Shown here one piece after another: positions 1 to 40,003 of a stretch of 40,003 nucleotides of DNA. The notes below the pieces were generated by a model. It was not told the origin of the DNA and ran no database searches. It worked only from the letters and a program-made list of their open reading frames with translations. Position 1 is the first letter of the stretch. Each line of letters begins with the position of its first letter. A program made the translations under genes and the position numbers. This DNA is from Methanosarcina sp. MSH10X1. Lineage in GTDB: Archaea; Halobacteriota; Methanosarcinia; Methanosarcinales; Methanosarcinaceae. Location: the NCBI RefSeq assembly GCF_004099695.1, contig NZ_SCHL01000025.1, forward strand, positions 1 to 40,003, in the 5' to 3' direction.

Positions 1-39
1 CGCCGCTTTGCCGGTTTCGATAAAGCATGCGTTTTTGAT

Positions 40-89
40 AAAACTTTTTTTGAAAAAGTTTTCGCTCAAGCCTTTTTGTAAAAGGCTTG
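40..89. repeat. Two adjacent perfect hairpins downstream of the polymerase gene
   Basis: Arms 40-49 and 53-62 are perfect 10-base inverted repeats of the form AAAACTTTTT. Arms 67-76 and 80-89 are perfect 10-base inverted repeats of the form CAAGCCTTTT. Each has a 3-base loop. The pair lies directly after the stop of the minus-strand polymerase gene, so it may serve as its transcription end. Tandem AT-rich hairpins like these are also common as dispersed intergenic repeats in Methanosarcina (from memory). Confidence 0.55.
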
Positions 90-91
90 CA

Positions 92-1195
92 TTAAAAGTC
101 TGTTATCAGGGTTTGCTTTTCGTCTTTTCCGCGGAGTTTTGTGACGCCTATGCCTATAAGTCTGAGTTTTCTGCCGCCTATGAACTCCGAGAGAAGCTGG
201 ATGGCAGTTCTTTTGATTACAAAGAGGTCCGAGGTCCAGATCGGGACGGTTTTTGAGCGGGTGTAAGTTGAAAAATCTTCAAAACGTACGGTAAGGGTTA
301 TGGTTTTGAAAAGGAAGTGGTTTTTCAGGAGGGAATTGTGCACGCTTTCTATAAGCAAGTTGAGAGATCCGGCAATCTTTACAGGATCATTTGTGTCTTC
401 AGCAAAGGTTCCATGCCTGCTTATGGATTTCACGCTTTCTTTTTCCCGGACTTCGCCGAAATCGAGGCCGTTTGCAAGCTGCTTTATGCGAAGTCCCATT
501 TTTCCGAATTTTCCCGAGAGGAGCTGCACATCACAGTTTGCAAGTTCTTCCACCCTGGAAATTCCCATTGATCCCAGGATCTCAGCCGTTTTTTCCCCTA
601 TTCCTGGAATTTTTGAGACCGGCAATGGGAAAATAAATTCTCTTACGTCTCCTGGCCTGACCACGGTAAGCCCATCAGGCTTCTGGAAGCCGGATGCGAT
701 TTTTGCAATAAGCTTGTTCGGCCCGATTCCGACTGAGCAGGTAATTCCTTCCTGCTTCTGGACTTCGTCTTTTATCCTGAGGGCGTAAAGGGCGGCTTCT
801 TCAAAATTCCTGATCTCGGGACCAGGCACAAGGTAGGCTTCATCTACGCTGACCTGCTGGAATTTACTTGCAAATCCTTTTAAAAGCTCCATTACTTTTA
901 CAGAAACGTCTGCATACAGTTTCATGTTCACAGGCAAAAAAATCGCATCCGGACAGAGCCTGTAAGCCTGTGAGATAGGCATTGCGGAATGAATTCCGTA
1001 TTTTCGCGCCTCATACGAACAGGTGCTTACAACGCCCCTTCCCGAACCCCCTTTAGGATCAGAGCCCACAACTACAGGCAGCCCTTTCAGTTCCGGCTTT
1101 TCCCTGACCTCCACTGACGCAAAAAAGCTGTCCATATCCGCATGGAAAGTAATCCGCCTTTCCTGAGCATTAATTTTCAAACTGGAGACAGGCAT
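92..1195 (-). CDS. dinB: DNA polymerase IV (Y-family, DinB/Dpo4-like)
   Basis: Translesion DNA polymerase that copies past damaged bases. With the start at 1195 the protein has 367 residues, normal for the family. The palm residues are visible: Asp20 in the first DMDSFF block and the SVDEAY block with Asp118 and Glu119, which together bind the two catalytic metals. The fingers motif (YEARKYGI, near residue 61), a helix-hairpin-helix region (KIPGIGEKTAEILGSMGI) and a little-finger domain follow. The last residues (QTLITDF) resemble a PCNA-binding PIP box lacking its second aromatic. An in-frame ATG at 1258 would add 21 hydrophobic residues not typical of DinB, so the Met at 1195 is preferred; neither has a clear SD. 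The gene is divergent from the operon starting at 1377. Confidence 0.93.
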   Translation of the reverse strand: MPVSSLKINAQERRITFHADMDSFFASVEVREKPELKGLPVVVGSDPKGGSGRGVVSTCSYEARKYGIHSAMPISQAYRLCPDAIFLPVNMKLYADVSVKVMELLKGFASKFQQVSVDEAYLVPGPEIRNFEEAALYALRIKDEVQKQEGITCSVGIGPNKLIAKIASGFQKPDGLTVVRPGDVREFIFPLPVSKIPGIGEKTAEILGSMGISRVEELANCDVQLLSGKFGKMGLRIKQLANGLDFGEVREKESVKSISRHGTFAEDTNDPVKIAGSLNLLIESVHNSLLKNHFLFKTITLTVRFEDFSTYTRSKTVPIWTSDLFVIKRTAIQLLSEFIGGRKLRLIGIGVTKLRGKDEKQTLITDF

Positions 1196-1300
1196 TACCC
1201 TGAGATAGGATAAAACATATAGAAAAGGTTTGAGGAAGTCGGGTGAAAGTATTAACATAATCCAAAAAATATGTTTAAAAAGGCATTTCTACAAAGCCGG

Positions 1301-1310
1301 TATTATATAA
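1301..1310 (+). promoter_or_regulatory. TATA-like promoter element for the 1377-3123 operon
   Basis: The sequence TATTATATAA fits an archaeal TATA box. It is about 65 bases before the first gene of the operon, in the divergent gap after the polymerase gene, which leaves room for a leader of roughly 40 bases. It is a motif match only. Confidence 0.35.
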
Positions 1311-1376
1311 TTGGGACAATAATATACAATTAAGATAACCTTTTCAATCCTATTCTCTGGTTTCAAATGGGGGAGT

Positions 1377-1955
1377 TTGATTAAAGCAGAGCAGGAGAAT
1401 TTAAAACAGGTTACTTCAGAAAAACTGGCATATTCGGAGAAAAAGTCTATTAGCCAGCCGGGAGCAAGTCCTGAAAAAATCGAAAAAAATATCGTAGGAC
1501 AACCATTTCCGGAGATCACATCAAAATCACTTGCAGGTAACGTTGTAACCTTTTCGGAAGCGACTGGTGGAAAGGTGACACTTATATGTATTGCCTTTGT
1601 GCGCAATGCCCAGAGCATGATTGATTCCTGGGTTCAGCCGTTTGAGCAGAGATTCGGAAAAGACAGCAGGTTTGCGGTCTATGAGATTCCGATGATAAAC
1701 AAAGCCTGGAAGGTTATCTCCTGGGTGATTGACTCAGGAATGAGAGGGGGAATTCCGGTAGAGAAACACGACAATGTGGTCACTTTTTACGGAGATTATT
1801 CCGGCTACCAGAAAAGCCTCGGCATAGAAGATACGAATCTTGCCTATGTCTTTTTGCTGGACCAGAAGGGAATTATCCGCTGGAAAGGGAAGGGGCATGC
1901 AAGACCTGATACTGAAAGAAAGCTTCTTGAGAGTGCAGAGACTCTCGTACAATAG
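1377..1955 (+). CDS. ATP10-like thioredoxin-fold protein
   Basis: The 192-residue protein has no signal peptide. After a charged N-terminal 40 residues, it carries a redoxin-like core (VGQPFPEI, then a beta strand KVTLICIAF) and a C-terminal stretch, YVFLLDQKGIIRWKGKG, typical of thioredoxin-fold proteins and of the ATP10 family, whose yeast member assists ATP synthase assembly. No CXXC is present where a thioredoxin would have it (FVRNAQS), so redox catalysis is doubtful. The only possible start in frame is TTG at 1377, almost touching a GGGGGAG run, so the start is unusual or uncertain. The next gene begins 22 bases after the stop, which suggests an operon with the propeller protein. The archaeal function is unknown. 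Confidence 0.7.
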   Translation: MIKAEQENLKQVTSEKLAYSEKKSISQPGASPEKIEKNIVGQPFPEITSKSLAGNVVTFSEATGGKVTLICIAFVRNAQSMIDSWVQPFEQRFGKDSRFAVYEIPMINKAWKVISWVIDSGMRGGIPVEKHDNVVTFYGDYSGYQKSLGIEDTNLAYVFLLDQKGIIRWKGKGHARPDTERKLLESAETLVQ

Positions 1956-1977
1956 CTAATTTCAAGATGGTGGGGAA

Positions 1978-3123
1978 ATGAAAGGATCAAAGATAATATT
2001 TGGGGTTTTTGCTGCGATTGTACTTATTTTCGCGGCTTATGCCGTCCTCAGAACCGTACCTATTGGGGAGTGTCGTGAGAATGGAGAAGGGTTGGAATGC
2101 ATAGAGCTTCCGCCTGGTTTTTCCATTGATTATTACGCACAGGATGTAGAGAATGCAAGACAAATGGCTGTGAGCCCGAACGGTACGCTTTTTGTAGGAA
2201 GCCGGGATGCGGGAAAAGTTTACGCAATCCCTGACCGGAACAATGACAGTAAAGCCGATAATGTAATTGTGCTCGCTGAGGGCCTGGATTCGCCAAATGG
2301 GGTGGTATTCAGGAACGGCTCGCTATATGTCGCTGAGATCTCCAGGATAACTCGCTATGATAATATCGAGGCAAGGCTTGAGGATCCACCCGAGCCCGTT
2401 GTGGTTAATGATAGTTTTCCTTCCGACCGCCGTCACGGCGTGAAATATATCGAATTCGGACCTGATGGAAAGCTGTATGTGCCTGTAGGAGTGCCATGCA
2501 ACATTTGTAATAAGGAAGGGGAAGACGAGCGGTACGGAACAATCACGAGAATGGAACCCGATGGGAGCCAGTTTGAGATCTATGCAAAAGGTATAAGGAA
2601 TACCGTCGGTTATGACTGGAACCCCGAGACCGGAGAATTATGGTTCACTGACAATGGAAGGGACGGTCTTGGGGATAACATACCTCCGGATGAACTCAAC
2701 CTGGCACCTGAAAAGGGAATGCATTTTGGTTACCCCTATTGCCACGGGGGAGATATTCCTGATCCGGAATTCGGGGAACTCAGGAACTGCTCGGAGTTCA
2801 CACCTCCTGAGATGAAACTGGGCCCGCATGTGGCTTCACTTGGAATGACTTTTTACACAGGTACAATGTTCCCTGAAGAGTACAGGAACCAGATCTTTAT
2901 TGCCGAACACGGTTCATGGGATAGAACAGTTCCAATAGGATACAGGGTTACCCTTGTCAGATTAGAGAACGGAACGCCTGTCAGTTACGAGCCTTTTGCG
3001 GATGGCTGGCTCCAGGGGCTTGCAGCCTGGGGAAGACCTGTGGACGTCCTTGTAATGCCTGATGGAGCCCTGCTTGTTTCGGATGATAAGAATAACGCAA
3101 TTTACAGGATCAGCTATAGCTAA
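1978..3123 (+). CDS. Membrane-anchored PQQ-type sugar (sorbosone) dehydrogenase-like beta-propeller
   Basis: The 381-residue protein starts at an ATG behind a GTGGGGAA SD. Residues 5-25 form one hydrophobic segment, an uncleaved anchor or signal, so the body should lie outside the membrane. The rest reads as a six-bladed propeller of the glucose/sorbosone dehydrogenase family: MAVSPNGTLFVGSRDAGKVYA, then DNIEA, YIEFGPDGKLYVPVG, NTVGYDWNPETGELWFTDNGRD, FIAEHGSWDR and a closing VMPDGALLVSDDKNNAIYRI. Family members oxidise sugars with PQQ, but many archaeal relatives have no proven substrate, and methanogens are not known to make PQQ. Four Cys residues (CRENGEGLEC and CNIC) could form disulfides. 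It is the second gene of the operon starting at 1377. Confidence 0.85.
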   Translation: MKGSKIIFGVFAAIVLIFAAYAVLRTVPIGECRENGEGLECIELPPGFSIDYYAQDVENARQMAVSPNGTLFVGSRDAGKVYAIPDRNNDSKADNVIVLAEGLDSPNGVVFRNGSLYVAEISRITRYDNIEARLEDPPEPVVVNDSFPSDRRHGVKYIEFGPDGKLYVPVGVPCNICNKEGEDERYGTITRMEPDGSQFEIYAKGIRNTVGYDWNPETGELWFTDNGRDGLGDNIPPDELNLAPEKGMHFGYPYCHGGDIPDPEFGELRNCSEFTPPEMKLGPHVASLGMTFYTGTMFPEEYRNQIFIAEHGSWDRTVPIGYRVTLVRLENGTPVSYEPFADGWLQGLAAWGRPVDVLVMPDGALLVSDDKNNAIYRISYS

Positions 3124-3189
3124 TCGAGAAACATTGAAAATGCTGACCTGAAGAGTTATCCGAACATCCTGCAATACCTGATCCGTGTG

Positions 3190-3207
3190 CCATAAGGTAT
3201 CTTATGG
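3190..3207. promoter_or_regulatory. Palindrome upstream of the ferritin-like gene (possible operator)
   Basis: CCATAAG-GTAT-CTTATGG is a perfect 7-base inverted repeat. It has no T-run, so it is not a clear terminator. It lies about 80 bases upstream of the TATA-like element of the ferritin-like gene. It could bind a dimeric regulator. Confidence 0.3.
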
Positions 3208-3286
3208 GAGCCAGTAAGATTGCTCAGCAGGTAATTATCTGGCTAAGACCATGAGAAAGCTTGCCGGATCAGGTAAAAACATTTAT

Positions 3287-3294
3287 TTTATATC
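3287..3294 (+). promoter_or_regulatory. TATA-like element for the ferritin-like gene
   Basis: TTTTATAT lies 28 bases before the TTG start of the next gene. That would place the transcription start just before the GGGGGG SD run and give a very short leader. Confidence 0.35.
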
Positions 3295-3321
3295 CTCATA
3301 TACGTAAGCGGGGGGAATAAG

Positions 3322-3606
3322 TTGTTATCAAAAATACCCGTAGACATTAAAAGCGTATCTGAAGGAGATATTGATAAAGAGATTATCAGAGCCGCAATCG
3401 TCGCCGAGATTGATGCTATAAACCTTTATGAGCAGATGGCAAACTTAACAAAAAATGCGAACGTAAAAGCCGTGCTAATGGATGTAGCAAGAGAGGAAAA
3501 AACGCATATTGGAGAGTTTCAGGCTCTCTTGCTTCAGTTTGACCCTCAGCACAAGGAAGAGGTCGAAGCCGGAGCCAGAGACGCGGAAGAAGTGCTGTCC
3601 AAATAA
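3322..3606 (+). CDS. Small ferritin-like (EncFtn/rubrerythrin-type) diiron protein
   Basis: The 94-residue protein is made of two predicted helices. Each carries a ligand pattern of ferritin-like carboxylate-bridged diiron sites: an acidic helix AEIDAINLYEQMA and a second helix with EEKTHIGEF, an E-x-x-H motif. The length and the EEKTHIGEF block resemble the encapsulated-ferritin (EncFtn) family, whose members form the iron site between two subunits and often sit in encapsulin shells. No encapsulin gene is in this window, so here it may act alone in iron storage or peroxide protection. The start is TTG with a strong GGGGGG/GGGGGA SD four bases away. It has its own promoter candidate at 3287. 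Confidence 0.75.
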   Translation: MLSKIPVDIKSVSEGDIDKEIIRAAIVAEIDAINLYEQMANLTKNANVKAVLMDVAREEKTHIGEFQALLLQFDPQHKEEVEAGARDAEEVLSK

Positions 3607-3738
3607 TTCCTCTGGTTCCTTCAAGCCTCGGATCTCACTTTATATTTTTTAGTAAGTAGAGTTAAGTTTAAGTCCGTTTTTATTTTCAACCCTTTTTAAT
3701 TCAAGCCTTCTTTCAGGAATCCTTTTCCTCTGTTTCTC

Positions 3739-4845
3739 TCACAGTTTTCCGGCAATGAACTCTTCAGTCATGCGGTATGCTTCAGTATCGGGATACTGTT
3801 CAGGCGGATGTTTCATAAAATATGCCGAAGGCGGATGAAGGACTCCGCCTTTTCCCCTGTCAAGAGCCAGCTTGCAGCATCGAATGGCATCGATAACCAC
3901 GCCTGCCGAGTTCGGAGAGTCCTCAACCGAGAGCCGGAGTTCGAGGTTCATGGGCACATCCCCGAAGAGTTTTCCTTCCATTCTCAGGAAACATACCTTA
4001 TTGTCCTTCTGCCAGGAAACGTAATCGCTTGGACCAACATGAATATTTCCGCTCTCAAGCCTGTTTTCGAGTATGGATTGGACGGCTTCGGTTTTTGACT
4101 CTTTCTTCGAGGCTAGCCTTTCCCTGTTAAGCATATTAAGGAAATCGGTATTTCCTCCGGTATTAAGCTGGTAGGTTCTCTCCAGTTTTACTCCCCTTTT
4201 CCTGAAGAGGTCTGCAAGCATCCTGTGGACAATGGTAGCCCCTAGCTGGGACTTGATGTCGTCACCTATAATAGGGAGCTTGCTCTCTTCGAAACGTTTT
4301 GCCCATTCGGGGTCGCTCGCAATAAATACAGGCATATTGTTAATAAAAGCACAGCCTGCTTCAAGGGCGCATTCGGCATAGAAGCGGGCAGCCTGTTCGG
4401 AACCCACCGGCATATAGTTCAGGAGGATCTCGGCTCCCGAGTCCTTCAGAGCAACTACGATTTCCTCTTTTGTCGCGCCGTCACCATCTACCGGTAAAAA
4501 CCTGCATTCCTCAGGGTAATTCGCAAGGTGGTCGGAACAGCCGTCCAGCACCCTCCCGAGTTTCACATTCGTCCCTGCCGGCGGGATATCCGGGCAGAAC
4601 ACCGTTGTGCAGTTGGGAAGTGAAAATATCGCTTCCGACACATCTTTTCCCACCTTTCTTCGGTCGATATCAAAAGCTGCTGCCACTTCAATCTCATACG
4701 GCAAGTAGCCCCCAAGATTCCAATGCATAAGGCCAAACGAATCCGCGTCCTTCTTTTTCCGGTAGTATTCGATCCCCTGCAGAAGTGAGCTTGCGCAGTT
4801 CCCTACTCCTGCAATGGCTATTTTTATCCTGTCTTTACCTGCCGC
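3739..4845 (-). CDS. Inositol-1-phosphate synthase, start codon unclear
   Basis: The enzyme makes inositol 1-phosphate from glucose 6-phosphate, the first step to archaeal inositol lipids and osmolytes. The first in-frame ATG is at 4728, but the frame clearly continues upstream: 4729-4836 encode KIAIAGVGNCASSLLQGIEYY, the NAD-binding glycine loop every family member needs. Later landmarks are AAFDIDRRKVGKDVSEAIF, NYMPVGSE, PIIGDDIKSQLGAT (the catalytic Lys region) and NTGGNTDFLNM. Between the upstream stop and 4728 there is no ATG, GTG or TTG. A GGGGGA SD sits at 4852-4857, and six bases beyond it lies GCG (4843-4845), exactly where GTG would be expected. Options are an ATA/ATT start or a start-codon mutation. 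The 4845 end given here is an inference. Confidence 0.85.
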   Translation of the reverse strand, partial: AAGKDRIKIAIAGVGNCASSLLQGIEYYRKKKDADSFGLMHWNLGGYLPYEIEVAAAFDIDRRKVGKDVSEAIFSLPNCTTVFCPDIPPAGTNVKLGRVLDGCSDHLANYPEECRFLPVDGDGATKEEIVVALKDSGAEILLNYMPVGSEQAARFYAECALEAGCAFINNMPVFIASDPEWAKRFEESKLPIIGDDIKSQLGATIVHRMLADLFRKRGVKLERTYQLNTGGNTDFLNMLNRERLASKKESKTEAVQSILENRLESGNIHVGPSDYVSWQKDNKVCFLRMEGKLFGDVPMNLELRLSVEDSPNSAGVVIDAIRCCKLALDRGKGGVLHPPSAYFMKHPPEQYPDTEAYRMTEEFIAGKL

Positions 4846-4960
4846 TGGTATTCCCCCAATAAGCTCAAAATAGAATGGTATAAAATTTTGCTTTAAGAAT
4901 TGCTTCGAAATATAATTTTGAATATTGCTATGAATATTGAATTTTAATAGTGATTTCAGA

Positions 4961-5106
4961 TATCTATCTCAATATTGATTCTGATATTTATCTCAATATT
5001 GATTCTGATATCTATCTCAATATTGATTTCAGATATCTATCTCAATATTGATTCTGATATCTATCTCAATATTGATTTTGTATATCTACCTCAATATTGA
5101 TTTTGA
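4961..5106. repeat. Tandem repeat, 24-base unit, about six copies
   Basis: The unit is TATCTATCTCAATATTGATT followed by CTGA, with copies starting near 4961, 4985, 5009, 5034, 5058 and 5081. Lengths vary from 23 to 26. The motif CAATATTG in each copy is itself palindromic. It is followed by a partial second repeat (TACTCACTTTATTCAGA, 5119-5147). The array fills most of the gap upstream of the inositol-phosphate synthase gene. I see no gene in 4861-5406. Confidence 0.85.
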
Positions 5107-5406
5107 TATTGTTTCAGATACTCACTTTATTCAGATACTCACTTTAATTAGTGCTTTCCCAATTTCCCCAATCTACAGTTTTCAAAACCAGTTTCAGAAT
5201 ATATTCTCAGAATGGTGAAGGAATGAAAACTGTGATGCCTCTTATTGTATGAAGAAAATACTATAAAAAACGTTTTACAAAAAATAAAAATAATGTTAAT
5301 CTGTGAACTCCTTTTAAGGCTTATTTCCTTTCTTTCCCGGGGGTATTTTCCCTCGTTCCCGCACTCGTTTTGTAGCCGATTCACCCTGAGATCAAATAAT
5401 TTAGGC

Positions 5407-5679
5407 TTAAAGATTGATCCAGAGCACCAGCATAAGATGAAGTCCTGTAAAGGCAGGTACAAGAATTTTGAACATAGGCTTCCGGGTCTTATGCCTGAAG
5501 TGCTGCATTCCTATCAGTGCCCCGATAGGCCCGAAGAGAGAAGCAATCAGTAAACTCTGTTCAGAAATCCTCCACCTCGCCTGTTTTGCCTTGAATTTAT
5601 CCATTCCGTACAGAATATAAGAAGCTGCATTAAGAACAGCATAAAAAACAGGGAAAAGGAGATATACAATTTCTGTCAT
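5407..5679 (-). CDS. DUF1294 small membrane protein
   Basis: The 90-residue protein has a hydrophobic first segment (residues 5-24), the block YGMDKFKAKQARWRISEQSLL, a second hydrophobic turn (IASLFGPIGALIGMQHFRHKTRKPMF) and a third membrane segment at the end. The Y-x-x-D-K...RI-x-E and FGP-G-GA-x-GM-x-x-FRHKT-x-K blocks are the hallmark of DUF1294, a family of unknown function sometimes fused to cold-shock domains. The start is an ATG without a visible SD, so the mRNA may be nearly leaderless. It stands alone between two repeat-rich gaps. Confidence 0.85.
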   Translation of the reverse strand: MTEIVYLLFPVFYAVLNAASYILYGMDKFKAKQARWRISEQSLLIASLFGPIGALIGMQHFRHKTRKPMFKILVPAFTGLHLMLVLWINL

Positions 5680-5837
5680 GGGAAAGGATTGTCCTTAATA
5701 ATAATTAAAGACTGTGATGTTTCATCCGGTTAAGTTGAAGAGCAAAGTAAAGCAGAATAAAACTGGAACAAAACTAGAATAAAACAGAAATAAAAAAGAA
5801 TAAAATAAAAATAAAATAAAAAAGAAATAAAAACAGT

Positions 5838-6332
5838 TTATTGTCCTTCCAGGCTGCGGAGAACTTTTGAAGAAACCGCAAACCCCATACAGGTGTCCAG
5901 GGTTGCCGAAGTCATTATCCCTATTACCTTCCCTTTCTGTACTATAGGAGAGCCGCTGTCCTCAGGCGCAGGCATATCATGGCATCGGAAGCCCAGGAAA
6001 AGCAACGAAGAGCCGGAGTTAACCACTCTGCAGTAATGGATAGTACGGGTGTCATTAATAAGCTCGGCAAGTTCCAGTTCCCCAGGGCTGCCAAATTCCG
6101 TAATTTCAACCTCGCTTTCTGAGGGGAGTTTTATCAGGGCTAACTTATGATCTTTTAAAATTCGGGTAACGGTAAGTCTCGTTCCATCAACTGTAAGGCG
6201 GTCCCCTTCCCCTTTGAATATGTGAGAAATCGTGACCATGTAAAGCACTCCCTTGAGCGAGATAACCGCGCCAGTAATACCGCGTCTACCGTTGTAGAAA
6301 AAAGAACTGCCTGCTTTTATCATGAGCTTCAT
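5838..6332 (-). CDS. Trypsin-fold protein, probably inactive paralogue
   Basis: The 164-residue protein is paralogous to the gene at 6686-7174; they share the start region (IKAGSSFFYNG / IKSGGSFFYKG) and most later blocks. A chymotrypsin-like fold is indicated by TISHIF (His38, counted from the TTG codon at 6335), KLALIKL and DSGSPIVQKGKVIGIMTS (Ser127). The Asp expected before LAL is Lys64 here, and the Gly before DSGSP is Glu125, so the catalytic triad and the oxyanion region are altered. There is no signal peptide, so it would be cytoplasmic. The start is taken as ATG at 6332; a TTG directly before it and an ATG nine bases on are alternatives. A role as a binding protein or decoy is a guess. 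Confidence 0.72.
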   Translation of the reverse strand: MKLMIKAGSSFFYNGRRGITGAVISLKGVLYMVTISHIFKGEGDRLTVDGTRLTVTRILKDHKLALIKLPSESEVEITEFGSPGELELAELINDTRTIHYCRVVNSGSSLLFLGFRCHDMPAPEDSGSPIVQKGKVIGIMTSATLDTCMGFAVSSKVLRSLEGQ

Positions 6333-6494
6333 CAACCTGCTATTTTAGGACGGGCATGGTTTATGGATTTCCGGGATTTATGGTGAACCGGGTTTCAATC
6401 ATATTAAGCATTATGTATCAGGCTGATAAATAGCTCGCTGGCGGATCAAAAAGACCAGAAGGTTGATTTCGTTAGCCGCATCTGGGGTTTAAAG

Positions 6495-6644
6495 GATAAT
6501 CTGCAGGAAATAAGGCAAAAGGCTGCGAGAATTTCTTATTCTAACCGCAGAAAGTTAAGGTTTTCTAAAGGAACTTTACACTGCATGAAATGTTTCATGT
6601 AGCCAGAAAGCCAGAGGTGATATCCTCTTACCCTGGCAGTTATG
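6495..6644 (+). pseudogene. Decayed fragment of the same Cas1-like tail as 12454-12780
   Basis: From 6495 the plus strand reads EIRQKAARISYS, then a Lys-Leu-Arg-Phe-Ser-Lys-Gly-Thr-Leu-His core, stopping at 6600-6602. It closely matches the tail of the larger fragment at 12454-12780 (EIRQKILSISY and GFSKGTLHYMKQ). Similarity continues weakly to about 6644 (TCCTCTTACCCTGGCAG against CCTTTTACCCTAAGCAG). No SD or start is present. It is the main content of the 6333-6685 gap. Confidence 0.55.
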
Positions 6645-6685
6645 TTTTAGAATCCGGAAGTATGATGCCTTTACTTTCGGTTTCG

Positions 6686-7174
6686 TTATCTTTGCAAATT
6701 GTGGAGAATTCTTGATGAGATTGCAGTTCCCATGCAGGTGTCCAGCGTTATCGAGGATATGAACCCTATCACTTTCCCTGCCTGAAGGATGGGAGAACCG
6801 CTATCTCCCGGCTCCGGCATATTACTGCATCCGAAGCCCAGATAAAGCAAAGAGGCTCCGGCATTCACTACCCTGCATTTGATAGCGTGAATATCATTAA
6901 TAAGCTCAGCCTGCTCCAGCTCGGATGCGTTACCAAGCTCAGTGGTTTCAACCACGCTGTCAGGAGGGAGCCGTATCAGGGCTAAATCATAATTCCTTAG
7001 AATGCTCGTGACCGGGAGTATCATCCCATCAACTACTATGTATTCTCCTTCCTTCCGGAAAATGTGAGAAACCGTAACCAGGTAAAGCACTTCTTTGAGC
7101 GAGATAACCGCTCCGACAGTGCAGCGTTTTCCCTTATAGAAAAAAGAACCTCCTGATTTTATCATAGCTTGCAT
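6686..7174 (-). CDS. Trypsin-like serine protease-fold protein, triad intact
   Basis: The 162-residue protein is paralogous to the gene at 5838-6332. Counting from the TTG at 7177, the triad is complete: His38 in TVSHIF, Asp64 in YDLALIRL and Ser126 in GDSGSPILQAGKVIGF. The chain is short compared with typical HtrA or trypsin domains (about 200 residues), and it has no signal peptide, PDZ domain or membrane segment, so an intracellular peptidase is the simplest reading. The start is taken as ATG at 7174, which follows AGGTTG in both paralogues. The two genes lie head to tail with a 350-base gap and are probably transcribed separately. Substrates are unknown. Confidence 0.75.
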   Translation of the reverse strand: MQAMIKSGGSFFYKGKRCTVGAVISLKEVLYLVTVSHIFRKEGEYIVVDGMILPVTSILRNYDLALIRLPPDSVVETTELGNASELEQAELINDIHAIKCRVVNAGASLLYLGFGCSNMPEPGDSGSPILQAGKVIGFISSITLDTCMGTAISSRILHNLQR

Positions 7175-7284
7175 CAACCTGCCAATATCCTTCTGACCTG
7201 ATTCTGGGTTTCCGCCTCTCAGTTAAATCTAGATTTTAATTATATTTAGCTTTATATATTAGACTGAGAATTCGCTAGCAGTTT

Positions 7285-7344
7285 GACAGGCATCAGCAAT
7301 ACACTATTTCCATTGTAGTAAAAAGAGCCACCTGCTTTTTTCAT
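7285..7344 (-). pseudogene. N-terminal fragment of a third trypsin-fold paralogue
   Basis: An ATG at 7344 opens MKKAGGSFYYNGNSVLLMPV. The first 12 residues match the N-termini of the two complete paralogues (IKAGSSFFYNG and IKSGGSFFYKG), and homology then ends. Upstream DNA also resembles the region before those genes. The rest of the 7178-7676 gap is AT-rich with no other gene visible. Confidence 0.6.
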
Positions 7345-7676
7345 AAGCCTTTATAGCCAGATATCTGAAATAAATGGAGTTGAAGTAAATTGTGGAAGTT
7401 TTATCGATTCTTGCCGGAAAAAAGGAAATTTCTTAAGTTCTGGTGTTACATAACCTTCTTATAATCCTTATATTTAAGCATAAAGGGATTGAGAAATCTT
7501 TTAAAAAAATTAATAATGTTTGAGTCTTTCAAATGGGAAGGTAAAGCATTATAAAGCTTTAAACTCGCATCATGTTTTTTATTTAATTTCTCAAAAATAA
7601 GTATGTTTATAAGATAATTTCTCCTGTATTTCTTACGGGTTTTCCCGGATAAAATAAAGAGAAACAGGGGGAAAGA

Positions 7677-8102
7677 ATGGAAAACAATAGAAAGTCTATA
7701 TGGAAAATAACATTATCCGTTTTCACCGTAGTAATGATACTGACTTTATTGTCTGAAGGAGCCTATGGAAAATGTATTGTAACCCCGACTCCTCTCGGTT
7801 CAGGAACTCCACCGGCGACGGCTCGAATATCCAGTGGAAATAATCGCATTGATTACACGGCGGTAGCTATCTCAAAGGATCCGCGAATCGTACAGTTTAA
7901 GGATCTTTCAAGAGGTAAAGAGACATATATCAGATGGGACTTTGGAGATGGAACTTCTCTCCAGGGAACAAAAATTACTCCAGCACTAAAAAATCCGGTA
8001 CATAAGTATAAAAAGACGGGTTTTTATATTAGCTGTATGACTATCAAGTGTAAAGGTTTTGTTGGAAAGTTGTGGGTTCATAAGAATATTGTCATTAAAT
8101 AA
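7677..8102 (+). CDS. Secreted single PKD-domain protein
   Basis: The 141-residue protein starts at an ATG behind AGGGGGAAAGA, a strong SD. Residues 9-30 are a signal peptide (WKITLSVFTVVMILTLLS, then EGAYGK). The mature part holds one PKD-type fold, seen from VQFKDLS, YIRWDFGDGTS (the WDFGDG signature) and NPVHKYKKTGFYISCMTIKC. PKD domains occur in Methanosarcina surface proteins and mediate contacts, often in long arrays; a single-domain form is unusual. Four Cys residues could form disulfides. A terminator follows at 8105. Confidence 0.85.
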   Translation: MENNRKSIWKITLSVFTVVMILTLLSEGAYGKCIVTPTPLGSGTPPATARISSGNNRIDYTAVAISKDPRIVQFKDLSRGKETYIRWDFGDGTSLQGTKITPALKNPVHKYKKTGFYISCMTIKCKGFVGKLWVHKNIVIK

Positions 8103-8104
8103 TT

Positions 8105-8135
8105 TGGTAAGCAGAAAGTTTACTTACCATTTTTA
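8105..8135 (+). terminator. Hairpin terminator of the PKD-protein gene
   Basis: TGGTAAG (8105-8111) and CTTACCA (8123-8129) form a perfect 7-base stem, followed directly by a T-rich run. Confidence 0.6.
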
Positions 8136-8286
8136 ATTTTATAGACCGTTTTTTATATTAATAAAATCCTTTGTTTTGCTTTTTCTTTAAAATCAAACCA
8201 TTAACGCTAGATTAATTTAGCTACATTCTTCAGTTGAGATGGCACCTTTAAATTTTGAATAATTCTCCAGAGCCAATGCTCCGGTT

Positions 8287-8907
8287 TTAATCCGATTCCT
8301 TAAAACTCCCTTTTAATCCGGGAATTATCCTGTGAACCCGCTTGCGGTACTCCCTGTATTCGTCCCCGAACTGTGCAACCAGCCTTGTCTCCCAGTGCAG
8401 GGACCCAAGAAACAGGTAGATGGTAGCCAGAAGGTATATAATAAGCAGATTTACGGTCATAACCGGAGTGAGCCAGATCATTACCAGCCCCGAAAGCAAA
8501 AAGGGATCCCTTACCCGCCTGTAAATGCCCCGGATTTTCAGGGAGCCGCCCGCTTCGGAAACCTGCGGACCGGATAGCTGCGAGCGGATTTTGAACCGGT
8601 GGGGAGCATCCCGAAAAGCCCCCGGGGCAAGAAGCCCGGCAATCAACTGCCCGCAGATCATGAGCCAGCGCCAGGGCGAAGGCACTTTGTAGAGAACCCG
8701 TCCCGGATTTCTGTAAAGAAGATACATAAGCGGCAAGATCGTCAGCACTGAGACGAGGCTGTATGCCGGCAGATACAGCCTGTCTGCCCAGTCCCCCAGA
8801 ACCCGCACGAGAAGTCGTTTGAAGCGCAGGCTCGCAGTCAGGCTGTGAATTCCTGCAAATGTCACCAGAGAAAGCACAGGGATAATTACGGAAGAAACCA
8901 GTTCCAG
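8287..8907 (-). CDS. Isoprenylcysteine carboxyl methyltransferase-like integral membrane protein
   Basis: A multi-pass membrane protein of about 206 residues. The C-terminal half carries the ICMT/PEMT signature: RGIYRRVRDPFLLSGLVMIW, then membrane segments, then HWETRLVAQFGDEYREYRKRV, where the conserved E...FG..Y..Y pattern binds S-adenosylmethionine in the family. The N-terminal half resembles NnrU-like proteins (IHSLTASLRFKRLLVR). The substrate is unknown, perhaps a lipid or prenyl group. The first normal start is GTG at 8877, but a perfect AGGAGG lies at 8912-8917, 34 bases before it. In-frame CTG codons at 8905-8907 and 8899-8901 are spaced for that SD, so a CTG start adding 8-10 residues is likely; 8907 is used here. 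Confidence 0.8.
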   Translation of the reverse strand: MELVSSVIIPVLSLVTFAGIHSLTASLRFKRLLVRVLGDWADRLYLPAYSLVSVLTILPLMYLLYRNPGRVLYKVPSPWRWLMICGQLIAGLLAPGAFRDAPHRFKIRSQLSGPQVSEAGGSLKIRGIYRRVRDPFLLSGLVMIWLTPVMTVNLLIIYLLATIYLFLGSLHWETRLVAQFGDEYREYRKRVHRIIPGLKGSFKESD

Positions 8908-9065
8908 CAGTCCTCCTTATTTTATTTAAGTAGATTATATTCAGACACCAGTATGAAAAGTTTACTTATAGCGACTTAAAATTAGTAGAAGTTCAGGTAA
9001 TTGATGTGGACTATAATATTTCATGAATTAGAGCGTGACAAACGCCCAAAAGTAAAATTTTGAGT

Positions 9066-9461
9066 TCAAACTTTTCTGCCGCAGTTATAACAATAACCTT
9101 TATGAATGCAGATCGTGCCGCCGCATTCGGGGCACGCCCATCTTATTTTTTCATTTTTCAGGAATTCTCCTGTACCCAGTTTTTTGATGCTTTCAAGATT
9201 TTCAATCATACTCATACCGTATCTGGTACGATACCTTTTATCCAGATGTTTTAGATTATTGCAGGGAAATTTTTCACAATCAAAACAAAATGCTAGCCTG
9301 TTTTTTGTTAAAGTTTCACACGTTTTTATTTTGCATATGACGCGAGTAACAGGCTTACGAGCGTCAATTCTACAGCCGGGACACTTATTTTTCTTCCTTA
9401 AGTAAGCCGTGCAAATGCAACAATTCATTCCGCAGGGAGCGATGAGTAGAATTTCATTCAA
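9066..9461 (-). CDS. DUF3795 Cys-rich (putative zinc-binding) protein
   Basis: The 131-residue soluble protein has at least 16 Cys residues. It opens with LIAPCGMNCCICTAYLRKKNKCPGC, the typical DUF3795 start (PCG.NC..C.AY...NKC.GC). A central CFDCEKFPCNNLKHLDKRYRTRYG block follows, and the chain ends with a zinc-ribbon-like CPECGGTICIHKGYCYNCG. The family is common in methanogens and anaerobes; its function is unknown, and metal binding is inferred from the Cys pairs. It starts at ATG 9461 in an AT-rich gap and appears to be a single-gene unit. Confidence 0.85.
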   Translation of the reverse strand: MNEILLIAPCGMNCCICTAYLRKKNKCPGCRIDARKPVTRVICKIKTCETLTKNRLAFCFDCEKFPCNNLKHLDKRYRTRYGMSMIENLESIKKLGTGEFLKNEKIRWACPECGGTICIHKGYCYNCGRKV

Positions 9462-9577
9462 AATATCTTACCCCTTTTATAATGAGTATCTGTTCTGATA
9501 ATAATTCTATCACATTGCTTAATTTTAATTCCGACTCTTCATAAACTTGATTAATGTGTTAATTGTTAGAGATTTTT

Positions 9578-9590
9578 CATAAAAATTATA
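9578..9590 (+). promoter_or_regulatory. TATA-like element upstream of the 9762 secreted protein
   Basis: AAAATTATATATG fits an archaeal TATA box. It implies a long leader of about 150 bases before the ATG at 9762. That leader contains a short repeat of TACTCATGAATAA type just before the SD. Confidence 0.35.
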
Positions 9591-9761
9591 TATGTTTAGA
9601 AGTTGTAAAGTCTGGGATTCGATCGAGTGTGAAATAAGCGATTGAAATCCGGAATTCGGAAACTCGATCAGTTACTTAAGAAACGGGATTTAGAGAAGTC
9701 ATTTCGAGTTTCAGGATTGCTCATGAATAATACTCATGAATAAATGAAAGGAGTCAGAAAT

Positions 9762-11039
9762 ATGAGTAGAAATACAGCATTAAAATCAGCATTCCAATTC
9801 CTGAGTTTATTACTTTGCCTGGCGTTAATACCGGCTGCACTTGCTCAGCCTGATGAGCTTACCGGAAACGTTACCTGCGAAAACGGAATTTGTGACAACT
9901 CTGCTGTCAATAAACCGGTAGCAGACTACGAAGATTACACCGTACACTCAATAAACCCGACCTATTATTCTGTGTATCTCACGCCGGGTAACAGTGAGAC
10001 CTTCAATGTCAGTTTCACAAATAAAGGTGATAAAAAGCTCAATGTAGCCCCTAAAGTTATGGGTGTGCCTGGCAGTTTTTACCCCCTCGACAAAAGCTGG
10101 ATTACGATCTCCCCGGCAAACGTGAATGCAGGTCCGGGCGCAGAGCAGAACTTTGCGGTTGAAGTAAATGTGCCTGAGGATGCAAACAGTGGAGAATATC
10201 AGGCCCAGATAGTCTTTACAGATGACGTATATCCTGAAGAATACGGCACTTCCCGGTACGTCAATGTAATGAGTCTCGGGATCTCAGTGCCTGTCCCTCC
10301 GAAGCTTGAGTTTCAGACAAGCTCCATTTTCGATAATGTTGACCCGGGAAAGGAATATGTATACGAGATAAAAGTCAAAAACGTGGCAGGCAAAGATGTC
10401 ACTATCGACCCGAAAGTAACGAAAAATGTTATGTTTCCAAATCCGTATAGAGAACCCGTTTTCAGTGGTGACCTGATAGAAGTTTCCGCACCTTCGGTCA
10501 TAAAAGCCGGCGAAATCACAAATATGACCATCCGTGTTCCTGTTCCCGACAATGCGAGCGGAGCTTATGACGGTTTCGTAGAAATGAACGCTGACGGAAA
10601 AGCAAACGATGGATCCTTGCCGCAGCTGTGCCTGAGCTTTACGGTTAATAAACCGCTTTCCGTTCCTTATGTAGAAACCTTTAACACTGAAAACACAGAC
10701 CCGATAACGATTAAAGTTTCGACCGATATTTATGACCCAAATTCAGCGGTGCGCATCTCCCCTGAAAAGGAAAAGCCATCCTTTGAAATTAACCTGAAAT
10801 GCAACTCAAGCCCTGTTAACCTGACCCATGTAGAAACAGCTCAAGGCGGCAGCGTATACGCTCAGGGACTGTACTTCCCAATCTGGTCAATAGAAGATAA
10901 TCCAATCTATGACAGCAGTAAACAATACACTGAAACCTATGAAGTACCCGGAGCAATCGGAGCCTGGGAACTTTCAATCCTCCCGAAAAATACCAGCGGT
11001 TTTACCTACACGGTAAGTTTCAAGGACTCAGAGAAATAA
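9762..11039 (+). CDS. Secreted protein with Ig-like NEW3/COG1470-type domains
   Basis: The 425-residue protein starts at the ATG at 9762, behind an AAAGGAG SD; an in-frame ATG 18 bases earlier overlaps that SD and is rejected. A signal peptide (FLSLLLCLALIPAALA) is followed by a mature chain rich in beta strands. It shows two repeats of a domain in which YSVYLTPGNSETFNVSFTNKG and EYVYEIKVKN open the fold and ANSGEYQAQIVFT and NASGAYDGFVEMNADG close it, as in NEW3/COG1470 domains of archaeal surface proteins. Several Asn-X-Ser/Thr sites suggest glycosylation. It has no C-terminal anchor, so it is probably released or bound to the cell surface. A terminator follows. Function unknown. Confidence 0.78.
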   Translation: MSRNTALKSAFQFLSLLLCLALIPAALAQPDELTGNVTCENGICDNSAVNKPVADYEDYTVHSINPTYYSVYLTPGNSETFNVSFTNKGDKKLNVAPKVMGVPGSFYPLDKSWITISPANVNAGPGAEQNFAVEVNVPEDANSGEYQAQIVFTDDVYPEEYGTSRYVNVMSLGISVPVPPKLEFQTSSIFDNVDPGKEYVYEIKVKNVAGKDVTIDPKVTKNVMFPNPYREPVFSGDLIEVSAPSVIKAGEITNMTIRVPVPDNASGAYDGFVEMNADGKANDGSLPQLCLSFTVNKPLSVPYVETFNTENTDPITIKVSTDIYDPNSAVRISPEKEKPSFEINLKCNSSPVNLTHVETAQGGSVYAQGLYFPIWSIEDNPIYDSSKQYTETYEVPGAIGAWELSILPKNTSGFTYTVSFKDSEK

Positions 11040-11063
11040 TTGATTTAAGAAAATTATGAGCAG

Positions 11064-11115
11064 GTGACAGGGCTGGTTTTTAATTATTGCAGAGTCCTGT
11101 CACAGCTACTTTTTA
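11064..11115 (+). terminator. Hairpin terminator after the 9762 gene
   Basis: GTGACAGG (11064-11071) and CCTGTCAC (11096-11103) form a perfect 8-base stem with a 24-base loop, followed by a T-rich run. Confidence 0.5.
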
Positions 11116-11253
11116 ATTTTTAAGTTTTCTTATTTTTATTATAATTTTATTTTTCACGAGGGGACCTATGATGGTAAATATAATGCTAAATTATGGGCAG
11201 CTTTGCTTTAATATTGTTATCCCGGAATTTTGGTTTTGAGAGGCTGTTTATAA

Positions 11254-11370
11254 AAAATAAGGCAAAAAGCTGTGAAAATTTCTTATTCCAATTAAAAAAT
11301 TAGGTTTTTAAAAAGGAATTTTACGTTATAAACAGAATTCAGGGGTAATATGCTTTTTACCCTGAATTCT
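11254..11370 (+). pseudogene. Third decayed copy of the Cas1-like tail, ending in an inverted repeat
   Basis: The plus strand reads KIRQKAVKISYSN and, in a shifted frame, KKLGF then KG and KQN, which matches the tail of 12454-12780 and the fragment at 6495. Several stops and a frameshift show decay. At its end, AGAATTCAGGGGTAA (11334-11348) and TTACCCTGAATTCT (11357-11370) form a near-perfect inverted repeat with one bulged G. This is the main content of the 11116-11541 gap. Confidence 0.5.
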
Positions 11371-11541
11371 ACATAAGTACAGTATTTTTATCAACTTTAT
11401 AAGTAGTAGATAGCAATCCATCTGTAGATAGGAATGTGATGAAATTTACATCTCCAGGTTCTTAGCTAAAAAAGTAAAAAATATATTTTAGGATATTTAA
11501 TAGATATTCTAAATTTCAAGAGACAATTTAGATATATAACC

Positions 11542-12168
11542 TTAAAACTTCTTTTTTACTATGAATGCCATAATCAAAAATATAATTACACAATTCAATA
11601 ATCCCATTCCAGGTAATAAAGAAGGGGTTTCACATTTTGCATATACATCCCTTATCGACGTTGAATTAAGCATATGCCATTCAGCCTTATTTCCTTCGAT
11701 ATAATCGGCATTTGAATCAATAATTTCATTCGGCATCTCCAAATAGTAGTGAATTTGTATGGCAGAGTCCATAGCTTCATTCATACCAAAAAGATCTTCT
11801 TCGTCTTCTTCATTCTCGTCATAATCGCCCAATGTGCCAATTTGGTCTCTATACACTATGTAATCCTTGTCTTTTTCTACAGAGGCATTTTCAGATGTTA
11901 ATCCGCTGACTTGTACTTCCACCTTGTCTCCGTCCCACACTTCCTTATACTCCCCTCCGTTAGAAATGACACCGTCTCTCAGTGATTCTCCGTCTTCTTC
12001 TAACATCTGTGAGTTTAGCGCAGAATAGACATATGAATTTGTATCCATTGTCATATTGTATTCCTCAATTCCTCCACTGCTGTTCACCTTCGCATCATAT
12101 GACATCGTGACGCATCCACTAAAGAGAATCACAAGAACTAAAACTAAACCAATAATCATTTTTTTCAT
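11542..12168 (-). CDS. Predicted lipoprotein with a C-terminal membrane anchor
   Basis: The 208-residue protein (start at ATG 12168; an ATG nine bases earlier is also possible) begins MKKMIIGLVLVLVILFSGC, a signal peptide with a lipobox ending at Cys19. The mature chain is acidic, with an Asp/Glu-rich stretch (DYDENEEDEEDLFG), and its opening strands (VTMSYDAKVNSSGGIEEYNMTMDT) resemble LppM-type lipoproteins. It ends PGMGLLNCVIIFLIMAFIVKKKF: a membrane helix plus a basic tail preceded by PG, similar to archaeosortase-type (PGF-CTERM-like) signals. Both ends would therefore be membrane-linked, an odd topology. Function unknown. Confidence 0.75.
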   Translation of the reverse strand: MKKMIIGLVLVLVILFSGCVTMSYDAKVNSSGGIEEYNMTMDTNSYVYSALNSQMLEEDGESLRDGVISNGGEYKEVWDGDKVEVQVSGLTSENASVEKDKDYIVYRDQIGTLGDYDENEEDEEDLFGMNEAMDSAIQIHYYLEMPNEIIDSNADYIEGNKAEWHMLNSTSIRDVYAKCETPSLLPGMGLLNCVIIFLIMAFIVKKKF

Positions 12169-12453
12169 ATAGACCATCCTAAACAACTGTTCCTACGAAG
12201 CAGGAAATCAATATAAATAGTTATCAAGGCATTTTTATCCTTTCTGATCTCAATTCGATTGATATCCTTGCTTTAGATTATATTTACGCCAATTAATATG
12301 AATAATCTAAAAAATAATATATTTCAAGGTGTATCAAATTATTTATAAAGTTTTGCGAGTTAGATTTTATTATTCTCAGTCAGTAAAGATGGTATTAAAG
12401 GCAAGAAAAGTCCATTGTAACTGAAAATTCTAACTTGAGGTTAATAGCTTGGA

Positions 12454-12780
12454 GAAAAGAAAATAATTGACAAGTTTTCTAACATGTTGAACAGAAATTT
12501 AGATTATGGGGATAAGCAAACAACCTGGGGGTCTATTTAACTCACAAAAACTAGAGAGCTAAGCCATTATTTAACAGAAAAAACCAGAAGACTTGTTTTT
12601 ATTAATCCTGAGTTTGGGGCTTTGAAGGTTGATTCTCAAGAAATTAGGCAAAAAATCCTAAGTATCTCGTATGTTGAGTGAAAAAAACTGGGGTTCTCCA
12701 AGGGGACTTTGCATTATATGAAGCAAAATGCTAAAAGCGCTAAGCCTTTTACCCTAAGCAGCCATTTTTCAGAGGGTTAG
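12454..12780 (+). pseudogene. Broken Cas1-like C-terminal domain with HTH tail
   Basis: An open frame of 108 codons is interrupted by TAA at 12538 and TGA at 12679. Read through, it gives KIIDKFSNMLNRNLDYGDKQ, then TTWGSI, TRELSHYLTEKTRRLVF, EIRQKILSISY, and a helix-turn-helix-like KKLGFSKGTLHYMKQNAKS followed by KPFTL. From memory this pattern (LNR...W...RELA.YL.GK, then LGFSKGTLHY) resembles the C-terminal part of Cas1 proteins of Methanosarcina, either CRISPR-associated or the casposase kind. The N-terminal domain and catalytic residues are absent, and stops occur in all frames upstream. The family identification is an inference; the decay is seen directly. Confidence 0.5.
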
Positions 12781-13390
12781 AGCTTGGGAAAAATTGGTTT
12801 CTGGAGGGCAAGCTAACCTCTAGAATGAGTTTATTTAAAGACACTTTATTAAATAGGTGAAAGGACGAGCAGATAGGCAAGCCTGGTGAAGAACACAGAA
12901 GCAAGAAAAGACGCGGGGAATAGAAGAAGAGCCCTTCAGCAGCCCAGGAAAGGAAGACGCGGGAAAGGAAAAGGGAAACCTGATCAAGAAGTTATGAAAA
13001 ACTGCAATGAGCCTTTTAAAACCTTGAACCCCAGAAATTACACACTGATTTTTTGAAAGATAACTCCTTAAAAAATGATTTTGCATAGCTCTTACCATAA
13101 TGTTGCATTCTTAAGATACCTATTACCTGTTACATACTGCGACTTATAAGATTCGAACCTCTAAATTTTTTAGTAGGGCGTGATATCACCGGTCAATATC
13201 ACCTGGTTGCTCGGGCACTCAATATAATCTGTGATCTTCAGACATTGCTGATGGCATATTAATCGGATAATAAATAGTCAAAGGTTAAATATATATTATC
13301 AAAGTTATTTTATAGACGAAAGCTTTATCTTTTTATGAATTAATTAACTTCATAAACAATAAAATACAATAATAGATTTGGGGGATTACT
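12781..13390. other. Gap with a purine-rich stretch and a tRNA-like scrap; no gene supported
   Basis: From 12855 to 13000 the plus strand is strongly purine-rich, with a near-repeat AAGACGCGGGGAAT / AAGACGCGGGAAAG. An 87-codon minus-strand frame over it is hydrophobic only because of that bias and has no SD, so it is not called. At 13149-13160 the minus strand contains GGTTCGAATC, the T-loop consensus of tRNAs, but no acceptor stem or anticodon arm can be built around it. GTGATATCAC at 13189-13198 is a perfect palindrome. Confidence 0.4.
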
Positions 13391-13723
13391 ATGAATACGC
13401 TTAAGAAAATAGTAGTTTATATCTTAGCCATCGTAGGGCTTGCCTGCCTTGTGAAACATATACGCATCTCGCACTGCAGAGAAGGCTGCTGCTTGTGCAG
13501 TTCATTCAAATCAAAAGTAGAAGGATCCAGAGCAAAAACAGAAGAATTCAGATCAAAGGCAGAAGGCATTAAAACAAAAGCAGAAGGGCTTAAAACAAGA
13601 GTAGAAGGATTTAAAACAAAAATGCACGGATCCAGAATGCAAGAAGAAGGGAAAGAAGAAGGAAAAGAAGAAGGCGAAAAAAGAACCGGTACAAGATATG
13701 GTTCTAGACCGATCAGGTATTAA
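13391..13723 (+). CDS. Membrane-anchored heptad-repeat protein
   Basis: The 110-residue protein starts at an ATG behind GGGG. Residues 6-21 form one membrane helix (IVVYILAIVGLACLVK). A short Cys cluster follows (CREGCCLC), then about six tandem heptads of the form F/I/L-K/R-T/S-K-X-E-G (for example IKTKAEG, LKTRVEG, FKTKMHG), and an acidic Lys/Glu/Gly-rich tail ending in TRYGSRPIRY. The heptads imply an amphipathic helix or coiled coil, though each carries a Gly. The DNA repeats with a 21-base period, so the region probably grew by slippage. I do not recognise the family; it could be a structural or stress protein. It appears to be a single-gene unit. Confidence 0.7.
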   Translation: MNTLKKIVVYILAIVGLACLVKHIRISHCREGCCLCSSFKSKVEGSRAKTEEFRSKAEGIKTKAEGLKTRVEGFKTKMHGSRMQEEGKEEGKEEGEKRTGTRYGSRPIRY

Positions 13724-14126
13724 TAAAATACCTTAAATTTCTCTTTTTTAATTTGTTCTTTCCAGAAAACACTCTAAAAAGTATATTCATCTTTTAGTTA
13801 GGCTGCTTTTGAAAAAGAGGATGTGCATTAATCCCACAAAGTAGTTCTGAGTTTTCCTATAATCTATATCCCAATAATTTAGTGTGAAGGGATAGGACCT
13901 GGATGTTGTTCAACTTCTTTCTAACTCTTTACGGTATATAGAATCTGAAAAAATGCCGGCATCTGTGCGTGACACTTTGACGATGTTGCCATACTCATGT
14001 ATGGCACACCTTTCTGAACTAAACCCCCTTAAACCCCAATAAGCTTTTTTATGGTTTTAAATTCTCCGATATTGAATTCACCTGTCTGGATCTCAATAAA
14101 AAAGAGTGAACAAACGCTAAAAAGAG
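13724..14126. other. Gap with one strong hairpin
   Basis: TGCCATAC (13987-13994) and GTATGGCA (13999-14006) form a perfect 8-base stem with a TCAT loop. No T-run follows. I see no gene in this stretch. Confidence 0.4.
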
Positions 14127-14312
14127 TTACTGCCAAGGCATCTTGTCAAGCATCCGGATCAAATTATTTGCCTCATCAAAAGATAATTCAGTCCAGTTTT
14201 TACCGAATTCGTCGCAATATTGATTAATTTTTTTATGTCTTTCCATATATCGGAGAGACTTTATTACTAAGTTTTTTTGCCTGAAATTTATCGACTGATC
14301 CATAAGTTCCAT
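14127..14312 (-). CDS. Small hypothetical protein, 61 residues
   Basis: The start is set at the ATG at 14312 because a CAGGAG SD lies seven bases before it; the frame could extend to a TTG at 14369, which has no SD. The protein is charged and helical (RQKNLVIKSLRYMERHKKIN) and ends SFDEANNLIRMLDKMPWQ. It has no membrane segment or metal motif, and I do not recognise a family. The codon pattern and SD support a real gene. Promoter-like AT runs lie upstream. Confidence 0.5.
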   Translation of the reverse strand: MELMDQSINFRQKNLVIKSLRYMERHKKINQYCDEFGKNWTELSFDEANNLIRMLDKMPWQ

Positions 14313-14853
14313 AAAATGCTCCTGAACTAAGCTTTTATTTTTCAATATTACGTAGTCGTAATCAATCAAAAATCTATAAAACTAAAAATGCTACTCTATG
14401 AGCAGTACATATATATAACTCACAATATATATACATATCTTACAAAGAAGTATTTATTCTAAGGAATATCAATATATAGCCCCGTGCATTTATATAAAAA
14501 TGTCACTAATATCATAATTTGGAAAGGAAGTATGGAACCGACATATGTATAATATAACTGAATCTTCTATACTGAATCTTACGCTGATAACTTGATCTTA
14601 CCAAGTTGCTGAAGGATTCTGCTTTATTCGTTTTAATTCGTTTTAATTCATTTTAATTCGTTTTAATTCGTTTTAATTCGTTTTAATTCATTTTAATTCA
14701 TTTTAATTCGGCTGTCATCAGGCTTTGGCTTTCTGTCGTTTCTTATTTTGCTTGCCGCAGGTCTTGAGAGCCCGGGTTGAAAATGGCTGCCTTTGACAGA
14801 CTCCAATGCCTTCGAAGCTCACGGCAGAAAAGACTGTAAAGGAAAAAGTCAGG
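14313..14853. other. AT-rich gap before the small acidic protein gene
   Basis: Apart from the 10-base tandem repeat at 14627-14710, I see no gene. The stretch 14400-14500 contains several TATATA runs on both strands. Confidence 0.4.
14627..14710. repeat. Tandem repeat, 10-base unit, about eight copies
   Basis: The unit is TTTTAATTCG or TTTTAATTCA, repeated about eight times without gaps. It is a simple slippage-type array in a non-coding gap. Confidence 0.85.
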
Positions 14854-14997
14854 TCATTCTTTGACTGTTAATTCACCATTTCCTGCAAAACCTTGATTTT
14901 TTGGTAACTGTTTTTCATTCTTTGTGTGTTCTTCCTCTTCCATTTCTTTTCTGAATTCTATGAAATCTCTCTCAACTTCTTCTATATTGTTCTCCAT
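14854..14997 (-). CDS. Small acidic protein, 47 residues
   Basis: An ATG at 14997 follows a near-perfect SD (GGAGGT, then CACAC) and opens a 47-codon frame: MENNIEEVERDFIEFRKEME, a Glu-rich helix, then a Lys/Asn/Gln-rich tail ending GNGELTVKE. A TATA-like AAAATATATAAA on the minus strand lies about 45 bases upstream. No family is recognised. The good SD, promoter and spacing argue for a real small protein despite its length. It is divergent from the gene at 15251. Confidence 0.6.
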   Translation of the reverse strand: MENNIEEVERDFIEFRKEMEEEEHTKNEKQLPKNQGFAGNGELTVKE

Positions 14998-15117
14998 GTG
15001 TGACCTCCATACAATAAAGAAGGACACACTCTATTTATATATTTTGGAACTATTTTTTGATAATTCTATACAAATTTGAAGGTTGAGATAATTGATTTAA
15101 AGGAGGAAGCAAATAGT

Positions 15118-15228
15118 ATTGGGAGACAGCCTTTGAACTCAGCCATGCCATGGACTTTCACTGAGATAAAAGAGATTAAACAAAAGATTCTGGCACTACT
15201 GATAAAGGAGCCAGAAAAAAGGAGTTAA
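15118..15228 (+). CDS. Possible tiny ORF with a strong SD but no normal start
   Basis: AAAGGAGG at 15099-15106 is a strong SD, but the only candidate starts are ATT at 15118 or a distant ATG at 15145. The frame from ATT gives 36 residues, the last 26 being helical and charged (MPWTFTEIKEIKQKILALLI, then KEPEKRS), ending 13 bases before the next gene. It may be a real leader peptide, a start-loss gene or a chance frame. Confidence 0.25.
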   Translation: MGRQPLNSAMPWTFTEIKEIKQKILALLIKEPEKRS

Positions 15229-15250
15229 GCATAGAAATACATTGAAAAGG

Positions 15251-15475
15251 ATGAGAAATAAAGATAAGAAAGAGGGGAGAACAATAGAAGTCACTGCACG
15301 CTCAGAGAAGAAATTACATGTCCTTGTAATGGCACTTTCAGTTCTTAACATCCTGCTCACTGTAAACTTATACAGAATCTCAGGAGATTGGATTCAGCTG
15401 GGAGCGGCTATTGGCTGGCTGGTGGCGGTGATATATGAATATATAGTTATAAGGAAAATGTCCACATTCGCCTGA
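15251..15475 (+). CDS. Small two-helix membrane protein
   Basis: The 74-residue protein (from ATG 15251; a TTG at 15242 would add three residues) has a charged N-terminus (MRNKDKKEGRTIEVTARSEK) and two membrane segments (LHVLVMALSVLNILLTVNLY and LGAAIGWLVAVIYEYIVI), ending in a short basic tail. The pattern suggests a small inner-membrane protein, but no family is recognised. SD support is weak: GGAG lies about 17 bases before the TTG. It may be cotranscribed with the tiny frame at 15118. Confidence 0.55.
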   Translation: MRNKDKKEGRTIEVTARSEKKLHVLVMALSVLNILLTVNLYRISGDWIQLGAAIGWLVAVIYEYIVIRKMSTFA

Positions 15476-15519
15476 TACAGAAATTTCCTGTATTATTGAA
15501 TTATTTTAACGTCACTTCC

Positions 15520-15622
15520 AAGTTATTTCTAAGTTATTTCCCGGTCATTACTAAGTTATTTCCAAGTTATATCCAGTTCATTTCTAAGTTATTTCCAAGT
15601 TATATCCAGGTCATTTCTAAGT
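15520..15622. repeat. Tandem repeat, 33-base unit, about three copies
   Basis: The unit contains AAGTTATTTCCAAGTTATAT followed by CCAGGTCATTTCT. Copies start near 15521, 15554 and 15587, the first divergent. Within each unit an 11-base AAGTTATTTCC motif is doubled. The rest of the 15476-15870 gap holds a palindrome, GTAACGGTTAC (15721-15731), possibly a regulator site for the ligase gene. Confidence 0.75.
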
Positions 15623-15870
15623 CTACCCATATTCTTTATTCCTCTCCTGATGAAAGAAAACATTAGAATCTCCAAGCCTCTCACTCAAGCCCCTTCTCAT
15701 CTCAACAACGTTTATATGTAGTAACGGTTACAGTACAGAAGGATTTTTCCAAACATTTTATATTACTGATTAGATTATTCAATATATCATGACATGCAGA
15801 CGCATGGCACCCATATATTAAACTTTATGACCTTAGAAGGGTTTCACAAATAAAAAAGAAGGTTCTGTTA

Positions 15871-17172
15871 ATGAAATACTGGCAGCCGAAATACGAAACT
15901 ATGAATCCCGAAGAAATGAAAAGATTGCAGCTTAAACGACTTCAACAGAGCTTGAAGCTGGTCTACGAAAATGTTCCTTTTTACAGGCAGAAGTTCAGGG
16001 AAGCCGGAGTCACTCCCGAGGACGTTAAAACCCTCGAAGACATCCGGAAAGTGCCTTTTACCCGGAAAGCCTATCTTCGGGAAAACTATCCTTTCGGGCT
16101 TTTTGCTGCCAGGAAAGAAGACATAGTAAGGATCCACGCTTCTTCAGGCACGAGCGGAAAGCCCACAGTCGTCGGGTATACGGCAAAGGATATTGAGACC
16201 TGGTCGGATTTGATTGCCCGAGACCTCACAATGATAGGGCTTTCGGCAGGCGACACGATCCAGAATTCCATGAATTACGGGCTCTTTACCGGCGGGCTGG
16301 GTTTCCATTACGGCGTTGAAAGGATGGGCGCAATGGTCGTGCCAGCTGCAACCGGAAACACCGCCCGGCAGCTTGAGATGATGATCGACTTCGGGGTAAC
16401 GGCGGTGCATTGTACACCCTCCTATGCCTTTTACCTTGCCGAAACGGCTGAGGAACTCGACCTAATAGACAAACTCTCCTTAAAAGCTGCCATTTTCGGC
16501 GGGGAACCCTGGTCGGAAAACACACGAAAACAGCTTGAAAAGCGGCTCAACCTCAAAGCCTATGACTGCTACGGTCTGTCTGAGATGTTCGGGCCGGGAA
16601 TCGGTTTCGAGTGTCAGGAACAGGACGGTTTGCACATCTGGAACGACAATTTCCTTGTCGAAGTCCTTGACGAAAACGGAGAGCAGGTCTCGGAAGGCGA
16701 AAAAGGTGAACTTGTCCTCACTTCCATAAACAAGGAAGGCTTCTGCAATATCCGGTACCGCACAGGCGACATGACAAAGCTTCTTGAGTCCGAATGCGAC
16801 TGCGGCAGAACCACCACAAGAATCTCCCGCCTCATGGGCAGAGCCGACGACATGCTGATAGTAAGAGGTATCAACGTTTTCCCCTCCCAGATTCAGGACG
16901 TCATCTCCCGGATCCCGCAGGTGGGCGAACACTTCCAGCTCATCCTCGACCGCAACAAACACATGCTCGATGAACTCACAATCGAAGTCGAACTAGAAGA
17001 CAACGCCTTTACCGGCGACCTCAAAGACCTCAAAGCCGTCCAGGACCATGTCCAGCACGAACTCAAAGCCGTTCTGAATATCCGCACAAACGTCGAACTC
17101 CTTGAAAAAGGCAGCATCGAAAGAACCGCGGGCAAAGCAAAAAGAATCATCGACAGGCGCCCGCAGCTCTAA
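15871..17172 (+). CDS. Phenylacetate-CoA ligase family (adenylate-forming) enzyme
   Basis: The enzyme activates an aryl or acyl acid as its AMP ester and then makes the CoA thioester, in the cytoplasm. The 433-residue length fits PaaK. The AMP-binding loop SSGTSGKPT lies near residues 91-99, YDCYGLSEMFGPG near 230-242, and YRTGDMTKL and the hinge GRADDMLIVRGINVFPSQIQ in the C-terminal domain, which ends GKAKRIIDRRP. A CDCGR motif sits just before the hinge, as in anaerobic PaaK enzymes. In methanogens such enzymes often partner with indolepyruvate oxidoreductase in aryl-acid metabolism, but no partner is nearby, so the substrate is open. It has ATG with an AAGAAGG-like SD and its own terminator. 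Its GC content is higher than its flanks. Confidence 0.92.
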   Translation: MKYWQPKYETMNPEEMKRLQLKRLQQSLKLVYENVPFYRQKFREAGVTPEDVKTLEDIRKVPFTRKAYLRENYPFGLFAARKEDIVRIHASSGTSGKPTVVGYTAKDIETWSDLIARDLTMIGLSAGDTIQNSMNYGLFTGGLGFHYGVERMGAMVVPAATGNTARQLEMMIDFGVTAVHCTPSYAFYLAETAEELDLIDKLSLKAAIFGGEPWSENTRKQLEKRLNLKAYDCYGLSEMFGPGIGFECQEQDGLHIWNDNFLVEVLDENGEQVSEGEKGELVLTSINKEGFCNIRYRTGDMTKLLESECDCGRTTTRISRLMGRADDMLIVRGINVFPSQIQDVISRIPQVGEHFQLILDRNKHMLDELTIEVELEDNAFTGDLKDLKAVQDHVQHELKAVLNIRTNVELLEKGSIERTAGKAKRIIDRRPQL

Positions 17173-17198
17173 ACCGCAGGGCAGCCCCGGTCAACAAT

Positions 17199-17238
17199 TG
17201 TCAGGGAGAACTCATTTCCTGACATTTCGACCTCTTTT
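17199..17238 (+). terminator. Hairpin terminator of the ligase gene
   Basis: TGTCAGG (17199-17205) and CCTGACA (17218-17224) form a perfect 7-base stem with a 12-base loop. A T-rich run follows at 17233. Confidence 0.55.
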
Positions 17239-17443
17239 TAATTATTCTTTTTCAACAGCTTTCTAGCTTACTTTCTTTTCTACTATCCAGCCGGTAGGAT
17301 AGATAGAACTACTTTTCAGAACCTGGAGCTCCTCCAAATTGTATGCAGAAAAGAGGCATTTACATAATTTTCATAAAAAAGCAAAAAATCCCAGATTTTA
17401 GCAAATAATATATCAAAAAGATCAAAAATATAAAATTTCCTTT

Positions 17444-17584
17444 TCATCCATAAATCATTATTGAATCAAGCCTTGCCGTACCTGCTTTTGTCCAGTAGCT
17501 GCAAATGTCACAGTACTGGGTCTCGCTGTCTGAGTGCAGTTTAAGGTTAGCGTTGCATTTTGGACATATTTTTAGATGTTTCAT
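17444..17584 (-). CDS. Small zinc-ribbon protein, 46 residues
   Basis: An ATG at 17584 follows AGGGGTT and opens a 46-codon frame. The protein reads MKHLKICPKCNANLKLHSDS, then ETQYCDICSYW and TKAGTARLDS. Two CXXC knuckles (CPKC and CDIC) about 20 residues apart form a classic zinc ribbon. Such stand-alone ribbons in archaea may act in transcription, translation or protein contacts; no specific role is assigned. The metal motif, SD and start make it a convincing small gene, in the otherwise empty gap between the ligase gene and the RNA candidate. Confidence 0.7.
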   Translation of the reverse strand: MKHLKICPKCNANLKLHSDSETQYCDICSYWTKAGTARLDSIMIYG

Positions 17585-17654
17585 GAATAACCCCTTAAGT
17601 TTATATTTTTAAATGAATAAACAATTTTTAAAGCATATAATTCTAAAAGTAATT

Positions 17655-17812
17655 CCAAAAGAAACCCCGAGGGTTATCCTGCTGTATCCCCCAATACAGC
17701 CCCTTCGAATATTATGCTCCCCCAAGCACATTGATTCGAAGAAGGATAGCGACCAGGAGGTTCTTTTATTTGATTGGTGATACCCCGGCTCTGTCCCAAC
17801 TCCAACACATAG
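17655..17812 (-). ncRNA. Candidate structured small RNA
   Basis: A GC-rich island of about 160 bases lies between AT-rich flanks. On the minus strand a TATA-like element (TTAATATAATTTA, about 17827-17839) would start transcription near 17812. Two hairpins follow. The first has outer arms CTTCGAAT/ATTCGAAG (17703-17710, 17734-17741) around an inner stem TGCT/AGCA with loop TGGGGG. The second has stem GCTGTAT/ATACAGC (17681-17700) with the same TGGGGG loop. An unpaired CCTCCT (17755-17760) precedes them. The island ends with AACCC-TCG-GGGTT and a T-rich TCTTTT, a good terminator on the minus strand. A 70-codon frame covers part of it but has no SD and reads unlike a protein. Methanosarcina small RNAs are known to act at ribosome sites; identity with any of them is not claimed. 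Confidence 0.55.
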
Positions 17813-17932
17813 TAATAGCATAAATTATATTAAATAAATTATACCAAAAATTGTTTTTAATTCAAAAATAGTTTGGCGTAAAAAATTTCAAGCCCATTAT
17901 AACCCTTCTATCCGTCTTAAAGCTTACAAGAG

Positions 17933-18027
17933 TCATAGGATATTCATGATGTCATAGGATATGCATGATGTCATAGGATATGCATGATGTCATAGGATAT
18001 GCATGATGTCATAGGATATGCATGATG
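17933..18027. repeat. Tandem repeat, 19-base unit, five copies
   Basis: The unit is TCATAGGATATGCATGATG, repeated five times head to tail; only the first copy differs (TATTCATG). Near-identity of the copies points to recent expansion. Each unit contains the palindrome ATGCAT. The array ends just before the small frame at 18032. Confidence 0.9.
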
Positions 18028-18031
18028 TTAT

Positions 18032-18199
18032 ATGGATCTTATTTCGTTAGCTAAAGAAACTAACAGCAATGCCCATGGAGTTTTCATTCAGGGTATTGAT
18101 GGTAACAGCAACATTTTTTATTACTATGAGAATAGGCAGGAAAAGAGTGTTAGGGAAATAGTTAATGGAACTTACGCAGTTGAATTGAGAGCTCATTAA
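18032..18199 (+). CDS. Possible small protein or gene remnant, 55 residues
   Basis: A frame with ATG at 18032 encodes MDLISLAKETNSNAHGVFIQ, then GIDGNSNIFYYYENRQEKSV and REIVNGTYAVELRAH. The composition looks protein-like (a GIDGN turn and a closing strand), but no SD is present and a 19-base tandem array sits directly before the start. It may be the C-terminal remnant of a larger secreted protein. The opposite-strand frame in this region was judged less convincing. Confidence 0.35.
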   Translation: MDLISLAKETNSNAHGVFIQGIDGNSNIFYYYENRQEKSVREIVNGTYAVELRAH

Positions 18200-18368
18200 A
18201 GTTGAACTTTCGGGTTTCCGGAACAAACATTTAGACTCGACCCCTATGTATCTGATTTTGTCCCTCAAGCGCGTAAGTTTCATAGATATAAAAATAAAGG
18301 GATGGGCTTACAGGCTACATATATTAGGCAGAGCTTCAGTCCATCTCAATATTCCATTTCCTTTTACC

Positions 18369-19895
18369 TTAACTCTTTGGATCGAACTTTATAGCCCTAT
18401 CATACACGATTTCTGAGTAGGCTGGTCCTGTTTTTGTTGTATTTTCCAGGTAAGCCCTCCAGCCAATGAAAAGCGGCTGATCCGGTTCTATGCCATGAAC
18501 TCCCATACCGTAAGGAACTTCGTAGCAATATTGATCACCTTCACTGCAGTTCCTGGCGAGCTTGTAGACATACAGGTACTTCGCGTTAGGATTATCAGGA
18601 AGGTATTCCTCAGCAGATCCATTGAAATCTTCGTCAGTTATTGCTCTAACGCCGTTCCACACATCCGCTCCGTATATTGCGAAGTTTGAGTACGCCGCCT
18701 TTCCTGTGGCTACATGGTTGACCCCATAGACGATTATGAACTCATTGGTATCATTGCCCAGAGTAACTGCCGGGTCTCGCAGGAAAGGATAATACTCCGA
18801 GGTGTTAAAGAAAGGAGGTGTCGGCGAAGAGGCAGTCTGGTTTGCTGTCCATAGATAGCATGCATCGTTGTTAGGACCTACACCGTTGATTCCTCTCTGA
18901 ATAGCATCACTCCCTACAGGAACTGCCTGACTGGTCGGAAGTTCTGTGGCATTTGATTCGTTATATCTTTCTAAGATCGCAATCCTCAGCTCTTCAAGAT
19001 CATCCATAAGCTCAAACTCTGTTTGCCCGGTTCCACGGACCCTTAGCTCAGGATAATCATACGGGTCCAGTTCCGTAGTATTGCTGGGAGTAATCCTGAG
19101 AACAGTTGCAGGTGTATTATTGATGTAATCCTCGCCAGCCTGCGTGTCATTGAATAAGGCTGGACGGACAAATGCGGCAAATGTATCGGAATCATTCTCC
19201 AGGCCCATGTTTAATATGGATGATGGAAGCACCTGGGTATTGGTTATGTTGCCTGAATACCCCGCGAATTGGGCAGCAGCCCGGATGCGTTGATCAATGC
19301 CTCTGTCAGCCGTAATGATAATTACCGTGGTTTGATTGAAAGGATTCCCGGATGACCCATCTGGAGTGCCCTCGGTTTTGATAACACGGTTGTTCACTGT
19401 ATCCGCTATGTTTGAAAAAAGCCATCCTCTCTCGTTCCCAACTGTCCTGTGCATTATGTAATGGTCGAAGCTGAAGTACCTGCATTCCGGCGGTGTTCTT
19501 CCTATAAAAACAACAGCTTCATCAGGACGAAGCTTCCAGATCGGAGTCGTATTCCCGCTCATCCCGAGCGTACTTGTTAGTTTAGAAACCCGTTCATCTA
19601 CTTCAGAACCGGCTGGTGCCGGAACAAAATATGCCACATATTTTGTGGTGGGATTGTTTCCATATGCAGAAGGCAATACTCCTTTCTCTAATAACCCGAT
19701 TAAATCAAAGTAACCCAGTTCACCTTCCTGTACGGTAAATCCATCCTGTTCTAAAGCCTGTTGAAAAGTTTCTGTGTCATTTGCCTCTGTATCATTTGCC
19801 TCCGAGTCATTTGCTTCCATATCCTGTGCAAGGGCAGTTCCCATTGACAATATGAACAAAACGCCAAGTAGTATAACCAGTATACGATTTTTCAT
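18369..19895 (-). CDS. Large secreted protein of unknown function
   Basis: The 508-residue protein starts at an ATG behind GGGGGAT, eight bases away. A signal peptide (ILVILLGVLFILSMGTALAQ) is followed by an Asn/Asp/Glu/Thr low-complexity run in which EAND-T/S repeats three times. The body contains GRTPPECRYFSFDHYIMHRT, a block also seen (from memory) in uncharacterised bacterial and eukaryotic secreted proteins, then TTVIIITADRGIDQRIRAAA, and later NEFIIVYGVNHVATGKAAYSN and YCYEVPYGMG. Many Asn-X-Ser/Thr sites suggest S-layer-type glycosylation. There is no C-terminal anchor, so it is probably extracellular. The Glu/Asp-rich body contains no catalytic motif I can name. It is a single gene with its own promoter. 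Confidence 0.72.
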   Translation of the reverse strand: MKNRILVILLGVLFILSMGTALAQDMEANDSEANDTEANDTETFQQALEQDGFTVQEGELGYFDLIGLLEKGVLPSAYGNNPTTKYVAYFVPAPAGSEVDERVSKLTSTLGMSGNTTPIWKLRPDEAVVFIGRTPPECRYFSFDHYIMHRTVGNERGWLFSNIADTVNNRVIKTEGTPDGSSGNPFNQTTVIIITADRGIDQRIRAAAQFAGYSGNITNTQVLPSSILNMGLENDSDTFAAFVRPALFNDTQAGEDYINNTPATVLRITPSNTTELDPYDYPELRVRGTGQTEFELMDDLEELRIAILERYNESNATELPTSQAVPVGSDAIQRGINGVGPNNDACYLWTANQTASSPTPPFFNTSEYYPFLRDPAVTLGNDTNEFIIVYGVNHVATGKAAYSNFAIYGADVWNGVRAITDEDFNGSAEEYLPDNPNAKYLYVYKLARNCSEGDQYCYEVPYGMGVHGIEPDQPLFIGWRAYLENTTKTGPAYSEIVYDRAIKFDPKS

Positions 19896-20076
19896 GTACC
19901 ATATCCCCCAAATCTCTACCTACTTCCGCAAAGGATCACATTTAAAAAAGAAGAATTATATTTAAAAAGAGAAGGCCTCTTTAACATCTTCAAGACAATA
20001 TGCTTTTGTTTTTCTGAAAATTAAGTGTAAACCCTTGCGGCCGATATTATAATTATCATTAAATATATTATAAACC

Positions 20077-20095
20077 TTGGTAATGCATTAACCAA
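20077..20095. promoter_or_regulatory. Near-palindrome TTGGT...ACCAA in a divergent gap
   Basis: TTGGTAATGCATTAACCAA is nearly symmetric around ATGCAT. It resembles, with one base inserted, the GGTA-N6-TACC operator of the nitrogen regulator NrpR known from Methanosarcina mazei. It lies 180 bases before the secreted-protein start on the minus strand and 320 before the next plus-strand gene. The rest of the 19896-20413 gap shows no gene I can support. Confidence 0.3.
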
Positions 20096-20413
20096 ACTTG
20101 GATAGTTGATCTGTTAAATGCCTATATTTTTCCTGACTATCTTCTTTTTTCAGCATTACTTTTAGTTTAGCTCATTTGCTATTTGTCAGCCAGCAGAACA
20201 TAAAGAATCCCTTTCTTAGATTCGAGGCACCTCTACGCTCGATACAGGAGAGCGGCCTTTATGTAAAGTTTGAAGGAGGGACGAAGCTTGTAAATTTTGT
20301 CAAATAGAGGTCTGGAAAAAGCTAAAATCTGAAATTTCTTCTTCTTATTCGCTCAAAACAGTAAGATTTATTTTGTAATGCCTCCAATGTCAAAAAGAAT
20401 TCGGAGGAGTTTC

Positions 20414-21055
20414 ATGGATCCAGCCTTTCTAGCCCAGCAAGCAACAGATATTCTCACTCCAGCTCTGCCATTTATCTATGCGGGAGGCAAAGCTGTAGTA
20501 GATAAAAGCAAAGATATGCTTTTAGAAAAAGGTATTGAGAAACTCGGTTCCAAAGGTGTGAAAAGAGCAAGAGCTTTGCTGGACAAGATAAGCCTTAAAA
20601 TGAGTGCATCCCTTGAAAAAGCCCTTACGAAAGTCTCCGGAAACTCCGATGACCCAAAAGCAAAGGAAGAACTTCAGCAGGAAATTCTGAAGTTACTGAG
20701 AGAGAATTCAGACCTTGCTAGACAAATAGAGCTAATTGTGAACGTAAATATCGACATTGATGTTGTCAAACAGCTTGTTTTCGGTGGTAATAACCTTATC
20801 CTTAATCTGGAAGGTCTAAAAGGCGAAGAATTGATAAAAATCATGGATTATATGGACTGGAAGAGGCAAGAAGAGCTAAAACAGGAAGTCCTGAAAAGCT
20901 ACAGCCCCTCTATTCTGCCGGATTTTTCCGAGACTCTCGTAAAGTTTGTTACTGAAAACAGGGCTGAAGAGTTATCTCAGTTTCCGTGTAAAACTACGAA
21001 AAGAATCAAAAACCCCAAATCCAAAAGCTATTATATAAATAGCCACAAACCTTAA
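20414..21055 (+). CDS. Helical adaptor-like protein, possibly a truncated NACHT/STAND N-terminus
   Basis: Start is set at ATG 20414 because GGAGGAG lies four bases before it; an in-frame ATG at 20378 has no SD. The 213-residue protein opens MDPAFLAQQATDILTPALPF, then YAGGKAV, an amphipathic helix, GSKGVKRARALLDKI and NSDDPKAKEELQQEILKLL. From memory this layout (MDP..LA...V..L.P.L...G, then a helix and DDP.A...LQ..L...L) is typical of N-terminal domains placed before NACHT or other STAND ATPases in conflict systems. Here it lacks any ATPase, and the last 35 residues turn basic and unstructured (KTTKRIKNPKSKSYYINSHK), as after a frameshift. A truncated or stand-alone form fits. Function is unproven. 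Confidence 0.6.
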   Translation: MDPAFLAQQATDILTPALPFIYAGGKAVVDKSKDMLLEKGIEKLGSKGVKRARALLDKISLKMSASLEKALTKVSGNSDDPKAKEELQQEILKLLRENSDLARQIELIVNVNIDIDVVKQLVFGGNNLILNLEGLKGEELIKIMDYMDWKRQEELKQEVLKSYSPSILPDFSETLVKFVTENRAEELSQFPCKTTKRIKNPKSKSYYINSHKP

Positions 21056-21118
21056 CTGCTATTTTCATCGGATCTTAGTTTCTTAACAATGTTATTTTAC
21101 CAGTAAAAAGGTGTAACC

Positions 21119-21967
21119 ATGCCTCATATAATAGAATTGCTTGGAAAAACAAGAGTAGTCGTAAAAGATGGGAAGGTTATCGAAGTCGGACAGCCTGAAG
21201 TGGATTGGTGCCCTCTCTTTGCGAAGATACGCGGAATCCAGAAGATAACCCCTGAAGAAGTCAGGAAGAATATGGAATTCAGGATAAACGATTTCGGGAT
21301 GTTTACGGACAAACGCAGGCTGGAGCTTGAGGACTTTGTAGGGTTCGGAGCCTCGGAAGTCATGATGACAGGGCTGAGCCGGGGTCTGCTTGATACAACC
21401 GTAACTGCCTGCGAAGGCGCAGGTACCGTTATTTCCAATAACCCTATCCTTGTCCAGGGCATGGGAGGCAGGATGTCCGGGCTTGTCGAAACCGAGCCTA
21501 TTGACGGGATCATCAACGGGATTCAGGAGCGCGGCGGGATCGTGCTTGACCCCTCGACTGCAAAAATGGACCCGGTTGCAGGCGTGAAGAAGGCAGCCGA
21601 ACTCGGATACAAAAAAATTGCAGTAACCGTGGCTTTCGCGGAAACTGCAAAAGAATTAAGGGAACTTGAATCCGAACTCGGGCTTGACCTTATAATAATT
21701 GGCGTGCATACGACAGGTTTAAACGAAGGAGAAGCCCGGATCCTTGTTGAAAACGCGGATATCACAACCAGCTGCGCCTCAAAATCCGTGCGGGACATTG
21801 CAAAGCCCCTCGCCCAGGTAGGGACTGCCGTTCCTCTCTTCGCCCTTACCCAGAAAGGAAAGGAACTTGTGGTCGAAAGGGCAAAGGATATCAAAAGCCC
21901 GCTTCTGATCAATACCATGCCCCTGCCGGTGCTGCCTGAAAATAAGCAGCCAAGAGAACTGAAGTAA
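21119..21967 (+). CDS. Methanogenesis marker protein 8 (DUF2099), copy 1
   Basis: The 282-residue cytoplasmic protein belongs to a family found essentially only in methanogens (methanogenesis marker 8); its biochemical role is unknown. Family landmarks are the start MPHIIELLGKTRVVVKDGKV, WCPLF (Cys31), GFGASEVMMTGL, TACEGAGTVISNNP, GMGGRMSGLVETEPIDGII and SCASKSVR, the last containing a conserved Cys that could bind a metal or act as a nucleophile. The start is ATG behind an AAGGTG SD. A terminator lies between this gene and the second copy at 22138, so they need not share an mRNA. Confidence 0.9.
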   Translation: MPHIIELLGKTRVVVKDGKVIEVGQPEVDWCPLFAKIRGIQKITPEEVRKNMEFRINDFGMFTDKRRLELEDFVGFGASEVMMTGLSRGLLDTTVTACEGAGTVISNNPILVQGMGGRMSGLVETEPIDGIINGIQERGGIVLDPSTAKMDPVAGVKKAAELGYKKIAVTVAFAETAKELRELESELGLDLIIIGVHTTGLNEGEARILVENADITTSCASKSVRDIAKPLAQVGTAVPLFALTQKGKELVVERAKDIKSPLLINTMPLPVLPENKQPRELK

Positions 21968-21975
21968 AGTAAAAG

Positions 21976-22006
21976 CGGCTTCTCAAAGCCGTTATTCCTT
22001 TTTTTT
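21976..22006 (+). terminator. Hairpin terminator between the two DUF2099 genes
   Basis: CGGCTT (21976-21981) and AAGCCG (21986-21991) form a perfect 6-base stem with loop CTCA. A run of eight Ts follows. It separates the two paralogues. Confidence 0.65.
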
Positions 22007-22137
22007 ATTAATTTTTATCTTAACTCCACTTTTCCTGATTTTAAGTCTTGTTTTAATAAGAAGAGAATTATTTTGTAAAATAGATTTTTCTTTAATAAAA
22101 CACGTTTTCTTTAAATAAATAGCAGGTGTGCGTTTAT

Positions 22138-22989
22138 ATGCCTCATATAATGGAACTGCTGGGAAAAGCCAGAGTCGTCGTAAAAGACGGCAGGGTTGTG
22201 GAAGTGGGGGAACCGGAAATCGAGTGGTGCCCTCTTTTTTCCAAGTTGAGAGGAGTCCAGGATATAACTCAGGAAGAGGTTAAAAAGAATATCGAATCCA
22301 GAATCTGCGACGTCGGGATGTTCACGCCCGGGCGCAAGCTTCTTGAGCTTGATACCTATGTGGCTTTCGGCGCTTCGGAAATTATGATGTCCGGACTCAG
22401 GCGTGGTTTCCTTGAGACGACCGTAACTGCCTGTGACGGTGCAGGCACGGTTATTGCCAGCAACCCTGCACTTGTTCAGGGCATAGGGGGCAGGATGTCC
22501 GGTCTTATCGAAACCGAGCCCATAGACGGCATAATCCATGGGATCCGGAAACTTGGCGGAACCATACTCGAACCTTCAACCGCCGCCATCGACCCTGTAG
22601 GCGGAGCAAGGAAAGCTGCCGAACTTGGCTACCGAAGGATTGCCGTAACCGCAGCTGATCCGGAAACTGCGGAAACCCTTAGAAAACTCGAAGCCGAACT
22701 CGGGCTTGACCTTATAATAATTGCCGTACATGTTACGGGCGTAACCAGGGAAGAAGCGAAGGGCATTCTGGAAAACTCGGATATTGTAATCAGCTGTGCT
22801 TCAAAATCTATCCGGGAACTTGCAAAGCCCCTTGTGCAGGTCGCGGCTGCGATCCCGCTTTTTGCCCTTACCCAGAAAGGAAAGGAGCTTGTGATTGAAA
22901 GAGCAAAGGATATTCAGAGCCCGATCCTCATCAATAGTATGGAGCTGCCTGTGCTGCCTGCACATAAACAGCCTAAAAATCTGGTGTGA
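22138..22989 (+). CDS. Methanogenesis marker protein 8 (DUF2099), copy 2
   Basis: The 283-residue protein is a close paralogue of the gene at 21119; nearly every block matches (MPHIMELLGKARVVVKDGRV, WCPLF, TACDGAGTVIASNP, GGRMSGLIETEPIDGII, SCASKSIR). The start is ATG at 22138 behind AGGTG; a GTG at 22126 overlaps that SD and is rejected. Copy 2 differs by an LLELDTYVAF region two residues longer and by AAIDPVGGARK where copy 1 has AKMDPVAGVKK. Two copies side by side suggest a tandem duplication with possible division of roles. It has its own AT-rich leader. Confidence 0.9.
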   Translation: MPHIMELLGKARVVVKDGRVVEVGEPEIEWCPLFSKLRGVQDITQEEVKKNIESRICDVGMFTPGRKLLELDTYVAFGASEIMMSGLRRGFLETTVTACDGAGTVIASNPALVQGIGGRMSGLIETEPIDGIIHGIRKLGGTILEPSTAAIDPVGGARKAAELGYRRIAVTAADPETAETLRKLEAELGLDLIIIAVHVTGVTREEAKGILENSDIVISCASKSIRELAKPLVQVAAAIPLFALTQKGKELVIERAKDIQSPILINSMELPVLPAHKQPKNLV

Positions 22990-23059
22990 AAGTTTAAAAA
23001 TAGGTTTAGAAGAGATTAAAGTGTTTCAAAAGAATTTTAAAAGAGTTTAAAGGAAGTAG

Positions 23060-23181
23060 TTCAGGCAGTAGCTTATCTACTTTACTTATTGTGCTCCATA
23101 TTTTCGGTTGTGCTCCATGTATTTTCCCGTTGTGCTCCAATATTTTCCGGGTTTCGATCCAGATGAAGACTACCGCCTGAA
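23060..23181. repeat. Three-copy repeat enclosed by an inverted repeat
   Basis: TTCAGGCAGTAG (23060-23071) and CTACCGCCTGAA (23170-23181) are inverted copies with one mismatch. Between them GTTGTGCTCCA-TATTTTCC is repeated three times (about 23088-23152). The element sits between copy 2 of DUF2099 and the small basic protein gene. Confidence 0.6.
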
Positions 23182-23198
23182 GAACTAACTTACTTTGA

Positions 23199-23333
23199 TT
23201 ACTTTCCTTTTTTTCCTGATTTGGATGATTTTACATCCTTCTTTGCCGGCGTCTCGACTGGAGTTTTTGCCTGCGGCTTTCCACAGGCAGCCCCGACTTT
23301 CGGACTGTCGGCTGTTGAAGACTTCTTTGCCAT
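23199..23333 (-). CDS. Small basic Lys/Ala-rich protein, 44 residues
   Basis: An ATG at 23333 follows GAGGTG at seven bases and opens MAKKSSTADSPKVGAACGKP, then QAKTPVETPAKKDVKSSKSG and KKGK. The composition (12 Lys, many Ala, Ser and Pro) is that of disordered, nucleic-acid-binding tails. No fold is recognised. A TATA-like run (AATATATAAC on the minus strand, about 23391-23400) lies 60 bases upstream. A larger overlapping frame in the same strand lacks an SD and is judged a shadow. Confidence 0.6.
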   Translation of the reverse strand: MAKKSSTADSPKVGAACGKPQAKTPVETPAKKDVKSSKSGKKGK

Positions 23334-23475
23334 ATAGAAACACCTCTGTATCGATATTTTCTATAAGTAGTTGAGTATACTGTCTCTAAGTTATATATTA
23401 GTTTCCAGCTCAAATAATCGTTTATCAAATACACCTGTAGAAGAATCGACTTATCAATTCAAAAGAGCTCTCAAG

Positions 23476-23550
23476 AAAAATAAAAATAAAAATAAAAATA
23501 AAAATAAAAATAAAAATAAAAATAAAATAAAAAATAAAAATAAAAATAAC
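23476..23550. repeat. A-rich hexamer microsatellite
   Basis: AAAAAT (as AAAAATAAAAAT) is repeated about 12 times, with two slips near 23523-23535. It is simple slippage-type DNA between two minus-strand genes. Confidence 0.9.
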
Positions 23551-23637
23551 TCTCAATTAAAACGTGTCAAAAACGAGTTGTTTAAAAGAGATAAACCGGA
23601 TTAAACTTCTCAGCACAGATTTTTGCAGCAATAAACT

Positions 23638-24024
23638 TTACTTTTCACCCCTATGTTTTCCTAAAAATTCGAAAAAATCGAATCTATTTTCTGACGTTTT
23701 AACCTCCTTTTTCTTTTTTTCTACTTTTTCGAATCTTCTATCTATGAGGTATTCTCCAATCGGATTGACAAAGCCGAGGAGGATTCCAATACCTGTAAAA
23801 AGATAAAATACCGTAAAAATTTTTCCAAGATCGGTTTTAGGGGTAAAATCCCCATAACCCACAGTTGCCAGAGTAACAACTGAAAAATAGAAAGAGTCTA
23901 GCCATCCCCAGCCTTCGACTGCATGATAAAAAATTGTGCCTCCGGAAAGCGTTATCACGGCTAAGTACAGGAGGGACCTGAACTTCAGGTCTTTAAGCAG
24001 TGTATTCAGTGTCCTCAGAAACAT
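23638..24024 (-). CDS. Two-TM potassium channel
   Basis: The 128-residue membrane protein is a minimal K+ channel subunit that would work as a tetramer. Counting from the TTG at 24027, the first membrane helix spans residues 17-37, the pore helix reaches the selectivity filter TVGYGD at 55-60, and the second helix spans 68-87 (KIFTVFYLFTGIGILLGF). The C-terminal tail of about 40 residues is very basic (EKVEKKKKEVK) and lacks an RCK ligand domain, unlike MthK. The start is taken as ATG 24024. A TATA-like AAAATATATATG lies about 40 bases upstream. It probably sets membrane potential or K+ balance. Confidence 0.9.
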   Translation of the reverse strand: MFLRTLNTLLKDLKFRSLLYLAVITLSGGTIFYHAVEGWGWLDSFYFSVVTLATVGYGDFTPKTDLGKIFTVFYLFTGIGILLGFVNPIGEYLIDRRFEKVEKKKKEVKTSENRFDFFEFLGKHRGEK

Positions 24025-24176
24025 CAAAACCGCGACAAGAAAAGGAATCGTTAGCTATTCCCCCATATATATTTTCCATCAAAGTTTAAAAAGAAATCTA
24101 TGCAGGCTGCATACCAGACTGTGAAAGGTATAAACTGAAGGCTTAACCGGGAAATCCAGGCAGATTGCTGGAAATG

Positions 24177-25592
24177 CTAAAAACGCGGGCTCTCAATCCG
24201 GTCCCATTTCCTGAAGCCCTGCCCGAGCAGGTAGAAGGCAAGGGGCAGCAGCAGGAGATTTATAAACGCATAAAAGGGACTAAACATCGACAGAATAACG
24301 TTCACAAGCAGGAGCGGCATCACAGAAAATGTGTAAAGTGCAAAAGTTCTGCCGTTGTAGAGGTTTATGGAAGGGGAAAGCCCTGTAAGATAGACAAGTA
24401 TTGAAACCATATAAAGGGAAATCGGGATGAAGAGCAGCAGGGCTGGTAGCAGAACTGCAGGGTCTATTCTGAAAATAAGCAGCACAAGAAGTATAAGCGG
24501 AACGAGATTAAGGAAAAGGTAACTGTTGAGCTTGCTCCTTATCATATCTGAAGGCTTCAGCGGAAAGAAAGCATACGAGGCAAAGATATCGTACTCGGTA
24601 AGCCAGTTATACATTGAAGAGGAAAGTACTCCCAAAATAAGGGAAAACAGGATTAGAGTATTCAGAACCGGGAGAACCGCTTCCAGGGCCGAAAGAAGCA
24701 TCCAGATGAGAGCTGCAGGAAGCAGGAAGGAGAAAATTAACTTTCCGAACCCTCCCTCACTTCTTTTCAGGTCAAGGAGATCTTTTGCAACAAAGGCTGC
24801 GTACCTGTACGATCCAAATCTCTCGCACAGCCTGGAAAATGAGTTTGGAAAGCTCTTTTTCGCCTGGGGAAAGTCTACCTTCAGGAAAACCAGGGATAAA
24901 ACCGATGGGACAATAATAAGTACGGAAGAGAGCAAAAACTGGTTTTTTGAGGGAAGCAGGAAAAAAGAAAGGCTTGGCAGGCTATAAAAGCTGCCTGAGC
25001 CCGGATTTCCGGAAACAAAGAGCAGGAGAATAAAACTGGCCAGCAAACCCGAAGTCAGAAGCTTTCCGGAATGCGCATATATAGTAGACAGGAAAAACAC
25101 CAGGGAAAGTCCGATCATAAATGAAAGCGAGAGAGTCAGCAGGAGAATAAGAAGGGTAACAGGAAAATGAAAGTTTTCTGCCTGGATAAGGGCTGCTGCA
25201 AGCGAGAAACCTGCAATGAAGGGCAGCACATAAAGGACAAAATAATATACTATATCTTTTACAAGGAAGTTTGCAAAGATCAATCTCTCGGAGACAGGAA
25301 GCGTCCTCGAAGAATATGCGATCAGGCTTGCCTGCCCGAAACGCCGGTTCATAAACTCCCTGCCCATAAGCCCGAAGGCTCCTATCATGCCTCCAAGAAG
25401 TAAAAAAAGGTAGTGCATCCCGAGCGCTATCTGGGCATAAGTAAAGATTTCCCTGAAAATCGGCAGGACCAGGCTTACGAGAAAAGCGAACAGGAAGATA
25501 AAAACCGGAAACAGGGAAAACCCATTATTCCCGAAAAGATTCGAATGCATCCGCCATTCTTCTTTAAGCATGCTTTTGAATATGTCAAACAT
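24177..25592 (-). CDS. ABC transporter permease (ABC-2-like)
   Basis: The 471-residue protein has about 12 membrane segments, with cytoplasmic N-terminus MFDIFKSMLKEEWRMHSNLF. It is the membrane part of the transporter whose ATPase lies directly upstream; 34 bases separate the ATPase stop from this start, so the two genes form an operon. The layout resembles ABC-2 type permeases doubled in one chain (two sets of about six helices). The substrate is unknown; nothing in the context indicates a drug or peptide. Confidence 0.82.
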   Translation of the reverse strand: MFDIFKSMLKEEWRMHSNLFGNNGFSLFPVFIFLFAFLVSLVLPIFREIFTYAQIALGMHYLFLLLGGMIGAFGLMGREFMNRRFGQASLIAYSSRTLPVSERLIFANFLVKDIVYYFVLYVLPFIAGFSLAAALIQAENFHFPVTLLILLLTLSLSFMIGLSLVFFLSTIYAHSGKLLTSGLLASFILLLFVSGNPGSGSFYSLPSLSFFLLPSKNQFLLSSVLIIVPSVLSLVFLKVDFPQAKKSFPNSFSRLCERFGSYRYAAFVAKDLLDLKRSEGGFGKLIFSFLLPAALIWMLLSALEAVLPVLNTLILFSLILGVLSSSMYNWLTEYDIFASYAFFPLKPSDMIRSKLNSYLFLNLVPLILLVLLIFRIDPAVLLPALLLFIPISLYMVSILVYLTGLSPSINLYNGRTFALYTFSVMPLLLVNVILSMFSPFYAFINLLLLPLAFYLLGQGFRKWDRIESPRF

Positions 25593-25626
25593 AAAATCCC
25601 TGCGAGTTTTGTTCTTATTTTCATTG

Positions 25627-26376
25627 TTACGCGTACTGTGCAGATATGCTTACACAGGTATCGGAATTTCCCGGCCGGCTTACCAATTCCAGGAAGAATT
25701 CCTCAAGATTTCCATCCTGGAGAAGAGGATTGTCCATACGACCTGTATAGACCAGTTTTCCCCTGTAGATTATCCCGATACTGGTACAGATCTGTTTTGC
25801 AATCTCAAGAATGTGTGTTGAAATGAAAATCGTTCCTCCGTTTTTCACATAACCTGCAAGAAAATCCTTTACCTTCCTCTGCATTACAGGGTCGAGATTG
25901 ATAAGGGGTTCATCTATAATGGCAAGCTCAGGCTCATGCAGGAAAGCCTGCGCAAACATCAATTTCTGCCGTGTGCCTCTTGAAAGGTCTTTGCATAGCG
26001 AATTTTTCTGGTCCTTGAAATCGAAAAATTCAAACCATCGCTCACAAATTGCCTCGTAGTGCTCCATTTTTCTGACCTTTGCGACGAAATGCAGGTATTC
26101 TTCAGCCGTCAAAAAACTGGGTGGAGTTTCCTGCTCAGGAATAACACCCACAAGTTCCCGGACCCTTATGGGATCTTCAAGCACGTCCACTCCATGCACT
26201 TTGAGGGAGCCAGAAGTCGGTTTTATTTGACCTGTAAGCATTTTTATCATGGTAGTTTTTCCTGAGCCGTTCGGGCCCAGAAGCCCGAAAAGTTCACCTC
26301 TTTCTACAGAAAGGGAAACACTATCCACGGCTTTTGTACTCCCGTAAAATTTAGAAAGATTCTTTACTTCAATCAT
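25627..26376 (-). CDS. ABC transporter ATP-binding protein
   Basis: The 249-residue cytoplasmic ATPase drives the permease at 24177. Start is set at ATG 26376 (MIEVKNLSKFYG), behind CAGGAG at eight bases; longer upstream Met codons are not supported. Motifs are Walker A GPNGSGKTT (34-42), Q-loop VIPEQE, signature LSRGTRQKL, Walker B LAIIDEPLINLD and the switch His in ISTHIL. The signature has Arg-Gly-Thr where LSGGQ is usual, as in some ABC-2 and export types. It is first in a two-gene operon, with a palindrome at 26517 upstream of a TATA-like element. Confidence 0.92.
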   Translation of the reverse strand: MIEVKNLSKFYGSTKAVDSVSLSVERGELFGLLGPNGSGKTTMIKMLTGQIKPTSGSLKVHGVDVLEDPIRVRELVGVIPEQETPPSFLTAEEYLHFVAKVRKMEHYEAICERWFEFFDFKDQKNSLCKDLSRGTRQKLMFAQAFLHEPELAIIDEPLINLDPVMQRKVKDFLAGYVKNGGTIFISTHILEIAKQICTSIGIIYRGKLVYTGRMDNPLLQDGNLEEFFLELVSRPGNSDTCVSISAQYA

Positions 26377-26516
26377 ATCAAGGCTCCTGTAAAAGCCGGT
26401 AATTCCTGAACCAGCATTATCTATACGTTCAATAGCCGGCATTGAATCCGGGGTCCAAACTTTATACAAATGATAGCAAATTCCGGAATCTATAAATATT
26501 TTTATTATGTTTTACT

Positions 26517-26535
26517 TGCATAAATTACTTATGCA
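26517..26535. promoter_or_regulatory. Operator candidate of the ABC operon
   Basis: TGCATAA-ATTAC-TTATGCA is a perfect 7-base inverted repeat. It lies just upstream of a TATA-like AATATTTATAG (about 26489-26499) on the minus strand. This position is typical of an archaeal activator or repressor site. No regulator gene adjoins. The rest of the 26377-26738 gap shows no gene. Confidence 0.45.
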
Positions 26536-26738
26536 TTTCATTCACACAATACATTTAATGTTTAAGTCAATTCCTTAAAATATATAAAAGTGGATTATTT
26601 CAGGCTGGCTTCATAAGAAGAATGCTTCATAAGAAGAATAAGAGAAAAGTGATAATCTCCTGATTTCCTTCAGAATGCCAGGGATGTGCCCCTGTTGACA
26701 TTCAGGCTTCAAATGCATGAAAATCCAGACAAATAGCC

Positions 26739-28565
26739 TCATGGAATAATTTTCAGTAACTCTGTCCGCAGTTTTTCTACTTCTTTTTTGAATTCTAAAA
26801 TCTGGGATTCACTGAATTTTATCTCGGCACATAAGCCTTGTAATTTAAATCCGGGGACTTCCCGCGAGGTCATTAGAGGGGTTTCCTGCAGGGTCATTGG
26901 AAAAGTTTTACCAAGAGACAGAAATAGTGCCGAGCATTCCTGCCTGATTACCCCGGCTCTCCTGATCAATTTTTCTTCCAGTTCCAGCCACGGATAAGCA
27001 TACTCATTGCTGTCCGCGATACTTTTTATTTTTTCCTTAATCCAGATCTGAAGTTCCATTTCCCGGGAATTCCTGATATCCAGGATTTCTTTATCAGCCT
27101 TCAAATCCTCGATAACTTTAAAAATCGGTTTTACCGAACTCAGGCTTCTCGCAGCCGAAGGAGAGTTTACAACCTCCTCTCCGATCTCAACCCACCTGTT
27201 ATCTTTCTTCCAGTCACTTACCTGATTAACCCCTTTCAGGTACATTACTCTGGTTTCGGCTTTCATTTTATGAAAAAATCCGGCTTTTTCACTGTGCAGT
27301 CTGGAGATCTCCTCATTTCTTTTACTAATCTCAGCCTGAGTTATAAACACTTTAGCAAATACTCTTCCCAGATGGGGATCAGCTCTGATAGTTTCTGTTT
27401 CCTGTTCGAACAACGTTTTAGTGAGTTGATAACATGAGCCTCTGTATTGTTCACCCAGCTTTCCAGATGATTCCTGTATTTCCCTTACTATTTTTTGAGA
27501 TTCTTTCCATCTGAACCTTAATTTTCGAATTGAATCTATATTTTCTTCAATTCCGTCAAGCGTATCCTGCCTGTCCAGAGCAATTTTCAGATCCCTATCC
27601 AGATCATTAAAAGAAAAGCCCTCTTTATATTTAGAGAGAAGTTCTTCTCCGATTTGTCTTTCATATTCCTCTATTCTGGCTTCAATTCTTTGAATCTGCT
27701 TTTTACATGCACGTATCTTCAGGTTTACGCACTCGGGTCTGAACCTTTCTAACCATTCCTCCGGTAGCGTTGACGTGCCGTTCTCGATTTCGGTGTTGAA
27801 ACTTTTGATATGCTGAATGAATGAAAAAGGTCTGGTTAATGCATCCGGGGATAAGTTAGCCCCGTTTGAAGATAAAATTTTATTCTTCTTCAAGACCTCG
27901 TCAGCCGTTTCCGATACTGTTTGACCTGCCTTCCGGAGAAGACCGGTTCCTTGAACCAGCTCCAGAGTATTTAAATTTATAAGCCAGGTCTCAACAAAAG
28001 CCCGCCGAAGTAAATGCATGTCGTGTCCGTCGTTTTCGATGAACTTTTTTGCAACTTCAATACTTTCGGGGTCCCTGAATCCGAAACATAAAGTCAATAC
28101 GCATTGCCCCGCCTGCAGCAATGATAAAGAATACTTATCCGTAAAGTACAGGAAAGAATCATGAATATTTCCGTATAATAATCTAAATTCTTCTTCATTC
28201 ATGAAATCCATTATTTTCGCACAAAAAACAAGCGGCCTTCCATTTGAATAGACCACTCCCGCCACAGGAAAATCTTTTCTGCAGCTTTCCCAGTGCCTTC
28301 TCAAAATATTAATTTCATTTACGTTCGAATTATCCCGTTCGATAGAAAATAGAGATAACGGGCCGCTGCCAGGAAAGCTGCCCGCACGCAAGGATGCCTT
28401 GACCCGGTTCCTTTTTTCCTCCTCACTTTCAGACCTTATGCCGGAACATTCGATTTCTGATATGCACCCTATCCTATCAATAAAATTCTGGGCACAGTAG
28501 TAAAAAACGGGCTCGTCTATTGTTCCACCCCATATGCTTATTTTCAGGTCATAAGCGAGAAGTAT
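26739..28565 (-). CDS. Large coiled-coil protein divergent from the MoxR/VWA pair, start unclear
   Basis: The first standard start is TTG at 28391, which would give 550 residues. The frame stays open and protein-like to a stop at 28578-28580, adding LLAYDLKISIWGGTIDEPVF, then YYCAQNFIDRIGCISEIECS and IRSESEEEKRNRV, yet has no ATG, GTG or TTG there. ATA at 28563-28565 is used as a placeholder. The N-terminal half is globular (FPVAGVVYSNGRPLVFCAKI). The middle is coiled coil (ACKKQIQRIEARIEEYERQI, then EISKRNEEISRLHSE), and the last 30 residues form another helix. No ATPase or metal motif is visible. I do not recognise the family; its divergent placement suggests a partner of the AAA+/VWA pair. 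Confidence 0.72.
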   Translation of the reverse strand: MLLAYDLKISIWGGTIDEPVFYYCAQNFIDRIGCISEIECSGIRSESEEEKRNRVKASLRAGSFPGSGPLSLFSIERDNSNVNEINILRRHWESCRKDFPVAGVVYSNGRPLVFCAKIMDFMNEEEFRLLYGNIHDSFLYFTDKYSLSLLQAGQCVLTLCFGFRDPESIEVAKKFIENDGHDMHLLRRAFVETWLINLNTLELVQGTGLLRKAGQTVSETADEVLKKNKILSSNGANLSPDALTRPFSFIQHIKSFNTEIENGTSTLPEEWLERFRPECVNLKIRACKKQIQRIEARIEEYERQIGEELLSKYKEGFSFNDLDRDLKIALDRQDTLDGIEENIDSIRKLRFRWKESQKIVREIQESSGKLGEQYRGSCYQLTKTLFEQETETIRADPHLGRVFAKVFITQAEISKRNEEISRLHSEKAGFFHKMKAETRVMYLKGVNQVSDWKKDNRWVEIGEEVVNSPSAARSLSSVKPIFKVIEDLKADKEILDIRNSREMELQIWIKEKIKSIADSNEYAYPWLELEEKLIRRAGVIRQECSALFLSLGKTFPMTLQETPLMTSREVPGFKLQGLCAEIKFSESQILEFKKEVEKLRTELLKIIP

Positions 28566-28668
28566 AATTCGTGAAAATTAAATCTTCCGACCTGCTGACT
28601 TATTTTGTCTTTACGTATGTAATCTTCCGGCTATATTTCTGTTGAATTAAACTTCCTTACAATAGATG

Positions 28669-28721
28669 CGAAGCTTTATTTTAGCTTCGTGAATTGAGGC
28701 GTCAAAGCTTCGTGAATTGAG
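28669..28721. repeat. Hairpin plus 16-base direct repeat in the divergent promoter region
   Basis: CGAAGCT (28669-28675) and AGCTTCG (28683-28689) form a 7-base stem. AGCTTCGTGAATTGAG occurs twice, at 28683-28698 and 28706-28721, 23 bases apart. The position between two divergent transcription units suggests shared control. I see no gene in the rest of 28578-28961. Confidence 0.5.
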
Positions 28722-28961
28722 AATTTCCAGACCTGAGATCACTTTTCATCCTGGACTAAAAAGAGACCTTAAAGGCAATTCTACCGAGAACGATTTCGGG
28801 GGCATTAAATAACGAGCCTGAAGATGGAGAATTCGTTTTTATCTTTCAGCAGCGACCTGATTGGAAGATTTAAAATAGAATCAAAATAGAATCAGCCTGA
28901 ACCTTTCGAGAGATACAAACAAAACCTCTATTTTCCCATTACTGCTACCGGAGGTCTGCCC

Positions 28962-30527
28962 CTGAAAGAAAAGCTTCTTGAGATCAAATCCGCATTCATG
29001 GAATATTTTAAAGAGCGGGAAGCCGAGATTAATGGCTCTCTCCTTGCCGTGCTGTCCGGGGAAAACCTCCTCTTCCTCGGGCCCCCGGGAACGGCAAAAA
29101 CGCAGCTTGCGAAAAATATCTGCCAGTCGATCGAAGGCGGGAGCTTTTTCAATTATCTCCTGACAAGCTTTTCCACTCCTGAGGAAATCTTTGGCCCGCT
29201 CTCCCTGAAAGCCCTGGAAGAAGACGAGTTCCGACGGAAAATCGACGGCTGCCTTCCGACTGCCCATGTCGCTTTACTGGACGAGATATTTAAAGCGAGC
29301 AGCGCGATCCTGAACAGCCTCCTGACCATCCTGAACGAACATAAATACCATAACGGCAGGGAACTTGTTGACGTACCCCTGCTCTCGGTTTTCGGGGCAT
29401 CCAATGAATTCCCTGATGAAGACGAGAGTCTTGAAGCCCTTTATGACCGATTTTTATTCAGGTACAGGCTGGCCTATATTCAGGACGAGGAGAACTTCCG
29501 GGACCTTCTATTCAGAAGCTCTGAAGAGTTCGTGCCTACCGCAAGCCTCAGGGTTTCCGCAATATACGGGCTTCGAGAAAACGCCACGAAGCTTCCTGTT
29601 GACCCTGATGTTGAGATAATTATAACCGAACTTCGAAAAAGCCTTCAGCTCCAGGAGATCGAAATCTCGGACCGGCGCTGGAAAAAAGTCGTTCAGGTGC
29701 TCAGGGTTGCAGCCTGCAGCAGCGGGTGCCCTGCAGTAGACAGGACAATGGTGCTCCTGCTTCAGCACATGCTCTGGAATCAGCCGGAAGAGCGGGAAAC
29801 CATTCGGAAAACGGTTTTTGAGTTCGCAGTCTCGGGCGGAATCAATACGGAAAAACTGCGCCAGGAAGCCGAAGATCTCCAGGCTGCGTTAAGCATTGCC
29901 CTGAAAAACGAGCTTCCAGTAAAGATTGTCTGCGACAGCTGCGGAGCAGAATTCCGGCTGAGACAGGAAATCGAAACTCACCATACTTCCCATCCGAACC
30001 ACAGCTATACTCTGAAAACGGAAGGCTCTTCAAGGATCTATCCCTATGACAATCTTGTCAGGGAAGTCGATTTGCTTCATGAAACGGCTGGAAAAACGAA
30101 CACACTGCCCCAGATGCAGAGGGAAATTTTTGAGAAAGAATTGAAAGCCCTTGCCGAAAGGGTAGAACGCGTAAAATACAGGTTTGAAGAAGAAAGGGAA
30201 CTTCTCCGGAACCTGATGGAGGCGAACATCTGGCTTTCCACCCTTGACCGAAACGAAGCTCTCCTCCTGCACGACACGCGAAGTACCGAGTTATCCGGGC
30301 TCAACGACCTTATAGCAAAAAGCCGGTCAATGCTCGGATTGCAGAACAGGCAGGCACAGCCTGAAACCAGGCCTGTAAATGAAGCCGGAAGAAAAGAGAC
30401 AGAGAAAAAGGGAATTGAGAAAAAAGAAACTGACAAAAGAGAAGTGGAAAAAATTCCCGTACCGGATTCGAGCAGCACTGTCAATAATTTCATGAAGGGG
30501 ATTGGCTCCCGATTTAAGCTAAGATAA
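28962..30527 (+). CDS. MoxR/RavA-like AAA+ ATPase with an internal C2H2 zinc-finger-like motif
   Basis: A cytoplasmic AAA+ ATPase, probably a metallochaperone or protein-remodelling partner of the VWA protein downstream. The first ATG (28998) would drop a conserved stretch (KEKLLEIKSAF). CTG at 28962 lies six bases after GGAGGT and restores it; no ATG, GTG or TTG exists in frame upstream, so a CTG start is proposed, giving 522 residues. Motifs are Walker A GPPGTAKT (40-47), a FGPLSLKAL loop, Walker B VALLDEIFKASSAILNSLL and sensor GASNEFP. C324-X2-C327-X12-H340-X3-H344 has exact C2H2 zinc-finger spacing, unusual for RavA. A charged C-terminal helix and a Lys/Glu linker follow. Confidence 0.85.
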   Translation: MKEKLLEIKSAFMEYFKEREAEINGSLLAVLSGENLLFLGPPGTAKTQLAKNICQSIEGGSFFNYLLTSFSTPEEIFGPLSLKALEEDEFRRKIDGCLPTAHVALLDEIFKASSAILNSLLTILNEHKYHNGRELVDVPLLSVFGASNEFPDEDESLEALYDRFLFRYRLAYIQDEENFRDLLFRSSEEFVPTASLRVSAIYGLRENATKLPVDPDVEIIITELRKSLQLQEIEISDRRWKKVVQVLRVAACSSGCPAVDRTMVLLLQHMLWNQPEERETIRKTVFEFAVSGGINTEKLRQEAEDLQAALSIALKNELPVKIVCDSCGAEFRLRQEIETHHTSHPNHSYTLKTEGSSRIYPYDNLVREVDLLHETAGKTNTLPQMQREIFEKELKALAERVERVKYRFEEERELLRNLMEANIWLSTLDRNEALLLHDTRSTELSGLNDLIAKSRSMLGLQNRQAQPETRPVNEAGRKETEKKGIEKKETDKREVEKIPVPDSSSTVNNFMKGIGSRFKLR

Positions 30528-30638
30528 AGAGCCTGCGCCAGGTAGCTCAACTGAGCGATTTCAAGGCGGATGGTTTTCATGACACGTAATTTCAAACCGG
30601 ATAATTTTAAACCAGTCAATTAAAGATGAGGTTTTAAT

Positions 30639-32324
30639 ATGGAAAGCTCTGAGGATTTCCCGAATAATCCGGATACAGCCTCATCTAAAACTTATTCTTT
30701 TTTTTCAGTAAACCGGAACTCGGAAAATAAGGGATTGCGGGACCTGCTTACTCTTCAGAATCAGACTGCTACCGTACTGGAAAGGGACCTCAGGAGCACG
30801 GTAGCTTTTCCCCGGACGATTCCCCGTCCCCTGCGGGAAAAAATAGCTGAAATCCTCACCCTAGAAATCCTCTTTGGGCAGCCTTACGAAATAAAAGATC
30901 CTGAAAAATTCATCCGGGTCTACGGAGCTTTTTATCCGATTCTCCTCACCCTGAGAAACTCAAAACCCTGGCCCAAACTTCGGAAAATTGCAAAAAGGAG
31001 CAGGGGAGCTGGAATTGCAGGCCTGAAAATCCTCCTTACCCTGGTCTATGAGATACTGGAACGCTTTTCAGATTCCTCAACCAGCGCTTCGGGTGCAGAA
31101 TATCTTAAGGAACTGGGCGTCGGAATGGAGGAGATCCTCAAGCAATTTAAAGAAATCCTGAAAGGAACTCTCCTGGTTTGGGAAAATGGCATAACTGCAG
31201 AGTTTTCAGGCAGGGATGACTGCGAGAAAAGAAATTCCGGAGGACTTGCCCTCTCCGACGCTGTGCTTGCTTTCATGCAGACGGATGGCTACCAGAACTT
31301 CCTGGAAAGAGCAATGGAGGGGCTGTACGGGAAAATGAGCGAATTCGTTTCGGAAATGGAAGAAAACCTGGAGCTTTTCGATACCCTTGCCCTGCTTTTT
31401 CCCCAGCGGAACTGGAGCTATTCCGTAAAAGAGCTTAAAAAAGAGCCTTTCTATGTGCAGCTTAAGATGCTTAAAAATTATTCGGCCTTTTTTGAGAAAA
31501 GCCCGGACCTGAGGAAAATTGTGGATTTCATAGGCAGGCGGGAATTCGATCCGCCTTCGGACCGCATACGTCTCTCGCCATTTGGGAAAAACCGGATCCA
31601 GACCGTACGTTTTTCCGATTCCATCAATAACCTTCTGCCTATGGAAGCCGCAAAACTCCTGAACCCGTCCCTGAAGAAAAAATTCTATGCCGATATGCTT
31701 GAAGGAAAGCTCCTGAGTTACCAGTTACTTGGAAAGCATTTCACAGGTCCTCCCCGCATAAAGCCCAGAGGTCCGATGATTGTGCTTGTGGATACTTCCG
31801 GGTCCATGCACGGCGCTCCACAAACCCTTGCCAAGGCTGCGGTACTGGCAATGGCAAAACGGATGCTCTCCCAGCAGCGGGACATGAAGGTTATTCTTTT
31901 TGCCTCGACAAGCCAGCACCTTGAAATCGAACTCAGCAGCAGGAAAAAAATGTCCGAGAAATTCCTGAATTTCCTGCTCTATACCTTCGGAGGGGGAACG
32001 GACTTCAATACCGCCCTGGCTTCAGGCCTAAAATCCCTGAAAGAAAAGGACTTTCAGGGTGCAGACCTGCTCTTCATAACCGACGGCAAATCCGAAGTTT
32101 CCGACGAGCTTGTACTGGCTCGCTGGGAAGAGGCAAAGAAGAAGTACAACGCAAAGGTCTATTCGCTTATTGTGGGCAGCAGAGGAGCAGGCGGGCTTTT
32201 GGCGATCTCGGATTACACTTACTTTGTGGAAATGGAGCCCGATTCCGAAGGCGGCGAAGGATCTGTAAGGTTGATCGAGTATACGGAACAGAAAACCATA
32301 GCTTCCATTGAACCAGAAAATTGA
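30639..32324 (+). CDS. VWA-domain protein (ViaA-like partner of the MoxR ATPase)
   Basis: The 561-residue protein starts at ATG behind GAGG. An all-helical N-terminal part of about 370 residues precedes a von Willebrand A domain with a complete metal site (MIDAS): DTSGS at 385-389, the Thr in GGGTD near 454 and TDGKSE near 482. This order, helical N-terminus then C-terminal VWA, matches ViaA, the partner of RavA in bacteria, which modulates respiratory complexes. The gene follows the ATPase by 111 bases, so the two are probably cotranscribed. No signal peptide, so it acts in the cytoplasm. The client is unknown. Confidence 0.87.
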   Translation: MESSEDFPNNPDTASSKTYSFFSVNRNSENKGLRDLLTLQNQTATVLERDLRSTVAFPRTIPRPLREKIAEILTLEILFGQPYEIKDPEKFIRVYGAFYPILLTLRNSKPWPKLRKIAKRSRGAGIAGLKILLTLVYEILERFSDSSTSASGAEYLKELGVGMEEILKQFKEILKGTLLVWENGITAEFSGRDDCEKRNSGGLALSDAVLAFMQTDGYQNFLERAMEGLYGKMSEFVSEMEENLELFDTLALLFPQRNWSYSVKELKKEPFYVQLKMLKNYSAFFEKSPDLRKIVDFIGRREFDPPSDRIRLSPFGKNRIQTVRFSDSINNLLPMEAAKLLNPSLKKKFYADMLEGKLLSYQLLGKHFTGPPRIKPRGPMIVLVDTSGSMHGAPQTLAKAAVLAMAKRMLSQQRDMKVILFASTSQHLEIELSSRKKMSEKFLNFLLYTFGGGTDFNTALASGLKSLKEKDFQGADLLFITDGKSEVSDELVLARWEEAKKKYNAKVYSLIVGSRGAGGLLAISDYTYFVEMEPDSEGGEGSVRLIEYTEQKTIASIEPEN

Positions 32325-32348
32325 GAAAGGGTTAATTCCCTTTCTTTT
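32325..32348 (+). terminator. Hairpin terminator after the VWA gene
   Basis: GAAAGGG (32325-32331) and CCCTTTC (32338-32344) form a perfect 7-base stem with loop TTAATT, followed by TTTT. It sits between converging genes. Confidence 0.65.
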
Positions 32349-32402
32349 CCGGGTCTACTCCCGCAGAGTGCTTATAATTATCTGAAGCCTATTTTATTAA
32401 AA

Positions 32403-33809
32403 TCAGATCGGAGACATTTTATCGGCAATCTCTGAGCCTGTACCTGCTTTTAAAGAATCTTTGCGTTCTTTGAAGATTCTGTATATCCTGAAAAGCAGGA
32501 ATCCGGAAAGCATAAAAGCCAGTAAATCCGCAACCGGAAAAGCCGCCCAGACTCCATCCAGTTTGTAAAAACGGGGAAGGAAAATAACAGCAGGGATAAG
32601 AAAGAGAAGCTGCCGGCTAACGGAGAGAAGGAAAGCAGGTCTGGCTTTTCCCAGGGCCTGGAATAGGGTTGTTGTGATCACATTCAGGCCCACCAGGGGC
32701 ATCCCCAGAAGCATGATAATTATAGCATTTTTCCCAAGCTCCAGATATTGCGGGTCTGAACTGAACAGTTCCAGAAGTTGTTCCCTGAAGAAGAGAATGA
32801 TAAGCAGACCAAGAAACCCGATAGTTGTTGTCACTGCAAGCGATAATTTTACGGCTTCGGCTATCCTTCCATACTTCTTTGCTCCGTAGTTATACCCTAC
32901 AATCGGTTGCAGACCAAAGGCCATGCCCAGAAGGGACATGAAAATGAAGGAGTTAATCCTCATTATTACACCAAACACGGCAATTGCGGCGTCTCCCCCA
33001 TAAGTTGCAAGTGCATTATAAACGAAAATCATCATGACACTGTTCGAGCACTGCATTACAAAAGACCCGATACCGATAGACCCGATTTCCTTAATAACGT
33101 TCAGATCGGGTTTCAGGGTTTCCGACCTGAGATGTACAGCTCCTTTTCCTCTCAGGTAGTATAGCAGGAGCCAGACCGAGGCAACAGCCTGGGACAGTAC
33201 AGTTGCAATTGCAGCACCCTTCACACCCATTCCGAAGCCAAACATAAAAAGCGGGTCAAGGAAAATATTAAGACCGCCTCCTACCAGCATGGCATTCATC
33301 GCAAGACGGGCGTTTCCTTCAGACCGGACAATATGCTGGACAGCCACTCCAAAGACAAAAGTAGTCCCTCCTGCGATTATAATATTAAGATAATCTCTGG
33401 CATAGGGCAGGACGCCTGCAGTTGCTCCGAAAACCTTCAAAATCAGGTCAAGATAATAAAGACAGGGAACGGCTATAAGAACGCTTAAGATTAAACTCAG
33501 GGAAAAAACATTTCCAAGTACTTTTTCGGCTTTTTCATTCTCTCGTGCTCCAAGGGCACGTGAAATTATAGAAGAGCCCCCTGTGCCGAGTACGATTCCG
33601 AAAGCTATGATCATCATCTGAATTGGAAAAGCTATCGAGAGCCCGCCTATTGCCTGAACACTATCTGCACCATATGCCATTCCCACAAACAGGGTATCTA
33701 TAACATTATAAAGAGCCTGTACCAGCATTCCAATAACAATAGGAGCTGAAAGCTTAAACAGAAGCTTCGTTATGCTCTCCTTACCAAGAAAATCACTTTT
33801 TTCATGCAT
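32403..33809 (-). CDS. MATE-family multidrug/cation exporter
   Basis: The 468-residue protein has about 12 membrane helices in two related halves. Typical MATE landmarks are SAPIVIGMLVQALYNVIDTL and FVGMAYG in the first half, ALGARENEKAEKVLG at the first loop, and VFGVIMRINSFIFMSLLGMA and QPIVGYNYGAKKYGRI in the second half. It resembles MepA-like proteins that export drugs or dyes by Na+ or H+ antiport; the substrate here is unknown. It starts 38 bases after the stop of the MarR gene, so the regulator and pump form an operon. The start is ATG at 33809. Confidence 0.9.
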   Translation of the reverse strand: MHEKSDFLGKESITKLLFKLSAPIVIGMLVQALYNVIDTLFVGMAYGADSVQAIGGLSIAFPIQMMIIAFGIVLGTGGSSIISRALGARENEKAEKVLGNVFSLSLILSVLIAVPCLYYLDLILKVFGATAGVLPYARDYLNIIIAGGTTFVFGVAVQHIVRSEGNARLAMNAMLVGGGLNIFLDPLFMFGFGMGVKGAAIATVLSQAVASVWLLLYYLRGKGAVHLRSETLKPDLNVIKEIGSIGIGSFVMQCSNSVMMIFVYNALATYGGDAAIAVFGVIMRINSFIFMSLLGMAFGLQPIVGYNYGAKKYGRIAEAVKLSLAVTTTIGFLGLLIILFFREQLLELFSSDPQYLELGKNAIIIMLLGMPLVGLNVITTTLFQALGKARPAFLLSVSRQLLFLIPAVIFLPRFYKLDGVWAAFPVADLLAFMLSGFLLFRIYRIFKERKDSLKAGTGSEIADKMSPI

Positions 33810-33847
33810 TTTTTCTTCTCTGCAGTTTTACTCTATATTATTCGTTT

Positions 33848-34327
33848 TTACTCCATTGCACCTGGCCTGTCAGGTGGGAGCTCGATACAGGGCTCAAAAA
33901 GTTTGATTGCAGCTTTATGAATGAGCAGCCTTAAAATTTCTATTTCTTCCTGTGTAAAATCCGAGAAGAGTATATCCATAAAAGAAATCAATTTTTCAAG
34001 GATGGAGTCTCTCATCTCGTTTCCTTTCCCGGTAAGGTAGACCCTGTAAGCTCGAAGATCACTCTCATCCCTTTGCCTGTATACGTAACCTTCTTTTTCC
34101 AGGCTCTGGATTGCTCTGGTACTTGTCGCTTTGCTCACTTTCAGGCTTTTTGCAAGCGTTTCCTGGGAGACCCCGTCTCTGTGATATAAAACCAGTAAAA
34201 ACTCGAACTGTCCGCTTCCGACCCCGTAAGCTTCGAGTTCCTTTGCCATGTAAGCCAGGTGGCTCCGGTAGATGTGGGCAATCGGACCTAAAATTTCCCT
34301 TGGGCCTATTTCTTCTGGTTTTTCCAT
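33848..34327 (-). CDS. MarR-family transcription regulator
   Basis: The 159-residue protein is a winged-helix dimer. The pattern is visible: helix FEFLLVLYHRDGVSQETLAK, recognition helix SLKVSKATSTRAIQSLEKEG, wing YVYRQRDESDLRAYRVYLTG. MarR proteins usually repress adjacent transporter genes and release DNA on binding a phenolic or toxic ligand, so it probably regulates its own operon with the MATE pump. It is the first gene of that operon. The sequence just upstream carries ATGAACCGGATAGG, which recurs upstream of the RamA gene at 37807. Confidence 0.9.
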   Translation of the reverse strand: MEKPEEIGPREILGPIAHIYRSHLAYMAKELEAYGVGSGQFEFLLVLYHRDGVSQETLAKSLKVSKATSTRAIQSLEKEGYVYRQRDESDLRAYRVYLTGKGNEMRDSILEKLISFMDILFSDFTQEEIEILRLLIHKAAIKLFEPCIELPPDRPGAME

Positions 34328-34756
34328 AATTTATCCTTCACATTAATGAACCGGATAGGCTTATTTTTAAATAAAGAAAATTTATGAGATCGTTAAGTCT
34401 GAAATTAATCTGGCTTCTGATAAGAGTGAGAGGTATATAATAGTTGCGAATGAAACTAAATTCGATGTCAGATAACCAGCTACCTTATGAAAATAAGCAT
34501 ATGAAAACTAATCCGATTTCACACCGAATCTTATTAGTGCGTTGTCCTGCGGGAATCCTTAAAGCGCCCACGTTTTATAAAAACTCATAAACCAGATTCA
34601 TAGACCAGATTAGTTTCAATCTTATGGGATCAAAAAACCTGCAAATTCTGGTTATTTAAAGATATAAGGTCTGGAGCGGATTTAAATTCATAGATTCTAA
34701 AGATATATTTTAGTTACATTGGAAACTAAAAAATATGCAAATCGCAAAAGAGGAGA

Positions 34757-35047
34757 TTACTCTATTTCCTGAAGGGCGTCTCCCCCCGCCAGGGGAATTT
34801 GCAGAAGATTCTTTGCTGCGGTTAAGGAATTTGCTCCGATGGAATATGGCGGGCTCTTCGCGGCTATGGAGCAGCCAAACCAGTTGACGGAAAGCGCTGT
34901 TGCCACTGGATAAACGCCAGCCAGCACAGAGATTGAGATTACGGATTTAGTCGTAAGGTATGCTCAGTAAGTCAGGCTAAACCATACAAAATCAGTAGTG
35001 GTAATAGCAATAAGAGCCGCTCCTAAAAGCCGAGAAAACGTTTTCAT
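34757..35047 (-). pseudogene. Degraded membrane-protein-like frame in a GC-richer island
   Basis: From ATG 35047 the minus strand reads MKTFSRLLGAALIAITTTDF, then VWFSLTY, a TGA stop, and in the same frame AYLTTKSVISISVLAGVYPV and SIGANSLTAAKNLLQIPLAG, ending at a TAA at 34757. The hydrophobic start looks like a signal or membrane segment, and the single stop suggests recent decay. A second frame (35044-35238, GLRIKTHVLPGRSTGMAVGR) ends with TGA overlapping that ATG. Neither is recognised. The island (about 34780-35250) has higher GC than its flanks, which are AT-rich and empty (34328-34756). Confidence 0.4.
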
Positions 35048-35287
35048 TTGCAATATTCCCTGTATTTACCGTTGATGGGGACTGCGAGATAGCCTAAACG
35101 CGCGGTTGATATAGCATTCGATTCAGCTCCGCGCCGCCCGACAGCCATCCCGGTACTTCTGCCTGGTAAAACATGGGTTTTTATCCTCAGACCAGCGTTA
35201 TGGTTCAACTCAATTGCAGTCCTGGGGTAAAACGGCAATAGTATTCATCTTTACCAGAAGATCGGGATTTGCCAATCCCGATACAAA

Positions 35288-35449
35288 CTACACATTCAGC
35301 TTTACGGCGTGTTTTAATTCGGTGTCACCGGCTCTCAGCAAGGCTTTTATGTGATGCCGGACCTGGCAAAGCTTTTTTTTCTTCCTCGCCTCAAGGATTT
35401 CCTGGAGGTTCATGTTTGGAATGTATGAGGAGAAATTCGTTTCACTCAT
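35288..35449 (-). CDS. Small helical protein, 53 residues
   Basis: A frame from ATG 35449 encodes MSETNFSSYIPNMNLQEILE, then ARKKKKLCQVRHHIKALLRA and GDTELKHAVKLNV. It is helical and basic with no membrane segment. SD support is weak (GATGAAG). It may be a real small protein or the N-terminus of a decayed gene, since the next 240 bases contain broken frames. A longer plus-strand frame across it lacks an SD and reads less like protein. Confidence 0.35.
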   Translation of the reverse strand: MSETNFSSYIPNMNLQEILEARKKKKLCQVRHHIKALLRAGDTELKHAVKLNV

Positions 35450-35650
35450 TTTATTTCTTCATCTTAGTCTTTGCTTTTAATGCTCAAAGCCAGAGGTAAT
35501 TGCTGCTAATTACCGTGATTACTGTTTTTCCAGTCCTTAGCGGTCTGCTTAAAAGCTCTTAATATTTCTTAAAAATTGAATCTGGAGGGTGTACTTCTGT
35601 TTAAGAGCCCTGATAATAGATCCACTATCTGGAATAAGCAATATAAGCCT

Positions 35651-36034
35651 TTAATTTGCGCTCTCATTTAGAAGGACCCTGGTATTTTTAAGAAGGGATA
35701 CTTTTAGAAGCTTTGGTTCTGCATGCTCTTTTTTTGAAAGTTCATTTTCTATACTGCATACATTGAATACTGCATCAGGAATCAGGCATTTTCTGGTACA
35801 GTCAAGAGCACATTCCTTGGTGCACTCAAAGGAACAGTTAATTTGTCTTTCCATCTCCAGGGTTATATTATTCTGATTATCTGGAAGTTCCTGAAGAGGA
35901 AACTCCAGAAAGGTGAATTCTCTGAATTTTTCACATGGACTATCAATTTCTATGAAGATCCTATCTCCCTCAGTCCTCCCCGTTACTGTATGGCTTAAAC
36001 CACAGATTCTGGAAGATACGCTGATTTTTGTCAT
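35651..36034 (-). CDS. Cys-containing protein next to the RamA gene
   Basis: The 127-residue soluble protein starts at ATG 36034 behind GGTGGG. Its first half (SVSSRICGLSHTVTGRTEGD, RIFIEIDSPCEKFREF) reads as beta strands. The second half has a dense Cys cluster, INCSFECTKECALDCTRKCL, with a C-X3-C-X3-C-X3-C-X3-C spacing that could hold a metal or cluster on one helical face. It follows the RamA-like gene by 43 bases, so it probably belongs to the same operon and may serve corrinoid activation or metal delivery. No named function can be given. Confidence 0.7.
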   Translation of the reverse strand: MTKISVSSRICGLSHTVTGRTEGDRIFIEIDSPCEKFREFTFLEFPLQELPDNQNNITLEMERQINCSFECTKECALDCTRKCLIPDAVFNVCSIENELSKKEHAEPKLLKVSLLKNTRVLLNESAN

Positions 36035-36077
36035 TATTGAAGACCCACCGGTAATACATAGTTCTAGAAGTTTTTTA

Positions 36078-37742
36078 TCAGTAAATTCCGCCTTTTACGC
36101 AGTCTCTCTGAAATCCGTTTATGCTCAGGGCTGCAATATCCTTGAAGTCTATCGCATTTACCGGGCAAGCCCGCACACAGCGCCTACAGCTCGTTCCGAG
36201 GCAGTCCTGGGTACTGCAGCTTACAAAGGGTCTTCCTTCTTTCTCAACGGTCATAAGGGCATTCTCCGGGCACTCTTCATTGCAGCGTTTGCAGTGAAGG
36301 CAGCCTTCAACAGGGACTTCAAGGGTTATTCCTACGTCTTCTACAATCTCTACCGGAACGTTGCCTGTTTCTTCTATATCCCTGGATGCCCTTTTTTCCA
36401 TAACGGTATTTTCTATGGGCTCCGGGAAAGGCGGATACTTATACATTTTCATGAACTTTTTGTACAGTTTCATGCTCATGCCTTCGGTCCAGTAGGAAAG
36501 CTCGCAGGTATAGATATTCTTGAAGGTCTCGCTGGTCGCCATCATAAGGTGATCAGCCTTTATATTTCCGGCAAGAGCGATAACTTCGTCAAGCCGGGAT
36601 TCATCCAGGAGAAGCTCCCTCGCAAGCGCTATGGAAGTATTTCCAAACTGAACGACTTTATTTGAGAAATCCGGGCAGGAGCCTATTCTCCTGGCTTTTC
36701 TGCAATCTACGTATGTTCCAGATGCTCCAGACATATAGACGTTTTCGAGTTCCTCGAAAGAGACCCCTGCCTCCAGCAGGAGAGTTAGCTGTGCTGCACG
36801 AATTGCCCCTATCGCTTTTCCGGCTTCCGAGATATCTTCACCGGTGATCTCAATGAAATCTCCCAGGATAAGCTTTCCATTGGGCAGTTTAGGCGGCTGC
36901 TCCATCAAACCTGTTTCCATGGCAATGGCAATAGCCGCAATTACGCCTGTGCCTGTAATTCCCACGGCTTTTATTTCACCTTTCTCAAGGATTTCCCCGG
37001 TGACCGGGTTTACAAGATGTCCTTTTTTCCCTTCCATCTTTTCATCCAGGACAGTAAGCCGCCAGTATTCCCCTTCCGGGTTTACATCCGAAATAGCACC
37101 CGGGCTTGCGATCATTCCGCAGCTTATTCCCTGTCCCTCTATGGCGGGTCCTGCAGCAGCACTGCCTGTAATAATCCTGTCCCCTACTTTTATTGCCATC
37201 TCCGCATTTGTGCCGTAGTCCGTAACAATAGAAACATCTTTCTGGTTCAGGAAATTGGTTTCTATCATCATTGCCAGGGCATCAGCTCCGATTTCGTGGG
37301 CAATTGCAGGAGGCACAGTGATCTCACAGTTTGGAAGGTCAAGAACGCCTTTGAAGAGTTCATTTGCCGGAAAGATCCTTGCACTTCGGTCCACGTTCTC
37401 TACTCCAAGCCTTCGCTGCATGTTTTTTCCGGCAAAGGCGAGGTCCCGGATTTCCGAGTTCTGGAAGAGAGAAAGCTGGATAGGGTTTCCGCAAACCACG
37501 ATTTTCCGGATACAGGAGGGTTCGACGTCAAGAGTTTCGATTATCTTCCTCACGGCATCCAGTATGATATTATTTGCAACATCTCCCCCTATTTCCAGGG
37601 CAAAGTTCAGGTGATCGATAACATTGCCTCCAGGAAGAGGATGTCTCATTGTCATTGCAGTTTTTATGACTTTTCTTGTCTTCAGGTCTATAAGCTGCGC
37701 TCTAAAGCCGCTTGTTCCAAGGTCAAGTGCGATCCCATACAT
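36078..37742 (-). CDS. RamA-like corrinoid activation protein (ASKHA ATPase plus ferredoxin)
   Basis: In methylamine and methanol methanogenesis, RamA uses ATP to reduce the Co(II) corrinoid of methyltransferase proteins back to Co(I). This 554-residue protein has the same plan: an ASKHA-type domain from YGIALDLGTSGFRAQLIDL, through DYGTNAEMAIKVGD and GITGTGVIAAIAIA to the MSGASGTYVDCRKA block, and a C-terminal pair of [4Fe-4S] sites (CLHCKRCNEECPENAL and CLGTSCRRCVRACPVNAI). Start is ATG 37742, eight bases after GGAG; a GTG nine bases earlier overlaps the SD. The methyltransferase gene lies upstream on the same strand. Several paralogues usually exist per genome, so the exact partner is uncertain. 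Confidence 0.92.
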   Translation of the reverse strand: MYGIALDLGTSGFRAQLIDLKTRKVIKTAMTMRHPLPGGNVIDHLNFALEIGGDVANNIILDAVRKIIETLDVEPSCIRKIVVCGNPIQLSLFQNSEIRDLAFAGKNMQRRLGVENVDRSARIFPANELFKGVLDLPNCEITVPPAIAHEIGADALAMMIETNFLNQKDVSIVTDYGTNAEMAIKVGDRIITGSAAAGPAIEGQGISCGMIASPGAISDVNPEGEYWRLTVLDEKMEGKKGHLVNPVTGEILEKGEIKAVGITGTGVIAAIAIAMETGLMEQPPKLPNGKLILGDFIEITGEDISEAGKAIGAIRAAQLTLLLEAGVSFEELENVYMSGASGTYVDCRKARRIGSCPDFSNKVVQFGNTSIALARELLLDESRLDEVIALAGNIKADHLMMATSETFKNIYTCELSYWTEGMSMKLYKKFMKMYKYPPFPEPIENTVMEKRASRDIEETGNVPVEIVEDVGITLEVPVEGCLHCKRCNEECPENALMTVEKEGRPFVSCSTQDCLGTSCRRCVRACPVNAIDFKDIAALSINGFQRDCVKGGIY

Positions 37743-37785
37743 TATTCTCACTCCACACAGGTTTGAAAATCAAAAATTATTGGAG

Positions 37786-37820
37786 CCTATCCGCTATCAG
37801 ATTTTTATGAACCGGATAGG
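37786..37820. promoter_or_regulatory. Inverted repeat in the leader of the RamA-like gene
   Basis: CCTATCCG (37786-37793) and CGGATAGG (37813-37820) form a perfect 8-base inverted repeat with 19 bases between. It lies 43 bases upstream of the start, probably within the leader because a TATA-like run (AATTATAAAAG) lies near 37870. The second arm sits in ATGAACCGGATAGG, also found upstream of the MarR gene. It could be an operator or an mRNA hairpin. Confidence 0.4.
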
Positions 37821-37929
37821 ATTTCAATCAGTGAAATGAGCTGCGCAGCGTTTTCACATCGATTAATCCTTTTATAATTTAATTTAGACGTAAAAATATA
37901 TAACATAATTTGGGGTATATTGCGGAGGG

Positions 37930-38070
37930 TTTTTATTTTCGATGGGGCGTTGATTTTTGGAAGGGCATTGATTTTGGAAAGAGTATTGATTTTCGATAGA
38001 GCATTGATTTTGTGGAGAATTGATTTTTCAGGGGCATTGATTCTGTAGAGATTAATTCATAATCACGGAT
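37930..38070. repeat. Degenerate tandem repeat, about 20-base unit
   Basis: A motif of the form GGGCATTGATTTT-GGA recurs six to seven times with drift (for example AAGGGCATTGATTTTGGAAA, AGAGCATTGATTTT, AGGGGCATTGATTCT). It fills the gap between the methyltransferase and RamA-like genes. No gene is seen in 37821-38216. Confidence 0.75.
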
Positions 38071-38216
38071 TCTGTGAAGAATTGATCCTGTAGAGAACAA
38101 AGTTGAGAAGGGGAAAACAGAACAGAAAGGATAAAAAGTGATAACAGAGAGGATAAAGCCTGTAGTATCGGCAGGAATAAAAAGACTAGAATCCTCATTA
38201 AGGGCAGCTAAAAAAA

Positions 38217-39251
38217 TCAGTTACTATAAAACTCATCTCTGGCATCAACAAGCGCTCTGAGGTTTGAAAGGGGAGTTTTTGGAGCAATCCCGCAGCCAGG
38301 AGCAAGTATGTCAATTCCCCCTTCCAGGCATTCCTTTGCCTTATTTTTTACTTCCTCGCAGGTTCCTGTAAGCATAACACCTGATGAGGAAAGATTTCCT
38401 ATAAGGCTTACTTTTTTCCCGACAAGCTTTTTTGCAGCAGGCAAATCAGTTACCTTTTCTTCTATGCTGATTCCGTTAAATCCGCATTCAGAGAGGGTTT
38501 TGAGGATCGATGTGGAATTGCCACAGATGTGTATAAGCTTCATTCCTTTTCCGGCCCTGCAGAAGTTTTCATATTCGGGTTTTATCAGGGAAGCCAGATG
38601 CTTCGGGTCCAGCATGTCAGGTCCTGCTATCCCGTCAACTATGCAAACCGCATCTGCTCCGGCTTCGGACAGCACAGCCGAATATTCCGAACAGGCAGCC
38701 CCTGTAACCTCAAGACATCGCCGGAGCAATTCGGGTTTTCTCAGTACCCAGGTAAGAAAGTTATATGTCCCAAGCAGCCTTGAAGCCAGAGAAGCAGGTC
38801 CTTCAATTCCTGCTATAAGAGGGATTTCTTCTCCTGCCCTTTCTCTGAGAATAGAGGTTACATCAGCAAGGACCGGTATTCGCCCTCTTTCCGCGAGGTC
38901 TGAAGGAAGCTCCAGAGTCTCTGCCATTTCCGCAAAAGGCTGAGACCCTGGAAAAGGCTGGACATCATACCTTCCCGGGTTGATGCTGCACCCCATAGCT
39001 TCCGAAAGCACGGTGAGACAGAAAGGATAGCGTATAGCTTCAAGCCCTGCAAATTTATGGGCTGCAAGGGCAAGATTTGCCATCTTCTCAGCATTAAAAT
39101 TAGCTTCAGGCCAGGCTGCCCCACTTTTTTCCATAAGCTCTAAAGTGCCGGTCTGAGTTACCGAAAGTGCAGGTACCATATCCACAGCTTTGCCTTTCAG
39201 GGCATTCAGGAAACGATCTTTCAGGTCGGAATCTTTCATAAAATCTGCCAT
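38217..39251 (-). CDS. Methylcobamide:CoM methyltransferase (MtaA/MtbA family)
   Basis: A zinc enzyme of the uroporphyrinogen-decarboxylase fold that moves the methyl group from a methylated corrinoid protein to coenzyme M. The protein has about 344 residues, as usual. The start matches the family (DLKDRFLNALKGKAVDMVPA), and the zinc ligands are visible as His and Cys in LIHICGNS and Cys in LAPGCGIAP. Other landmarks are GIEGPASLASRLLG and DAVCIVDGIAGPDMLDPKHL. Start is taken as ATG 39251; ATG twelve bases on is possible. No corrinoid protein or substrate-specific methyltransferase adjoins, so it may serve methanol, methylamine or methylthiol systems encoded elsewhere. The RamA-like gene lies downstream on the same strand. 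Confidence 0.9.
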   Translation of the reverse strand: MADFMKDSDLKDRFLNALKGKAVDMVPALSVTQTGTLELMEKSGAAWPEANFNAEKMANLALAAHKFAGLEAIRYPFCLTVLSEAMGCSINPGRYDVQPFPGSQPFAEMAETLELPSDLAERGRIPVLADVTSILRERAGEEIPLIAGIEGPASLASRLLGTYNFLTWVLRKPELLRRCLEVTGAACSEYSAVLSEAGADAVCIVDGIAGPDMLDPKHLASLIKPEYENFCRAGKGMKLIHICGNSTSILKTLSECGFNGISIEEKVTDLPAAKKLVGKKVSLIGNLSSSGVMLTGTCEEVKNKAKECLEGGIDILAPGCGIAPKTPLSNLRALVDARDEFYSN

Positions 39252-39475
39252 CAAGAGCCTGTTACTACATTGGAAAACTTATTTATTACATATTATGTTT
39301 TTCTAATTATTTGATAATAATTTATAGAGTTAAAAGTTGAAAACTCCTTAGTAAATGATTTTCTACGGATTATTTGCTACTGAATGAACAGTTTTCATCA
39401 TCAAAAGCCAGAGCATGCTGGATTTTTGATAAATTTTCTTAAAATTTTGCGGTCAAACTTTCCAGGAAGTTTATA

Positions 39476-39521
39476 GTATACCTCATTTTCGACCATAGAG
39501 GTAGGCAGTCATGAGGTATAC
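39476..39521. promoter_or_regulatory. Perfect 10-base inverted repeat, function unknown
   Basis: GTATACCTCA (39476-39485) and TGAGGTATAC (39512-39521) are perfect inverted copies with 26 bases between. GAGGT recurs four times in the next 30 bases. No T-run follows, so an operator or structured leader is more likely than a terminator. Confidence 0.4.
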
Positions 39522-39805
39522 CGAGGTTACGGAGGTTTTCAATACCTGCGGCTTTTTCAGCCTCAAAATGGCAAATAAGCCTGAAAACCGCTGTTCTCCT
39601 ATTTTCTGGCTCATATTCCTCCAGTCTGGAAACCTGGGACTAAATATTGAGCTGTCTTTTTCTGCAGATTTGAACTTTACTTCTCAGGAGGCATATAAAA
39701 ATGGCAAATCTGTGCCTTTCTGAGAAGTGTTGCAGGTTTTACGTGTTTTTTTGGAGGTAGATAACAATGCTTTTGAGAGGGATATGCATTGCCATCAGCG
39801 TGAAA
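39522..39805. other. Gap with two strong SDs before very short frames
   Basis: The plus strand carries CAGGAGGCATATAAAAATGG (39687-39706), opening a 19-codon frame MANLCLSEKCCRFYVFFWR, and then GGAGGTAGATAACAATG at 39752-39768, whose frame runs over the chaperonin gene in antisense. A 70-codon frame from ATG 39511 has no good SD. None is called as a gene. They may be relics or leader peptides. Confidence 0.3.
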
Positions 39806-40003
39806 TCATTTTTTCGGTATAATTTCATCTATCCTGAGCACGTTTCTTGCAGTTTCCGTGCCCGCGATTATTGCAAGTTTTTTAACTGCTGCCGAATCGT
39901 ATACTTCCGGCCCTTTCTCGGTAACTTTTCCTGAGATGGATATCCTGGCTTCGATTCCTCTTGAATATGCATTTCTCATCTGCACCAGGGCATCGACTGA
40001 GTT
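39806..40003 (-). CDS. Group II chaperonin (thermosome) subunit, C-terminal part only
   Basis: The last 65 residues of a gene that continues beyond the window edge. They read SVDALVQMRNAYSRGIEARI, then SISGKVTEKGPEVYDSAAVK and a closing NVLRIDEIIPK. The end of the thermosome family has the same order: VD.LV..R, a variable strand, a G-x-V block, IEPL/S-type helix, then A...LRIDD.I. Here the usual EP and DD are replaced (VYDSAAVKK, RIDEII), so this is a divergent subunit, as in the multi-subunit Methanosarcina thermosomes. Group II chaperonins fold proteins in the cytoplasm in an ATP-driven cage. The N-terminal ATPase part is not visible here. Confidence 0.75.
   Translation of the reverse strand, partial: NSVDALVQMRNAYSRGIEARISISGKVTEKGPEVYDSAAVKKLAIIAGTETARNVLRIDEIIPKK

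What the first reader, a model, noticed from the sequence alone, without database searches (positions are those of the whole stretch)
17655..17840. Structured RNA candidate with twin TGGGGG loops and an internal CCTCCT
A GC-rich island in AT-rich DNA has a minus-strand TATA element, two perfect hairpins that display the same hexaloop (one nested in an 8-base outer stem), an unpaired CCTCCT complementary to the SD AGGAGG, and a terminator-like stem with a T-run. Local genes use GGGGGA and GGAGG SDs, so either strand could pair with ribosome sites (CCCCCA loops on plus, CCTCCT on minus). The design fits a regulatory RNA acting on translation; Methanosarcina small RNAs that mask ribosome sites are known, but identity with any of them was not tested.
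Basis: partly seen in the sequence, partly recalled or inferred. Interest (0 to 1): 0.65.

Follow-up and report, generated by a model that had tools for sequence, protein, structure and literature searches.

The report
Multicopy structured RNA gene in Methanosarcina
This spot is one of about thirteen copies, in the same methane-producing archaeon, of an uncatalogued folded RNA that every Methanosarcina genome searched carries with its own conserved promoter, so it is almost certainly a real small-RNA gene family, although what it does is still unknown.

Summary
Window 17640-17892 (minus strand) is one of 13 copies in this genome of a structured RNA family with no Rfam match. A covariance model finds it in 31/31 Methanosarcina genomes (1-22 copies each) and in a sister genus (4 genomes, 4-6 copies), and nowhere else among 150 genomes sampled across the order and 150 across the class. 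The fold is a closing stem P1, a two-part hairpin arm and a second hairpin; 38 of 44 pairs show compensatory changes. The RNA strand is minus: a conserved ~77-nt upstream block with a TATA box sits 21-23 nt before a conserved 5' motif, and G-U cells outnumber C-A cells 418 to 96. Copies include an ancestral tandem array beside tRNA-Gln, plus dispersed copies held at the same loci across species, so it is not an active mobile element. The 'unpaired CCTCCT' is neither conserved nor mainly unpaired. The twin G-rich loops are conserved and resemble Shine-Dalgarno sequences rather than anti-SD. Best mechanism: a trans-acting sibling sRNA exposing repeated GGGGA/GGAG motifs as a decoy. Identity is strong; mechanism is inferred. 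Expression was not testable here.

The parts
17835..17892 (-). Conserved upstream promoter block (TTGAAATTTTTTACGCCAAA...AAAACAATTTTTGGTATAATTTA)
   Evidence: Conserved across paralogues and species; all 10 matches in this genome lie at family loci
17826..17834 (-). TATA box TTTAATATA
   Evidence: 21-23 nt before the first conserved 5' motif in 58 of 79 copies
17640..17807 (-). Predicted small RNA, about 150-165 nt; ends approximate
   Evidence: 5' end from TATA spacing, 3' end from the limit of conservation and U-rich tail; not seen experimentally
17780..17804 (-). Single-stranded leader with conserved UGGAGUUGGGA (17804-17794) and GGGGUAU (17786-17780)
   Evidence: Alignment; GGRA motifs enriched, 2.56 against 0.94 per leader in shuffles
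17653..17769 (-). Structured core matched by covariance model R1 (101.8 bits, E 9e-26)
17744..17768 (-).
   Evidence: covariation
17703..17741 (-). Arm P2/P3: 8-bp stem (17703-17710 with 17734-17741) carrying a hairpin with loop TGGGGG (17724-17719)
   Evidence: helices 3 and 4
17681..17700 (-). Hairpin P4: 7-bp stem (17681-17687 with 17694-17700), loop TGGGGG (17693-17688)
   Evidence: helix 5
17447..17584 (-). 46-aa zinc-ribbon ORF MKHLKICPKC..., 68 nt after the core; neighbour of several copies, not itself part of the family

Best explanation
The island is one gene of a multicopy ('sibling') small-RNA family that is a fixed part of Methanosarcina genomes. Each copy has its own promoter, with a family-specific upstream block and a TATA box, and makes a ~150-165-nt RNA, here from the minus strand: a purine-rich single-stranded leader (UGGAGUUGGGAA...GGGGUAUC) followed by a P1-closed junction holding two G-loop hairpins. 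I infer that it acts in trans. The repeated GGGGA/GGAG motifs of the leader and the two loops, which look like Shine-Dalgarno sequences, would be presented on a rigid scaffold to one shared partner and titrate it: an RNA-binding protein, the 3' end of 16S rRNA, or C-rich sRNAs. Many copies under one upstream element would set the dose. SHOWN here: the family, its fold, strand, promoter, vertical inheritance and spread. INFERRED: transcription itself, action in trans, and the decoy step (about 35% on its own). The confidence given is for a trans-acting non-coding sRNA family.
For: 13 copies here, 31/31 genus genomes, sister genus, nothing outside. Covariation: 22 pairs with double changes on the MAFFT alignment against 12.5 shuffled; 38/44 pairs and 271 cells against 83.5 on 86 copies. 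Strand: G-U 202 against C-A 57, then 418 against 96; TATA-to-motif distance 21-23 nt in 58/79. Promoter block exclusive to family loci in this genome. Ancestral tandem array, each copy with its own promoter, beside tRNA-Gln in two genera. Repeated GGRA motifs in leaders; loops drift in flanks but keep a G-rich core; no genome-wide excess of loop-complementary sites once the RNA genes' own antisense strands are set aside.
Against: No transcript data could be consulted. No partner protein is known; CsrA is not known from archaea (my knowledge). The anti-SD pairing of loops is only slightly better than shuffled loops (about -7.6 against -6.2 kcal/mol), so SD mimicry may just be G-richness. In some loci the RNA precedes a zinc-ribbon ORF by 49-132 nt, compatible with a local leader role.
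Confidence: 0.62

Rival explanations
1. Antisense sRNA family: the G-rich loops or the variable leader pair with specific mRNA sites, each sibling with its own targets, as sRNA154 and sRNA41 of M. mazei do, but with opposite loop polarity (G-rich instead of anti-SD).
For: Known M. mazei sRNAs act on mRNAs, partly by masking ribosome sites (PMC5867862); leaders differ between siblings, which would give different targets.
Against: Loop sequence drifts between subfamilies while only a G core stays. Loop-complementary TCCCCCAA occurs 105 times genome-wide against 87 for the reversed control, and the surplus is roughly the RNA genes' own antisense strands. One of 29 window gene starts has CCCC nearby. 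A few true targets would escape these counts.
Confidence: 0.28
2. Cis-acting 5' leader: the RNA is the untranslated leader of the gene downstream, e.g. the 46-aa zinc-ribbon protein, and controls it.
For: Zinc-ribbon ORF 49-132 nt downstream in the window and several relatives; at three loci the promoter and first RNA bases run straight into that ORF after loss of the core (L037, L103, L106), so this promoter can drive it.
Against: Most copies have other or no close downstream genes, and arrays carry several copies in a row with no ORF between. The zinc-ribbon gene exists across the order without the RNA.
Confidence: 0.08
3. Non-autonomous mobile element (MITE-like) whose hairpins are DNA structures.
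For: Dispersed, multicopy, sharp boundaries that include a promoter.
Against: No terminal inverted repeats are apparent at the boundaries (target duplications were not examined). Copies sit at the same loci in different species and are old. G-U asymmetry shows selection on single-stranded RNA. No match in phage, plasmid or viral collections.
Confidence: 0.02

Closest known systems
CsrB/CsrC and RsmX/Y/Z decoy RNAs (bacteria)
   Same: Repeated G-rich (GGA-containing) motifs in hairpin loops and single strands; sibling copies; no conserved ORF.
   Different: Archaeal; no CsrA partner known; 3-6 G motifs rather than many; unrelated fold; binding untested.
M. mazei sRNA162/sRNA171
   Same: Methanosarcina-restricted structured intergenic RNA of 150-190 nt, with a duplicated sibling whose promoter is also conserved (PMC3510493).
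   Different: sRNA162 is reported as single-copy in M. acetivorans and M. barkeri with three stem-loops and a 39-nt linker between SL2 and SL3 (PMC3510493); this family has 1-22 copies and a different arrangement.
M. mazei sRNA154 and sRNA41
   Same: Genus-conserved sRNAs; sRNA154 is predicted to have two loops; both are linked to ribosome binding sites (PMC5867862).
   Different: sRNA154 loop 2 carries anti-RBS sequence (PMC5867862); here the conserved loops are SD-like.
Multicopy sibling sRNAs such as LhrC of Listeria
   Same: Near-identical small RNA genes in several copies, some in tandem, each with its own promoter (my knowledge for promoters).
   Different: LhrC exposes C-rich sites that pair with SD regions (my knowledge); here the loops are G-rich. 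More copies here, in an archaeon.

Membership tests
Any Rfam 15 family | Match at or above the family's gathering score | tested here: not met
   0 matches in the window; permissive search gives only two chance-level hits
Structured non-coding RNA gene | Compensatory base changes supporting a fold | tested here: met
Structured non-coding RNA gene | Own promoter at fixed distance | tested here: met
   (sequence evidence only)
Structured non-coding RNA gene | A transcript of the expected size | not testable with these tools
   No RNA-seq data on hand
CsrB/Rsm-type decoy RNA | Repeated GGA-type motifs in unpaired positions | tested here: met
   Leader motifs enriched; G-rich loops in nearly all copies. 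Exact ANGGA motif not tested
CsrB/Rsm-type decoy RNA | Binds CsrA/RsmA | not testable with these tools
   No CsrA known from archaea (my knowledge, not searched); likeness is of mechanism only, not membership
sRNA162/171 of M. mazei | Single copy in M. acetivorans and M. barkeri | tested here: not met
   10 copies in G020, whose size 5,751,492 is that of M. acetivorans C2A from memory; feature from PMC3510493
sRNA41 / sRNA154 of M. mazei | Sequence identity with the published RNA | not tested
   Sequences not available
MITE | Terminal inverted repeats, recent mobility | tested here: not met
   No inverted ends apparent in the alignment; locus-stable old copies; target duplications not examined

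The most novel reading that the evidence does not exclude
An archaeal counterpart of the CsrB/Rsm decoys: a dosage-set family of up to 22 sibling RNAs that display Shine-Dalgarno-like G loops to titrate either a global RNA-binding protein or the 30S anti-SD, giving Methanosarcina a lineage-specific global control of translation.
Probability: 0.28. Interest if true: 0.87.

Novelty: new variant of a known kind. Interest (0 to 1): 0.64.

Why it matters
Few archaeal regulatory RNAs are known as families. This one was found in every Methanosarcina genome searched, including one whose size matches M. acetivorans C2A, a species with genetic tools, yet it is absent from Rfam and was not found in the literature searched. 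A large sibling family with a shared upstream element and a covariation-supported fold can be tested directly. If the decoy reading holds, it would be a translation- or RNA-binding-protein titration system in archaea.

Tried and rejected
Rfam at gathering and permissive thresholds: nothing. Plus-strand RNA: rejected by promoter position and G-U against C-A counts, although the plus strand folds with the better z-score. Anti-SD masking via CCTCCT: rejected. Mobile element: rejected. General cis leader of the zinc-ribbon gene: rejected as a family-wide role. Coding role: core length changes in single-base steps between copies, which argues against a shared ORF. The anti-SD pairing test on loops was uninformative. 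A named-species pattern scan first failed through a wrong fixed spacer, then worked. A first clustering of loci by flanks merged nearly everything through shared elements and was redone with multigene peptides left out. The M. mazei dRNA-seq and sRNA154 papers are not held. Literature searches found no description of this family. Intramolecular G-quadruplex: most transcripts have four or more G-runs, but several run through stems and some loops break the run, so this stays speculative.

Full report
Observation. The window holds, at 17640-17892 on the minus strand, a TATA element, a purine-rich stretch and a GC-rich fold with two hairpins sharing the loop TGGGGG. The 117-base core folds better than all 200 shuffles, while the longer 171-base piece does not stand out on the minus strand.

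A family. A blastn search of 20 relatives found the element in 12 genomes (tally as printed), several times in each, with 12 matches in this genome. I aligned 39 copies, wrote a five-helix, 44-pair structure, and tested it: 22 pairs with changes on both sides against 12.5 in shuffles, and 91% of cells paired against 42-55% when partners are slid. A covariance model (R1) then found 13 copies here and 1-22 copies in all 31 genomes of the genus. In 150 genomes across the order and 150 across the class only this genus and one sister genus carry it; these larger searches used stricter filters, so faint relatives may be missed. With 86 copies, including the sister genus, 38 of 44 pairs show compensatory changes, 271 such cells against 83.5 in shuffles. 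This second alignment was fitted to the model and so leans towards it; one search used a MAFFT alignment, although the structure was drawn from that alignment.

Strand and gene boundaries. In helices, cells that pair only as minus-strand RNA (G-U) number 418 against 96 that would pair only as plus-strand RNA. Upstream on the minus strand a ~77-nt block (TTGAAATTTTTTACG...AATTTTTTGCTTGAAAACAATTTTTGATA...TTTAATATA) is conserved. All 10 of its matches in this genome lie at family loci, one of them a decayed copy. The distance from TATA end to the first GGAG/TTGGG motif is 21-23 nt in 58 of 79 copies. Nothing comparable is conserved on the other side. The RNA should therefore run from about 17805 down to about 17640.

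Anatomy. A leader (UGGAGUUGGGA...GGGGUAUC) carries repeated GGRA motifs, 2.56 per leader against 0.94 in shuffles. The core has a long stem P1 closing a junction of arm P2/P3 and hairpin P4. Loops are UUGGGGGA in most copies; subfamilies have UUAAGGGGA, UUGAUGGGA, UUGAGGGAG, GUGGGGGC or UCGGGGGC. What stays constant is a short G-rich run, as in Shine-Dalgarno sequences; 5 of the 20 window genes with a recognisable SD use GGGGG.

Evolution. In Methanosarcina and in the sister genus an array of copies (four to six in the arrays read whole), each with its own promoter, sits between a tRNA-Gln(TTG) gene and the same small protein gene, followed in the sister genus by a gene with a weak match to URO-D-type methyltransferases. 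Other copies are held at conserved loci, e.g. beside genes that I read from their translations as polyprenyl synthetase, exonuclease III, 2-oxoacid:ferredoxin oxidoreductase and a response regulator. Copies at the same locus in different species average 69-95% identity, paralogues in this genome 65% (51-76%). This is vertical inheritance of old duplicates, not recent transposition; phage, plasmid and viral collections have none. Decayed copies also exist: at three loci the promoter and the first bases of the RNA now lead straight into the zinc-ribbon ORF (L037, L103, L106), and a response-regulator gene carries a similar block upstream (L097). The promoter can thus be taken over by neighbours.

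Mechanism. Many copies, one upstream element, a rigid scaffold, and repeated G-rich motifs whose flanks drift while the G core stays fit a decoy better than a classical antisense seed. Sites complementary to the loop number 105 genome-wide against 87 for the reversed control, and the surplus is roughly the RNA genes themselves. The anti-SD pairing test does not decide between a protein and the ribosome as partner. I therefore commit to a trans-acting decoy as most likely, at about one in three, with antisense action close behind. That it is a conserved RNA gene family is, in my judgement, above 95%.

Comparison. No Rfam family matches. sRNA162/171 of M. mazei differ by copy number and arrangement (PMC3510493). 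sRNA154 and sRNA41 could not be compared by sequence; a review describes both as acting on mRNAs, partly by masking ribosome sites (PMC5867862), which the conserved parts here do not favour. The nearest functional likeness is CsrB/RsmZ, by motif logic only.

Limits. No transcript was seen, the partner is unknown, and it remains possible that single members are listed, unrecognised as a family, among the published M. mazei dRNA-seq candidates.

Noticed in passing
17932-18037: A 19-bp tandem repeat, 5.5 copies, 96% matches (GTCATAGGATATGCATGAT), lies just upstream of the RNA promoter.
   Followed up: no
L037, L103, L106: Three loci in three genomes keep the family promoter and the first bases of the RNA but have lost the core and run straight into the zinc-ribbon ORF: apparent promoter capture.
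   Followed up: partly
L097 about 515-590: A block resembling the family promoter lies upstream of a response-regulator receiver gene (PF00072); L100 has a similar block on its minus strand.
   Followed up: partly
17447-17584: 46-aa zinc-ribbon protein (MKHLKICPKC...), with weak Pfam zinc-ribbon matches, occurs in several copies per genome across the order.
   Followed up: partly
L043 about 1700-3800 (reverse-complement print): A transposase-like insertion splits the tandem array of one genome inside the upstream region of one RNA copy.
   Followed up: no
L043, L044, L045, L093-L096: A conserved small protein gene (MTEMFTFSAMVKKENE..., only a weak DUF7387 match) is convergent with the RNA array in both genera.
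   Followed up: partly
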